Below are positions 1-54,408 of a stretch of DNA of 54,408 nt, piece by piece; within the stretch, counting starts at the first letter, position 1, and every line of letters begins with the position of its first letter. The stretch is from the NCBI GenBank assembly GCA_021295715.1, contig JAGWBV010000004.1:1-54408 (forward strand), in the 5' to 3' direction. Under the pieces are notes generated by a model. It saw only the letters and a list, made by a program, of their open reading frames with translations. It was not told where the DNA came from and did no database searches. The translations under genes and the position numbers were made by a program. This DNA is from Candidatus Poribacteria bacterium (GTDB lineage: Bacteria; Poribacteria; WGA-4E; WGA-3G).

Positions 1-187
1 CCTCTCGGGTTGTATGTTTCCCCTTCCACATCACAGTATCCAAGTTTGATAGAGACTTGGGGAGCATCCTTGCGTCTGCACCCACCACAGATACAGACCT
101 TTTACTAACATTGTTTCGGCTGCCACGCCGAGATACCGCGATATTGTGTGTAGAAAGTGGTTTAACTTGTGGAGTGGACGTTTGGAA

Positions 188-227
188 ACCTGCGCTTCGC
201 ACAGGTCCCCCAAACTTCAGTTGGGGG
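188..227. repeat. Tandem hairpins in a gene-free edge region
   Basis: Positions 1-331 hold no gene I can support. Two adjacent palindromes are seen: ACCTG..CAGGT at 188-206 (eight pairs with one mismatch, 3-nt loop), then a 7-bp stem CCCCCAA/TTGGGGG at 207-227. Paired hairpins like these occur at the ends of IS200/IS605-type elements and could also stop transcription of the peptidase gene, which ends at 332. Short open frames at 31-213 (-) and from 3 (+) show no family I can name. Confidence 0.4.
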
Positions 228-331
228 TCACTGACGCCTTGTCTTTTCAACCACCGTCCGATCCTCCTTTATCCCCATTTTTGTATAGTCTATTTTAACA
301 TAGTCTGCCGGAATTTGTCAAAGGTTCTTTA

Positions 332-1939
332 CTACCGAAAAATCGCCAATTTCTCCAGATACGTGTATGTTTCTCCCTTTGAAACAACCGTGATATGGCA
401 GATATAAACACCTGGAGATACCGCCAATCCATAGGAGGTTTGCTGATTCCACCATGTCCGCCAGATACGTTCATCGAACCTGTCAGCGACCCCTTCAATC
501 CGCTTTATCAGATTACCGCCCGAATCATAGATGAGTACCTGTAGGTCTGTTATACCTACATTTGCGGCAACCCGAAATTCAGTCAAACCGTCTGAACGCG
601 CTGGGTTCGGAAAAACGATCACATCTTCCCAAGCAAACGCCTGTGTTAAAACAACGGACTTCGCGACTGAGACTGCGCCCAGCGGATAGCGCGCCGTCAC
701 GCGAAGAGTGTTCTCTCCTGGGTGTAACGGCACTGTTGCAGTATAGGTTTGCATCTCTCGATCCAAAACCGCCAACGTCTGACTCGGATAAACAATAATA
801 TCTATTGGAAAACCTGAACGAAAGGTCCCTTTAATTTTTAATGGATTTTCATTTGTCGTTGATGGAACTTCCAATGTTACGTCTGGAATCTGCCGCGTTG
901 GATGGAACATAGACGTGAGCAGACCGTCCACTGTGACAAGCACAAGTTGCGTTACCTTTCTCACCAGACCAAAATTAACCTTATCCACAGTATCACGGGA
1001 CGTGTGATAAAAAGGATTGGCGTTGTAGTTTTGAGAATCCCGCCACGGCGTAGAACTCTCAGTTAAAGTGACAGCATCATAACCACCATCCCAGAACGAT
1101 TTGTGAGAGGAAATATCAACGAATTCATCTTGGGTGCGACGAATCTTTAAGCCGACGTTATACCATGTATTTGCAATTATGAGCGCACGGCTTATCCAAG
1201 CAGAATCGTTGTTGGTAACAATTTCAACAAGATCGGTTTTCCAATTGAAACCCAACATGTCCAGATTAAAAACACCGACAATCCTTTTCGGAACAAGGTC
1301 AGTCTCACCACTCCTCCTTGTAGCGGAAGCCTCCCGAACATAGTGCCGACTCCCAAGGGAACCGAGTTCCTCACCCCCGAACGCGATAAACCGTATCTCG
1401 TGTTCATATTCGTAGCGACTTAACAAATAAGCAATTTCCAGCATCGCAGCAACACCCGTCCCGTTATCATTTGCCCCCGGTGCAGTGGAGATTAATGGAT
1501 TCCAATTCGGTTCACGCACAGCTTGCGTGTCATAATGCGCACAGATGATAAAGATACGGTTGCTGGATGAAGTCGGCATTGCTGGTAGAACAGCGGTTAT
1601 GTTCCTGATGCCGCCAAACACTTGTTCACTGACTTTCAAACGCGGAGAACGGCGAAACTCACGCATAATGTAATGCACAATGTCATCCGTCGCCTCGCGG
1701 TGGTGTGCGTTACGTGTGTGATGGGGACGCAAGTTATGTCTTGATGAAGCGTTTTCCTGCAACGCCATGACCTGTGCTTCAAGCGCGTCGGATTGCACTA
1801 ACGTGAGCAGTTCATCGCCACGACTCAAGGGTTGAGTACCCTCTTCCGCCATAACAGGAAAGGAGATAAATATAACAAGGAAGAAAATTAGGTGGATCTT
1901 TAGAGTAGCGTGTAGGTTCCGTCTTAATTGCCTTGACAT
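332..1939 (-). CDS. Secreted M28-family zinc aminopeptidase with C-terminal FlgD/sorting-like domain
   Basis: The 535-residue product starts with a signal peptide (hydrophobic core about residues 15-30, likely cleavage after VMA). The M28 metallopeptidase domain spans roughly 85-345, and the expected zinc site is visible: H135 in AHYDT, D158 in GANDNG, the Glu pair E190-E191, D227 in NLDML and H312 in FYHTSRD. A beta-rich segment follows, and the last 90 residues (VFPNPARSDG... to the end) resemble the FlgD-like Ig fold or type A sorting domains of exported proteins. Family knowledge predicts release of N-terminal amino acids from peptides outside the cytoplasm. The gene diverges from the GTPase operon. 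The start follows a good sigma-70 promoter but has only a weak ribosome site. Confidence 0.9.
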   Translation of the reverse strand: MSRQLRRNLHATLKIHLIFFLVIFISFPVMAEEGTQPLSRGDELLTLVQSDALEAQVMALQENASSRHNLRPHHTRNAHHREATDDIVHYIMREFRRSPRLKVSEQVFGGIRNITAVLPAMPTSSSNRIFIICAHYDTQAVREPNWNPLISTAPGANDNGTGVAAMLEIAYLLSRYEYEHEIRFIAFGGEELGSLGSRHYVREASATRRSGETDLVPKRIVGVFNLDMLGFNWKTDLVEIVTNNDSAWISRALIIANTWYNVGLKIRRTQDEFVDISSHKSFWDGGYDAVTLTESSTPWRDSQNYNANPFYHTSRDTVDKVNFGLVRKVTQLVLVTVDGLLTSMFHPTRQIPDVTLEVPSTTNENPLKIKGTFRSGFPIDIIVYPSQTLAVLDREMQTYTATVPLHPGENTLRVTARYPLGAVSVAKSVVLTQAFAWEDVIVFPNPARSDGLTEFRVAANVGITDLQVLIYDSGGNLIKRIEGVADRFDERIWRTWWNQQTSYGLAVSPGVYICHITVVSKGETYTYLEKLAIFR

Positions 1940-1979
1940 AAGAACGAAAATTGGATATCCTATTTAAGAATTGTTTCAT

Positions 1980-2008
1980 ATTATAACAGATTCTATTGGC
2001 ATTGTAAA
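1980..2008 (-). promoter_or_regulatory. Sigma-70 promoter of the M28 peptidase gene
   Basis: On the minus strand, TTTACA (2003-2008) and TATAAT (1980-1985) are separated by 17 nt, a near-consensus sigma-70 promoter about 40 nt before the peptidase start codon. The rest of the divergent gap (1940-2250) holds the leader of the GTPase gene; I see no clear promoter for that direction. Confidence 0.7.
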
Positions 2009-2162
2009 CAAGAGAGAACCAAATCACCAGGGCCATTCAATTTTCGGTTTTTTGGGCATTTTCTGGGAGTCATCGCGACCGGCAGTTCGTTTCTACAGCA
2101 ATGCATCGGGAAGCTGAAGTCTTTTCTGCACATCTGCCGACGCAAAATAACTGCGAAAACGC

Positions 2163-2239
2163 AGCCTGCAACAACGGCGCAGGCGACTCAAACACGAAAA
2201 CTGTCAAAGTCCAAACCTACTCCATCAAACCGCAAGGAA
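2163..2239 (+). promoter_or_regulatory. 77-nt hairpin-plus-CCGCAAGG leader element, GTPase copy
   Basis: The hairpin at 2163-2184 has a 6-bp stem GCCTGC/GCAGGC and a 9-nt loop AACAACGGC. Exactly 45 nt follow (2185-2229), then CCGCAAGGAA (2230-2239), which carries the ribosome-binding AAGGA of the GTPase gene starting at 2251. The same architecture recurs at 24693-24769, 28317-28392, 51347-51423 and 51483-51559. An open frame runs through the element from 2101, but the conserved leader shows that this extension is not coding. Confidence 0.7.
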
Positions 2240-2250
2240 TAATTGAAAGA

Positions 2251-3204
2251 ATGCCAGCAAATCTACCCCCGACCTACTATAAACTCAAGCACCAGCACGA
2301 AGCCGCCAAGACAGATGAAGAGCGACTGAGCCTGTTAGAGGAAATGTTACGGATCATCCCGAAACATAAAGGTTCAGAAAAGGTGGTCTCTGATATTCGT
2401 CGCCGTATCGCCAGACACAAGAGAGGTCCAGCAGAAAAAGGGGGCAAGGGTGCCAGTAAAAGAAGTTACAGCGAACACATTCCAAAGCAGGGAGCCGGAC
2501 AGATCGTCCTCATAGGACCCCCGAACGGCGGTAAATCGCAAATCCTATCAAGCTTTACGAATGCCAAAATAGAGGTATCACTAACCCCCTATACGACGAC
2601 TCTGCCAACTGTCGGAATGCTACGTTATGAAAATATCCAATTCCAGCTCATTGATACGCCATCTCTTATGCTGGACTTCATTTCATCAACAGTTCTGACG
2701 CTCACTCGCAATGCTGACCTTGTTCTGCCGATTGTAAGCCTCGCGAGCGATAACTTATTGGATGATCTCGATATGGTGGTAGCGTTTCTTAAGGAGGCAG
2801 ACTGCGACACGCCGGAGAATGGACATCTCGTTGTCGCCAATCAACTCGATGCGGCAGGCGCAGAAGAGCGATTGGAAATTCTTAAAGAATTCTACGACGA
2901 AACGTTTCAAATTTATCCGATTTCTGCCGAAACGGGTGCAGGCAAAGAGACTTTATCGCAAGCACTCTATGCAGAATTGGACATCTTGCGCATTTATCCC
3001 AAGGCACCCGGCAAAACCACAGAACGCGATGATCCCATCGTTCTCCCTATAGGCTCAACCGTGCTTGACGCCGCTATGGAGTTACACAAAGATTTTGCCG
3101 AATTTAGGTTCGCACGGATATGGGGACCCCACTGGCACGATGGACAATCTGTCAGTCGCAATGATGTCATTTACGATGGCGATGTGGTTGAATTTCATTT
3201 GTAG
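2251..3204 (+). CDS. DRG/OBG-type GTPase with C-terminal TGS domain
   Basis: The 317-residue protein starts at MPANLPPTYY, typical of this DRG-like family, so the start is 2251 and not the upstream ATG at 2101. An N-terminal helical segment (about 1-70) precedes the G domain: P-loop GPPNGGKS at 89-96, G3 as DTPS, G5-like SAET. The G4 motif reads NQLD in place of NKxD, a change of the residue that normally supports guanine specificity. The last 75 residues form a TGS domain (PIGSTVLDAA to the end), often linked to RNA or ribosome binding. It leads an apparent operon with mazEF, 15 bp downstream, and carries the repeated leader element directly before its start. A role in translation or ribosome maturation is inference. 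Confidence 0.85.
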   Translation: MPANLPPTYYKLKHQHEAAKTDEERLSLLEEMLRIIPKHKGSEKVVSDIRRRIARHKRGPAEKGGKGASKRSYSEHIPKQGAGQIVLIGPPNGGKSQILSSFTNAKIEVSLTPYTTTLPTVGMLRYENIQFQLIDTPSLMLDFISSTVLTLTRNADLVLPIVSLASDNLLDDLDMVVAFLKEADCDTPENGHLVVANQLDAAGAEERLEILKEFYDETFQIYPISAETGAGKETLSQALYAELDILRIYPKAPGKTTERDDPIVLPIGSTVLDAAMELHKDFAEFRFARIWGPHWHDGQSVSRNDVIYDGDVVEFHL

Positions 3205-3219
3205 TTACGGAGGTAAACT

Positions 3220-3468
3220 ATGTTAATCAAAATTCAAAAATCAGAAAATAGTGACGGAATTTCCTTTACGAAGAATATTTTAGAAGCAGCCCAGATAAAC
3301 GTAGGTGATGAAGTACAGGTAACAATTCAGAACGGACGAATTATCATTGAAACGGCAATCAGAACACGTAGACGTACTGATTTGAAAGCACTCCTTGCTC
3401 AAATGCCAGAGGACTACCAGCCAGAAGAATTCGACTGGGGCAAACCTGTAGGGAAAGAGGAATGGTAG
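3220..3468 (+). CDS. mazE: MazE/AbrB-type antitoxin
   Basis: The 82-residue product has the N-terminal swapped-hairpin pattern of MazE/AbrB proteins (IQKSENSDGISFTKNILEAAQINVGDEV, about residues 4-32) and an acidic C-terminal tail (PEDYQPEEFDW) of the kind that wraps and blocks MazF. It starts 15 bp after the GTPase stop behind a strong ACGGAGGT ribosome site, and its stop codon directly abuts the toxin start. By family, it binds its own promoter DNA and neutralises MazF. No separate promoter is evident, so it may be co-transcribed with the GTPase. Confidence 0.85.
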   Translation: MLIKIQKSENSDGISFTKNILEAAQINVGDEVQVTIQNGRIIIETAIRTRRRTDLKALLAQMPEDYQPEEFDWGKPVGKEEW

Positions 3469-3804
3469 ATGCCCAATTATATTCCACAGGCAGGGGATTT
3501 CGTGCGCCTCACCTTCGACCCACAATCAGGATATGAACAAAGAGGTAGGCGCCCCGCGCTGGTAGTCAGCAATACCTTATTTAATGCCCGGACTCAACTT
3601 GCCATGGTATGTCCGATAACCAACACCTTTAGGAATGTTCCATTCCATGTTAAAGTTCCCAGTGATTCTTCACTGACTGGGTACATCATGGTAGAGCAGA
3701 TTAAATCTGTTGATTACGTTAGCCGCCAGGTGCAGTTCCTTGAAAAAGCATCCAATTGGGTACTTGACGAGGTACTAAGCATTTTGGAAGCGTGTCTATA
3801 TTAG
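3469..3804 (+). CDS. mazF: MazF/PemK-type endoribonuclease toxin
   Basis: The 111-residue protein matches the MazF/PemK family: GDFVRLTF at the start, the GYEQRGRRPALVVSN segment at about 20-35 with the conserved arginine and proline, then CPITN and a TGYIMVEQIKSVDY segment at about 65-80. MazF enzymes cut mRNA at short sequence sites. The length is normal for the family and no lesion is visible, so the toxin looks intact. It directly follows the antitoxin gene with no spacing. The association with a TGS-domain GTPase gene upstream may be incidental. Confidence 0.88.
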   Translation: MPNYIPQAGDFVRLTFDPQSGYEQRGRRPALVVSNTLFNARTQLAMVCPITNTFRNVPFHVKVPSDSSLTGYIMVEQIKSVDYVSRQVQFLEKASNWVLDEVLSILEACLY

Positions 3805-3851
3805 TTTTCCTAAGCACATAGACTCATGAGGACAAGCCGTAGGTTGATGCA

Positions 3852-5420
3852 ATGAAAAATAGAAGAACCTCTCCATATCTCATATACTCACTCATCATCC
3901 ACGTTACACTGCTATTCGTAATGTGGTGGGTGGCTCCCCAGCAAGTGCCTGTGCTACCGTTCTATGACGAGATAGAAGCTTCAATAACCCACGTTGAACG
4001 ACCCCCACTCCCGATTAAACAACTCCCCGTTGTTGAACCTACCGCACCCGTCGTCGAAAAAGAGAAACCCAAACCACCACCGAAACCGAAAGCGGGTTTG
4101 AGCGCATCTTGGCAATTGCAAGCTCAAGACGTATCAGAAGTTGCAAATCTCGAAACACGTAGACAGGAGAACACAAATCGAGCGCGACAGATCGGAGACG
4201 GGTTATCGCAACTGAATCCTGTTGTAGGGAAGCAGACTGGCTATGCTCCCGAAAGCCGATTAGCAGTAAAATCACTCGATCAACCAACGGTTACCTTGCC
4301 CTCCACACCCGAAACAGATTACGTGGCACCGCAAGGAGAAATCAACCGAATTTCTTTAGACACCGATGGCACCTTATTGGATGGCACCTCACCAACTGTT
4401 GACGCACCGAAGATTCACTACGGCAGTGAACGCGGGGACGCGCTTCGGGCAACTGGTATGGGCAACTCTTGGGGCGGCGGTGGCACATCCGGCGGAGGCA
4501 ACGTAGGTGGCGTTTTCGTCTATATGATGAAAGACATCGCTCGGACGCTGGCAGAAGCAAGCGTGACGAAAAAAGTTGATGTTGTTTTTGTTCTTGATGA
4601 AACGGCAAGTATGACAGATAACATCCGTGGCATTCGTGCTTATGTCGATTTTCTGTTTGAGGCGTTTGACCGAGAAGGGCATGATGCCACTTTTGGATTG
4701 GTGACCTTTACAGATGAAACAAGGAAATATGGAAGCACTGACGACCTCGGAACCTTCAAGAACTGGCTTTTTAAAATAGGTGTTGATGGCGGTGGAGACA
4801 TCGCAGAAGCCGGTTTAGACGGACTTATGACTGCGGTAACAGAGACCAAATTCCGAAAAGGCGCGCAACGGTTCATTGTGCTCGCAAGTGACGGTGCTTT
4901 TCACGATGCTGACTACGATGGAAAGTCTCCTTACAGCCTCGATCAGGTCATTGAAACCTTACAAAACGCACAAGTTCGTGTTGATGTCATCGGAATCGAT
5001 TATTTACCAATCCGGCAAATCGCGCTCGCAACAGGTGGAACATGGCGCGCCATTCCGGGTAGAGGCTACCTGGAATATGTGCCGCCGCTAACCTTGACAG
5101 TGAAACTGTTCTCAAAATTGGGCACACTTAACCTTGAAAACGGGCAGATGGACGACATAATTACCGTCTATATCAATAATCCACCGCGTCCTAAGCAACT
5201 CACCTTGACATGGAAAGTCCTTAACCCTTTAGGAGAAAGGTGTTACGGTCCATTCACCGAGAGAAAAATCATCCCAGATGATGGTTCAGCACAGGTAGAA
5301 TTGAGATCCAAACTGGATAGCGAAGTCTTTCAGACAATGCCGGGGATTTATACCGTCATCTATCGACTTGAAAATGAACAGGGACATCAAAGTATCCTAC
5401 GTCGGACCCTGACGTTCTAA
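3852..5420 (+). CDS. Membrane-anchored von Willebrand factor A domain protein
   Basis: A 522-residue protein. One transmembrane helix (about 8-28, LIYSLIIHVTLLFVMWWV) is followed by a proline- and lysine-rich stretch (PKPPPKPK), as in TonB-like or GltJ-like N termini. A low-complexity linker and a Gly-rich segment (GGGGTSGGG) lead to a vWA domain at about 240-420. Its metal site begins DETAS, so the usual DxSxS is DxTxS; later Asp and Gly positions (GGGDIAEAG) fit the rest of the site. The C-terminal 100 residues look like a beta-sandwich. Such proteins bind ligands in the envelope; the partner is unknown. It stands alone between mazF and the amidohydrolase gene. Confidence 0.8.
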   Translation: MKNRRTSPYLIYSLIIHVTLLFVMWWVAPQQVPVLPFYDEIEASITHVERPPLPIKQLPVVEPTAPVVEKEKPKPPPKPKAGLSASWQLQAQDVSEVANLETRRQENTNRARQIGDGLSQLNPVVGKQTGYAPESRLAVKSLDQPTVTLPSTPETDYVAPQGEINRISLDTDGTLLDGTSPTVDAPKIHYGSERGDALRATGMGNSWGGGGTSGGGNVGGVFVYMMKDIARTLAEASVTKKVDVVFVLDETASMTDNIRGIRAYVDFLFEAFDREGHDATFGLVTFTDETRKYGSTDDLGTFKNWLFKIGVDGGGDIAEAGLDGLMTAVTETKFRKGAQRFIVLASDGAFHDADYDGKSPYSLDQVIETLQNAQVRVDVIGIDYLPIRQIALATGGTWRAIPGRGYLEYVPPLTLTVKLFSKLGTLNLENGQMDDIITVYINNPPRPKQLTLTWKVLNPLGERCYGPFTERKIIPDDGSAQVELRSKLDSEVFQTMPGIYTVIYRLENEQGHQSILRRTLTF

Positions 5421-5503
5421 CTTTAGAAGTGGATATTCATTAAATAAAAAACGGGCTTGATTCCCGAGACGCAGGTTATTCACCCGCAAGGTAAATTAAA
5501 AAT

Positions 5504-6700
5504 ATGAAAGACCAGATTTTTGAACAGTGTCGCCGTCATTTCAATGACATCGTTGCCATCCGACGGGACATTCATCAGTATCCAGAACTGGGGTTTGATG
5601 TGCACCGGACAGCAGGTATCGCCGCTGGTGCCCTGCAAGCACTCGAAATCCCTGTCAAGACAGGGATCGGTAGGACCGGGGTCGTCGGAGATTTGGAAGT
5701 CCCGGGAGCAACAAAACGGATAGCCTTGCGCGCAGATATGGACGCGCTCCCGATTCAAGAACTCACAGATGTTCCCTTTAAATCTAAGATTGATGGGAAA
5801 GCACACCTATGCGGACACGATGCACACACGGCAATGCTTATCGGGACAGCCAGAATCCTTTCAGAGTTCCGCAACAGCCTCAATACACACATCAGATTTA
5901 TTTTTCAACCGAGCGAAGAGGCATTACCCGGCGGAGCACCAGCGATGATCGCAGACGGTGCGTTGGAAGATGTAGATGAAATTTACGGAATACACGTCTT
6001 TCCACTCTTCAGTGTTGGAGAATACGCTACATGTCCTGGTCCAATGCTCGCGCAGTCTGATACCTTTCACATCACACTCACCGGTAGAGGTGGACATGCG
6101 GCGTTTCCGCACCTCACTGTCGATCCAATTGTTATTGGTGCGCAGTTCGTGACAGCCGTCCAATCTATCATTGCGAGAAACGTGGATCCACTGGATTCGG
6201 CGGTAATCAGCGTTACACAACTTCACGGCGGAGATGCGAACTTGCAAAACGGGCTTACGGGTGCCGCGCTTAACGTCATTCCGCCTAAAGTCCTGATAGG
6301 TGGGACGGTACGCACACTCCAAAAAGCGGTACAGACACGAATCCGAGGACAATTAGAGAGTCTCCTCGCGGGATTCGCAGCTGCACACGACGCAACTTAC
6401 ACATTCGACTACCAAGAAGGGTACCCGGTAACTTACAACCACGAACCGTGTGTCAACACAGCCGTATCCACGGCAGGGGGATTGGTTGGCGAGGACAAAC
6501 TTATAGTCCCAATGTCTCCGATACTTGGGGGTGAAGATTTCGGATACTATTCACAGGAAATTCCGGCGTGTTTCGTGATGGTGGGCGCAGGTAATGAAGA
6601 GAAAGGCATTGTGAATATGTGTCACCACCCACAGTTCGACATTGATGAAAATTGTATGATTTACGGCATGGCACTGCTCACAAATTTGGCGATGCTCTAA
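5504..6700 (+). CDS. M20-family amidohydrolase (hippurate hydrolase / N-acyl amino acid deacylase type)
   Basis: The 398-residue protein has the complete metal site of the M20D group: RADMDALPIQE (76-86), CGHDAH with C103, H105 and H108, the Glu pair in FQPSEEALPGG (138-139), a distal His in GIHVFP, and the terminal GGEDFGYY. The dimerisation domain lies in the middle third. By family it cleaves N-acyl or N-acetyl groups from amino acids, amidated auxins or similar compounds; the substrate is not readable from sequence. The leader contains CCGCAAGGTA (5484-5493) before the start but lacks the hairpin seen at the five leader elements. The cyclase gene follows after 28 bp, so the two may be co-transcribed. 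Confidence 0.9.
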   Translation: MKDQIFEQCRRHFNDIVAIRRDIHQYPELGFDVHRTAGIAAGALQALEIPVKTGIGRTGVVGDLEVPGATKRIALRADMDALPIQELTDVPFKSKIDGKAHLCGHDAHTAMLIGTARILSEFRNSLNTHIRFIFQPSEEALPGGAPAMIADGALEDVDEIYGIHVFPLFSVGEYATCPGPMLAQSDTFHITLTGRGGHAAFPHLTVDPIVIGAQFVTAVQSIIARNVDPLDSAVISVTQLHGGDANLQNGLTGAALNVIPPKVLIGGTVRTLQKAVQTRIRGQLESLLAGFAAAHDATYTFDYQEGYPVTYNHEPCVNTAVSTAGGLVGEDKLIVPMSPILGGEDFGYYSQEIPACFVMVGAGNEEKGIVNMCHHPQFDIDENCMIYGMALLTNLAML

Positions 6701-6728
6701 TTTTCTGAGTTTTGGGTAATCTGGAACA

Positions 6729-9710
6729 ATGGGTTTGAAGAAGGATAATTCTGTGTCAACACACAATCCGCAGCCACATTCATCAGTCGGCACCCTGACC
6801 TTGATGTTTACTGATATCGAAGGTTCGACACTACTCTGGGAGGCACACGGCAATGAGGTTACGGCGGAGGTGATCAATACCCACCACACGATTCTGCGTG
6901 CCGCAAATTCGGCGTGGGGTGGTACAGAGATCGGCAGCGAAGGCGACGCTTTTTTCTTTACTTTTCCTACAGCAAGTGCTGCTGTTATGTGCGCGCTTGA
7001 GATACAGTTAGCACTCAATGCATATCAGTGGCATGAAAACATCGAGACCTTACGCGTCCGTATTGGTATTCACACGGGGGATATGATCCTGTTGGATGAC
7101 GGGTATCACGGGATGCCTGCGAACCTTGCAAAACGAATTACGGACGCGGGACACGGTGGACAGATTTTGCTCTCCGCTGTCACGTATGAACTCGTTAAAA
7201 CGCAATTTCCATCTGGGAGTTTTGCCGCGCTCGGTGAACATCGACTGAAGAACATTCAACATCCTGAAGCGATTTTTCAATTTCTCGCACCGCAAGTTTC
7301 TATTTTAAAAATTACCGGCGAGGAAAGGTGGCAAGAAGTCTTCGGCAAAGCGGCAGAAGAAAATACAGCGCAGGATGAGAAGTCTGCAGACTGTGTTTCT
7401 ATTCCTGAGCTACAAACCGAGTTCCCACCCCTGAGAACCCTCAACAATTCACCTAATAACCTGCCAGCCCCTATCAACAGTTTTATCGGTAGAGAAACCG
7501 AAGTGCGCCGTATAACAGAGTATTTCACCAAAGGACGGGAACGACTGGTGACATTGACAGGACCTGGGGGTATCGGCAAAACGCGTCTCGCACTACAGGT
7601 TGCAACCGAGCTTCATGACACTTATTCTGATGGTCTGTGGTTTATAGCGTTAGCTGATTTGAAAGAACCTACGTATGTCATTACGGAAATCGCGACGGTT
7701 CTCGGGCTTTCGTTGAAATCAACGCAGGATGTCATGGAACAAGTCGTTTCATATCTTTTAGGAAAAACGCTTCTATTGGTATTGGACAATTTTGAGCATG
7801 TGATGGATGCCTCTCAAGATGTCAAGACGTTACTTCTCAGATGTCCGACCCTACACTGTTTAGCCACATCGCGAGAACCCTTAAAGATCGCAGGTGAACA
7901 GCGATTTATTGTTCCTCCCTTATCTATTCCATCTGAAGACACCGACTATGAAACCCTCCATGATTACGAAAGCGTCCAACTCTTTTTGGCGCGAGCAGAA
8001 GCAGTCGCGCCGGATTTCCAATTAACAACCGACAATGCTGAGGCGATTGGCGCGATTTGTCGTATGGTTGAAGGACTCTCCCTCGCGATTGAACTTACTG
8101 CAGCGCGCGTCCGTGCTATGACCCCAAAACACATTTTCGATCGCCTAAAGGTCCTACTTGCCAATCCATCATCAAGTCAACCATCTACATTTCTTTCAAC
8201 AAGTGATCGAGACGTGCCAGCGAGACACCAAACCCTCAATGCGGTGATTGACTGGTCTTATGAACTATTAGAGATAGAAGAACAACACCTGCTTTGTCAA
8301 CTCGCGCTTTTTTCAGGTGGATTCTTCTTGGAAGCTGCTGAAACTATCTGTAGTTCAACTTCTGTTCATGCAGAACAGGATTTCCCCTATACAGAAATAA
8401 TCAACCTCATCTTTAACTTACACGATAAATCGTTACTCATGACTGAAGAATATCTAACGCGAACCCGCTATCGACTCCCCGTCCCGCTACAATTGTATCT
8501 TCGGGAGAAGCAACAGCCCACTGGATTCAGAGAGGCACATGCACACTATTACCTCACGTTAGCACAAGAACAGGATAGAAAGTTAGAAGGGACTGAACAG
8601 AACGACACACTCTCAGAGATGACGATTGAACTTGATAACTTTCGTGCTGTTTTTGGGTTTGCGCAGGAGAATAATGAATGGCTCCTGTTTGGGCAACTTG
8701 CTGTTGCGCTCTCGAAATTTTTCTATATACACGGGTTATGGACTGAAGGATTGGGATGGCTGAAACAAGCAGAAGCCGAATTGCACCAGCGACTCGGCAA
8801 ACATCAAGGATTCGAGGACACGTCTGAAACCAACGAAATGTCGGTCCAGCTGACAATAGCGGAACTTCGAGTGGCTCTCGCAACATTCTATAATGAACAA
8901 CAGGAATGTGAAACTGCTCGGCAATTATGCGAAAATGCTCTACAAGTTTTCAGAAAGATAGGACAGCAGCTTGGTGTCGTCAAGGCGTTAAATTGTCTCG
9001 GCACGATCGCAAGGTATGAAAAAAAACTTAAAGAGGCGGATGCACACTTTACCGAAGCTTTAGAAATAGCGAAGGGAATAGACAACAAATGGCATACCAT
9101 TATTGTACTAAACAATCTGGGACTCGCGGCGTATAATCGTCACCATTTTGAAGCAGCAAAACTGCATTATACCGAAAGCTTGCGCCTCGCTCGCGAACTT
9201 GGAAATAAACTGAGTATCGCCTATGCTCTTAATAATCTCGGGAAAACCGCGAACCAGCAAGGTCTACGAGAGGAAGCGCAACGCTACTATACAGAAAGTC
9301 TACATCTCACCCGTGACCTCTCTACTTCCAATGTGGGATTTCCTTATCTACTGGACAGTCTTGGGAAGGTAGCACTTCGCCACGGTAAACACGAGGAAGC
9401 GAGACACTACTATACACAAAGTCTGGAGTACCGCAAAGAGAACGGAAACCCCTGTGAGATCGCAGACTCGCTCTATCAATTCGGACAGTTAGCTTACGCG
9501 GAAGGCGAATTTGAACAGAGTTTGTGCCTCTTTCTTAAAGCCGCGTCAATTTACGCGGAAACAGACGCGACAACATCATTTTATGCAGACGCAGTGAATA
9601 ACACTATCGATGCATTAGCGGTAGAATTCGGTAGTAAAAAAGTTGAGAGACTGAAATTAGAGATGGAAACGCAAACGCTTGAGGAAATAGTCAACACGTG
9701 TCTATCCTGA
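6729..9710 (+). CDS. Class III nucleotide cyclase / NB-ARC ATPase / TPR regulator
   Basis: A 993-residue three-part protein. Residues 18-190 form a class III adenylate/guanylate cyclase domain: the first metal Asp in FTDIEGST, the second in GSEGDAFF, and the MPANLAKRI segment where these enzymes hold the ribose and triphosphate. Residues 245-600 form an STAND/NB-ARC-type ATPase with Walker A GPGGIGKT, Walker B LLLVLDNFEH and the ATSREPL sensor segment. The rest is a chain of tetratricopeptide repeats (for example LNNLGLAAYNRHHFEAAKLH). No membrane segment is seen. Known relatives are large cytoplasmic signal-transduction switches; the ligand sensed by the TPR part is unknown. Cyclase activity is likely because both metal Asps are present. 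Confidence 0.88.
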   Translation: MGLKKDNSVSTHNPQPHSSVGTLTLMFTDIEGSTLLWEAHGNEVTAEVINTHHTILRAANSAWGGTEIGSEGDAFFFTFPTASAAVMCALEIQLALNAYQWHENIETLRVRIGIHTGDMILLDDGYHGMPANLAKRITDAGHGGQILLSAVTYELVKTQFPSGSFAALGEHRLKNIQHPEAIFQFLAPQVSILKITGEERWQEVFGKAAEENTAQDEKSADCVSIPELQTEFPPLRTLNNSPNNLPAPINSFIGRETEVRRITEYFTKGRERLVTLTGPGGIGKTRLALQVATELHDTYSDGLWFIALADLKEPTYVITEIATVLGLSLKSTQDVMEQVVSYLLGKTLLLVLDNFEHVMDASQDVKTLLLRCPTLHCLATSREPLKIAGEQRFIVPPLSIPSEDTDYETLHDYESVQLFLARAEAVAPDFQLTTDNAEAIGAICRMVEGLSLAIELTAARVRAMTPKHIFDRLKVLLANPSSSQPSTFLSTSDRDVPARHQTLNAVIDWSYELLEIEEQHLLCQLALFSGGFFLEAAETICSSTSVHAEQDFPYTEIINLIFNLHDKSLLMTEEYLTRTRYRLPVPLQLYLREKQQPTGFREAHAHYYLTLAQEQDRKLEGTEQNDTLSEMTIELDNFRAVFGFAQENNEWLLFGQLAVALSKFFYIHGLWTEGLGWLKQAEAELHQRLGKHQGFEDTSETNEMSVQLTIAELRVALATFYNEQQECETARQLCENALQVFRKIGQQLGVVKALNCLGTIARYEKKLKEADAHFTEALEIAKGIDNKWHTIIVLNNLGLAAYNRHHFEAAKLHYTESLRLARELGNKLSIAYALNNLGKTANQQGLREEAQRYYTESLHLTRDLSTSNVGFPYLLDSLGKVALRHGKHEEARHYYTQSLEYRKENGNPCEIADSLYQFGQLAYAEGEFEQSLCLFLKAASIYAETDATTSFYADAVNNTIDALAVEFGSKKVERLKLEMETQTLEEIVNTCLS

Positions 9711-9765
9711 TAAAACGACGCACGGCATAAGACCTTGCAAATTCAAGGTATGACACTTCGTAAAA

Positions 9766-12078
9766 ATGGAAACCACAATGCTACAACGAGTTATCTTTCT
9801 TGCTGTTTTATTCCTAATTACACTTGGGGATAGTTTACATACTTTCGCTCAAGTCCAAGTTCCACCGACTGCCCCAAGCGTGATGCCTGTGTCAGATCCG
9901 GTAGAAGCCGCGCATGACCACTACCACGAAAGACGGTATGCAGAAGCAATTAAAGCCTACGAAGAATTGATTGAAAATGGTGCTCTTCGACCTGACGGCA
10001 CTTATACACCTCTCCGACAGAGTCAGAAGGACTCGATTCGGTTGATGTTAGGACAAAGTTATGCCAAGGTCGGTGAGGATCCAGCCGCACAGCGAGTCTT
10101 CAGAGAAATTATTGACGAAAATCCGAACGGTTCTTATGCAACACAAGCTGTTCATCGGTTGGGAAACCTCTACTGGCAGCGCTATCAGTTCAAAGTGGCA
10201 ATCAGGCAGTGCAAACAGATTCTCCAGCAGCATCCGAATACAACCGCCGCCGCTACAGCTGCCTATCTCCTTGGAAAATACCAGCAAACAGAGGGTGAAT
10301 CCGAGGAAGCGATGGAGAGTTACAAATACTTCCTTGAGAATTTTCCGAGTTCACCGTATCGCGTAAGTGCTATTAATAGCCTCATCCAACTTTATATAAC
10401 CAACCAACGCTACACAGAAGCCGAAAAACTGATTCAAGAACGGATGCGACAATATCCTGACGATACTACGCTATTAGAGCAATTAGCAGAACTTTATCAA
10501 CAACAAAACGCTCATCCGAAGGCACTTGAACTCTATCGCAAGGCACTTGAACGGAACCCCAACAACACAACACTCCGCAGGAAATTGGGTGCACTCTATG
10601 CTGAAACTGGCAAAACCTCGCAAGCCGTGACCGAGTGGAGAAAAATGGTCAAAGACGAGGTCAATCAAGTCGAGCAACAGAAACAACTTGGCGCAATCTA
10701 TCTCTCCCATAAGATGTATCCGGAAGCAATCGCAGCATATCAGCAAGCGATACGCTTAAGACCGAAAAATAGCTATCTCTACACACAATTGGCAGCAGCA
10801 TACAAAATCCAAGGGCAAGTTGAACAAGCCGCCGAGGTCTATATTGATGCTTTGCAGCAAGTTGGGCTTACACGGAATCAACGGGAACCGATCTGGAATG
10901 CTATGCTTGAAATCTATGAAGGCGAACACTACAAACCGATCCGTGATAAACTCGTCGCGCAACTTGAGAAACGGCGGGCACTTAATCCGCAAAATTCCAA
11001 CATCGTTATGACTTTGGGAGAACTCTATTTCCATGCCGGAGAAGTGTCGCAAGCACTTAAAACGTTTACACAACTCCATCGAAACCATCCGACTCACACT
11101 GATATGACGTTAGAGACATACGCACGGATGTTAGAACGCAACGAAAACCCACAAGCCATAGATTTCTATAAGGCGTTGATAGGAGCTTCGACAGACGGCA
11201 CACGTATAAGAAATGCCCGATCTAAACTTGCAGCACTCTACCAAAAAATGAAGCAGTGGAACGATGCTATTACCCTCTTAGAAGAGTTGGTTTCCAACGG
11301 TGAGGCTTCTGTGAAAAATAGATTGTTACTCGGGCAGATGCAACTGCACGGTATACACGCACCGAAAATCGCACAAATAACTTTCCAAGCACTGCTCACA
11401 CAACGCTCACTTACAATCCCTTTGGTAGAAGCACAACTGGGCTTGGCAGAATGTCATATCCTATTGAAACGCTACACACTTGCGAGAGAAGTTCTCGAAC
11501 CGATTGCCAACCGTCCCCACCTCTATCGTGCCGCTGCCCGCAAACTGATTGGCGATTCCTACTTCTTTGCTGCCAATTTCGACCAAGCAACGAAGGAATA
11601 CAACGAAGTCATCCGAATTTCAAAATCTGACCAGCTCACAAATGATGCCCTTGAACGGATTGTTCTCATCCAAAATCATTCAGATTATCTCAAAATTCCA
11701 CTCACGGATTATGCCACTGCTGTGCAACTCTACCGAAACGGACAGACTACAGAAGCACTACAACAGTGCGAACGAAGTCTTGAAACCTATCCACAAGCGA
11801 CGATCGTTGATGCGATGTGGCTCCTCATCGGTGATATCTACCGCGAAGCCTTTAAAGATACTGAGGCAATAAACGCATACGAACAAGTCGTTGCGCGGGC
11901 AAGCCTGAGCGTCCCGAAGGCACTCGTAAATATCGCCGAAATTTACCGCCAAAAATCCGACTTCACCAATGCCGCTGCGACTTACACCACACTCATTACA
12001 GATTATCCTGAAAACGTTATTGTCGCCCATGCTCGCCAGCAACTTGATGAAATAATGAAACTTATGAATCATCAGTGA
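9766..12078 (+). CDS. Exported tetratricopeptide repeat protein
   Basis: The 770-residue product has an N-terminal signal peptide (hydrophobic MLQRVIFLAVLFLITLG, cleavage probably near FAQ at about residue 29) and then a nearly continuous run of TPRs, with clear units such as AAHDHYHERRYAEAIKAYEELI, ALELYRKALERNPNNTTLRRKLGALYAETG and AIAAYQQAIRLRPKNSYLYTQLAAAYKIQG. It resembles periplasmic TPR/YbgF-type scaffolds that gather envelope partners. ATG codons at 9766 and 9778 are both possible starts; the second gives a tighter signal peptide. It lies 55 bp after the cyclase gene on the same strand. Partner proteins cannot be read from sequence. Confidence 0.8.
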   Translation: METTMLQRVIFLAVLFLITLGDSLHTFAQVQVPPTAPSVMPVSDPVEAAHDHYHERRYAEAIKAYEELIENGALRPDGTYTPLRQSQKDSIRLMLGQSYAKVGEDPAAQRVFREIIDENPNGSYATQAVHRLGNLYWQRYQFKVAIRQCKQILQQHPNTTAAATAAYLLGKYQQTEGESEEAMESYKYFLENFPSSPYRVSAINSLIQLYITNQRYTEAEKLIQERMRQYPDDTTLLEQLAELYQQQNAHPKALELYRKALERNPNNTTLRRKLGALYAETGKTSQAVTEWRKMVKDEVNQVEQQKQLGAIYLSHKMYPEAIAAYQQAIRLRPKNSYLYTQLAAAYKIQGQVEQAAEVYIDALQQVGLTRNQREPIWNAMLEIYEGEHYKPIRDKLVAQLEKRRALNPQNSNIVMTLGELYFHAGEVSQALKTFTQLHRNHPTHTDMTLETYARMLERNENPQAIDFYKALIGASTDGTRIRNARSKLAALYQKMKQWNDAITLLEELVSNGEASVKNRLLLGQMQLHGIHAPKIAQITFQALLTQRSLTIPLVEAQLGLAECHILLKRYTLAREVLEPIANRPHLYRAAARKLIGDSYFFAANFDQATKEYNEVIRISKSDQLTNDALERIVLIQNHSDYLKIPLTDYATAVQLYRNGQTTEALQQCERSLETYPQATIVDAMWLLIGDIYREAFKDTEAINAYEQVVARASLSVPKALVNIAEIYRQKSDFTNAAATYTTLITDYPENVIVAHARQQLDEIMKLMNHQ

Positions 12079-12159
12079 TTGGAAGAAACCATCGGTTTCC
12101 ATTAGTAAAAAGGTTTCAGGTGAACTCTTACTGCGAGGCAACCCGCTTGCTGACGGCTA

Positions 12160-12189
12160 TTGCAATATAGCATCGACTTGTGGTAAAAT
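12160..12189 (+). promoter_or_regulatory. Promoter of the aconitase gene
   Basis: TTGCAA (12160-12165) and TAAAAT (12184-12189) are 18 nt apart, and a TG dinucleotide one base before the -10 gives an extended -10 (TGGTAAAAT). The aconitase start lies 36 nt further on behind an AAAGGAG ribosome site. A short hairpin GAAACC-ATC-GGTTTC at 12085-12099 may end the preceding TPR transcript. Confidence 0.55.
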
Positions 12190-12224
12190 TATAGAAAAGA
12201 CTTACAAAACAAAGGAGTTAGCAG

Positions 12225-14897
12225 ATGCCCCAACCTGCTCATAATTTATTTAATACACACCGAACCCTTGAAAGTGATGGGTTTGCGTGTAACTACTATT
12301 CGCTTCCTGCCTTAGAAGCAGCCGGCATCGGGTCAACAACCGCCTTGCCCGTTAGCCTCCGTATTTTACTCGAATCATTATTGCGAAATTACGATGGACA
12401 CCAAATTACAGAAGAGGATATTGTAAATTTGGCAAATTGGGACGCGAGTGCTCCAAAAGCCTTGGAGATTCCGTTCAAACCGGCACGCGTCGTCGCACAA
12501 GACTTTACTGGCGTTCCGCTTGTTGTTGATATTGCTGCGATGCGTTCTGCTGTGGCTGAGCTTGGTGGTGATGCCAGCATGATAGAACCCCGCGTCCCTG
12601 TTGATTTGGTCATTGATCACTCCATCCAAGTTGATGCCTATGGATCAGAGAACGCATTTCAATTTAATACGCAACGGGAATTTGAACGCAACAAAGAGCG
12701 TTATGAGTTCCTTAAATGGGGGCAGCAGGCGTTTGAAAAATTCAACATCATCCCACCCTCTATCGGCATTGTGCATCAGGTGAATCTGGAATACCTTGCC
12801 AAAGTCGTTATGACCGAAGATTCGCTTGCCTATCCAGATACCGTCGTCGGTACCGACTCGCATACCACGATGATTAACGGCTTAGGTATCGTTGGATGGG
12901 GTGTCGGCGGCATAGAAGCGGAAGCCGCGATGTTAGGGCAACCCGTTTATATTTTGACCCCCGAAGTCCTCGGCGTTCACTTGAAAGGCGAACTTCGCGA
13001 GGGTGTAACCGCAACAGATTTGGTTCTGACTGTGACGCAACGCCTCAGAGCCGCGGCAGTCGTTGACAAATTTGTAGAATTCTTTGGGGCAGGTGTAGAG
13101 GCACTCTCTTTACCAGATCGTGCGACACTCTCCAATATGTGTCCAGAATACGGTGCGACTATCGGATTCTTCCCACCCGATGCAGAGACGATGCGATATC
13201 TCCGTCTCACCGGACGCGACGAAACGCACGTTGATATGGTAGAGGCTTACCTTAAAGCCCAAGGTATCTTCGGTATCCCACGCCTCGGAGATGTTACATA
13301 TTCCGATGTTCTTGAAATCGATCTCGCAGACATTGAACCGAGTATCGCCGGTCCGAAACGACCACAAGACAGGATCGCTTTGTCGGATGTCAAAAACACC
13401 TTTACTGAACTCCTTACACGTCCTGTAGCAGAAGATGGATTCGGTATAACAGAAGACGTGGACGATAGCGATGCGATAACACATGGATCAGTGGTGATCT
13501 CGGCAATTACCAGCTGCACAAACACAAGTAATCCTTCCGTGATGATCGGCGCGGGGCTGCTCGCCAAAAAGGCTGTCGAAAAAGGGCTGCGTGTTCCTGA
13601 CTACGTTAAGACCAGTTTAGCCCCGGGTTCGCGCGTCGTCACCGAATACCTACAGAATACCGGTCTACTGCCGTATCTGGAAGAACTCGGCTACAACGTC
13701 GTAGGTTATGGCTGCACGACCTGTATCGGCAACAGTGGACCACTCAATGACGTGGTTCAAGAGGCAATTGACACAAAAAACCTCGTTACCGCAAGCGTGC
13801 TCAGTGGCAACAGGAACTTTGAAGCACGCGTGCATCCAGAGATAAAAGCCAATTTTCTCATGTCCCCACCACTCGTTGTCGCGTACGGTGTCGCAGGGCG
13901 GATTGACATTGATTTCGTTACTGAACCGCTTGGGCACACCACTGCAGGAGAGGCTGTCTACCTGAAAGACATCTGGCCCACCCGACAAGAGATCTCCGAG
14001 ATGATCGCCGCCGCAGTCGATCGACGGACGTTCCGAGAGATGTATGAGTCCATAGGGAATCAAGCACCGGAATGGGAAGAACTCTCAGGCGCAACGGGAG
14101 TCCTCTATCCGTGGAACGAGAGAAGCACCTATGTCCAACATCCCCCTTTCTTTGAAGGATTTGCACGCGAACCTGCCCCTATTACAGACATTGTGGATGC
14201 CCGTATCCTCGGCATATTTGGGGATTCTGTCACCACCGACCATATCTCTCCAGCAGGCGCGATTGCAGCCGCAAGCCCAGCAGGGGAATACCTCCAAGAA
14301 CGCGGTGTAGAGACGCGAGATTTCAATACCTACGGTTCCAGGCGTGGTAATGATCGTGTGATGAGTCGTGGCACGTTCGCCAATCGACGTGTCCGCAACT
14401 TGATGACCCCGGATGTGGAGGGCGGATGGACACTTCAGTATCCTGAGGGCACACAATCGACTATTTACGAAACAGCACTCGACTACAGCGGAAACGATGT
14501 TCCAACCGTTATTTTCGCCGCACAGGACTACGGTATGGGAAGTTCTCGCGATTGGGCAGCGAAGGGACCCAAACTCTTGGGAGTCAAAGCTGTCGTTGTA
14601 GAGAGTTTCGAGCGTATCCATCGCAGCAACCTCATCGGGATGGGAGTCTTGCCCTTGCAGTTCAAGTCGGGTGAGAATGTCCAAACGCTCAACCTTGATG
14701 GAAGCGAGATTATCAGCATTACAGGCTTTGCCGAAGACCTTCAACCCGGACAGATGGCAACGATGAAAATCGTCCGCGCAAGCGGCGAAACCCAAACGAC
14801 GGAGTTGCTCATCAGAATTGACTCTCCTGTGGAAGTAGAATACTACAAACACGGCGGGATTCTGGATTACGTCATTCGGAATTTCTTGTCTGCGTAA
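12225..14897 (+). CDS. acnA: Aconitate hydratase A
   Basis: The 890-residue enzyme has the usual length of the AcnA/IRP group. The three Cys ligands of the [4Fe-4S] cluster are present: C431 in [11 protein letters not shown], and C497 and C500 in [11 protein letters not shown]. The small swivelling C-terminal domain with the substrate-binding Arg-Ser segment ([13 protein letters not shown]) is intact. It interconverts citrate and isocitrate through cis-aconitate in the TCA cycle, in the cytoplasm. The gene is monocistronic by appearance, with its own promoter and a strong AAAGGAG site. A 250-bp palindrome-bounded repeat element follows its stop codon. Long open frames on the opposite strand are shadows of this gene. 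Confidence 0.97.
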
Positions 14898-14911
14898 TCA
14901 ATTTCCCAACT

Positions 14912-15161
14912 CTGGTAGGTGCGGTTTATCAACCGCACCCGACCCCTTCCCGTATCCTATTGCCACTGGATGTAAAGAACTAAATCCTAAAGCGAACACC
15001 GTAGTTCATAACATAAGGGGAAATATGCAATTCCCTGAATACCATAGTTGAAGGTAGATGACGGAATCGCGAGCATGGGGAAACACCCAAGCAAAAACAC
15101 TCGCTCCTACAGAGAGGGTTGCTTTAGCGTATGGGGTGCGGTTAGAAACCGCACCTACCAG
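14912..15161. mobile_element. 250-bp MITE-like element with self-complementary ends
   Basis: The gap between acnA and the aldo/keto reductase gene is almost filled by a segment with matching inverted ends. The left end CTGGTAGGTGCGGTT (from 14912) continues through a 4-nt loop to AACCGCACC (14931-14939). The right end (15135-15161) is the reverse complement of the left, with small changes in the loop. Each end is therefore itself a 9-bp hairpin. No transposase frame or clear target duplication is visible. Related single hairpins occur at 27341 and 41556. It is probably a non-autonomous element, or a paired REP-like unit acting as terminator between convergent genes. Confidence 0.55.
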
Positions 15162-15175
15162 TGGAAAGTGTTTAA

Positions 15176-15997
15176 CTACCTTCCATAAATCGCTTGCAAA
15201 TCTAACCGCGCATCGACATTATCGGAGACAGCATTTGTCCAATCTACATCGTCAACGCTTTGCAGACTCATCAGGGCAACGTTCACGAGTGGATTTGAGA
15301 TAGAATAATTGAGCAGGAAACTATCCACATCAACATTTGCCATCTCATTGGGAAAGCAGTACTTCATGAGATTCTGGAACGCATTGCTGGTGGTAGATCG
15401 CATCAATACAATTCCCATCTCCTGTGCAACGGCATCAGGAATGACACCGCGCCTACCGAATGCATCGCAGGTACTCTGATACATCAGGTTGTAGTGGATC
15501 TGCATCATGTCAAACTCGCCAGTGGCAATCAGTTGCTCTGTGCCTCCAGAGGGACCATCTGCAGAAAACCCGATAAATCGAACCTTCCCTTCCTCCTTCA
15601 GTTTGAGGTAAGCTGCCAACCCACCACCGTTCAGAATCAATTCTGTATCGTCGGCGTAGAACCATCCACCGTGGAATTGCAGGACATCAATATAATCGGT
15701 ACCCAGTCGCTGAAGGCTCCCCTCTACATCAGCAGCGATGCCGTCTGGATCATAGGCTTCCGTCTTGGTTGCGATAATACATGATTCCCGTCGTCCAGCG
15801 ATCGCTTTACCGATAATCGTCTCGCTGTAGCCACCCCCATAGTCGGGAGCAGTATCCAAATAGTTAAGTCCAGAATCCATGGCGTAATGCAGCATATTGA
15901 CAAGCGATGTTTCATCATGCTCTGGACGGACCCTACCGCCGCCATATCCAATCTCTGATACGCTGAGTCCTGTTTTACCGAGTGTGCGGTACTGCAT
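15176..15997 (-). CDS. Aldo/keto reductase
   Basis: The 273-residue protein starts MQYRTLGKTGLSVSEIGYG, the standard start of the aldo/keto reductase barrel. The catalytic tetrad is visible: Asp and Tyr in LDTAPDYGGG, Lys in IIATKTE, His in QFHGGW. It is slightly shorter than many relatives (about 300-330), mainly at the C terminus. By family it reduces an aldehyde or ketone with NADPH; the substrate is unknown. It follows dnaE by 27 bp on the same strand and is probably co-transcribed with it. An AGAGGAG ribosome site lies about 12 nt before the start. Confidence 0.88.
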   Translation of the reverse strand: MQYRTLGKTGLSVSEIGYGGGRVRPEHDETSLVNMLHYAMDSGLNYLDTAPDYGGGYSETIIGKAIAGRRESCIIATKTEAYDPDGIAADVEGSLQRLGTDYIDVLQFHGGWFYADDTELILNGGGLAAYLKLKEEGKVRFIGFSADGPSGGTEQLIATGEFDMMQIHYNLMYQSTCDAFGRRGVIPDAVAQEMGIVLMRSTTSNAFQNLMKYCFPNEMANVDVDSFLLNYSISNPLVNVALMSLQSVDDVDWTNAVSDNVDARLDLQAIYGR

Positions 15998-16024
15998 AAT
16001 TAGCGAATCTCCTCTTACGCGATA

Positions 16025-19000
16025 TTACACAAAATCCATGTGTGAGGTGCGGCTTTTATTTCCGCGTATCGTGCGGTTGCTCGGCTTGACACAATTTTTC
16101 CCAAATAAGCCTTCAACCTGTTCAACAACCTGCGGTTCGTATGCGACACTATACTTTTGAGCACACCGTGCGATAACTTCACCGTAGCGAGGACTCATGA
16201 GACGCAGAATCAGGTCCAGATCTCCCTTATTCGCACGAGCAATTTCTTGAAGCCTTTCCAGTTTCTCGACATTCTCAACGTCAGACTCTGGAATCGTCAC
16301 CTCAAGTGCAGAGGTTTGTTGCCCGCTGACCGCCTCAATATCTATCACCCGATTTGCCTGTATCTGGCGTTCTTCCCTCTCGGTGTCGCCATTTTCAGAC
16401 CTCCGATTCCTATTATTCTGGTTGACATTGACCTTCCCACGAAGCCAAACGACCCGCCCTTCAACGAGTTCCCCTGCTGTTTTGTATGCATCTGGGAAAA
16501 TAACGACCTCTATCGCGCCTTCCAAATCCTCCAGTCCAATCACCGCCATAGAATCGCCTTTCTTGGTGATGATATTTTTAACTTCCGTTATCATGCCAGC
16601 TACATCGACCTCGGAATCAATACGATGCTCAACAAGGGTTTGGGTGCTTGCACTCGTGTAGTTTTCAATGATGTCACTATATTCTTCAAGTGGATGTCCG
16701 GAAACGTAGAAACCGAGTTGTTCCTTTTCGCGCATAAGGCGTTCCAAGGGATCATATTCGGGAGCATCGGTAAGCGTTACAGTTGCAACGGGTGCTTCCT
16801 CTCCATCACCAAAGAGACTCATCTGTCCACGGTCACGTTCGGCTTGTGCGTTTTGTGCCACTCTCATGATATTATCTAAGTTGTCAATATGTTGCGCACG
16901 GTGTCCTTCAAGGGCATCAAATGCGCCGCTGAGAATTAAGCTTTCAACGGCGCGTTTATTCACCTGCTTCGTATCTACGCGTTCACAGAAATCCTGCAGC
17001 GATCTGAATGACCCCCCTTGTTCTCGTGCGTCCACGATTGCATCTATCGCGTTATCACCAACCCCTTTGACGGCAACAAGTCCGAAACAGATATCGTTGC
17101 CGTCTACCGTGAATTCTCTCCGACTGCTGTTGACATCCGGAGGTATAAGATTTATTTCTATCTCCAGAAATTCAGCGAGTTTCTTACATTCGGTGCGGTA
17201 TCGGGTAATCTTGGATGAATCGGCTGCTTCTCCAGTCATCATTGATGCCATGAATTCGTGCGGGTAGTGCGTTTTCAGATACGCCATGCGGTACGCTAAC
17301 ATTGAGTAGGCAACGGTATGCGATTTGTTGAAGGCATAGCGCGCAAACGGTTCAATCAAATCAAATATCCTTTTCGCTTCTTTTTTGTCGATACCGTTTT
17401 TCCCTGCCCCTTCAATAAATTTATCACGTTGCGCCTCGAGCAGTGCCACGTCCTTCTTTCCCATAGCGGAACGGAGTATGTCTGCTTCACCGAGTGTAAA
17501 ACCTGCCATATCACGGGCGATTTGCATCACCTGTTCTTGGTAGACACATACACCGTAGGTATTTTTAAGAGCATCCTTAACCGACGTGTGAATATGTTCT
17601 ACAGGCTTGAGTTTGTTCTTTCGATCGATGAACTGTTGCATCATGCCGCTCTCTAAGGGGCCTGGGCGATAGAGAGCCGGAATAGCAGAGAACTGCTCAA
17701 AGTTCTCAGGTTTGAGTTGCGTGACAACACGATACATACCCGGCGAAGCTTCCAATTGGAATAAACCGTTAATCAATCCTTTACTGAGCAGAGAATACGT
17801 CTTTTCATCATCAAAAGGTATCTCTTCCAACTTAATCTCTTGACCGTGGTTTGCCTTAATCATCTGTAGGCAGTCATATGTCTCGGTAAGACTCCGGAGC
17901 CCAAGAGAATCGAATTTAACGATACCGACATCCTCAACCGTCTTCCCTTCAAACTGTGTTGCGACTTGGTCATGTTTATCCTTGAAGAGTGGGACGTAGT
18001 TCGTCAATGGACCGTTTGAGACAACGAGCGCGGATGCGTGACAAGAGACGTGCCGTTTCATGCCTTCGACAGATTTACTGAGATCCATCAACTCTTTATT
18101 TTCAGGACGGTCAGCGAGTGTCTGAAATTCTGGTATCTGTTCCAAAACCTCATCGAGTGTTATTCCAGGAGTGGATGGAATCAGTTCTGTCAACTTTTCG
18201 ACATCTTCGAGAGGCACTTCAAGCGCGCGTCCAACATCCTTTATGGCGGCTTTTGCGCCCAAGGTCGCAAATGTGGCGACTTTGCCGACAGAATCCTCAC
18301 CATATTTATTTCTCAGGTAATTAATAACATGTTCACGGGCACGGTCAGCAAAATCAATATCGATATCCGGGGGGCTGATACGTTCAAGGTTTAAGAACCG
18401 TTCAAAGAGACAGTCGTAATCCATCGGATTGAAGGTAATCACATCAAGGGCGTAAAGCACAAGGCTGCTCGCCGCAGAACCACGTGCAGAGAGTGGGTAC
18501 CCCTGTTTGTGGGCATATTTAACATAATCCCACACGATAAGAAAATAACCGGAGTAGTCGGTTTTGCTAATAGTATCCAGCTCGTAATCGAGTCTCTGCC
18601 GAATTGGCTCAGAGAGTTCAGTACCATATTTTTCTTGCAAGCCTTGATAGCACAACTCCCTGAGATAACTATCGTTTGTGTGCCCTTCGGGGACCTCGTA
18701 TTCCGGCATCACGTTTTTGCCATAATTGAGTTCAAGGTTGCACCGATTCGCAATCGCAAGCGTGTTGCTGATGGCTTCAGGTGGATAGTCTTTGAGTGCC
18801 TCTCGCATTTCATCAACACTTTTAAAATAGAAATGGTTGTCAAACCGCAGCCGGTTTTGCTCATTGACAGTCTTTTTTGTCTGTATACAAAGGAGCACAT
18901 CGTGCATTTCGTGGTCGGATTTTCGGAGGTAGTGGCAATCGTTTGTGGCAACGAGTGGGAGATTGAACTCTTTCGCCAACTGAACCATTACAGGATATGC

Positions 19001-19555
19001 TTCAAGTTCCTTGTCTATATAGTGGTTCTGCACCTCAACGTAGAGGTTATCTTTCCCCATTATCTCCATCAGCGTTTTGAAGTTTTGGATACCTTCTTCT
19101 CGCCGATTTGAACAGAGGAGTTGTGGCACCTGTCCTTGGATACATCCCGTCAATGCGATAATCCCAGCGTGGTATTCACGCAAGATTTCCATGTCGATAC
19201 GGGGTCTGCTGTAAAAACCTTCTGTGTACCCAAGCGATATTAATTTCAAGAGGTTCTGGTAACCGGTTGCATCCTCTGCAAGCAGCGTGAGGTGATAAGG
19301 ACTGCCCTGCCCCTTCCCGCGTTCATGTCGGCTGCCGGGTGCGACGTACACCTCACAACCGACGATTGGGTTGACCCCCGCCTTTGTCGCTTTACTGTAT
19401 AATTCCCATGCCCCGAACATGTTGCCGTGATCGGTAAGTGCGACAGCAGGCGCGCCATTTTCGACTGCCCAATTAACCATGTCCTCAATGCGACACGCGC
19501 CATCCAACATGCTATACTCGCTATGGTTATGTAAATGAACAAATTCGGTTGTCAT
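16025..19555 (-). CDS. dnaE: DNA polymerase III alpha subunit
   Basis: The 1176-residue replicative polymerase. Its start is the ATG at 19555, giving MTTEFVHLHNHSEYS behind GGAGG with 5-nt spacing, rather than the upstream codon at 19582. Domains in order: PHP phosphoesterase-like domain (about 1-280, HLHNHSEYSMLDG), polymerase core with the catalytic acidic residues in PDIDIDF and in VKFDSLGL, a tandem HhH region, and a C-terminal OB fold (VDVAGMITEVKNIITKKG). It lacks a 3'-5' exonuclease domain, as in DnaE1-type enzymes. It synthesises the chromosome as part of the holoenzyme. Several long frames on the other strand are its shadows. Confidence 0.97.
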   Translation of the reverse strand: MTTEFVHLHNHSEYSMLDGACRIEDMVNWAVENGAPAVALTDHGNMFGAWELYSKATKAGVNPIVGCEVYVAPGSRHERGKGQGSPYHLTLLAEDATGYQNLLKLISLGYTEGFYSRPRIDMEILREYHAGIIALTGCIQGQVPQLLCSNRREEGIQNFKTLMEIMGKDNLYVEVQNHYIDKELEAYPVMVQLAKEFNLPLVATNDCHYLRKSDHEMHDVLLCIQTKKTVNEQNRLRFDNHFYFKSVDEMREALKDYPPEAISNTLAIANRCNLELNYGKNVMPEYEVPEGHTNDSYLRELCYQGLQEKYGTELSEPIRQRLDYELDTISKTDYSGYFLIVWDYVKYAHKQGYPLSARGSAASSLVLYALDVITFNPMDYDCLFERFLNLERISPPDIDIDFADRAREHVINYLRNKYGEDSVGKVATFATLGAKAAIKDVGRALEVPLEDVEKLTELIPSTPGITLDEVLEQIPEFQTLADRPENKELMDLSKSVEGMKRHVSCHASALVVSNGPLTNYVPLFKDKHDQVATQFEGKTVEDVGIVKFDSLGLRSLTETYDCLQMIKANHGQEIKLEEIPFDDEKTYSLLSKGLINGLFQLEASPGMYRVVTQLKPENFEQFSAIPALYRPGPLESGMMQQFIDRKNKLKPVEHIHTSVKDALKNTYGVCVYQEQVMQIARDMAGFTLGEADILRSAMGKKDVALLEAQRDKFIEGAGKNGIDKKEAKRIFDLIEPFARYAFNKSHTVAYSMLAYRMAYLKTHYPHEFMASMMTGEAADSSKITRYRTECKKLAEFLEIEINLIPPDVNSSRREFTVDGNDICFGLVAVKGVGDNAIDAIVDAREQGGSFRSLQDFCERVDTKQVNKRAVESLILSGAFDALEGHRAQHIDNLDNIMRVAQNAQAERDRGQMSLFGDGEEAPVATVTLTDAPEYDPLERLMREKEQLGFYVSGHPLEEYSDIIENYTSASTQTLVEHRIDSEVDVAGMITEVKNIITKKGDSMAVIGLEDLEGAIEVVIFPDAYKTAGELVEGRVVWLRGKVNVNQNNRNRRSENGDTEREERQIQANRVIDIEAVSGQQTSALEVTIPESDVENVEKLERLQEIARANKGDLDLILRLMSPRYGEVIARCAQKYSVAYEPQVVEQVEGLFGKNCVKPSNRTIRGNKSRTSHMDFV

Positions 19556-19617
19556 GTTTCCTCCACTGTTTAATAAGTGCAATTGTTGAGTATATTAAGA
19601 ACTATGAATCCAATTTT

Positions 19618-19626
19618 ATAATACCA
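19618..19626 (-). promoter_or_regulatory. Possible extended -10 promoter of dnaE
   Basis: On the minus strand TGGTATTAT (TG-N-TATTAT) lies about 60 nt before the dnaE start. It resembles the extended -10 sites of acnA and alr in this window. No convincing -35 box is seen. Confidence 0.3.
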
Positions 19627-19791
19627 AAAAGCGTCCAAAATTTCCATAATAAATTTTCCAGCTCAGCATCTCCAAATTCCACTTTTTTATTTTAGGATCC
19701 TACGATTAGAACGTGACAGAGTCGCAGACCTCACCAGCGAAACATCGAGCGTAAATTTCACAACTGATAACCGAATCCCTCTTCTTTTTTG

Positions 19792-19821
19792 TTGATACGC
19801 TTTCCTCAAACCTGTTATAAT
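19792..19821 (+). promoter_or_regulatory. Sigma-70 promoter of the MFS transporter gene
   Basis: TTGATA (19792-19797) and TATAAT (19816-19821) with an 18-nt spacer give a strong promoter about 110 nt before the transporter start. The 375-bp gap between dnaE and this gene otherwise holds no gene. Its leader contains an ATG at 19894 behind GGAGCGG that opens a 51-codon frame overlapping the transporter start, whereas the transporter ATG itself has no ribosome site. Confidence 0.65.
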
Positions 19822-19930
19822 AAAAGATATTATATTTATAGAACTGCTCCCGGATCTTACTGATCGCATGTCATCCACTGGAGCGGAAAAGGTATGGATT
19901 CATTATCGCGGATTCTCGCGCTCATCTTAG

Positions 19931-21103
19931 ATGCAAAAATCAAGGCTTCTTCTCCTGTTCTTAACCCTATTCTTCGTGATGCTCGGGTTTGGCATCATCA
20001 TTCCGAATCTTGCTTATTACGCGAAAGATACTGGAGCAACCACCACTGAAATTGCTATATTAATGTCCATCTACTCTGGGATGCAACTGTTGTTCGCTCC
20101 TATCTGGGGTAGGCTCTCGGATACGCACGGCAGAAAACCTGCGATCTTACTTGGATTGCTTGGAAATGCTGTCGCTTTAGTTGGTTTCGGATTGGCGAAA
20201 GATTACGTTTGGCTTCTCATGGCTCGTAGTGCAGCGGGTATCGCTTCAGCAGCTGTACTACCGAGTGTAATGGCTTATGTGGCAGATATAACCACGTCAG
20301 AGGAACGCGGCAGAGGGATGGGGTTAATGGGTGCTGCGATGGGACTCGGCTTCATCCTCGGACCAGCAATTGGTGGTATCATGGGTAGCCATGACCTACC
20401 TTTCTTTGTCGCAGGCGGCTTGTCCATACTCAATTTCCTCTTCGCGCTTATGCTACTGCCAGAATCCCTACAGAAAGACATCGCTGATGAAACAGGTGGA
20501 GACCCCCACGAATGGATATCTCCACGCGAGATATTTCGTGGGACAACCCTGAAATCACCGCTGACACCGCTGTTCCTTGTTGCTTTTTTTTCAACCTTCA
20601 GCTTCGCAGGATTGGAAATGACGTTTCCACTGTTCATTGAGGATCGCTGGAACTACGGCGAGAGAGAAATGGGATGGATGTTCATGTTTATGGGTGCGAT
20701 TGTTGTGCCATTGCAGGGTGGATTGCTTGGAAAATTAATTAACAAGTTTGGGGAGCGGCGGATTATTCTTACCGGGTTGCTGCTCAACGCGCTCGGCATA
20801 GTGCTACTGATCGCAGCTTACTCCTTCGCATCGCTTACTTTGTATCTCACCATCGCTGGTATCGGTAATCAGTTGATCCGTCCGACGAACACATCGTGGA
20901 TTTCTAAGCAGACCCAGATTGGTCAAGGTGCGGCTATCGGTATTATGGATGCTTTTTTAAGTTTAGGACGCATTTTAGGACCCCTGCTCGGCGGGCGGCT
21001 CTATGAGAAAGAAGCTTATCCTTACGTAGTACTGGCGGGCATCTTGATCATTGCGACGCTCTGTCTGTATATCCCATTGCGACGCATTAAGGAACAAAAT
21101 TAA
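19931..21103 (+). CDS. MFS transporter, DHA1 (TetA/drug efflux) type
   Basis: A 390-residue membrane protein with about 12 hydrophobic segments. Motif A of the major facilitator superfamily is clear at the first cytoplasmic loop (GRLSDTHGRKPAILLG, about 57-72), and motif C-like Gly-rich sequence is present in segment 5 (GAAMGLGFILGPAIGG), as in 12-helix proton/drug antiporters such as TetA. It probably exports a small molecule or drug across the inner membrane. No regulator gene is adjacent. The start codon lacks a Shine-Dalgarno sequence, and a short overlapping upstream frame may couple or limit its translation. Confidence 0.88.
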   Translation: MQKSRLLLLFLTLFFVMLGFGIIIPNLAYYAKDTGATTTEIAILMSIYSGMQLLFAPIWGRLSDTHGRKPAILLGLLGNAVALVGFGLAKDYVWLLMARSAAGIASAAVLPSVMAYVADITTSEERGRGMGLMGAAMGLGFILGPAIGGIMGSHDLPFFVAGGLSILNFLFALMLLPESLQKDIADETGGDPHEWISPREIFRGTTLKSPLTPLFLVAFFSTFSFAGLEMTFPLFIEDRWNYGEREMGWMFMFMGAIVVPLQGGLLGKLINKFGERRIILTGLLLNALGIVLLIAAYSFASLTLYLTIAGIGNQLIRPTNTSWISKQTQIGQGAAIGIMDAFLSLGRILGPLLGGRLYEKEAYPYVVLAGILIIATLCLYIPLRRIKEQN

Positions 21104-21134
21104 AAAACGCAGTCCACAAGTGGTGTTGTCTCTT

Positions 21135-24100
21135 TTATTTTATTACATCATCTAATGACGGTAATCGATGTTCAACACGCCGCGTGTTGTATTTAAGTTG
21201 ATACTGCCGATGTGCTGCATCATTGGGATAGTGTTCGTCATCTGGATACGGATACGCGGACATTCCATGAAACGGTAGCGGTTCAACAGTTTGCGATGTG
21301 AGCGTATTGATGTCGCCATCCTTGTCCCATCCGTCGCTGTAAAGGATAAAATCACGCACCCATCCTGCTTTCAATGTCGGTAAGCGTGAGGCATCAAATT
21401 CCACTGTGATCTCGTCCCCCGCATTGAGGATAACATACATGTCGTCGACCTCCTGCAATAACGGAGCAACATCGCCGTAACGGGTGTAAAACCCCGCTAA
21501 GTCTCGCCACTGTGCAGCCTTCGTAACCTTTTGGTAATCAAACAGGTGCGGGGCATGTGGGTTCGGACGATACATCTCAGAAAAGCCTCGGTAGTGTAAA
21601 TCTGCGCTATCCGGGTTCAACGTCGTCACTTCCATCGGGACTGTCTGCGTGCCGACAGTGAAAAACGCCGTGTCCCAATAAATCTGCATATCTGTTTCAA
21701 TCCGAACCCGCCGATCCTCCGACAGAAATTTACCCGTCAGGTCAACGGTAATCGTCTTATTTTTCCCGGCGGGGAGTCCAATCATATCAATTACGGTTTT
21801 CCATTCACCAGTCTTATCTTTCACAGCGACCGAAGGAAAACGAGGATTGATTGCTGGATTCTGGAATAGGGCAACATTGATGCTGGTATCCGTCGGGAAG
21901 ATCCATCCACCAAGGAAAAGCGTCAGAGGTGTGTCGTTGGAAACATCACCGAGATCGAGAACAATGGCGTGCGGGTCCACAACACCTTGATAGGCACCGG
22001 GGGCATGTTCAACGGCGTAGCCGTAATCAAACGCCTTTAAAGCATCGGATACATCTTTACCACGATGATCGACAGCGGATTTCGGGAACCGTTTTTCTGC
22101 AACACCATAGATTTTGAACGCTGCAAAGGGTGGTGGCGTATACTGTTCATTCACGAAAATATCAGTACCTATCGGGTGATCTACCGCTATCAGCTTAACC
22201 TCATCAAAATAGGCGGTTTCCCACAACTCCTCCGTAATCTGGATGGAATATTTTCCGGACTTCGGTTGCATTTGTGTTCCCGATATTTTTACGAAATCCT
22301 TTGTTTCATCGGGTGCGACGAACCCCATCGACGTAACGAGTCCCAACGGGGCACGCCAGAGCAGATCTGTGATGAATTGATAGTCTTCACCGTCGTAAAC
22401 ATACAGAAACGGACATGAACCTTTTAGGACCTGTTTTTCCAAAATTCGCTGCTTTGCCTGCGGTGTTACGACGTTCTGCGGCACGCCATTCGTCCAAACG
22501 ACACGAACGACATCTGCTGTGTCATAAGCTCCCAATCCGAAATGGGATACCTGCTCTGTTACATATTGGAGTTGATACAGATCTCCGACCTTCACTTCCA
22601 GTTTCGAGCCGATGCCGTCTCGATTAACTTTGTTGTTTCCTGCAGTAATACCTTCCAACCGCACCTGTATCCAGTTGTTTTGGTTCCCACCATCGTTTTG
22701 CAATACGCGCAGTTGCCCCTCAGTATTGATGAAAAAGAGATCGAGATCGCCATCGTTGTCATAATCTCCGACAGTGCCAGCATTTGCATTTCGGAGAAGT
22801 GCTCCCTCCGTAGGGGTGATCGATCCTACCAACGGATAGGGTTCACTAAACACACCCCCGCCCTCGTTCCGAAATAGGAACATTCCGTCTTGTCCACTCA
22901 CCCAGACATCAACAACTCCATCGTTATCGTAATCCAAATTTTTCAATAGAGCAACCGGCAAGTCAAGGGCACTCGCTTCTAAATTCGGTGCGTCAATAAA
23001 ACTCCCATCTCCTCTATTACGATAGAGGTGGAGGCGATCTGCAGTAGCCAAAAAGAGGTCAAAGTCGCCATCGTTGTCGTAATCGCCAGCGGCAGCTGCA
23101 GTATAACGGACATCTTGCGGGATTCCTGTCTCACTGGAAATCGCTCGGAGCCTTCCTTGACGAAGATTGTCAAAAAGTGTGCATCCCATTTCTTCATGTG
23201 TTACAAAAATATCTATATCCCCGTCATCATCAAAATCAGCGGAGAGTGCTTCAATAGGGGCACCTCGCACTACCAACGCGTCGCCTTCCTCAGTTGCTAC
23301 AAAAGTCTGCTCACTCACATCGGTAAACGTTAAATTACCCTTAGCATCGGCAATGCCGTTATTCCGATACATCGCGAGATTGGTGCGTGCCGAAAAAAGG
23401 TCAAGGTCACCATCATGGTCATAATCAACAGGAAGCAGCAAACCTGTTTCGTATATCGTCTTCTGAAGTTGAACGAGGGGTAATGTCCCCCAGTTCCCAT
23501 TGACATCCATTTGGAGGGATGTTATACCTTCGCGGGTTTGCAGTAAAAATTCTTGTACCCCATCTTTATTCAGATCTACCAACACGGCGGTGTGCGGTTG
23601 TAAAGCCTGCTGTTCCAGTATCTCTTGAACCTGTTGGACAGCGATAAACTTCTCACCCGTATTTTCAAAGAGCATCCCTGTGAGTGTTGTATAGAGATCC
23701 AAGTCTCCATCGCCATCGTAGTCCATCAGAGAAACGTCTGTGAAACGCAAAGGCACACCTTCGACGTTACCGAGTCCAAGTTGTTCGGTAACATCCAGAA
23801 AATCCACTGTCATCGATGTGCTCTGTTTGGCTACAATCCGAGCCTTAAATCCTGAACTAAAGGTTTCTATCGGATGTCCAAGAATATCGGTAACAAGCTC
23901 ACCGATCCCCTGCTGATACCGTGGACTCGCCCGTTGCACATTCTCAAAAATTCGCATGTTTCGTATAGCAATTTTTAAGTCGCCTTGCTGTATCGCGGTT
24001 ATGCCTTGCGTAAGATACTTCAGTTTTTCTGGGTCAATATCGCCTAAAAGGAGCATCAATTCCTGACAAAGATTTTCGGCATCCTTAAGTTTCTCCTGTG

Positions 24101-24683
24101 CCAAAAGACCCTGTGTCAATTTCAATAGCACGACAATATTCACCGGAGAACGTGCATGGAGTTCCCGCAGATGTCGAACCATTTCCTGTTGTGCTTCTGG
24201 ATCGTTACGTTGCCCAATATAGTGGCGAACCAGCTTATAACGAAACTCCAACTCATCGGGTGCCAACCGCACGGCTTCCTTCATCGCCTCCACCGCTAAC
24301 TCACTCTCTCCTTGGAGTTGATAGACCTCAGACAGGATGAAGTGTAACTGGCTATCCATCGGTGCGACAGCGATTCCACGCTTGACCCATTCCTCAGCGG
24401 CATCTGCCTGCTGTAGACGCAGATGCGCGACAGCAAGATTCCCATATCCAATTGCTTCAGTGGGAAGCAGTTCAATAAGTGCTGTAAACGCCTCGACCGC
24501 CTTCGAGGGCTGCGATTCTTCGAGATATGCCAACCCCAAATTCTGATGCCGTATTGCCTCTTCAATAATCTGCGGACTGTCCATCTCCTGTGCATTTACT
24601 GTCCAGACAGCAAAGAACCATACTAAGAGTAGTATGTACTTTACGTGTTTTCTTATATCAGGAGACTTAAACCTAAATATCAT
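21135..24683 (-). CDS. Secreted TPR / VCBS (FG-GAP) repeat / ASPIC-UnbV protein
   Basis: A 1182-residue exported protein. A signal peptide (about 14-31, YILLLVWFFAVWTVNA) precedes TPR repeats (about 40-260). Then come at least six VCBS/FG-GAP blades, each with a Ca-binding loop such as DYDGDGDLDLY, DYDHDGDLDLF, DFDDDGDIDIF and DYDNDGDFDLF (about 310-690). An ASPIC/UnbV domain follows (NWIQVRLEG to the VVWTNG segment), and then a 400-residue C-terminal region of no family I can name, rich in beta strands. The propeller should bind calcium and face the cell surface or medium. The gene starts right after one of the five copies of the hairpin leader element and faces the MFS gene. Confidence 0.85.
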   Translation of the reverse strand: MIFRFKSPDIRKHVKYILLLVWFFAVWTVNAQEMDSPQIIEEAIRHQNLGLAYLEESQPSKAVEAFTALIELLPTEAIGYGNLAVAHLRLQQADAAEEWVKRGIAVAPMDSQLHFILSEVYQLQGESELAVEAMKEAVRLAPDELEFRYKLVRHYIGQRNDPEAQQEMVRHLRELHARSPVNIVVLLKLTQGLLAQEKLKDAENLCQELMLLLGDIDPEKLKYLTQGITAIQQGDLKIAIRNMRIFENVQRASPRYQQGIGELVTDILGHPIETFSSGFKARIVAKQSTSMTVDFLDVTEQLGLGNVEGVPLRFTDVSLMDYDGDGDLDLYTTLTGMLFENTGEKFIAVQQVQEILEQQALQPHTAVLVDLNKDGVQEFLLQTREGITSLQMDVNGNWGTLPLVQLQKTIYETGLLLPVDYDHDGDLDLFSARTNLAMYRNNGIADAKGNLTFTDVSEQTFVATEEGDALVVRGAPIEALSADFDDDGDIDIFVTHEEMGCTLFDNLRQGRLRAISSETGIPQDVRYTAAAAGDYDNDGDFDLFLATADRLHLYRNRGDGSFIDAPNLEASALDLPVALLKNLDYDNDGVVDVWVSGQDGMFLFRNEGGGVFSEPYPLVGSITPTEGALLRNANAGTVGDYDNDGDLDLFFINTEGQLRVLQNDGGNQNNWIQVRLEGITAGNNKVNRDGIGSKLEVKVGDLYQLQYVTEQVSHFGLGAYDTADVVRVVWTNGVPQNVVTPQAKQRILEKQVLKGSCPFLYVYDGEDYQFITDLLWRAPLGLVTSMGFVAPDETKDFVKISGTQMQPKSGKYSIQITEELWETAYFDEVKLIAVDHPIGTDIFVNEQYTPPPFAAFKIYGVAEKRFPKSAVDHRGKDVSDALKAFDYGYAVEHAPGAYQGVVDPHAIVLDLGDVSNDTPLTLFLGGWIFPTDTSINVALFQNPAINPRFPSVAVKDKTGEWKTVIDMIGLPAGKNKTITVDLTGKFLSEDRRVRIETDMQIYWDTAFFTVGTQTVPMEVTTLNPDSADLHYRGFSEMYRPNPHAPHLFDYQKVTKAAQWRDLAGFYTRYGDVAPLLQEVDDMYVILNAGDEITVEFDASRLPTLKAGWVRDFILYSDGWDKDGDINTLTSQTVEPLPFHGMSAYPYPDDEHYPNDAAHRQYQLKYNTRRVEHRLPSLDDVIK

Positions 24684-24692
24684 TTTTAATTT

Positions 24693-24769
24693 TTCCTTGC
24701 GGTTCGGTCAGGTAAGTTAAATGAATAAATAGCCTCTCCGTAGATCTGCCTTCCACTACGTTTCAGGCT
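24693..24769 (-). promoter_or_regulatory. 77-nt leader element, ASPIC-protein copy
   Basis: Read on the minus strand, a hairpin at 24769-24748 has the stem GCCT/AGGC closed on the loop side by G.A and A.G mismatches, with loop AACGTAGTG. The linker is exactly 45 nt (24747-24703). CCGCAAGGAA (24702-24693) follows, and the ATG comes 11 nt after its GG. The hairpin is identical to the one at 51402-51423, while the linkers share little sequence. Confidence 0.7.
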
Positions 24770-24792
24770 ACATCTTTGTTTGTATTTTTTCA

Positions 24793-25050
24793 TTATTCAT
24801 CTTTCTGAATATCTTCTGCGGCTTGTTGAATTGCCTGTCGTATGCTGTTCCGGCGGAGTCTGAGAGAGTCTTCCAACTGCTTGAGGTGTAGCAGCCACGA
24901 TTCCTTAGAATCGCCTTCTTCTGCGCCAAACCCATCTGTCATAGAAAGTCGAATATATTTTAAGCGTTCCGTTTGCAGAACCTTCATCTGCGCGTCATAG
25001 TCCTCAATCCCGGATTCTAACAGAGAGATCAGTTCCCGAATCTTTTCCAA
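24793..25050 (-). CDS. Small coiled-coil protein of unknown function
   Basis: An 85-residue, highly charged helical protein with heptad-like spacing (EKIRELISLLESGIEDYDAQMKVLQTERLKYI). It has no signal peptide or cysteine. The start is a TTG behind AAAGGAG with 7-nt spacing, which is the best-placed start in the frame. It resembles no family I can name; comparable small acidic coiled-coil proteins act as adaptors. It lies upstream of the ASPIC gene on the same strand, but the leader element between them suggests separate control. Confidence 0.6.
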   Translation of the reverse strand: MEKIRELISLLESGIEDYDAQMKVLQTERLKYIRLSMTDGFGAEEGDSKESWLLHLKQLEDSLRLRRNSIRQAIQQAAEDIQKDE

Positions 25051-25315
25051 TGTCCGTCTCCTTTAAGTTATGTGTGGTTTTTTGTAATTCATTTACCGTG
25101 TGCTGACCCGAACAGAGTGGAACCCAACACCACATGCTTAGGTCGAATTCACTCTATTTTATTGAGATATTAGTTTATCTTATTTCATGTTTCTAATCAA
25201 ACAAAAATCGGGTGGGATTGCTCGTCTGAATCGCGGATTATCGCTGATGATACCGATTACGCGGATTTTAAGACGGTTTCCATAAATCCATGCCTTCTTG
25301 CTGTTTGGATTTGCC

Positions 25316-25344
25316 TTGAATTCCTTCGGGAAACTCCGTATAAT
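25316..25344 (+). promoter_or_regulatory. Strong sigma-70 promoter of the AAA/PIN operon
   Basis: TTGAAT (25316-25321) and a perfect TATAAT (25339-25344) are spaced by 17 nt. Transcription should start near 25351, leaving a leader of under 20 nt with ACGGAGG before the ATG at 25368. The rest of the 317-bp gap (25051-25315) has no gene; it contains a degenerate repeated CGCGGATT motif at about 25230-25270. Confidence 0.75.
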
Positions 25345-25367
25345 AGGAATAACACGGAGGCAGAGAA

Positions 25368-26687
25368 ATGATTACATATATCAGGATGCAAAACTTCAAA
25401 TCTTGGCGAGATAGCGGTAACGTACCACTTGCACCATTGACAGGATTTTTTGGTACGAACAGCTCTGGTAAGAGTAGCCTTCTACAGATGCTGCTGTTGC
25501 TCAAGCAGACAGCAGAATGTTCAAATATAGACAAGGTTATTTTTTGGGGTGATAACACCTCTCTTGTCAATCTGGGTAGTTTTCGTGAAGTGATACATCG
25601 TCACCTATTCCAATCAAGCCTTGGGTTTGAATTTGCATGCAAACTTACCCATCCCCGTCCCCTCTATGAAATTCCTGAAGACGGTTCTCCGTGGCAGCAG
25701 ACTATAGATCGATTCGCCTTTGATAGTTTGATTCAAGTTGAAAATGGAAAATTAGTCGTAAAAAAACTCATGTACGGTCATAGCCCCAAAGGTGTTGCGG
25801 AAATAGTCTGGGAGGAAGGCAAGGCATCTTTCCCAAACCAGCACATAAACAAATACGAAATGGAACTGGAAACCTGTTACGGCATACTATCACAAGGAAC
25901 AAGCGAAACCGGAAAGTTTTTAAGGAAGTTTTCATCGGCATTTGAAGAATTGTTTTCTCATGTGTACTATCTTGGTCCAACCCGTGTGCATCCACGCCGT
26001 CTCTATCATTGGGAAAAGACACATCCGAAAGAGATAGATGTGTGGGGGAATGAAGCCGTTGACGCGCTACTCTCAGCGCGCGTCAGACAATTAACAACCG
26101 CTCACAATGGAAAAAAGGTCTCAATTGAGGAACGGATATCTAAATGGCTCCAAAAGATGGAACTTGCTCACTCCTTTTCGCTTGCCCCGCAAGGCTCTTT
26201 AGATGATAACAATTACGAAATCTGCATCCAAAAAACCCAGAACAGCTCAGAAGTCACGTTGGCAGATATGGGACATGGAGTTGCCGATTTGTTTCCACTG
26301 CTGGTTCATTGTTGCTATGTTCCGGAGGGGTCAACTCTGATTTTAGAACAACCGGGTATTCATCTGCATCCAAAAGCACAAGCTGATCTCGCGGATCTGT
26401 TGATAGAAGCTATCACGGAACGTAACCTCCAGATTTTGATAGAAAGCCACAGCGAACATCTTTTGACACGCCTGCAACTGCGGATTGCAGAGGGAAAAAT
26501 TCCTGTAAGTGAGACTGCGCTCTATTTCTGCGAAAATGAAAACGGGGTTTCCAGCATTAAACCATTGGACATTGATGAACTCGGTAACATAAAAAACTGG
26601 CCCAAAAACTTTTTCGGGGATGTGAGAGGAGATCTTGTTAAGATGACACGGGAACAAACGAAACGCCAAAAGAAAGCAGAGGGGTGA
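25368..26687 (+). CDS. AAA/ABC-type ATPase with DUF3696-like C terminus
   Basis: A 439-residue ATPase of the OLD/RecF-like (AAA_15/21) class. It opens with the typical start MITYIRMQNFKSW and a Walker A GTNSSGKS (29-36) followed by SLLQMLLLLKQ. The C-terminal half has a signature-like LADMGHGVADL and a Walker B region LILEQPGIHLHPKAQ. The usual LEQPE has become LEQPG here. An ESHSEHL switch segment and a DELGNIKNWPKNFF ending are as in DUF3696 proteins. It is translationally coupled to a PIN-like nuclease gene (TGATG overlap) under a strong promoter. Related ATPase-plus-effector pairs are often antiphage or plasmid-control modules; that role here is inference. Confidence 0.85.
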   Translation: MITYIRMQNFKSWRDSGNVPLAPLTGFFGTNSSGKSSLLQMLLLLKQTAECSNIDKVIFWGDNTSLVNLGSFREVIHRHLFQSSLGFEFACKLTHPRPLYEIPEDGSPWQQTIDRFAFDSLIQVENGKLVVKKLMYGHSPKGVAEIVWEEGKASFPNQHINKYEMELETCYGILSQGTSETGKFLRKFSSAFEELFSHVYYLGPTRVHPRRLYHWEKTHPKEIDVWGNEAVDALLSARVRQLTTAHNGKKVSIEERISKWLQKMELAHSFSLAPQGSLDDNNYEICIQKTQNSSEVTLADMGHGVADLFPLLVHCCYVPEGSTLILEQPGIHLHPKAQADLADLLIEAITERNLQILIESHSEHLLTRLQLRIAEGKIPVSETALYFCENENGVSSIKPLDIDELGNIKNWPKNFFGDVRGDLVKMTREQTKRQKKAEG

Positions 26688-27223
26688 TGAAGGCTGTTGT
26701 TATAGATACAAACGTTATTTTAGTCGCAAAGGGGAGGTCTGAACAAGCGTGGTCTGAGTGTGTAAGTTCATGTCGAGAGAGACTAAACCAAATTATTGAG
26801 GGAGCGGAGAAGATAATTATTGATGATAATCGAGCAATTCTTGGCGAGTACATAGATTATCTTGAAGATGACAACTTAACCACAGATGAGCGGATCAACG
26901 GACACTTTTTGGAATGGTTTATTCGCAATTATACCAATACAGAACAGTGCGTGCAGGTAACAATTACACCGATTCAGGATGGACGAGGTTTTGAAGAGTT
27001 TCCAGACGATCCAGAACTCAGTGACTTTGATCCAGACGACAGGAAATTTATTGCCGTGGCAGTCGCTTACGAAAACAAGCATCAGCAGAAATCTCCTATC
27101 TTGCAAGCAGTAGACAGCCAATGGTACGGATTCCGTGAGTTGTTCGTTCAGAATGGTTTGATAGTTGAATTTGTCTGTGAGGAAAACATTCGCTACTTGT
27201 ATGAAAGACGGCAGGAAAACTGA
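26687..27223 (+). CDS. PIN-like nuclease partner of the AAA ATPase
   Basis: The 178-residue protein begins MKAVVIDTNVIL, the first strand of a PIN domain with D7. Further acidic positions fit the nuclease quartet: E54 in ILGEYIDY, D117/D118 in DPDDRKFIAVA, and D143 in AVDSQWYGF. PIN proteins cut RNA, less often DNA. The start is the ATG at 26687, which overlaps the ATPase stop (TGATG) and has AGAGGGG just upstream; a GTG at 26684 is the alternative. The protein is longer than VapC toxins (about 130), with an insert at about 60-110. No antitoxin gene is next to it, so the ATPase is the likely controller. Confidence 0.75.
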   Translation: MKAVVIDTNVILVAKGRSEQAWSECVSSCRERLNQIIEGAEKIIIDDNRAILGEYIDYLEDDNLTTDERINGHFLEWFIRNYTNTEQCVQVTITPIQDGRGFEEFPDDPELSDFDPDDRKFIAVAVAYENKHQQKSPILQAVDSQWYGFRELFVQNGLIVEFVCEENIRYLYERRQEN

Positions 27224-27340
27224 AATCTAATGTGATTTCTTATTTTTTACGCACTTCTAAGCTTAAATTATAAACTTGCCTTATTTTATTCTACGTTGAC
27301 AACTACGATAAAATTTACAATTACTCAGACCTTGTAGATA

Positions 27341-27361
27341 GGCGAGGTTAGAAACCTCGCC
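27341..27361. repeat. REP-like hairpin
   Basis: A 9-bp perfect stem GGCGAGGTT/AACCTCGCC with a 3-nt loop, between the PIN and potB genes. It has the same core (GGTT-loop-AACC) as the ends of the 14912-15161 element, but the outer pairs are changed together, so pairing is kept. Confidence 0.6.
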
Positions 27362-27399
27362 AGCGGCAGTTTGGGTTTTGTTACCCATTCCAAGAGAAT

Positions 27400-28257
27400 A
27401 TGCGTCGTAACTACCACCTCCTTATCCTTCTTTTCCCCGTTGTATTCTGGCTTGTCTGTTTCTTTCTGCTTCCACTTGTATCCGTATTCATTTATAGCTT
27501 CATAGAGCGCGGCACTTATGGCGGGGTGCGGTGGAATTTCACACCGGAAAACTACCAACGCCTGTTCGATGGACTCTATCTCGGTATCCTCTGGCGTTCG
27601 GTATCAACAGCGTTGGTCTGCACCGCGATCTGTTTACTCTTTGGTTATCCCTTCGCTTATTATCTTGCACGCTACAAACCCAAACATAGAAATGTTTTGT
27701 TACTGCTCGTCGTCGTCCCGTTTTGGACGAACTTCCTCATACGGACCTACGCGTGGATACTGATATTGCGGACGGAAGGACTCCTGAACAGCCTCTTTGG
27801 AGCAGTCGTTCCGAATTGGAGTCCGTTAGAGCTCCTGAACACACCTCTCGCCGTGCAGATAGGACTTGTCTACGGATACCTACCCTTCATGATACTCCCA
27901 CTGTATGCGGCTTTGGAGCAATTAGATGTGTCACTGTTAGAAGCCGCACAAGACTTAGGTGCGTCGCCGAGGCGCGCGTTCTGGCACATAACCGTGCCAC
28001 TCAGTCTGCCCGGTATCCTCGCGGGATCCATGCTGGTCTTCATTCCAACCGTAGGTGCGTTTCTAACACCGGATCTCCTCGGTGGTGGAAAAGTGAGTTA
28101 TATCGGGAACGTCATTGAGCGGCAATTCAAAACGGCACGAGATTGGCCCTTCGGCTCTGCACTCTCGTTCATGCTAATGGGCATCGTGCTGGTCGGGACT
28201 GTGCTATATTTCCGCGCGCTACAACAGAATGAGGGGCAACCTGACAGTCCCCCTTAG
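27400..28257 (+). CDS. potB: ABC transporter permease, spermidine/putrescine type (PotB)
   Basis: A 285-residue inner-membrane protein with six predicted helices. The EAA motif that docks the ATPase is clear (EAAQDLGASPRRAFWHITVPLSLPGI, about 187-212). The order of helices and the N-terminal FFLLPLVSVFIYSF segment match PotB/PotH of polyamine importers. With PotC it forms the membrane channel. No ATPase (potA) or binding protein (potD) gene is next to it: the flanks are a PIN-like gene and alr. Those parts must be encoded elsewhere, or they have been lost. Confidence 0.88.
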   Translation: MRRNYHLLILLFPVVFWLVCFFLLPLVSVFIYSFIERGTYGGVRWNFTPENYQRLFDGLYLGILWRSVSTALVCTAICLLFGYPFAYYLARYKPKHRNVLLLLVVVPFWTNFLIRTYAWILILRTEGLLNSLFGAVVPNWSPLELLNTPLAVQIGLVYGYLPFMILPLYAALEQLDVSLLEAAQDLGASPRRAFWHITVPLSLPGILAGSMLVFIPTVGAFLTPDLLGGGKVSYIGNVIERQFKTARDWPFGSALSFMLMGIVLVGTVLYFRALQQNEGQPDSPP

Positions 28258-28316
28258 TGAAAAATTAAGTAGCCTGCAACAATACGCAGAAATACTTTCT
28301 TCGCATTGGATTTTAG

Positions 28317-28392
28317 CGTTTGCAAAAACACGCGGGCGGATTTAAGGAAGGCACGCCAAATGCCCAAATCCACATTGTTCTTCCGCAAGGTA
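28317..28392 (+). promoter_or_regulatory. Leader element copy at the start of potC
   Basis: The hairpin at 28318-28337 (G-C, three G-U pairs, then G-C and C-G; 8-nt loop) is followed by exactly 45 nt (28338-28382) and CCGCAAGGTA (28383-28392). The linker start GGATTTAAGGAAGGCACG resembles that of the copy at 51483-51559. The ATG usually chosen for potC (28360) lies inside this element. At the distance used by the other copies stands an in-frame ATT (28402) instead of ATG. Confidence 0.5.
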
Positions 28393-29178
28393 AAATTAAA
28401 AATTCTTGAAGCCAACATCGGGTTGGTTTACCTCTTTTTATATATGCCGATCTTCGCGGTTGTGGTGTTCTCATTCAACAGTGGCGAACAGATATCAGTT
28501 TGGGAAGGCTTCACGTTCAGCTGGTATGCGAGACTATTTGAGGATGCAGCGTTGTGGCGGGCATGTCGTAATAGTTTGATGGTAGCGGGTGTTGCGACTG
28601 TTATAGCGACCGTTATCGGGACAGCGGCTGCACTCGCTATAGAGCGACACCGCTTCCGTTTCCGATCCGCACTTGTCCGAACACTTTACCTCCCAATCAT
28701 TATTCCAGACATCGTGTTGGCGATTGCGTTATTAACCTTTTACGTGCAAGTCAGGATTCCACTCGGCTTAATCACTGTCATCATCGCACACGCTGTTTTC
28801 AACATCGCCTATGTTACGATTGTTGTGCGAGCGCGCTTGCAAGGCTACGATCACACCTTAGAAGAAGCAGCCCGCGACCTCGGTGCGAACGAATGGCAGA
28901 CCTTTTGGCGGATAACACTCCCTCTGATCGCCCCCGGAATTATCGGAGGTGCATTGCTCGCCTTCACGCTCTCTATTGATGACTTCGTTATCACGTTCTT
29001 TACCGCTGGTGTGGGTTATACGACGCTCTCTGTGCATATCTATTCGCTACTGAAATTCGGGATTACACCGAAGATTAATGCCATCTCAACGATGTTGCTG
29101 GCGAACTCAATTGTATTTATCCTGTTATTCCTGTGGTTCCAAGGCGGTGCGACCGCTTCCGAAAAACAGAAGACATAA
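28360..29178 (+). CDS. potC: ABC transporter permease, spermidine/putrescine type (PotC)
   Basis: A 272-residue inner-membrane protein with six helices and the EAA motif (EEAARDLGANEWQTFWRITLPLIAPGI). The N-terminal LVYLFLYMPIFAVVVFSFN is typical of PotC/PotI. It pairs with PotB to import polyamines. The start is uncertain. The ATG at 28360 has AAGGAAGG 8 nt upstream, but the leader element points to the in-frame ATT at 28402, and a TTG at 28306 is also open. The first 14 residues from 28360 (MPKSTLFFRKVKLK) would be unusual but harmless. The gene follows potB by about 100 bp. Confidence 0.86.
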   Translation: MPKSTLFFRKVKLKILEANIGLVYLFLYMPIFAVVVFSFNSGEQISVWEGFTFSWYARLFEDAALWRACRNSLMVAGVATVIATVIGTAAALAIERHRFRFRSALVRTLYLPIIIPDIVLAIALLTFYVQVRIPLGLITVIIAHAVFNIAYVTIVVRARLQGYDHTLEEAARDLGANEWQTFWRITLPLIAPGIIGGALLAFTLSIDDFVITFFTAGVGYTTLSVHIYSLLKFGITPKINAISTMLLANSIVFILLFLWFQGGATASEKQKT

Positions 29179-29230
29179 TAAGACGACTATTGGTGAAGAT
29201 TTGAAACCATTCGTAAATTTGTGTCAGTTG

Positions 29231-29239
29231 TGGTATAAT
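29231..29239 (+). promoter_or_regulatory. Extended -10 promoter of alr
   Basis: TGGTATAAT gives a TG-N extended -10 with a perfect TATAAT (29234-29239), 33 nt before the alr ATG. The -35 region is poor, as expected for this promoter class. Confidence 0.5.
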
Positions 29240-29271
29240 TTTTGTGTTGACGCAGCAAGGTAACAAACAAC

Positions 29272-30387
29272 ATGCCCTATTTCCGAACACACACAGAAAT
29301 TGATCTGCTGGCAATCAAACATAATGCTGAAGCAATCAAGAGACACACAGGTAAACAGTTGATTGCCGTCGTGAAAGCAGATGCTTATGGTCATGGTGCA
29401 GTGCCTGTAGCAGAAACGCTGTGTCCAGTTGCTGATATGTTTGCAGTCGCAACGGTTGAAGAAGGAATCGCACTCCGTCAAGCGGGTATTCACAAACCGA
29501 TTCTTATCCTCTTTAGTTGCTTGCCTACACAGGTTGAACAGATCGTTGAATTGAGTCTGATACCAACGATAGGGGATTGGGAATTCGCCAGCGCATTGAA
29601 CGCAGTCTCTTCAGAGGTCACACCTACGAAAGTTCACATCAATGTGAACACTGGAATGAATCGGAGTGGTGTGTACTGGACGGAAGCACAGCAGTTTCTG
29701 AGGAGATTGAAGACACTCCCACGACTTGAAGTCGAAGGTCTTTTTACACACCTTGCCACCGCGGACGAGGCAGATAAAAGTTTTGTTTCTGTTCAGCTAA
29801 ATCGGTTGTCATCTCTGCTTGCGGACAATAACGGGAAAATGATGCACACGGCGAACAGTGCAGCGTCGCTGGCGGTGCCTGAATCCCACTTCGATGCCGT
29901 CCGTCCCGGTTTGAGTCTATACGGTATCTATCCCGCAACTGAAAAACCTATCGCATTAAAACCTGCACTTACATGGAAGACACATATCGGTTGGACAGGC
30001 TCTATTTCAGAAGGCGAAGGTGTCAGCTACGGGTTGACATACACAGCGCCCTATCAAACCCGCGTGGCAACGGTGCAAATAGGCTACGGTGACGGTTATC
30101 CGCGCTCGCTCTCTGGTATCGGCGAGGTGTTGATTGCTGGGATGCGTCGTCCGATTATTGGGAAGGTTTGCATGGATGTGAGTGTGGTGCAGTTGGAACC
30201 TTCAGACGAGGTATCTATTGGTAATGAAGTCGTGCTGATCGGTAAGCAGGGAAACGAAGAAATTACGGTTGATGAAATTGCCCAGTGCTCTGGAACAATT
30301 CCCTATGAAATCTTAACGCAGATAGGTCCGCGTGTAAAAAGAACCTTTCGTCCCGCTGTTTCTAACAACGAACACTACTTAAAATGA
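29272..30387 (+). CDS. alr: Alanine racemase
   Basis: The 371-residue PLP enzyme has normal length. The Schiff-base lysine is K35 in VVKADAYGHG, and the opposite-face catalytic Tyr lies in GVSYGLTY. The RPGLSLYG and CMDVSVV segments of the family are intact. It makes D-alanine for peptidoglycan in the cytoplasm. The gene has its own extended -10 promoter and starts behind GCAAGG. The restriction-modification pair follows 50 bp later on the same strand and could share its transcript. Confidence 0.96.
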   Translation: MPYFRTHTEIDLLAIKHNAEAIKRHTGKQLIAVVKADAYGHGAVPVAETLCPVADMFAVATVEEGIALRQAGIHKPILILFSCLPTQVEQIVELSLIPTIGDWEFASALNAVSSEVTPTKVHINVNTGMNRSGVYWTEAQQFLRRLKTLPRLEVEGLFTHLATADEADKSFVSVQLNRLSSLLADNNGKMMHTANSAASLAVPESHFDAVRPGLSLYGIYPATEKPIALKPALTWKTHIGWTGSISEGEGVSYGLTYTAPYQTRVATVQIGYGDGYPRSLSGIGEVLIAGMRRPIIGKVCMDVSVVQLEPSDEVSIGNEVVLIGKQGNEEITVDEIAQCSGTIPYEILTQIGPRVKRTFRPAVSNNEHYLK

Positions 30388-30437
30388 ATAGTATGGTCTG
30401 AGGCAATCATTCGTAACCTGCTCTAACGTGGAGGCAT

Positions 30438-31583
30438 TTGATGGGGACACTCTTTTTGAAAGGCTTCATAAGAGATGCAACATATACACCGTATCTTAAC
30501 CCAGAGAGATTTGAAGCGTATGATATACCGCAATTTGATGTGAACCAAGCGCAGGCGTATGGACTAATTGATTTGGGAACATCAGGAAATAATCTGGCTT
30601 TTTCAAAATGGGTTTCGCCGAAACGGACACGCTCTTACCCCTTCGCACGGATTTATAACACATTCCACTTCAATACAAAAAAGGTTACAATCATTCCAAT
30701 TATCAAAGATGAGGGAGCGGGTACGCAGAATAATGACAGGATTAACTTTATCACATTCTCATGGATGAATCTCCTGAATATCTACATTATCTTAGCGTGG
30801 TATGAAGATGCAGAGAGGAAACCAGAGACAACCGACCGAATCACTAATCAGATCATGAATGTTCGGAGTGTCCGCGAAAAATTGCTTGATGTGAGTCGGT
30901 ATCAGATGACCGCGCTACATTGGAACACGACACACTTTGAGAAAGACTTTGAGTCAATTTACCTGAACGCAGTTGATGGATACAAGAAAATATCTCAGGA
31001 GAGAAACGTCGCCGTTCACAGTCCCAAAAATCACCTACAGACCCTTGAAAAATTTAAGGTAGACGGTCATTTCAGTTTAGTATCCTTTAAAGAGGCAAGT
31101 CTCCCACGCTCCTACGAAGCCGCCCATAGAGAATCCATAACAACGCATGTCTTAGAATCTCTTGAAGAAAATACTAAAGGCGTTTTCGACATCTCAAACT
31201 ATCTTGGTGGGCAGTATTTTTTAACCGCTGATGAAGTTTACTGGGAGAATGACCAGTTAGTTATACAAGAATCTAAAAACAGTAGCAAAGGAAAACTTCC
31301 GTCTGAAGATGACATCAAAGACGGTCTGTTCAAATTGATTCTTTTTGCGAATATGGAAGAAGTGGCAATTGATGAAAAAACAAATATCGAGTTTACCACC
31401 CGATTGAAATTAACAGGGAATCTTATCGGTAGTTTACTCCTGCCGTGCGTTACAGAGGATGTGTACAATTTCTGTGCAGAAAATCGTTTGACCCAAACAT
31501 ATCAAAAAAGACTCATCTCACTCAATCAAGAAGCAAGTGAAAACAAGAAATTACAAATATGGATAACAGGTCGTCATGCGTAA
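30438..31583 (+). CDS. Probable type II restriction endonuclease (PD-(D/E)XK-like)
   Basis: A 381-residue protein with no family I can name from the first 240 residues. A PD-(D/E)XK-like signature is visible late in the protein: D264/E265 at ADEVYW, then the E277-S-K279 of VIQESKNSSKGK at the end of the next strand. The decisive evidence is context. Its last 8 bp overlap a DNA adenine methylase gene, the usual arrangement of a type II pair. It would cut unmethylated DNA at the methylase's site. The start is behind GTGGAGG. The function is inferred; it could also be a nuclease of a modification-dependent system. Confidence 0.65.
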   Translation: MMGTLFLKGFIRDATYTPYLNPERFEAYDIPQFDVNQAQAYGLIDLGTSGNNLAFSKWVSPKRTRSYPFARIYNTFHFNTKKVTIIPIIKDEGAGTQNNDRINFITFSWMNLLNIYIILAWYEDAERKPETTDRITNQIMNVRSVREKLLDVSRYQMTALHWNTTHFEKDFESIYLNAVDGYKKISQERNVAVHSPKNHLQTLEKFKVDGHFSLVSFKEASLPRSYEAAHRESITTHVLESLEENTKGVFDISNYLGGQYFLTADEVYWENDQLVIQESKNSSKGKLPSEDDIKDGLFKLILFANMEEVAIDEKTNIEFTTRLKLTGNLIGSLLLPCVTEDVYNFCAENRLTQTYQKRLISLNQEASENKKLQIWITGRHA

Positions 31584-32412
31584 ATTAGCGAAAAGTCCAC
31601 TACGATATCCCGGTGGTAAATCACGTGCTCTAAAACAGATTCTGCCGCTGATTCCGGCGAATATATCGGAATTTCGCGAACCTTTCGTTGGCGGAGGTTC
31701 GGTCTTTTTTGCAATCCGAAGTCTTTTTCAAAGCCATATCAAGTCCTATTGGATTAACGACCTTAATTATGACCTCTACTGCTTCTGGAAACAGGTAAGA
31801 GATCATGGGTCCAGCTTAGTTGACGCACTCAGAGAGAAACGCACAACTTCGACAAACGGGCGAAACTTATTTGAAGAATTAACAAAAACGAAAGATGAAC
31901 TGAACCAAAACCGAGAACTCCTCTGCGAGTTTCAACGGGCTGTACGCTTCTTTGTGCTCAATCGCATTACCTTTTCTGGCACAGTGGATTCTGGAGGGTA
32001 TTCACAATCCGCTTACGAGAAGCGTTTTACGGATTCATCTATTGAACGTGTGAAAAACATTTGTCCATATCTTTCCGGAGTCAAAATCACGAATGGAGAT
32101 TATACCAATTCACTTTTCCAAGACGGAGACCCCGACGTATTTATTTTTCTCGATCCGCCCTACTGGAAGGCAACTGAATCAAAACTATACGGTGTGAGAG
32201 GCACACTACACACTACTTTTGATCACGTAAAATTCGCTGAAAATATACGAAAGTGTCCACACAGGTGGTTGATTACATACGACGACTCGCCCGTCATCAG
32301 GGAACTCTTTGATTTCGCTGAAATTCAGGAATGGACGTTACAATACGGGATGAACAATTACCGAAAAGAGAACGCGGCAAAAGGGAAAGAATTGTTTATC
32401 AGAAATTACTAA
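31576..32412 (+). CDS. DNA adenine-N6 methyltransferase, D12 (Dam-like) class
   Basis: The 278-residue enzyme has the order of motifs of the alpha class: LRYPGGKSRAL at 9-19 (motif X), FREPFVGGGSVFF at 33-45 (motif I, SAM binding) and DPPY at 193-196 (motif IV, catalytic). The target domain between them is short. It transfers a methyl group from SAM to adenine N6; the recognition site cannot be read from sequence. The gene overlaps the putative endonuclease gene by 8 bp, so it is the protective half of a restriction-modification pair rather than an orphan Dam. Confidence 0.92.
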   Translation: MRKLAKSPLRYPGGKSRALKQILPLIPANISEFREPFVGGGSVFFAIRSLFQSHIKSYWINDLNYDLYCFWKQVRDHGSSLVDALREKRTTSTNGRNLFEELTKTKDELNQNRELLCEFQRAVRFFVLNRITFSGTVDSGGYSQSAYEKRFTDSSIERVKNICPYLSGVKITNGDYTNSLFQDGDPDVFIFLDPPYWKATESKLYGVRGTLHTTFDHVKFAENIRKCPHRWLITYDDSPVIRELFDFAEIQEWTLQYGMNNYRKENAAKGKELFIRNY

Positions 32413-32450
32413 ATTATTTTTTCCTTTTTATTTAGGGTCAATCTGTAAAT

Positions 32451-33374
32451 ATGTTGATTGAAGTAAAAAATGTCTCACTTTCATTTGGGACGACAACCGC
32501 CTTAGACAACCTTTCATTACAGGTCCAAGGCGGCGCTGTCGGTTTACTCGGACCGAATGGTGCGGGGAAAAGCACACTGATTAAGACACTCCTCGGTTTC
32601 GTCAAGCCGAACGAAGGCACAGCCACTGTATTTGGTTTGGATGTACAAGCGAACCCATTTGAAATTCGGAAACAGATTGGGTACATGCCGGAAGACGAAT
32701 GTTTGATACCGGGTATGAACGCTGTCCAACTCGTATCTTATGCCGGAGAACTCTGTGGAATGCCGAGACGCGATGCGCTGCAACGCGCACACGAGGTGCT
32801 TTATTACGTCGGTTTAGATGAAGAACGGTATCGAACCGTGGATGGATACTCCACAGGTATGAAACAACGTGTGAAGTTAGCACAAGCCCTGGTCCATGAT
32901 CCGACACTCTTACTTCTTGATGAACCAACAAATGGGATGGATACAAGCAGTAGAGAAGAGATGCTCGAACTCGTCAAAGATATAGCGACCGACAAAAACA
33001 TCAACGTCATCTTGTCCTCACATCTGCTCCCCGATGTGGAATTCGCATGTCAAGAGATAATTGCCCTATCACACGGGAGTGTTGCTATTCAAGGACAGAT
33101 AGAGGAACTCAAAGAGAACAAAGGACACTCTTTCGATCTGAAGATAGTCGGTGACAGTAAGGCTTATATCACCACTTTGGAACGCCACAATTTTCAGGTT
33201 GAACTGCATCCCGATAAACGCCTGCGCGTTACGTCGGCACGTCAGGATCAGACAGAAACAACATTTTTCTTCAAACTTGCTTACGATACAGGTGTCCAAC
33301 TTCGCCAACTTCGTGGGGTGAAACATACGTTGGAGGATATTTTCGCTGAGGTGATGAGTGTGGATTCACAATAG
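32451..33374 (+). CDS. ABC transporter ATP-binding protein (ABC-2 exporter type)
   Basis: The 307-residue ATPase carries Walker A GPNGAGKST (about 36-44), a signature YSTGMKQRVKLAQAL, Walker B LLLLDEPTNGMD and the switch His in SSHLL. The C-terminal 80 residues are an added beta-rich domain, as in CcmA/NatA/drrA-like exporters. Such proteins normally pair with an ABC-2 permease, but the next gene encodes a probable outer-membrane beta-barrel whose GTG start lies 17 bp inside this gene. The permease is not in the window. The transported substrate is unknown. Confidence 0.9.
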   Translation: MLIEVKNVSLSFGTTTALDNLSLQVQGGAVGLLGPNGAGKSTLIKTLLGFVKPNEGTATVFGLDVQANPFEIRKQIGYMPEDECLIPGMNAVQLVSYAGELCGMPRRDALQRAHEVLYYVGLDEERYRTVDGYSTGMKQRVKLAQALVHDPTLLLLDEPTNGMDTSSREEMLELVKDIATDKNINVILSSHLLPDVEFACQEIIALSHGSVAIQGQIEELKENKGHSFDLKIVGDSKAYITTLERHNFQVELHPDKRLRVTSARQDQTETTFFFKLAYDTGVQLRQLRGVKHTLEDIFAEVMSVDSQ

Positions 33375-34521
33375 AGCATCGAAGCACTACTTCACCACGA
33401 TCTTAGTGCTTCACATCTTAGCGGCTGTGATACCCTCAGTGAGCATGGCGAATGAGATGCTCCGAATTGCTGGGATGGGCGGCACTCGTATCGCAACGTC
33501 TGCAGAGGACGCAGGCATATTTGGGAATCCAGCATCGCTTGTGCATGTAAAACACCATAATCTCGCGTTCGGTGCTGCGGCTGAAAATATTCACTGGGCA
33601 GAACTACCGAAACATGGCACTGTGCAATTTGCGGCTGAAGCCAATATTGACATTTCGCCAACGTTCTACTATTCACACACATTCGGTAAATGGGGTGCGA
33701 GTATCGGATATGACGCAAAATTTGTAAATTTTGCGGACTTCACACTTGAAAGCACCTATGCCGAATATCGTCGAAACGCACGGCAATTTTCCGCTACAAC
33801 GGATCTATTCACACGCTACAACCTACTCCAAGAAAGGAACTGGGTCATAGGATTCAGCCGCGAAATCGGAAAATCAGCAGCGGGTATGCGCCTTAAAGTG
33901 TTAAAGCAAGTTGTAAATCGAGGAACAGCAATCTCAACTGTAAATTTGAAAGCACGCCACGGACCTGAAGTAGATGTAGATGCACCTGAAGAACTGATTG
34001 AGGCGATCGTTGAAGAATTACAATTCGGGGACAGAGTCCGGGACATCGTCCATGAACGCCAACCGACACTTGAGAGAACAGTCAACCGATTAGAGCTGGA
34101 CATTGGGTTTCAACATCCGATACGGTTTACCGCCAATCAGACGAACCCACCACTGCTGGTAGGTGTCCTTTTTGAAAATCTCCTGCGCGCAGACTTAGTG
34201 GAGCCTCTCCCTTTCCGAGTCGGTATCGGTGCCGCTTATGAACCTCTGGCATGGATTACAGTCGCAACGGATATTTGGCGCGACTTTGGGCAAAAAGGAA
34301 TAAGTTTCGCCGTTGGCAGCGAATTTCAGAAAACATGGGCTGGAACAGTGCCAAAAGCTGTGGCACTCAGACTCGGCGTCAGACTCACACATGTAACGCC
34401 CCAGTTTTCATTCGGAGTGGGACTCAGGCTTGGAACCACATATTTGGAATACACCATGATACTCGGAAATTTCACCTATGAATCCTACAAACACTTATTT
34501 GCATTCACCCTACGCTTCTAA
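33358..34521 (+). CDS. Probable outer-membrane beta-barrel protein (PorV/UPF0164-like)
   Basis: The 387-residue product begins with a signal peptide (hydrophobic 13-30, cleavage near SMA) and then MLRIAGMGGTRIATSAEDAGIFGNPASL, which has the GMGG...(D/E)DA...NPA pattern of PorV/UPF0164 and FadL-like outer-membrane proteins. The rest alternates amphipathic strands and ends in an aromatic residue (FTLRF), typical for barrels recognised by the assembly machinery. The start is a GTG inside the end of the ABC ATPase gene, so the two are translationally coupled. Its function is unknown; linkage suggests an export or envelope role. Confidence 0.65.
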   Translation: MWIHNRASKHYFTTILVLHILAAVIPSVSMANEMLRIAGMGGTRIATSAEDAGIFGNPASLVHVKHHNLAFGAAAENIHWAELPKHGTVQFAAEANIDISPTFYYSHTFGKWGASIGYDAKFVNFADFTLESTYAEYRRNARQFSATTDLFTRYNLLQERNWVIGFSREIGKSAAGMRLKVLKQVVNRGTAISTVNLKARHGPEVDVDAPEELIEAIVEELQFGDRVRDIVHERQPTLERTVNRLELDIGFQHPIRFTANQTNPPLLVGVLFENLLRADLVEPLPFRVGIGAAYEPLAWITVATDIWRDFGQKGISFAVGSEFQKTWAGTVPKAVALRLGVRLTHVTPQFSFGVGLRLGTTYLEYTMILGNFTYESYKHLFAFTLRF

Positions 34522-34540
34522 TTCACGGAGGTAAACTCGC

Positions 34541-35860
34541 ATGGCAGATAGAAACAACGTTATTCCGGTTGGTGTTGCCCAAGTAGATATTACGCCAGAT
34601 TATCCGATTCGACTCAGCGGTTACGGGAGTCGTCGCGCAGAATCCGATGGTATCATTCAGCGAATTTGGGCGAAGGCACTCGCTATCGGCAGCGACGCAG
34701 ATGACCCTGTTGTGTTAGTAACGGTCGAAAACTGCGGCTTACCGGATGAATTGACTGAGGAAATTTCTGACCGAATCAAGGAGAAAACCGGAATCTCGCG
34801 TGCACATTTCGCGGCATGCTTTTCACATACACACAGTGCACCGTGCCTAACAAACGCCGCACCTTTCCTGTTTAGTACCGATATACCTCCTGCGCATCAG
34901 GAGACGATAAACCGGTACACCGCCCAATTCAAGGATTGGATGGAAGCCGTTGCTTTGGAGGCAATCGCAAATCGCGAGCCATCGCGTTTAAGTTGGAGCA
35001 TCGGGGAACTCAGTTTTGCAAAAAATCGACGCACCGAAGGCGGTCCGGTAGACCACTCCTTACCGTGTATGCAAATCACAAGTCTGGACGGTACATTACG
35101 CGCCGTGTGGGCAAGTTACGCCTGCCATTGCACGACATTGGCAGGCACAGATAATCATATCTGCGGCGACTGGGCAGGGTTTGCCCAAGACGCCCTCCAA
35201 GACGCTCTCCCCGGTGTAACCGCTTTAATCTCCATCGGATGTGGTGCCGATGCGAACCCTGAATCACGGATGATGCCGATGCCGGATGGAAAAGAAGAGG
35301 TCTTCAGTACCCGTCTTGCGTATGCGAAAGCACATGGAGAAGCACTCTCAGAGGAAGTCCAACGTCTCCTGAAGAAAGAGGCGAAACCGCTCACCAGTGT
35401 GCCGACTGGCGTATTTGAGCGAGTTAATCTGCCGTTTGATACACTACCGACCCGTGAAGAGTGGGAGGCACGCGTAGCGGCTGGGGGTTCCGATGCCTAC
35501 CACGCCCAAAAACATCTCGAACGCTTACAGGCAGGACTCCCGCTACAGACGGAACTTTCTTATCCGGTCCAAGCGTGGAGGTTCGGCGAGGAACTCGCCA
35601 TTGTTTTCCTTGCGAGTGAAGTGGTTGTCGATTATTCGCTGCGTTTGAAAAGTGAATTAGATGCCGAACGCCTCTGGGTAGGTGCGTATGCAAACGCGTT
35701 TCCGTGCTATATTCCGTCGGAGCGGGTATTAGCTGAGGGCGGCTATGAGGGAGGCGGTGCTATGCTCTATTTCGGTCCACCGAACCGATTTGCCCCTGGG
35801 GTTGAGCAGTTGGTGATTGATACTGTGCATCGACTGTTGCCAGAAGCGTATCAGCGGTAA
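34541..35860 (+). CDS. Neutral/alkaline non-lysosomal ceramidase N-terminal domain protein
   Basis: A 439-residue protein with the family opening VGVAQVDITPDYPIRLSGYG and the histidine-rich segment FSHTHSAPCLTN (about 91-103), which resembles the zinc-site region of neutral ceramidases. Later motifs (CHCTTLAG, GCGADANPE) also match. Only the N-terminal catalytic-type domain is present, without the C-terminal Ig-like domain of true ceramidases, and there is no signal peptide. Paralogues of this type are very common in planctomycete-like and sponge-associated genomes, where the substrate is unknown. It starts behind ACGGAGGT, 19 bp after the beta-barrel gene. Confidence 0.85.
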   Translation: MADRNNVIPVGVAQVDITPDYPIRLSGYGSRRAESDGIIQRIWAKALAIGSDADDPVVLVTVENCGLPDELTEEISDRIKEKTGISRAHFAACFSHTHSAPCLTNAAPFLFSTDIPPAHQETINRYTAQFKDWMEAVALEAIANREPSRLSWSIGELSFAKNRRTEGGPVDHSLPCMQITSLDGTLRAVWASYACHCTTLAGTDNHICGDWAGFAQDALQDALPGVTALISIGCGADANPESRMMPMPDGKEEVFSTRLAYAKAHGEALSEEVQRLLKKEAKPLTSVPTGVFERVNLPFDTLPTREEWEARVAAGGSDAYHAQKHLERLQAGLPLQTELSYPVQAWRFGEELAIVFLASEVVVDYSLRLKSELDAERLWVGAYANAFPCYIPSERVLAEGGYEGGGAMLYFGPPNRFAPGVEQLVIDTVHRLLPEAYQR

Positions 35861-35871
35861 ATGTCAACTCT

Positions 35872-36477
35872 TCACACTCCTTGGTTTACCATGCTCGAAA
35901 GGATACCAAGAATTTTCTCACACTGCTGAATTGAATAGATTTCAATATCAATCTGTAGATGCTTTTCCTTTAATTTCAGGAACTGCCATTCTGTCCCTGT
36001 GGTAGCAGCTCCATAAACAGAGGGGATGTTATTCCCCTTTTCAGCGTTAAAACGTTGGGCAGCAATCATCTCGGCAACACACTGCCCAAGTCCGAGTTTA
36101 GGATCGTCTTTCTTTGTTTCAACAAGAACGATAATGGGTGCCTCTAAAAAAAGCTGTCCTGGTGACAGGCTCACTAAAAAATCGCAGGTATCCACCAATC
36201 CACTCTCAAGGTCAACACTGAAATCGACTCCAGAAAAGAAACTGATACGGTCGTTGAACTTCTCCCGGAGTTCAACCAGTACATCCGCCACAATGAGTTC
36301 AGAACGTGCTTTCTCAGTTCCAATAGCAGCTGCCAAAGGCACCTTTTTTGCCAACCCTGCTGTCAGATAGGCACTTGGAACGATCGGCTCTATTTCAGAG
36401 AAGGTGCCTGCGGTTTCAACCTTCTTTAGTTGAAACGCCGCTAACACTGATTCCAAAGTGAAATTGCTATAACTCAT
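35872..36477 (-). CDS. Uncharacterised protein with PD-(D/E)XK-like core
   Basis: A 201-residue protein, start chosen at MSYSNFTLESVL (36477) behind AGAGG rather than the upstream codon at 36501. The central segment VDTCDFLVS followed by APIIVLVETKKDD and LGLGQCVAEMIAAQRFN fits a nuclease-like fold: an Asp on one strand, E-x-K on the next, then a helix with a conserved Gln. Similar proteins are scattered in cyanobacteria and Planctomycetes without known function. It stands alone, facing the ceramidase-like gene, with a long hairpin between it and dapA. Nuclease activity is inference. Confidence 0.6.
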   Translation of the reverse strand: MSYSNFTLESVLAAFQLKKVETAGTFSEIEPIVPSAYLTAGLAKKVPLAAAIGTEKARSELIVADVLVELREKFNDRISFFSGVDFSVDLESGLVDTCDFLVSLSPGQLFLEAPIIVLVETKKDDPKLGLGQCVAEMIAAQRFNAEKGNNIPSVYGAATTGTEWQFLKLKEKHLQIDIEIYSIQQCEKILGILSSMVNQGV

Positions 36478-36569
36478 GATTGGAAACCTCTTACAATACA
36501 CTGCCGAGGAAAAAACAAGATTTTATTACTTCTCTAACATCCCGAAGCAATAGAATCTACAACAATAAT

Positions 36570-36615
36570 GGGCAATTGTTCGTTCAGGCATAACAGCCCG
36601 AACGAACAATTGCCC
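36570..36615. terminator. Long perfect hairpin downstream of dapA
   Basis: A perfect 16-bp inverted repeat (36570-36585 against 36600-36615, GGGCAATTGTTCGTTC and its complement). Three further pairs GGC/GCC inside a single A.C mismatch leave a 6-nt loop. It lies 14 bp past the dapA stop codon and could end that transcript. The T-tract is weak, so an insertion-derived palindrome is also possible. Confidence 0.5.
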
Positions 36616-36628
36616 AAAATCGAGTCAT

Positions 36629-37504
36629 TTAAATCAACCCTGATTCTGAAAGCGTGTTCCGTAGGGATTCAAGGTTCGCAGGAACCATTGGTGCGAGTGG
36701 CAACCGCAATTTTCCATTGAGTTTCCCCATCAGTTGGAGCGCGGTTTTCGCAGGAATCGGGTTCGTCTCAATAAAGAGATCCACCGCCAACGACAACATT
36801 TTGTAGTGGAGTTTGCGGGCAAGTTCAAGGTTCCCCGCGTGGAAAGCGTTGCACATCTCTGCGACATCTGCCGGGGCAACGTTCGCCACAACCGAAATCA
36901 CGCCTTTCCCCCCGACCGCAAGTATCGGCAACGTGTTCACATCGTCCCCTGAAAGCACAACGAAATCATCAGGGCACAAATCGACAACCTCACTGGCGCG
37001 TTTGAGTTCACCCGTCGCTTCCTTGAGCGCGACGATGTTTGGATGTTCAGCAAGTCGGGCAATCGTGGGTGACAGGATGTCGGTCCCGCAACGTCCCGGA
37101 ACATTGTAGACGACAATCGGGATGTCCACTGTGTCAGCGATCTTCATATAGTGGGCATACAAACCCTCTTGGGTCGGTTTGTTATAATAGGGGGTAACAA
37201 TCAGAGCGGCATCCGCACCTGCGGCTTTGGCATGCTCTGTTGCGCGCAAGGTGCGTGTTGTTGAGTTGGATCCGGTACCCGCGATAACAGGCACCTGCCC
37301 ATTTACAGTTTCAACAGTGAGTTCTATCACCTTATCATGCTCATCCTCAGACAGCGCGGGGGATTCACCTGTTGTGCCACACGGGACGATGCCGTGTGTG
37401 CCGCCGTCAAGCTGAAATTGAATCAGTTCCTTGAGTTTCGCTTCGTCAAGCGATTCATCGTCCTTAAAGGGTGTGACGAGTGCAACGTAAGAGCCTTGAA
37501 ACAT
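36629..37504 (-). CDS. dapA: 4-hydroxy-tetrahydrodipicolinate synthase
   Basis: The 291-residue enzyme keeps the active site at the same numbering as the E. coli protein: T44 and T45 in CGTTGES, Y133 in VVYNVPGR, R138, and the Schiff-base K161 in VALKEATG. The start is the ATG at 37504, behind GGAGG with 6-nt spacing; the longer frame from 37552 is not supported. It condenses pyruvate with aspartate semialdehyde, the first committed step to diaminopimelate and lysine. dapF lies upstream on the same strand, about 250 bp away. The leader holds an inverted repeat at 37526-37580. Confidence 0.97.
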   Translation of the reverse strand: MFQGSYVALVTPFKDDESLDEAKLKELIQFQLDGGTHGIVPCGTTGESPALSEDEHDKVIELTVETVNGQVPVIAGTGSNSTTRTLRATEHAKAAGADAALIVTPYYNKPTQEGLYAHYMKIADTVDIPIVVYNVPGRCGTDILSPTIARLAEHPNIVALKEATGELKRASEVVDLCPDDFVVLSGDDVNTLPILAVGGKGVISVVANVAPADVAEMCNAFHAGNLELARKLHYKMLSLAVDLFIETNPIPAKTALQLMGKLNGKLRLPLAPMVPANLESLRNTLSESGLI

Positions 37505-37525
37505 GTAAACCCTCCTTTTCAGAGT

Positions 37526-37580
37526 TTTAACCATCAACTCGTGCCTTAACACTTATAACGGAGGCGAGTTAATGGTTAAA
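37526..37580. promoter_or_regulatory. Inverted repeat in the dapA leader
   Basis: TTTAACCATCAACTCGTGCC (37526-37545) is matched by GGCGAGTTAATGGTTAAA (37563-37580) with one mismatch and one bulged base around a 17-nt loop. It sits about 20 nt before the dapA start, so it could be an RNA hairpin that affects translation or an operator for a dimeric repressor. It is far too short for a lysine riboswitch. Confidence 0.45.
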
Positions 37581-37584
37581 GTTT

Positions 37585-37647
37585 TTAGTTATCGGTTATC
37601 GGTTAAAGAGGGAATTTGTCCAACCCTCTCTTAACTGATAACTAACC
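37585..37647. repeat. Imperfect palindrome with TTATCGGTTATCGG repeats
   Basis: An arm built of TTATCGG units (from 37585) and AAAGAGGG is followed, after 11 nt, by CCCTCTC-TTAACTGATAACTAA (37624-37645), its imperfect complement. It lies between dapF and dapA. Nearby, 37710-37743 holds a related-looking tract of GACTGCCGAC and GGCTGACCGC. Such tracts look like decayed dispersed repeats; it could also end the dapF transcript. Confidence 0.4.
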
Positions 37648-37757
37648 ACCATGCATCTGTCAGCGTTTCATCGTATTGGCTATCGGAAACTATTCGGAAT
37701 CAGAGGTCCTCTTTACCGACTGCCGACAACCGATGGCTGACCGCTATTTCCGCGCGT

Positions 37758-38582
37758 TTAGTAATTCCATGCGTCCGTTGTGAGTTCACCGACGAAGATA
37801 ACACGAGCATCGCCTTCAAGATAAACGTTTCGTGCCTCACCGTTCTCTACATCGAAATGAATCTTCAATTCGACCCCACTCGCCGTTTTCACAGCAACGG
37901 GGGATTCTACTTTTCCCAACGTCGCAGCAACAATAGCAGAAGCGATTGACCCCGTTCCACACGCGAGCGTTTCGTCTTCAACGCCGCGCTCATACGTCCG
38001 GATATCAATCAAACCTGGCGACTGAATACGGATAAAATTGGCGTTCGTACCAGCGGGCATGAAATCATCGTGATACCGCGTCTGCTGTCCTAAGTCAAAG
38101 ACATCCATTTCTTCCAAATCCTCTACAAAGAAAACAACGTGAGGCACCCCGCTATTCGCGAATCCGACTGTGTGCATTCCATCCGCCAATTGGAGTGGAA
38201 CATTGAGCCGTATGTCCGTAGGATCGCTCATACGCACTTTAACGCTCTCACCGACTATTTCGGATTCATAAATCCCAGCGTTCGTCAGAAATCGCATCTG
38301 TTCAGACGCTATGCCGTTCAGATAGGCGAATTTGGAGATACACCGTGCGCCGTTTCCACAGGTTTCCACCTCACCGCCATCGGCATTGAAGTAGCGCATA
38401 CGAAAATCGACACCGTCCGCCTTTTCGACGAGGAGAACCCCGTCCGCTCCGACCGACATACGGCGTTGGCAGAGTTTTTTCACAAAATCTGTATCGGTGC
38501 TATCAACGATTCCCGCCAAATTATTGATAATGACAAAGTCGTTGCCTGCACCACTGAGTTTCATAAAGGGTATTTTGTCCAT
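37758..38582 (-). CDS. dapF: Diaminopimelate epimerase
   Basis: The 274-residue enzyme has both catalytic cysteines: the first in ETCGNGARC and the second in LACGTGSIAS. The opening MKLSGAGNDFVIINN is the family standard. It interconverts LL- and meso-diaminopimelate for peptidoglycan and lysine. The start has AAGGA 8 nt upstream. It is transcribed toward dapA, the other pathway gene here, though the 250-bp gap between them with repeats suggests they may have separate promoters. Length is normal and no lesion is seen. Confidence 0.96.
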   Translation of the reverse strand: MDKIPFMKLSGAGNDFVIINNLAGIVDSTDTDFVKKLCQRRMSVGADGVLLVEKADGVDFRMRYFNADGGEVETCGNGARCISKFAYLNGIASEQMRFLTNAGIYESEIVGESVKVRMSDPTDIRLNVPLQLADGMHTVGFANSGVPHVVFFVEDLEEMDVFDLGQQTRYHDDFMPAGTNANFIRIQSPGLIDIRTYERGVEDETLACGTGSIASAIVAATLGKVESPVAVKTASGVELKIHFDVENGEARNVYLEGDARVIFVGELTTDAWNY

Positions 38583-38717
38583 TCAGAGTCCTTTACTGCG
38601 GAGATATTATTTTGTTATATGATAATATTATTCGGCTTTCGAGTCAAGCGTTTTTTGGAAACTTCTTGGGGGAATTTAGTTCTCTTGTAGGAGGGATCTC
38701 CGAATCCCGACTCCGTG

Positions 38718-39710
38718 CTATGCAGCAGCCAACATGAGAGCATGCGTGCGGAGTTCTGCCACGATCTCCAACACACCGTCGTAACTATCGCATGTGACAA
38801 GACGATAGCGAAAGGGCTTAACATGTGGGATGCCTCTAAAATAGTTGCTATAGTGTCGGCGCATCTCAAGGATACCGAGCTTTAAGCCCTTCCATTTGAT
38901 AGAAAAATCGAGGTGCTTTCTAAAAACTGAAATACGTTCATCTATTGAAGGCGGTGGGAGCAACTCGCCGGTTGCGAAATAGTGTTTTACCTCATTGAAA
39001 ATCCATGGGTAGCCGATCGCTGCGCGTCCTATCATGATACCGTCAACACCGTATTGTTGCCGCATCCGTGCTGCCTTTTGCGGACTATCGACATCACCGT
39101 TGCCGAAGACAGGAATCGTCATACGCGGGTTGTCTTTGATTCTACCGATGAGTGTCCAGTCGGCGTCCCCCTTATACATCTGTCGCCGGGTCCTGCCGTG
39201 AATAGCAATCGCGCGGATACCGACATCCTGTAGTCGCTCCGCGACTTCAACGACATACTTCGTTTTATCATCCCAACCGAGTCGCGTTTTAACGGTTACA
39301 GGTAGATCCGTGGCTTTCACCATCTCGGCAGTCATTTTCACCATCTTGGGGATGTCTTGCAGGATACCCGCACCGGCACCTTTACAGGTAACCTTCTTAA
39401 CGGGACAGCCATAGTTGATGTCAATAATGTCGGGTCGGACCTTCTCAGTAATTTCGACAGAAGCGCGCATGGAATCGATATTGTGCCCAAAAATTTGGAT
39501 CCCAATGGGTCTCTCCATCTCAAATATGTCTAACTTTGCGACACTCGGTGCGGCATCGCGGATGAGTGCTTCGGAAGAGATGAATTCCGTGTACATAAGA
39601 TCGGCACCGTTCTCTTTGCAGACGGCGCGAAAAGGTGGATCGCTCACATCTTCCATGGGTGCGAGCAACAGTGGGAAATTAGGAATGTTAAGATTGCCAA
39701 TTGTTATCAT
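38718..39710 (-). CDS. dusB: tRNA-dihydrouridine synthase
   Basis: A 330-residue FMN enzyme of the Dus family (LLAPMEDVSDPPFR at the start). The catalytic Cys is in INYGCPVKKVTCKGAGAG. The FMN-contacting Lys is in VKTRLGWD and the His in AIHGRTRRQMYKG. The C-terminal helical domain is present. It reduces specific uridines in tRNA to dihydrouridine using NADPH. The overall pattern is closest to DusB, but subgroup assignment is tentative. It follows the second antitoxin-like gene by 39 bp and has no clear ribosome site, so it may depend on transcription from the toxin-antitoxin locus. Confidence 0.9.
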   Translation of the reverse strand: MITIGNLNIPNFPLLLAPMEDVSDPPFRAVCKENGADLMYTEFISSEALIRDAAPSVAKLDIFEMERPIGIQIFGHNIDSMRASVEITEKVRPDIIDINYGCPVKKVTCKGAGAGILQDIPKMVKMTAEMVKATDLPVTVKTRLGWDDKTKYVVEVAERLQDVGIRAIAIHGRTRRQMYKGDADWTLIGRIKDNPRMTIPVFGNGDVDSPQKAARMRQQYGVDGIMIGRAAIGYPWIFNEVKHYFATGELLPPPSIDERISVFRKHLDFSIKWKGLKLGILEMRRHYSNYFRGIPHVKPFRYRLVTCDSYDGVLEIVAELRTHALMLAAA

Positions 39711-39749
39711 GGTATATTATTTGTGAAATAATTTTAAAGTTGATTCGTT

Positions 39750-40052
39750 TTATAAATCTTTGCACCTACCTGCCCGTAAATCCTCAAGGACGTTCCCCTC
39801 AAGTTTGTCGAGTTTACCCGTTTTATCATCCTCTTCCAACTGTCTATCCCAGGCTTCCCAGTCGGCTTCTAACGTTTCATAAAGCGTGTTTTCAAGGGTT
39901 TCGAGCAATGCCTCTTGCGTTCTGTCCTCACACTTCACCTTCGGATGTTCTTGTATCCATCCTATCCATCCGTCGCCGTTCTTTTGGATGTGGGCGGTAT
40001 AGGTTGTCTCGTATTCTGAATAGTAGATTTCGACGGTCTGAATTTTTCCCAT
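39750..40052 (-). CDS. HicB-like antitoxin, second copy
   Basis: A 100-residue protein that is a diverged duplicate of the 40349-40651 product: both open MxKIQxVxI, share TYTxHIxKNGxGWIG in the middle and end with the identical LRAGRCKDL. The first half has the HicB-like beta-alpha fold, and the second is a charged helix suited to gripping a toxin. No toxin gene follows. The nucleotides after its stop keep a short stump (encoding IYKT) of the toxin start and then diverge, so the duplication carried the antitoxin without a full toxin. It has a strong AAGGAGG site. Confidence 0.75.
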   Translation of the reverse strand: MGKIQTVEIYYSEYETTYTAHIQKNGDGWIGWIQEHPKVKCEDRTQEALLETLENTLYETLEADWEAWDRQLEEDDKTGKLDKLEGNVLEDLRAGRCKDL

Positions 40053-40095
40053 GTGGACCTCCTTGGGTTGAATAAAATCTCACGCGCATGACTTA

Positions 40096-40401
40096 TTAAA
40101 AGGCGGACCGGATCTGTCGCTCGTATTCGTCATGTCTGCCAATCCAAAACCAAACGAGGATCCCATCTTATTCGCGTGCCAAGGTTCGGTAGTTAATGCC
40201 AACTCTTGCTACCCAACAGGTACCAATCTTTTTGAGATTTAAGGATGGATGTCTTGGATCTCGCTTCAACAGTTCAAATTTTTCATCTGCAAGTTGTTGA
40301 ATCCATCGTGGTAGTCCTTGATAATGTGCCCAAAACTCAGGAGTAGTTTTATAGATCTTTACACCTGCCCGCCCGCAAATCTTCAAGGGCTTTTTCAACA
40401 A
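40096..40401 (-). pseudogene. RelE/ParE-like toxin gene with a nonsense codon
   Basis: The open part (40168-40401, 77 residues) reads TPEFWAHYQGLPRWIQQLADEKFELLKRDPRHPSLNLKK and GTCWVARVGINYRTLARE, which matches RelE/ParE-like toxins up to the last strands. A TAA at 40168-40170 then stops it. Directly behind, in the same frame, come DGILVWFWIGRHDEYERQIRS and a second stop at 40096-40098, exactly the missing C-terminal strand and helix of the family. So a single codon has turned into a stop. TAA rules out selenocysteine. The truncated toxin is probably inactive. The frame overlaps the upstream antitoxin gene by about 50 bp. Confidence 0.75.
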
Positions 40402-40651
40402 GATGATCCAGTCGCCCGGCTTTTATATCTTCCTCAATCTGCTTATCCCAGGCATCTGCACGCGCTATGAGGATTTCGTGGAGTTCAGTTTTGAGGATTT
40501 TCAGTATTGCTTCCGGTGTGTTTCCTTTACACTGCACCTCGGGAACCTCCCGTATCTGTCCTATCCATCCTGCACCATTTTTTTCGATGTGGACAGTATA
40601 GGTGTCTCCGTATTCCGGATTTTGGATTTTGACGATCTGAATTTTTTCCAT
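40349..40651 (-). CDS. HicB-like antitoxin, first copy
   Basis: A 100-residue protein directly upstream of, and overlapping, the broken toxin gene. It opens MEKIQIVKIQNPEYGDTYTVHIEKNGAGWIG (HicB-like fold) and ends in a charged helix with EKALEDLRAGRCKDL. The AAGGAGG site lies 6 nt before the ATG. The promoter at 40689-40717 is a perfect consensus and is likely autoregulated by this protein, because a partial palindrome overlaps its -10. The antitoxin seems to have outlived its toxin. Confidence 0.75.
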   Translation of the reverse strand: MEKIQIVKIQNPEYGDTYTVHIEKNGAGWIGQIREVPEVQCKGNTPEAILKILKTELHEILIARADAWDKQIEEDIKAGRLDHLVEKALEDLRAGRCKDL

Positions 40652-40688
40652 CTGTGCCTCCTTGTGTTAAAACCGTTCAGATTAAAGT

Positions 40689-40717
40689 ATTATACCTTGC
40701 AAATGTGCCATTGTCAA
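40689..40717 (-). promoter_or_regulatory. Perfect-consensus promoter of the toxin-antitoxin locus
   Basis: On the minus strand TTGACA (40712-40717), a 17-nt spacer and TATAAT (40689-40694): an exact sigma-70 consensus 38 nt before the antitoxin start. The -10 is embedded in a partial palindrome (AAGTATTATACCTT), a plausible operator. Such a strong promoter usually implies repression. Confidence 0.8.
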
Positions 40718-40740
40718 GGGATCAGATCAGGAATAACTCC

Positions 40741-40769
40741 TTGACACTTTTCCTGTTTCATGATAGATA
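40741..40769 (+). promoter_or_regulatory. Promoter of the P-loop kinase gene
   Basis: TTGACA (40741-40746), 17 nt, TAGATA (40764-40769). It diverges from the toxin-antitoxin promoter, with the two -35 boxes 23 nt apart, and lies 64 nt before the kinase start. Confidence 0.6.
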
Positions 40770-40833
40770 TAAAGACAGATAAACTGCAGGACGTTATCCA
40801 TTCACGCCAATTCCAATAGCGAGGTATTTTCTT

Positions 40834-41550
40834 ATGAGATGTATTTTTGTGGGGATCGAATATGCCGGAAAATCAACATTGGTAGACCTGATGACCAGCT
40901 ATTACCAACACCGGAAATTGAGGGTTCACGTTGACGATCACTTTACCATTCCGGATTCAACGCTCAGCCCGGAATCGAGAGCGGCGTATATACATTTTCC
41001 AGACGATGTGAAGGAACGGATGCAGCGGATGCAGCTTCAGTATCACGTTGAAGTCATAAAAAACTATCCGAACACCCTCATCGCGGGATGGCATATTGAG
41101 GAATTGGTTTACTCGTCCTTCTATGGCGATGATCCAGAAAGCACATACTACTCGAAGTATCACATCAATGCGCAACGCGGCTATGAAACACAAGTGATTG
41201 AAGCACGGTTGCCGGATGTCGTGATGATCCACGTCACTGCCAGTGATGACGCGATTAAGGAACGAATGGCAACAGACCCACACGAATATCAGATTATCAA
41301 GGAAGCCGACATCCCAACGCTTAACCATCTTTTTCAGGAGGAGATTGACAAATCTCTGTTTACCCAGAGTGGGCGTAAGATTGTGTTGGATACAACAGAT
41401 AAAACACCGACCGAATCGCTCGATGAACTGCTTCTACTTTCCGAACCCTTGATTACGTTCGGTGAGCTTGCTGTTCGTGCAATGGATGTGCCAGATTCCG
41501 ATTATCAGGTGCAGTATGAAAACGGTGTTCGGAAGATAATACCGGGATAG
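40834..41550 (+). CDS. P-loop nucleotide/thymidylate-kinase-like protein
   Basis: A 238-residue protein that opens with a P-loop GIEYAGKST (7-15) as in deoxynucleoside and thymidylate kinases, followed by a helix, then VHVDDHFTIP. A DVVMIHVTASDDAIKERMATDP segment corresponds to the LID region seen in such kinases, where Arg contacts phosphates. The C-terminal 60 residues have no match I recognise. The substrate could be a nucleotide, a sugar or another small molecule. It has its own promoter and a GCGAGG ribosome site. It faces a Gfo/Idh gene across a short terminator-like hairpin. Confidence 0.65.
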   Translation: MRCIFVGIEYAGKSTLVDLMTSYYQHRKLRVHVDDHFTIPDSTLSPESRAAYIHFPDDVKERMQRMQLQYHVEVIKNYPNTLIAGWHIEELVYSSFYGDDPESTYYSKYHINAQRGYETQVIEARLPDVVMIHVTASDDAIKERMATDPHEYQIIKEADIPTLNHLFQEEIDKSLFTQSGRKIVLDTTDKTPTESLDELLLLSEPLITFGELAVRAMDVPDSDYQVQYENGVRKIIPG

Positions 41551-41555
41551 GAAAA

Positions 41556-41576
41556 GACGGGGTGAGTAACCCCGCC
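41556..41576. terminator. Hairpin between convergent genes
   Basis: GACGGGGT and ACCCCGCC form a stem of seven pairs with one mismatch around a 5-nt loop, 5 bp after the kinase stop and 15 bp from the end of the facing gene. It could stop both transcripts. It belongs to the GG..CC REP-like hairpins seen at 14912, 15135 and 27341. Confidence 0.45.
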
Positions 41577-41591
41577 ATAAGGGTTATAGAG

Positions 41592-42665
41592 TTATCTGCT
41601 CAAAGGATGCTCGCGGTTTGCGATTGGGAAGGGGACGCGTCCTCCTGACAGTTGAGACTCGTAGGCACCGAGGATCATTTCCAAGGCAGCAACAGCGTCT
41701 GCTGCCGCGGAGATCGGTTTTCGGTCGTTCTCAATCGCATCAATCAGATCGCGAATCGCGAGTTCATTGCCGCTGGAGAAAGGTGTTTGGTCTAAGTCAA
41801 TTGCCTCCCACTCCTGATCCGGATTTGAAGGGAGCAGAACTGGATACGGATAAACCATGAGTCGGTTTGCGACATCACCGCGGAGCGAGAAAATCCCTTC
41901 GCTGCCGACGATTTCCATGCCGTATCTGCCAGAACCAGCCTGATCTCTCCGAGATTCAAAAAAGCCAGAGACACCGTTTTTGAAAGAAAAGTAACTGTTG
42001 ATGGAATCACCGGCGACGGGTCCAACAGGTTCTGTGGGTTCGTGGTCGTCGCCGTATGCAATCTCCTTGCCGTTCGTTGTGACATGAGACTGCATCCATG
42101 CGACATCACCGACGAAGAAACGCATCATGTTAAAAATGTGGGTGCCGAGAACAATCATATCCTCACCACCCCCGCGATGGTCCTGCTTGCCGCTGGCATG
42201 AATGGCTTGGATGGTGCCGATTTTCCCATCGTCGAGCATCTGTTTGATTGCATGTGTCGCCGGAAGATAGACCGCCTGATGCGCCACAGCGACCTTTAGC
42301 CCGCGTGCTTCTGCTGTCTCAACGATTATATCTCCATCGGCGAGCGTACTCGTCATCGGCTTCTCGCTATAGACGCTGCATCCCGCCTCAAGGCACGCAG
42401 TTGTCATAGCAACGTGCTCCGAGGTCCAACGCGGACAGACGCTCACAATATCAAGATCCTCTTTCTCAAGCATTTCTCGGTAATCGGCGTAACTGCGTAA
42501 GGCACCTGCTTCTGCTGCTGCCTTTTCTCTACCCTCTTCGTTCGGATCAGAGACAGCGATAAATTCGACGTTCTCTATATTTTTATATGGGGTATGGAGT
42601 CCATGTCCGAAGTTGCCGGCACCGGTATGACCGATTGCTGCTGCACGATACGTTTTTTGACTCAT
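41592..42665 (-). CDS. Gfo/Idh/MocA family oxidoreductase
   Basis: A 357-residue NAD(P)-dependent dehydrogenase; start at MSQKTYRAAAIG (42665) behind GGAGAG, not the upstream codon at 42713. The Rossmann motif is AAIGHTGAGNFG. The catalytic EKP motif appears as SEKPMTS (about 90-96), and the C-terminal alpha/beta domain follows. By family it oxidises or reduces a sugar, inositol or related compound; the substrate is unknown. It is preceded by a D-2-hydroxyacid dehydrogenase gene 25 bp away on the same strand, which suggests a small catabolic operon. Confidence 0.9.
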   Translation of the reverse strand: MSQKTYRAAAIGHTGAGNFGHGLHTPYKNIENVEFIAVSDPNEEGREKAAAEAGALRSYADYREMLEKEDLDIVSVCPRWTSEHVAMTTACLEAGCSVYSEKPMTSTLADGDIIVETAEARGLKVAVAHQAVYLPATHAIKQMLDDGKIGTIQAIHASGKQDHRGGGEDMIVLGTHIFNMMRFFVGDVAWMQSHVTTNGKEIAYGDDHEPTEPVGPVAGDSINSYFSFKNGVSGFFESRRDQAGSGRYGMEIVGSEGIFSLRGDVANRLMVYPYPVLLPSNPDQEWEAIDLDQTPFSSGNELAIRDLIDAIENDRKPISAAADAVAALEMILGAYESQLSGGRVPFPIANREHPLSR

Positions 42666-42690
42666 TTTCTCTCCATTTCTGTGTTGTGAT

Positions 42691-43638
42691 TTAGTATCCC
42701 TTCTGCTTGTCAACGACGTTGACTAAGGGATCACCCTTTACGTAACGATGTAGATTGTCAATAAAGAGTTGCATGGCACGTCTCCGAATGTGCTGCGAGG
42801 CACCTGCGCTATGTGAGGTCAGAATGACATTCTGCTGTTCCCACAGTGGGTTATCCGGTGGACACGGTTCTGTATACGTTACGTCCAATCCCGCCCCCGC
42901 TAATTTCCCGCTCCGAAGTGCGGTTACCAACGCCGTTTCGTCAACAACTTTTCCACGACTGACATTCACGAGGTAACTCGCATCAGGCATCTGATTAAAT
43001 TGCGCATCTGATAGGAGTTTATGTGTTTCAGGGGTACTCGGACAGCATACCATGAGGACGTCGGACTTCGCCAAGAACTCCATCAACCCATCCAAACGAA
43101 AGAATTCTGATATGGTATCAGGTTTGTCGATTGGCTCTACGTCAGCGGCAATGACATTAAATTCAAACACCTGTGCGCGTGCCGCGATTGCTCGTCCGAT
43201 GCCACCCAACCCGAGTATGCCCATTGTCATTCCCGCCAGTTCGATGCATGGAACACGTTCCCAATGTTTCGTCTTCATAAATTCCAATTGATCGGGAATC
43301 CGACGGGTGATGGATAAAAGGAGCGCAAAGGCGTGCTCCGCAATCTGTGTGCCATACAAGCCTCGACAGTTGGTGAGTGTAACATCACTCGCCTTGAAAG
43401 CAGGATACATAAATCCTTCAACCCCAGCATGCGGTTGGTGCACCCAACGCAATGCCGTTGCTTCTGGCATAGCATCTTCGCTAACGTGTCCAAACAAAAT
43501 ACCAACATCGGCGATGTGGTCACGCAAAGACGCACCGCGTGGTAAAAAGTGCACCTCAACCCCTGGGGGAACATCCGATAGCATTCCCTCAATTTCGGGT
43601 GCTTGCCGACTGCCAATCAAAACCTTCGTATTATCCAT
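42691..43638 (-). CDS. D-2-hydroxyacid dehydrogenase
   Basis: A 315-residue protein; start at MDNTKVLIGSR (43638) behind GGAGAG. NAD-binding motif GILGLGGIGRAIAAR lies at about 146-160. The catalytic Arg is in LVNVSRGKVVDE, the Glu in the TYTEPCPPDNPLW region, and the His in LTSHSAGAS, where most relatives have TPHxAG. The enzyme should reduce a 2-keto acid to a D-2-hydroxy acid or the reverse. It lies upstream of the Gfo/Idh gene and downstream of the pterin dehydratase gene on the same strand. The substrate is not readable. Confidence 0.88.
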   Translation of the reverse strand: MDNTKVLIGSRQAPEIEGMLSDVPPGVEVHFLPRGASLRDHIADVGILFGHVSEDAMPEATALRWVHQPHAGVEGFMYPAFKASDVTLTNCRGLYGTQIAEHAFALLLSITRRIPDQLEFMKTKHWERVPCIELAGMTMGILGLGGIGRAIAARAQVFEFNVIAADVEPIDKPDTISEFFRLDGLMEFLAKSDVLMVCCPSTPETHKLLSDAQFNQMPDASYLVNVSRGKVVDETALVTALRSGKLAGAGLDVTYTEPCPPDNPLWEQQNVILTSHSAGASQHIRRRAMQLFIDNLHRYVKGDPLVNVVDKQKGY

Positions 43639-43684
43639 ACGTCTCTCCAATGCCGGTTATGTCATCTACCTATAGAAAACCGGA

Positions 43685-43972
43685 TTAACCGCGAATCGAA
43701 TCTGCGTGCTTTGCCCACTGAAAATCGAGGTCACTGATGCCACCCGCATCGTGGGTCATTAGGTCAATCGTCACACGGTTATAGACATTGAACCATTCAG
43801 GGTGGTGGTTCATGGATTCGGCGATTAAGGCGAGTTGTGCCATGAAACCGAACGCTGTAACAAAGGTATCAAACTGGAATTCCTTGTGTAACTTACCGTC
43901 TTCTACCGTCCAACCGTTGAGTTGTCCCAAGTTTTTCTGAATTTCAGCGTCTGAGAGTTTTTTCGCTGCCAT
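43685..43972 (-). CDS. phhB: Pterin-4a-carbinolamine dehydratase
   Basis: A 95-residue protein with the full family pattern: [20 protein letters not shown] at the start, then a [22 protein letters not shown] segment holding the active-site His pair and Trp, then [15 protein letters not shown]. It dehydrates 4a-hydroxy-tetrahydropterin to recycle the cofactor of aromatic amino acid hydroxylases, but no such hydroxylase is in the window. In many bacteria it is a stand-alone gene. The start has GAGGAG 8 nt upstream. Confidence 0.92.
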
Positions 43973-44091
43973 TGAACGTTCTCCTCAAGATGTGATATGT
44001 GTTGGAATCCTGAAAACCATTTCGCTATGTCCAAATCGTGCCCCTTTTCAAAGCAGACAAATTGCCCGATATAGGCATAAGCCAAGTGGCA

Positions 44092-44121
44092 TTGACCGAA
44101 ATTGTAGTGGAAAATTATAAT
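44092..44121 (+). promoter_or_regulatory. Promoter of the repeat-protein / selenoprotein / SDR operon
   Basis: TTGACC (44092-44097), 18 nt, TATAAT (44116-44121). The start codon of the first gene lies 109 nt on, behind AGGAGG. I see no structure of note in the leader. Confidence 0.65.
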
Positions 44122-44230
44122 AAATGCAAGTTAAAATAGTAACAGAGGTTTTCACCACAGCACTCATAACTTTCTGGCGCGCTTTACGACTTTATGTTTT
44201 CACTCATTCGGCTTTATACAGGAGGAACCA

Positions 44231-45460
44231 ATGCCAGGCGCAACCACCCTTTATTTTCCAGAAGTAGGACCCGAATGGCAAGACTGGGTCCAGGTCACAA
44301 ACGTGGGGACTGAAGATACCCGTGTGACCGGAATCGCGAGGCATGCCAACAACGGGCAACCCACGTGGTCTGCGGAAAAAACAATTAGTTCCTTCGAGTC
44401 CTGGATACCCCCCGTTGACGAGATTAAAACGAACTCCTCAATGCAGTTCACCGCCGACCAACCGATTGTAGCAGAACGACACATGCACAAGGACACAAAT
44501 GTGCTGGATTTCATCGGCGCAGCTCCAGAATACGGAACAGTCGGCCAGCGGCTCTTCTTCCCAGAATTGGTCTCCGGTGCTCATGATTGGTTTCGGGTTC
44601 TAAACGTCGGTGAGGCAGACGCGCACGTCAACATCACCGTCAGAAACAGGAACGGCGATGTCCTCAGACAGCGCCATCATGTCATCAAGCCACTCTGCTG
44701 TTGGGATCTCAACGAAGGTGTGATGGGGAACGTTACCGGCACAGTCGAGATGCAAAGTTCACAGCCGATTGTCGGTGAACGCCATCTCCACTACCAAGGC
44801 GGTAAAACAAGTGTCGGACAATTTGGACAAGTGATTTCGGATGCACCTCGGACGCTCTTTTTGCCAGAAGTCGGTCCCGCATGGCAAGATTGGGTTGTCA
44901 TCGTCAACGTTGGAAGAGAAGATGCAGAAGTAACGATGATTGCCCGGAAAGATGACGACGCACGATCAACATGGACAAAAAAACGCGATCGACTGAGACC
45001 TTTTGAGTGCTGGACACCGCCCATAGACGATATTAAAGTAAACTCCTCCGTAGAAGTGCGCAGCAATCAGCCGGTTGTCGCGGAACGACACATGCATAGT
45101 GGAACAGCCATTATCGATTTACCGGGCGCATCGGTGGAGGGTGGACAGATTGGTATTCGGCTTTTTTTCCCTGAAATCGCAGGGGGTGCTTGGGATTGGT
45201 TCCGATTCCTTAACGTCGGGGAAGCAGATGCCTTTGTCAATGTCATCGTCCGTAATCGTGAGGGACATATTCGTCGGCAAGTGCATCGTCAAATTAAACC
45301 ACTCTGCTGCGTAGATATGGATGAGGAGGCAATGGGGAAAGTGCGCGGCACCGTCGAAGTGCAAAGCACACAACCGATTGTCGGTGAAAGACACCTCCAT
45401 TACCAAACCGGACACAAAGGCGCGGTTGTTGGTGAATACGGCGTTGTGATTGGAGAATAA
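44231..45460 (+). CDS. Four-module beta-repeat protein of unknown function
   Basis: A 409-residue protein built as A-B-A'-B'. Module A (about 5-100 and 207-305) reads LYFPEVGPEWQDWVQVTNVG or its close variant and ends AERHMH. Module B (about 102-205 and 307-409) reads RLFFPE..., DWFR, LNVGEADA, then KPLCC and ends VGERHLHYQ. The halves are highly similar, which points to recent internal duplication. There is no signal peptide, membrane helix or enzyme motif I recognise; the pattern suggests beta-sandwich domains that bind something. The Cys pairs in module B are conserved in both copies. It heads an operon with the AhpD-like selenoprotein gene, whose ATG comes 2 bp after its stop. Confidence 0.75.
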   Translation: MPGATTLYFPEVGPEWQDWVQVTNVGTEDTRVTGIARHANNGQPTWSAEKTISSFESWIPPVDEIKTNSSMQFTADQPIVAERHMHKDTNVLDFIGAAPEYGTVGQRLFFPELVSGAHDWFRVLNVGEADAHVNITVRNRNGDVLRQRHHVIKPLCCWDLNEGVMGNVTGTVEMQSSQPIVGERHLHYQGGKTSVGQFGQVISDAPRTLFLPEVGPAWQDWVVIVNVGREDAEVTMIARKDDDARSTWTKKRDRLRPFECWTPPIDDIKVNSSVEVRSNQPVVAERHMHSGTAIIDLPGASVEGGQIGIRLFFPEIAGGAWDWFRFLNVGEADAFVNVIVRNREGHIRRQVHRQIKPLCCVDMDEEAMGKVRGTVEVQSTQPIVGERHLHYQTGHKGAVVGEYGVVIGE

Positions 45461-45462
45461 AT

Positions 45463-46032
45463 ATGGCATGGATTCAAACCGTAGATGAGGCAGATGCCAC
45501 CGGGATCGTGAAAGAGGAATACGACGCAGCGATTGCGCGGGCGGGTCAACTTTACAATATCGTCATACTTTTCAGTGCCCGACCGAAAAGTATGCGTGCT
45601 TTCGTTGAGCTCTACAAAGTCGTGATGCACGACCCGGACTGCCCATTGAGTCGGATGCAACGGGAAATGATCGCCACCGTCGTCTCAAAAGTGAACGAAT
45701 GCCACTACTGAATAATAGCACACGCCGATGAATTGCGGGAACAATTCACAGACGAACAGATTACACAGATTGTAACGGATTTTCAGACGGCTGATATTGA
45801 CGAAACCACAAAAGCGATGCTTGAATTTGCCGTCAAAGTAACGAATGCAGCACCGACTGTTACACAAGCAGACTTGGAACGCCTGCGTAGTTACGGACTC
45901 ACTGACGAGGCACTCTTCGCTATTGTGGAGGTCGTCGGGTTTTTCTGTTACGTCAACAGGATAGCGGATGCGTTCGGAATTGAATTAGACGATTTTCTGG
46001 AAGGGAGAAATTTTGATGAATCTAACGGATAA
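45463..46032 (+). CDS. AhpD-like peroxidase-related selenoprotein (CxxU), UGA read as selenocysteine
   Basis: Read through the TGA at 45709-45711, the frame gives 189 residues that fit the peroxidase-related/carboxymuconolactone decarboxylase (AhpD-like) family from end to end: LSRMQREMIATVVSKVNE, then C80-H-Y-U83-I-I-A-H87, then the AMLEFAVKVT and VVGFFCYVNRIADAFG helices. The family active site is CxxC with a His four residues on; here the second Cys is TGA. A stem-loop of bacterial SECIS type starts 18 nt after it. Downstream residues stay conserved and no frameshift is needed. AhpD-like enzymes reduce peroxides or partner disulfides. The gene sits between a repeat-protein gene and an SDR gene whose start overlaps its end. 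Confidence 0.85.
45709..45748 (+). promoter_or_regulatory. Candidate bacterial SECIS element
   Basis: After the TGA at 45709-45711, TGAATTG (45729-45735) pairs perfectly with CAATTCA (45742-45748) around the loop CGGGAA (45736-45741). The apical loop begins 25 nt after the TGA, the stem has 7 bp, and a G is among the first two loop bases; all three match the published description of bacterial SECIS elements, which SelB binds to deliver selenocysteinyl-tRNA. Confidence 0.75.
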
Positions 46033-46762
46033 AATTGCGATTGTGACAGGCGCGGGACAGGGTATCGGCAAAGCGATTGCCATCAGACTCGCAAACGCTG
46101 GGGCAGATGTCGGTATCATGGATTTAAATATGGCAGCCGCTGAAGCGGTAGCACAGGAAATTGAGGCTACTGGACGCAAAGCATTACCCGTTCAGGCAGA
46201 TGTATCACAATCTACTGATGTCAATGCCGCTGTGGAAAAAGTGATTTCCACCTTTAGTCGTGTTGACATTCTCGTCAACAATGCCGGCATTGCGGGACGG
46301 ACACTGCCATTAACCGACTTAGAAGAATCGGATTGGGATGCCGTGATGGGTGTAAATCTCACAGGCGTTTTTCTCTGCTGCAAAGCAGTCATTCGTCCGA
46401 TGATTGCGCAGGATTACGGGAGGATTGTGAACATTGCCTCAATTGCTGGCAAGGAGGGCAATCCGACGCTCATCCCGTATTCGGTGTCTAAGGCGGGGGT
46501 CATCTGCCTGACAAAAGCACTGGCGAAAGAGGTAACCGACTATAACATCCGTGTGAACGCCGTATCCCCCGCGGTGATCCAAACACCGATATTGGAAGGC
46601 ATGGCGCAATCGACGATTGACTATATGGTGGGTAAAATTCCGTTGGGACGTGTCGGGAAACCGGAAGAAGTTGCGGCTGTGGTGAATTTCTTGGCTTCAG
46701 ATGAGGCGAGTTTCGTGACAGGGCAATGCTACGATGTCAGCGGTGGAAGAGCGACGTATTAG
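46016..46762 (+). CDS. Short-chain dehydrogenase/reductase
   Basis: A 248-residue classical SDR. NAD(P)-binding motif TGAGQGIG (about 11-18), NNAG at about 88-91, catalytic Ser in IVNIASIAG and the YxxxK as YSVSK (about 155-159). Its last residues SFVTGQCYDVSGG are typical of FabG-like members. The start is the ATG at 46016, behind GGGAG and inside the end of the selenoprotein gene (17-bp overlap), so translation is coupled. It oxidises an alcohol or reduces a ketone with NAD(P); the substrate is unknown. Confidence 0.93.
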   Translation: MNLTDKIAIVTGAGQGIGKAIAIRLANAGADVGIMDLNMAAAEAVAQEIEATGRKALPVQADVSQSTDVNAAVEKVISTFSRVDILVNNAGIAGRTLPLTDLEESDWDAVMGVNLTGVFLCCKAVIRPMIAQDYGRIVNIASIAGKEGNPTLIPYSVSKAGVICLTKALAKEVTDYNIRVNAVSPAVIQTPILEGMAQSTIDYMVGKIPLGRVGKPEEVAAVVNFLASDEASFVTGQCYDVSGGRATY

Positions 46763-46830
46763 GTAGCAGTCAGCTGTCTGTATTCCGATGAATCAAGGAA
46801 GAGCGCGGCCGGGAGATCGATCCTACAGAA

Positions 46831-46856
46831 AGAGGCGGAGTTTTACCTCCGCCTCT
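46831..46856. terminator. Bidirectional hairpin between SDR and PQQ genes
   Basis: A perfect 10-bp stem AGAGGCGGAG/CTCCGCCTCT with a 6-nt loop TTTTAC lies between two convergent genes. It has no long T-tract in either direction, but its position suits a shared terminator. The preceding TCCTACAGAAAGAGG resembles TCCTACAGAGAGGG inside the 14912-15161 element. Confidence 0.55.
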
Positions 46857-46887
46857 AACTTATAGTCTCTCAATTGAAAAATCGTTT

Positions 46888-48240
46888 CTATTCTGCGATA
46901 CAGTAGAGATACTGACCGCCGCGGAGGAATAACTCCGAACCCACAACTGCAGGTGAAGCGTTGAAGCTATCGTCCAACGTGTTTTCCGCTATGATTGTAA
47001 ATTCGGGACCGTGCTGGAGAACGTTCACGGTTCCGTTCCGTCCGGTGATGTAAACGCGATCCGATGCCCCAACAATCGAAGCGTAGACCCCAGAAACACC
47101 CTGTAACCGTTTCGGACCGTAGTGCGCCTCACCAGTTTTAACATTGAAAGCAGTGAGGATACCGTCGTTGCTTTTCAAGAAATAGAGTATATCACCATAG
47201 AGGAGTGGCGACGGAACATAAGGGGTATCCCGACCGTGTTCCCACACAATTGCCCCTGAACTGCTAATATCACCCATTGCTTTTGCAAGATGGACTGCCT
47301 TCAAGTCACTGCCTCGGAAACCACTCATCAGATAAACGAACCCGTCAGCAGCGACAGGTGAAGGAATACTATTCGCAGTCAACCCATCGCCTTCCCACAA
47401 AAGTTCACCCGTTTCCAAATCGTAACTACGGACACGATTTGTCCCTGCGGTAACCACTTGATATTTCCCATCCTGTTCAACGACAATCGGTGAAAACCAA
47501 GTTGTTCTTTCATTGCGGTCGGTCTTCCATAACACATCCCCTGTCCGCTTGTCAAGCGCGGTAATAAAGGAATCACCCTCATGGTCCTGAACAATAACGA
47601 GTGTGTTACCGTGAAGAACAGGTGAACTCCCTTCTCCGAAGGTATTGCGTTTATACATCGTGCCAACATCTTTTTCCCATTTCACATTGCCCATCATATC
47701 CACACAGTAAAGCCCGCGCGAACCGAAATAAGCATAGATGAACTCACCATCGGTGACCGGAGAGTTTGAAGCGAAAGTGGCATCTTGATGCGTGCCTTCA
47801 TGGGGATTTAACTCTCGCAGCGTTTTCTGCCAGAGGATACTCCCATCATTTCGATTGATGGCGATAAGATTAAACTTGTAGGCGTTTTCAACTGCCCCTC
47901 GTCCACGCCTTTGGTTAAAGAAACCGCTGAACGGGTTGTCATCGCCTGATTCCTCGGCTTCTGCTTTCGACGCTTCCCCCTTAATTGCGGTTTGGATGAA
48001 AATTTTGTCTTCCCAAACAATTGGCGCGGCATGTCCTATGCCGGGGATAGCGACTTTCCAACGGATGTTTTCAGTTTCACTCCATGTCGTGGGTGGACTG
48101 GCTTCAACTGCGACACCAGTTGCGTGAGGTCCGCGCCAGTGGTGCCAGTTCTTCTCGAAACCGATTGGCTGTGACGCGCTCGCTGCGATCACCGTCAAAG
48201 TAAGGGTAAACACTGTTAGAATTGCGATTCTCTTTATCAT
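46888..48240 (-). CDS. Secreted PQQ-like beta-propeller protein
   Basis: A 450-residue exported protein; start at MIKRIAILTVFTLTL (48240) behind AGAGGA, so the signal peptide is about 23 residues (ending ASASQ). Then comes WHHWRGPHATGVAVEASPPTTWSETENIRWKVAIPG, the standard opening of the PQQ-binding-like propellers common in planctomycete-like genomes, and several blades with the W-x(n)-G-x-L/I pattern (GSILWQKTL, GDVLWKTD, GELLWEG). Such propellers often lack PQQ and bind partners or sugars outside the cytoplasm. It lies behind the M16 protease gene on the same strand with a 102-bp gap. Confidence 0.85.
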   Translation of the reverse strand: MIKRIAILTVFTLTLTVIAASASQPIGFEKNWHHWRGPHATGVAVEASPPTTWSETENIRWKVAIPGIGHAAPIVWEDKIFIQTAIKGEASKAEAEESGDDNPFSGFFNQRRGRGAVENAYKFNLIAINRNDGSILWQKTLRELNPHEGTHQDATFASNSPVTDGEFIYAYFGSRGLYCVDMMGNVKWEKDVGTMYKRNTFGEGSSPVLHGNTLVIVQDHEGDSFITALDKRTGDVLWKTDRNERTTWFSPIVVEQDGKYQVVTAGTNRVRSYDLETGELLWEGDGLTANSIPSPVAADGFVYLMSGFRGSDLKAVHLAKAMGDISSSGAIVWEHGRDTPYVPSPLLYGDILYFLKSNDGILTAFNVKTGEAHYGPKRLQGVSGVYASIVGASDRVYITGRNGTVNVLQHGPEFTIIAENTLDDSFNASPAVVGSELFLRGGQYLYCIAE

Positions 48241-48342
48241 CTTGATTCCTCTCATGTTTATTGTAAAAATGGGTTACTAAATTGCTATACTTAAGGGTGA
48301 TTCATTACACCTTGCAGACGCTCCGCCACGCCTGTAACTAAA

Positions 48343-51336
48343 TTAGCCTATAATATCCTCAATGACAAGCGGTTGTGCTAATTCGTTATTTGCTGCTTCC
48401 AGTTTTTCACGACTTGAAACGACACACACCGCGGCTTTGTCTCGGTTTTCCTCCAAGAGTTGCAGAAGTGCCCGTTTTACCTCAGCAGGGGTGGCACGTC
48501 GGAGTTGCGCGTAGCGTTCTTCCCGCATCTCACGTGTCTGTCCTACAAGGTATTGACTCAGCGCATCACTCGCTGCTTGACTCGGACGAATTGGTTTCTC
48601 AGCAGTTTTCGCTGTCGCGATAATCGCTCGATCAATGTCTGTCTGTGTCCATTGGACCTGTTTAACGTAGTCGGCTGCCTGTTCAAAGACGTTGAGCGTC
48701 CGTGCGACGTGTGGATCGCGATATGAGGCTTGATACAGTTGCGCATCAAACGGACTGTAGTTGAAATATGCCCCGTAAGCGTTGCCTTTAAAGCGGATCT
48801 CGCTCATGATGTAATCCAATCGCAGAATATGTGCGCCGATAGTGAGCAGCGTTGAGTCAGGATCCGAATAGTGCGGTGCCGGGATCACGTGTGCACAGTA
48901 GGCAATCTGAATAGGACCGGCTAATCCTTCTCTCGGCGGTGTCCGAAACGGTTGAAACGCAATGGATTCTGACGGAATCGACTCCTCTCGCATCGCGCTG
49001 AGCCACTCACCAAGTTTAGTGCGTGTCGTTTCAAAAGCGGTATCGGAACCCGTGAAACTCGCGGTCACGCGCCCGCGGGTCAGCAGGAAGTCGCGAATCG
49101 CTTCTATATGACATATCAACTCGGCGTTAAGTTCGTCAAAATTGTTGAGGAACGTTTCGCTGTTGTGGAGTTGCGGAAGACCAAAAACAATTTCCGAGAG
49201 ATGTGATTCTGGTGACAGACCTCGCGAAGCGTGATGAATCGCTGTATTCAAGCCGTCCTGAATCATTTCCGTCCGGTATTCAGCAACAGCCTGCACCAAG
49301 ACATCACGAAGGCGTTCTGTATCGCGCGGGTTCACAGCAAAGACAAGGTCATGGAGCACATCAAGTGCCTCGTCGATTTTGCCATCAAGTGCTTTGAGAT
49401 GAAAACGCATGTTTTGCAAGGAGCGGTTTGTATCAAGAGCATGCGTACTGAATCCCGGTGAACAGCCGATCCCACCGGTAACAGCCGATGTCCGATGCGC
49501 TATCTCCGCGTAGTCCATATCGGCAGCACCGAGTTTGCTAATCGCATCGGTGTATCTCGGTAGGTAACTCCAAAGATGCTCCGGCAAGCCTTGCAAATCG
49601 AAGTTTAGGACGAGATAGTTAACGCCATTGGCAAAGACATCATTGTGAAGAAGCGGACGACCCTCAACGTTCTGAACCGTTGTCGGGATATGTCTCGGTT
49701 TTTCGGGTAGATCGCTCACCTGAAGTTGCGGCAGTTTCGCCAATGCTTCAGGTGAATTCGGTTGTGCGTTGAGACGTTCCAATTCAGCGGCATCCGCGGC
49801 AATCCGTGTCACCTGTTCATCCGTGAGTTGTGCGCGTATCTCCTTCATTTGTTCGACGAGTTCGGCATCGGTTTTTGCTTGTTTGTCTCTATCTGGAGAT
49901 AGAACGCTTGTCAAACGATGTGGATTTTCAATAAGCCGCTTACGGATGACTTCATTGAAAATCGCTGGATTTTCCTGCCATTGCTGACGGACATCCGCGA
50001 GCGTTTTCCCCATTTTCAGGAAGGTGTTTGAATCCTTCTCATATATCCAACCCTCAATGACACGTTGGAGCATGCGGAGCGGGAACATCGACGCAACCTC
50101 TTGATAGTGATAGGTTGCTTGCTGGAACGCGGCTTCCACCTTCTCACTATCAATCTCTGAATCCGCAACCTCTGTGAGTGTATCGGTGACGAGTTCGGTA
50201 AACGCTTCGACACGCTCGGTTTCACTTCCCTTGAGGAGAAGGTAGAAAGTTGCCGCTGCCCCGATAGAACCAGCACCCGAATAGACGAGATCCGCGCCGA
50301 GTTTGGAATCGATAATCGCTTTTCGGAGTGGTGCAGCTTCATTGCCCAGAAGAATGAGACTTAAAATACGCCCCAAAACTACCTCTTCAGGATCAGTCGC
50401 ATCTCCGATGAACCAACTCAACATCAGGTACGTTTTCTCTGTGAGGGGTTCATCCGCGCCAACAGGATAAGTATCCATTACAACTTGTGGTGATTTCCAT
50501 TTCGACTGATGGGTAACTTCTGGACTAAGGGGTCGCAAGGCGGCACTCGCCTCGTTTCTCGGAATCTTATCCAGTTTATCCGCGAGAAAGGAAAGATAGT
50601 CGCTTGTTGGGATATCACCGTAGAGGAAGAAGTAACTGTTACTCGGATGATAATAGGTTTCGTGGAATTTCTTCAGCTGCTCGTAGGTCAAATCCGGAAT
50701 TGCATCGGGATCTCCACCAGACTCACAGGCATAGAGCGTATCTGGAAGGAGTCGGCTCGTCATTGCGCGATACAACAGTGATTCTGGATCCGAGAAGACC
50801 CCTTTCATCTCATTATAGACGATACCGGTTACCTTCAAATCGCCAGTCGGATCTTCGGGATTAACAGGTGCGAGATGGTGCCCTTCGCGCTTAAAGGTCT
50901 CCTCCGTGAGGAGTGGATGGAATACCGCATCAAAATAGACTTCTGCTAAGTTGAAGAGATCCTTCTTTACATTGCTCGCTACAGGATAGTAAGTATGATC
51001 TGAACTGGTCATGGCGTTGATAAAGGTTGCCATGCTCATCTTGATCATTTCAAAAAACGGTTCTTTAACCGGGTATTTCTGTGAACCCGCTAAGACGGCG
51101 TGCTCAAGTATATGCGGGACACCTGTATCGTCCGATGGTGGGGTCGGAAAATTAATGGAGAAGAGGTTCTCTGTGTCGTCCGTGTAGAGATGTAGTAAGC
51201 GGGCGCCGCTATGTTGATGTGCTAATTCAATCGTCACCGCTCGCAATTCGTCGATCGGTGTGACGGCTTTGACTTCAAAGCCGTGCAGTTGTTCGCCGGG
51301 ACGTAAATCTACCTCCGGCATTCGGGTCGTTTCCAT
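48343..51336 (-). CDS. M16C metalloprotease (presequence protease / insulinase family)
   Basis: A 997-residue cytoplasmic-type protein with the inverted zinc motif H75-I-L-E-H79, further supported by the KEPFFEMIK and NEMKGVFSDPESLL segments (the distal Glu ligand). It has the four M16 domains of the M16C group (PreP/CYM1-like) in one chain. These enzymes enclose and degrade unstructured peptides of up to about 70 residues. No signal peptide is present. The start has two tandem copies of the leader element before it; the proximal one supplies CCGCAAGGAA. This is the only gene in the window with a double leader. Confidence 0.92.
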   Translation of the reverse strand: METTRMPEVDLRPGEQLHGFEVKAVTPIDELRAVTIELAHQHSGARLLHLYTDDTENLFSINFPTPPSDDTGVPHILEHAVLAGSQKYPVKEPFFEMIKMSMATFINAMTSSDHTYYPVASNVKKDLFNLAEVYFDAVFHPLLTEETFKREGHHLAPVNPEDPTGDLKVTGIVYNEMKGVFSDPESLLYRAMTSRLLPDTLYACESGGDPDAIPDLTYEQLKKFHETYYHPSNSYFFLYGDIPTSDYLSFLADKLDKIPRNEASAALRPLSPEVTHQSKWKSPQVVMDTYPVGADEPLTEKTYLMLSWFIGDATDPEEVVLGRILSLILLGNEAAPLRKAIIDSKLGADLVYSGAGSIGAAATFYLLLKGSETERVEAFTELVTDTLTEVADSEIDSEKVEAAFQQATYHYQEVASMFPLRMLQRVIEGWIYEKDSNTFLKMGKTLADVRQQWQENPAIFNEVIRKRLIENPHRLTSVLSPDRDKQAKTDAELVEQMKEIRAQLTDEQVTRIAADAAELERLNAQPNSPEALAKLPQLQVSDLPEKPRHIPTTVQNVEGRPLLHNDVFANGVNYLVLNFDLQGLPEHLWSYLPRYTDAISKLGAADMDYAEIAHRTSAVTGGIGCSPGFSTHALDTNRSLQNMRFHLKALDGKIDEALDVLHDLVFAVNPRDTERLRDVLVQAVAEYRTEMIQDGLNTAIHHASRGLSPESHLSEIVFGLPQLHNSETFLNNFDELNAELICHIEAIRDFLLTRGRVTASFTGSDTAFETTRTKLGEWLSAMREESIPSESIAFQPFRTPPREGLAGPIQIAYCAHVIPAPHYSDPDSTLLTIGAHILRLDYIMSEIRFKGNAYGAYFNYSPFDAQLYQASYRDPHVARTLNVFEQAADYVKQVQWTQTDIDRAIIATAKTAEKPIRPSQAASDALSQYLVGQTREMREERYAQLRRATPAEVKRALLQLLEENRDKAAVCVVSSREKLEAANNELAQPLVIEDIIG

Positions 51337-51346
51337 TATTTAATTG

Positions 51347-51423
51347 TTCCTTGCGGTTCGGTTAGCGTGCTATGGGAGTTAACGTTCTCTTCCGTAGAGC
51401 CGCCTTCCACTACGTTTCAGGCT
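51347..51423 (-). promoter_or_regulatory. 77-nt leader element, M16 proximal copy
   Basis: The hairpin (minus strand, 51423-51402) is identical to the ASPIC copy: stem GCCT/AGGC with G.A and A.G closing mismatches. The linker is exactly 45 nt (51401-51357), with CTACGGA and the end CCGAA shared with the ASPIC copy. CCGCAAGGAA is at 51356-51347 and the ATG comes 12 nt after its GG. Confidence 0.7.
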
Positions 51424-51461
51424 CATGATCTTTGACTCAAAAGAAAAAACGTTCCTAATTA

Positions 51462-51559
51462 TTCCTTGCGGTTTTTTAATTATTCCTTGCGGATAAGTAA
51501 CGTTGGCTCGGACTTTCACGTGCCTTTCAATATATCCGTCCTCCACTACGTTACGGACT
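51462..51559 (-). promoter_or_regulatory. Leader element, M16 distal copy with duplicated CCGCAAGG
   Basis: The hairpin (minus strand, 51559-51538) has stem GTCC/GGAC, so two of four pairs differ from the other M16 copy on both sides: compensatory changes. The linker is again exactly 45 nt (51537-51493), then CCGCAAGGAA (51492-51483), and after 11 nt a second CCGCAAGGAA (51471-51462). No start codon follows at the usual distance. It begins 30 nt past the end of the PQQ gene. Confidence 0.65.
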
Positions 51560-51588
51560 ACGTGTTTCGGCAAAAAAGAAGAAAGTTA

Positions 51589-52899
51589 CTATCTTTCCAA
51601 ATTAGCACAAACGAGTTCTTCATCGTTCCGAATGAAGACGTGTTTATAGGCAAACGCGGGATGTGCCCATGTAACACCGCCTCTTCGGTTCAACTGATCG
51701 CGTGTCGGTTCAATCAATTTGGCGCGACTGATAATATTCAGTCCTTCAGGAGAGAGTTCTGTAATGAGAAGTTCGCCGTGTTCATTGAACATCCAGACCT
51801 TGTTATCCGATGATACAGGGTGTTTAACGAGATGAATATTGCTCCAGCGCGCTTTCCTGACGGCGGAGAGGTCTTCCCAAATCCGATCCCCATTCCGTGC
51901 ATCCAGACAGCGGAGTTCACCGTAACTATCGACACCGTAGATGTAATCCCCAAAACGCACAGGGGTCGCCATCGTCGTCTGAAGTGCATCGGTATGCTGT
52001 TCGTTTTTGCCTTTACGATGCCAGCCGAGTTCTACTGACAACTTATCCTGGGACACTTTCAGAAGAAGCGAGCCTTGACGGAACTCAGTAACGAACAATT
52101 CATTCTGGTCGAAAATAGGTGTAGCAATAGCTATCTCGAAACTCTCGGGTGGAAACGGATAAAGCCAATAGACTTCACCGGTCTGTGGATTGAGTCCCGC
52201 TATATTCGCACCCGTCCAACAGACAAGGACGCGTTCACCTGCTTGCGTGATAACAATCGGTGCTGAATAAGAGGCGTTATCGTCCAATGCTTTCCATTTT
52301 TCTTCACCGGTTTTCCTGTCAAATGCCACAATACAGGCATCGGGTTTGCCGCCGATTTGAACGATTAGGTTTTCTCCTTCAACAATAGGCGCGCTCGCGA
52401 TACCCCAGATAGGCATATTAATATTATATTCGGCATTGAGATCTCTTTTCCATACGATGTCACCCGTAGCAGCGTCAAAACAGTGCAGATGTCCCATCGC
52501 ACCCAAGGCGTAAGCGAATCCGTCATGCAGAGTCACAGTCGCACGCGGTCCTGCTGTATAGTCAATCTTGTATACGCATTCATAAGTGTAGGACCAGATG
52601 GATTCACCCGTCTCCGAATCAAAACAGTGAACACGCTCGATCTGTTTCGGCTTTGTAACCCGATCGGTAACATAGACACGTCCATCAGCGACACTCGGTC
52701 CGCTATATCCACTTCCGATACGAACCCGCCAACGCAGCGGAATCTGCTCACCTTCAAATTCTTCAATGATTCCCGTTTCGTTCCAAACACCCTTGCGGTC
52801 TTTCCCGCGCCACTGGTGCCATTCATCGGCACTTGAGAGTTGCGCTTGCATTGCGACGATCGCAAATACTGCAATGAGTAGGTATGTAAATTGTTTCAT
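51589..52899 (-). CDS. Secreted PQQ-like beta-propeller protein
   Basis: A 436-residue exported protein with signal peptide MKQFTYLLIAVFAIVAMQAQLSSA, then DEWHQWRGKDRKGVWNETGI, the same opening as the 46888-48240 product. Blades of the PQQ-like pattern are evident (GESIWSYTY, GDIVWKRDL, GEVYWLYP). No catalytic residues are seen. Its ATG overlaps the stop of the MYG1/DHH-like gene (ATGA), so the two are translationally coupled; this is an odd pairing of cytoplasmic and exported proteins. The M16 protease gene follows after the two leader elements. Confidence 0.85.
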   Translation of the reverse strand: MKQFTYLLIAVFAIVAMQAQLSSADEWHQWRGKDRKGVWNETGIIEEFEGEQIPLRWRVRIGSGYSGPSVADGRVYVTDRVTKPKQIERVHCFDSETGESIWSYTYECVYKIDYTAGPRATVTLHDGFAYALGAMGHLHCFDAATGDIVWKRDLNAEYNINMPIWGIASAPIVEGENLIVQIGGKPDACIVAFDRKTGEEKWKALDDNASYSAPIVITQAGERVLVCWTGANIAGLNPQTGEVYWLYPFPPESFEIAIATPIFDQNELFVTEFRQGSLLLKVSQDKLSVELGWHRKGKNEQHTDALQTTMATPVRFGDYIYGVDSYGELRCLDARNGDRIWEDLSAVRKARWSNIHLVKHPVSSDNKVWMFNEHGELLITELSPEGLNIISRAKLIEPTRDQLNRRGGVTWAHPAFAYKHVFIRNDEELVCANLER

Positions 52900-53369
52900 A
52901 AGTTTTTTGTATAACTCCTCAGCCAGAGAACCATCTGTTGATAGACCTCTGTTACCTCTTTATATTCTGATTTTAGTTTGGCTAATTCCGCATGCGGTCC
53001 GTCAATTCGACTCCGCTTGAGTGCGTCTGAATTCCGATGCGTATCGCCTTGATATGTAATCTGGACCAAAGGTTCAAGGTGTGCAACATCGGCACTGGTG
53101 TCGCGTAAATATTCCCAGATGAGTCGGGTTGCACAGGTGCTGTTTCTGTTCTGAAATGCGGGAGGCTTGTGATCGAATCGGTATTTTTCAGGGACGCATG
53201 TATTTCCGACATCCACAACACAATCTGCATGCAACATGAGTTTCTCTGGCACTTTTCGGCTCACAAACAGGACCTCTGACGCGTGGTCTTTGAAGAGGAA
53301 ATCTTGGGCGATCCATGCGCTAACAATGGCATCAAGGTCTGGATTTGCGTGTGTGATAATCCGTTTCAA
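52896..53369 (-). CDS. MYG1/DHH-like metal-dependent hydrolase, short
   Basis: A protein of about 157 residues starting KRIITHANPDLDAIVSAWIAQDFL. The H-A-N-P-D-x-D and the later VVDVGNTCVPEKYRFDHKPPAF resemble the metal-binding motifs of DHH and MYG1/UPF0160 proteins, where the second site reads FDHHQ; here the second His is Lys. It is about half the length of MYG1. A TTG at 53369 behind AAGGAA (13-nt spacing, as in neighbouring leaders) is the preferred start; the frame is open to 53471. The product could act on nucleotides or short RNA. It is the first gene of a unit with the PQQ gene. Confidence 0.55.
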   Translation of the reverse strand: MKRIITHANPDLDAIVSAWIAQDFLFKDHASEVLFVSRKVPEKLMLHADCVVDVGNTCVPEKYRFDHKPPAFQNRNSTCATRLIWEYLRDTSADVAHLEPLVQITYQGDTHRNSDALKRSRIDGPHAELAKLKSEYKEVTEVYQQMVLWLRSYTKNL

Positions 53370-53535
53370 ATTTTTTGATTGTTCCTTAGCGTTGATTCGC
53401 AAAAACCTCCACTGGGGTGTAGAGAGTGCTTGAAAGACTTTCTTTAAACGTCCAAAACTTGTGAGTAGCAACTTAGATTATTATAAAGTATAGCACAGCA
53501 CAAGGATAGATGTCAATTTAGGATTTCTGTGATCC

Positions 53536-53779
53536 CGTAGGTTGGGTTGAACGGTGCTGAGAGGAAGAGGTCGGTGTTTCAAACACACGTCACATCCAAG
53601 ATACTGCCATATACACTCAAGAACACAGGGAAACCCAACTTCGCGCCGCCAGAGGCTCGACACTCCAGACAAATGCGTTGGGTTTCACTCCGTCTCTCGT
53701 TGATGGGACGTGTATGGAGAAAACCCGTTTTTCTATGATTTTTTACGGTTTTGGTGGCATCCGTTCTACCCAACCTACG
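53536..53779. mobile_element. 244-bp MITE-like element with 19-bp terminal inverted repeats
   Basis: The left end CGTAGGTTGGGTTGAACGG (53536-53554) and the right end (53761-53779) are inverted copies with one mismatch. Inside, GAAACCCAAC (53630-53639) and GTTGGGTTTC (53677-53686) form a further palindrome with the same core. No transposase frame fits. The GTAGGTTGGGTT core resembles dispersed non-coding repeats known from many bacterial genomes. I see no clear target duplication. It accounts for most of the 457-bp gap (53472-53928) between the frames on either side; 53780-53928 is AT-rich and holds nothing I recognise. Confidence 0.65.
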
Positions 53780-53928
53780 ATGGTATAGAATTAGGAAAAT
53801 ATTACTTAAACTTCATAAATCTTGCCATTGGAACTACAGATCGCATGAAAACCGTATAAAACCTTTTGTTATTAACGATTTAGAAAATATATATCCCTAA
53901 TACGTTATTAGAGGAACCCCTGTTAAAA

Positions 53929-54408
53929 CTACTCTCCAGGCGGCGCGTCTATAACGCATCGAAACCCGCGTAAGAGGGAACCAGGCTCGCCACCGAGACG
54001 ACTGGCGCATCGGGTGAAATCCAAATTCTCTGCCCAACCGCCGCCTTTTAGAACATGTCCATCACCGGTCTCAGGTCCCTTCGGATTGATATTAGGCGGT
54101 GAGGTCTGATAATAGTTTGGATCATACCAATCGGACACCCATTCCCAGAGATTGCCCGCCATATCGTGTGCCCCGTAAGGGCTTGCACCTTGTGGAAACT
54201 GTCCAACGGGTGCGGTCTCTTTATAGCCATCTTTGCGTCCGGTGCCATCATTTCCGCTGAGTTTTGTTCCGTCCCACTCATCTCCCCAGGGCCAAATACG
54301 TCCATCTGTTCCACGAGCGGCTTTCTCCCATTCCGCTTCTGTTGGCAACCTTTTGCCTGCCCACACGGTATAAGCGACTGCATCCTCCCACTCCAAGACA
54401 ACCGCAGG
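53929..54408 (-). CDS. FGE-sulfatase (SUMF1) domain protein, truncated by the window edge
   Basis: The C-terminal 160 residues of a formylglycine-generating-enzyme-like domain: [64 protein letters not shown], then RCASR and RGFRC. The frame stays open to the edge (PAVVLEW), so the start lies outside. True FGEs use two active-site cysteines five residues apart; only the one in RCASR is visible at that place, so it may instead be a lectin-like or other FGE-fold protein, as in many multi-copy bacterial members. No partner sulfatase gene is in view. Confidence 0.85.

Follow-up and report, generated by a model that had tools for sequence, protein, structure and literature searches.

The gene analysed here, at 44231-45460 on the forward strand (stop codon included) of a 54,408-nucleotide stretch of a Candidatus Poribacteria contig (JAGWBV010000004.1; hereafter the window), encodes a 409-aa protein of four modules in the order A-B-A'-B', described by a fold model, module alignments and dN/dS. 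We assign these four modules to a distinct family of ASRAH-like domains. We lean, by a little, towards the view that the protein acts as a cytosolic, one-chain pseudo-tetramer of such domains, a metabolite-binding and non-catalytic sensor or scaffold for an enzyme of its operon. A protein that most genomes of the phylum encode, and that scores below the cut-off of every Pfam and NCBIfam model, is thereby assigned a fold, a family and a function open to test.

The tetrad gene behaves as a real gene under strong purifying selection, with dN/dS values of 0.034-0.055 against six relatives. Its reading frame starts with an ATG, a ribosome-binding-like AGGAGG stands at 44220..44225, and a promoter-like TTGACC-18-TATAAT (44092..44121, 11 of 12 positions) lies ahead of it as a match to the consensus only, in a region where 6 such sites were found versus 2.7 expected; all these features are on the forward strand. 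Module A1 spans residues 1-104 (44231..44542) and module A2 residues 206-308 (44846..45154), both placed by local alignment and by their strands in the model. Module B1 covers residues 105-205 (44543..44845), with the ASRT structure 2ii8_A matching residues 103-185 (Z 10.4), and module B2 covers residues 309-409 (45155..45457), with TM1070 (1nc7_B) matching residues 301-409. In local alignments, 50 of 99 positions are identical between A1 and A2 and 65 of 98 between B1 and B2, with 26-33 identities over 77-92 columns in the four A/B pairs; the A and B module profiles match each other in hhalign at E 3.8e-28. None of 500 shuffles reached the real score in any of the six module pairs, which confirms the four modules of about 100 residues in A-B-A'-B' order proposed by the first-pass annotation, and the repeated motifs that it quoted are all present. 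Judged by sequence similarity, all four modules are homologous. Elsewhere in the window, on the reverse strand, two similar 100-aa proteins are encoded about 300 nt apart (39750-40052 and 40349-40651), with no Pfam match at E<=0.001; the layout of this pair (39750-40651) recalls a duplicated antitoxin-like gene, as an impression only.

The AlphaFold2 model of the tetrad, built from 31 aligned sequences, has a pLDDT of 93.8 and a pTM of 0.91. Its top match among solved structures is TM1070 (Z 13.7, rmsd 2.6 A, 104 of 116 residues aligned), for which Foldseek gives 1nc7 a probability of 1.00; four entries of the Anabaena sensory rhodopsin transducer reach Z 9.8-10.4 over 82-86 residues, and the next fold reaches 7.3. 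Similarly, a dyad of another family, modelled on its own, matches TM1070 at Z 13.2 on module B and ASRT at Z 10.1-10.6, best on module A, with the next fold at 6.3. The first Foldseek rows for the tetrad, complement, macroglobulin and similar chains, have query TM-scores of 0.10-0.15 and were set aside as multi-domain noise. At the profile level, hhalign against canonical ASRTs gives 86.7% for all modules together (E 4.4e-6), 79.5% for the A modules and 50.7% for the B modules, with reversed controls at <=0.3% (0.1% for the all-module control); the canonical set holds 5 sequences, of which L167 is only 10 aa long after trimming. The modules gave no profile-profile signal in hhalign against 12 poribacterial ASRTs, and the B modules drop to 11.8% once these join the canonical set. 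A search of the PDB with the tetrad-family profile returned only aminodeoxychorismate synthase at E 1, and phmmer with the window protein found no PDB match above cut-off. Pfam and NCBIfam scans of the window protein likewise gave no match above cut-off, and Pfam revealed no further domain in it. Scattered weak Pfam families among 31 tetrads and 14 dyad rows, the best being DUF905 (E 0.0015, 3 of the 31 tetrads), were rejected as noise. Resting on these models, we are close to certain that all modules would adopt the ASRT/TM1070 beta-sandwich fold. The first-pass annotation had seen neither a signal peptide nor an obvious known fold and had suggested structure prediction and a profile search. 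The missing signal peptide stands, as we saw none in the 409-aa protein; the fold can now be named. In many relatives, the stop-to-stop frame opens merely 0-4 codons ahead of the ATG.

De Souza et al. 2009 recognize ASRAH domains by the Asn that ends strand 2 and the Trp that begins strand 1, and describe them as solo tetramers, dyads or tetrads, the solo domains adjoining isomerase, aldolase, kinase and transporter genes (PMC2739507). The modules described here have the fold, the strand-2 Asn and profile similarity to canonical ASRTs, and lack the strand-1 Trp; we have therefore filed them as an ASRAH-like sister family and not as plain members. Conservation was counted over 148 modules from 31 tetrads and 12 dyads, with L073 outside that set. 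The Asn is present in all 148: in the window protein it is Asn 24 of A1 (44300..44302), with its equivalents N125 (44603), N226 (44906) and N328 (45212) in B1, A2 and B2 on the same strand, each closing strand 2 in the AlphaFold2 model. The stretch ahead of it reads like WQDWVQVTN or AWDWFRFLN. At the position of the strand-1 Trp, Leu stands in 124 of the 148 modules, Ile in 18 and Val in 3, and the next position is mostly Tyr or Phe. The SHExxC signature that ASRT-like family 1 (PF07100) carries on strand 2 was not found in the modules. PF07100 scores 12.5 bits on the window protein, under its cut-off of 25, and matches 6 of the 31 tetrads weakly (best E 0.049). ASRAH family 3 is probably DUF5719 (PF18986): DUF5719 matches one of 31 tetrads at E 0.08 and one of 14 dyad rows at E 0.088, and hhalign gives it 2.9%, a value that stands without a reversed control. 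Elsewhere in the same genome, another gene encodes a protein above the PF07100 cut-off. The poribacterial PF07100 proteins (L050:1468-2175 and relatives) have some 95-100 additional residues N-terminal to the ASRT domain, an extension for which we found no description in the portion of PMC2739507 covered. By titles and abstract openings of the papers listed, we found no later use of the name ASRAH for this domain beyond that paper, and no literature on Poribacteria together with a sensory rhodopsin transducer.

Besides the Asn, the hallmark of the family is a short motif close to the end of each module. E-R-H occurs in 148 of 148 modules and the full E-R-H-x-H in 143, dyads and tetrads included. 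In the window it reads ERHMH in A1 (residues 82-86, 44474..44488), ERHLH in B1 (183-187, 44777..44791), ERHMH in A2 (285-289, 45083..45097) and ERHLH in B2 (386-390, 45386..45400), all on the forward strand, and in the model it lies within a strand each time (79-87, 170-187, 282-290 and 373-390). From strand geometry, its Glu and two His would face the same side. The polar Glu and His are retained among tetrads down to 42% identity; of 52 tetrads counted, 17 have Gln or Arg in place of the last His of module A2. These 52 tetrads come from 69 matches, the other 17 being shorter after trimming, the tetrads L057 and L058 among them. The ligand-contacting H and C of TM1070 are not conserved in the poribacterial modules. 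The first-pass annotation had pointed to the cysteines of KPLCC and had suggested checking whether they are conserved; the conserved motif is E-R-H-x-H and not KPLCC. The pairs Cys156-Cys157 of B1 (44696..44701) and Cys359-Cys360 of B2 (45305..45310), both on the forward strand, are not conserved in distant relatives, CC being present in 18 of 31 tetrads at module 2, in 19 of 31 at module 4 and in none of 12 dyads.

Poribacteria are sponge-associated bacteria, and among the genomes surveyed the protein is nearly confined to them. All 19 named records with the protein are from Poribacteria, one of them at 100% identity. Among 97 relatives it was found in 75, and genomes of the window's family hold one match each; 76 of 84 genomes of the phylum have it, leaving 8 genomes without a match. 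A survey of 386 genomes gave 79 with a match, of which only 3 are outside the phylum (3 of 302 such genomes at E<=0.1). Among these three, G274 (L162, E 1.9e-8) holds a plausible two-domain protein whose N-terminus looks signal-like by eye; the matches in G199 and G280 look like chance. A plasmid search for relatives gave no match, and among viral contigs 27 pattern matches contained no relative. The gene can also occur in several copies: the G082 genome has 9 matches in the search of relatives and 12 in that of the phylum, and on one of its contigs three four-module genes lie within 6 kb (L060:1273-6950).

Other families of the class and phylum carry half-length A-B dyads. The proposal that a two-domain unit had been duplicated is supported by these dyads of about 205 aa in other genomes and by a tree of 48 halves and dyads, in which the N- and C-halves of the tetrads form sister groups in the order of the window (100/97). 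They do so again in L056/L061/L062 (98/96) and in L059/L060, where the fork has 89/69 inside a 100/98 group that includes the dyad L075; L057 and L058 show no clear grouping of their halves. With three separate pairs of sister halves in the tree, at least three duplications of the dyad apparently gave rise to tetrads. The third case is more weakly supported, and gene conversion between N- and C-halves within an older tetrad could give a similar tree. The opposite may also occur: the dyad L049:1218-1835, on the same contig as L063, groups with N-halves and has a C-half-like end, so that by sequence it is probably a tetrad with a secondary internal deletion. Near one of these tetrads, L062:4772-7804 (G073) holds a MutS-like ORF with intein splicing and LAGLIDADG domains.

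In the window, the tetrad gene is followed on the same strand by a gene for an AhpD/peroxidase-related selenoprotein (45463..46032; TIGR01926 at 147.2 bits, cut-off 81.8), with a Sec TGA at 45709-45711 (CHYU), and by an SDR oxidoreductase gene (46016..46762), the stable downstream gene in close relatives. The first-pass annotation spoke of a selenoprotein operon, which is right for this genome: the AhpD-like gene starts 2 nt past the tetrad stop, its TGA is read through, an in-frame stop stands at the Sec site in all 28 loci that cover it, and the genome has selB (G000:C54:29721-31784, L154; 349.6 bits, cut-off 242.25). A tRNA-Sec match about 60 nt downstream of selB is sub-threshold (39.5 bits, gathering score 47). 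ARAGORN found no tRNA in this piece (L147), and the tRNA-Sec of the lineage may therefore be divergent. Because an Rfam scan of 43500-46900 found nothing and the stem-loop past the Sec TGA has a z of -1.69, with 11 of 200 shuffles equally good, we claim no SECIS element. We found no literature on selenoproteins in Poribacteria.

Close relatives were compared at 40 loci (L001-L030 and L076-L085); the named records L031-L048 stand outside these, being mostly repeats of genomes already counted, and one of them, L047, carries the AhpD gene and appears to be a further genome. The SDR gene is next on the same strand in 39 of the 40, and L028 ends with its contig; in most of them, a pterin-4a-carbinolamine dehydratase gene lies divergently upstream. 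The first-pass annotation had suggested looking for the AhpD-like neighbour in other genomes, and it recurs in part of them: its Sec site is covered at 28 of the 40 loci and the gene is cut by a contig end at 1, but it is absent at 11, and tblastn found no AhpD match (E<=1e-3) in the DNA around 25 deeper loci, nor an SDR match there at E<=1e-10. The 11 loci without it retain the tetrad and SDR genes, and 3' remnants of it persist in two of them (L006 and L080). This loss between two retained genes is a natural case of selenoprotein gene loss.

These findings bear on the first-pass suggestion that the protein is a redox partner of the selenoprotein, its KPLCC pairs accepting electrons from the CxxU enzyme or donating them to it. 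The two genes are adjacent, and the Cys pairs are kept in most close relatives (among 52 tetrads, C156 in 43, C157 in 42, C359 in 40 and C360 in 45). However, homologues in unrelated contexts lack the cysteines, the very outcome that the first-pass annotation had named as refuting its idea. No dyad has CC, the tetrad outlives the AhpD gene at the 11 close loci, no AhpD match lies in the DNA around the deeper ones, and among solved structures ASRT and TM1070 match the protein best. We have rejected a thiol redox partner, the candidate redox-active cysteines being poorly conserved, and we give the idea hardly any credence. With this, the supposed link to selenium redox chemistry falls away as a misleading lead. 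The protein is most likely a sugar- or metabolite-binding partner of adjoining enzymes, rather than a redox protein.

The neighbouring genes differ widely between lineages. At 25 deeper loci from 17 genomes, which are related among themselves and among which L063 is counted, the nearest gene is sugar-related in 8: a GH4 alpha-galactosidase (L051, L075), a PfkB kinase (L065; in L066 and L067 it carries a fused SIS domain), an SMP-30/gluconolactonase (L070), or BNR_4 (L072, L073), counted here as sugar-linked. In L065, the PfkB start codon overlaps the stop of the dyad gene. Neighbours without a sugar link are URO-D-like (L056, L059), a putative cyclase (L052) and FAA hydrolase (L068, L071), and L053 and L054 resemble an rpsF-ssb-dnaB cluster, with dnaB identified by scan in L054 and the rest by eye. 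Against a control of 20 random ORFs >=1.5 kb away, the 8 of 25 compare with 1 of 20 under a strict count (Fisher p 0.027) and with 3 of 20 under a lenient one (p 0.17), and leaving out BNR_4 gives 6 of 25 (p 0.089); we assigned the sugar classes ourselves, unblinded, and the Pfam scans covered the nearest genes of all loci but L053, L054 and L061-L064. This weak excess of sugar genes near the deeper loci is suggestive only.

We therefore favour, with the slight leaning stated above, a non-catalytic metabolite-binding pseudo-tetramer. Duplication of an A-B dyad would have produced a tandem of four ASRAH-like beta-sandwiches, and the single chain would most likely fold into a pseudo-tetramer that corresponds to the homotetramer of TM1070. 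Clefts beside the E-x-H-x-H strands would bind a small metabolite, which is probably a sugar, a sugar acid or a polyol, with the participation of the Glu and His side chains of E-R-H-x-H, and the protein would then modulate, as sensor or scaffold, a metabolic enzyme encoded in its operon. Here, the partner would be the SDR oxidoreductase plus, where present, the AhpD-like selenoprotein. Ligand binding by the tetrad is likely, the chances that the ligand is a sugar are about even, and the partner role is what we infer from the above. If the working unit is four sandwiches, repeated fusion to four modules is to be expected. Since the fusion of units seems to have recurred, the family lends itself to a natural test of whether ASRAH domains work as tetramers, as has been proposed. 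It is also possible, and we put this forward tentatively, that a cytosolic ASRAH-like family present across the phylum (76/84 genomes) passed at least three times from dyad homo-oligomers to single-chain pseudo-tetramers, bearing in each module a new E-R-H-x-H site that acts directly or with the assistance of a metal, and acts as a ligand-sensing subunit that is exchangeable, with an operon partner that varies by lineage (kinase-isomerase, glycosidase, lactonase, or SDR with selenoprotein).

The same motif could be read in two other ways. Because the E, H and H of E-R-H-x-H alternate on one beta-strand, each module might bind a divalent metal for storage, delivery or as a cofactor for the neighbouring oxidoreductases, a reading that would fit the near-universal conservation of the motif in dyads and tetrads alike and its position inside a strand. 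We think this unlikely: beyond the motif no further conserved ligands are mapped in space, the genes scanned include no metal-specific neighbour, and the last His of A2 is the one replaced by Gln or Arg in a third of the tetrads counted. The pseudo-tetramer might instead only organize enzymes, binding no small molecule, with E-R-H-x-H as a packing motif between modules. The wide variation of neighbours would suit such a scaffold, as would a motif equally conserved in every module, as an interface might be. This too we consider improbable, as polar Glu and His are retained in divergent tetrads and the homologous TM1070 fold has a ligand-sized cleft (PMC2739507). Metabolite binding remains our preferred reading.

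That paper raised, in 2009, the question of what ASRT-type proteins do in rhodopsin-less bacteria (PMC2739507), and the poribacterial family can be set beside the systems known so far. Like TM1070 of Thermotoga maritima (PDB 1NC7; ASRAH family 1, PF07100), it has an eight-stranded sandwich with an Asn at the end of strand 2, no signal peptide, a similar strand-1 motif (KWFFPD in TM1070, RLFFPE here) and, as in family 1, sugar-enzyme neighbours at part of its loci. In contrast to TM1070, a homotetramer of single domains, it joins four modules in one chain, lacks SHExxC, has the strand-1 Trp replaced and bears E-R-H-x-H close to the end of each module. With the Anabaena sensory rhodopsin transducer (PDB 2II7, 2II8, 2II9, 2IIA) it shares the fold, but it differs in its tandem copies and strand-2 residues, and no rhodopsin gene is among its identified neighbours. 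The amidase-associated tetrads of Chloroflexi (ASRAH family 2) also have four tandem domains; compared by their description in PMC2739507, they are secreted and amidase-fused, whereas the poribacterial tetrad has neither an amidase domain nor a signal peptide. Finally, the two-domain actinobacterial proteins of ASRAH family 3 are described as secreted lipoproteins with extensions (PMC2739507), unlike the probably cytosolic poribacterial tetrad, and they share with it a two-domain repeat and a similar short motif, TEFWFP...DYVHLTN (L178).
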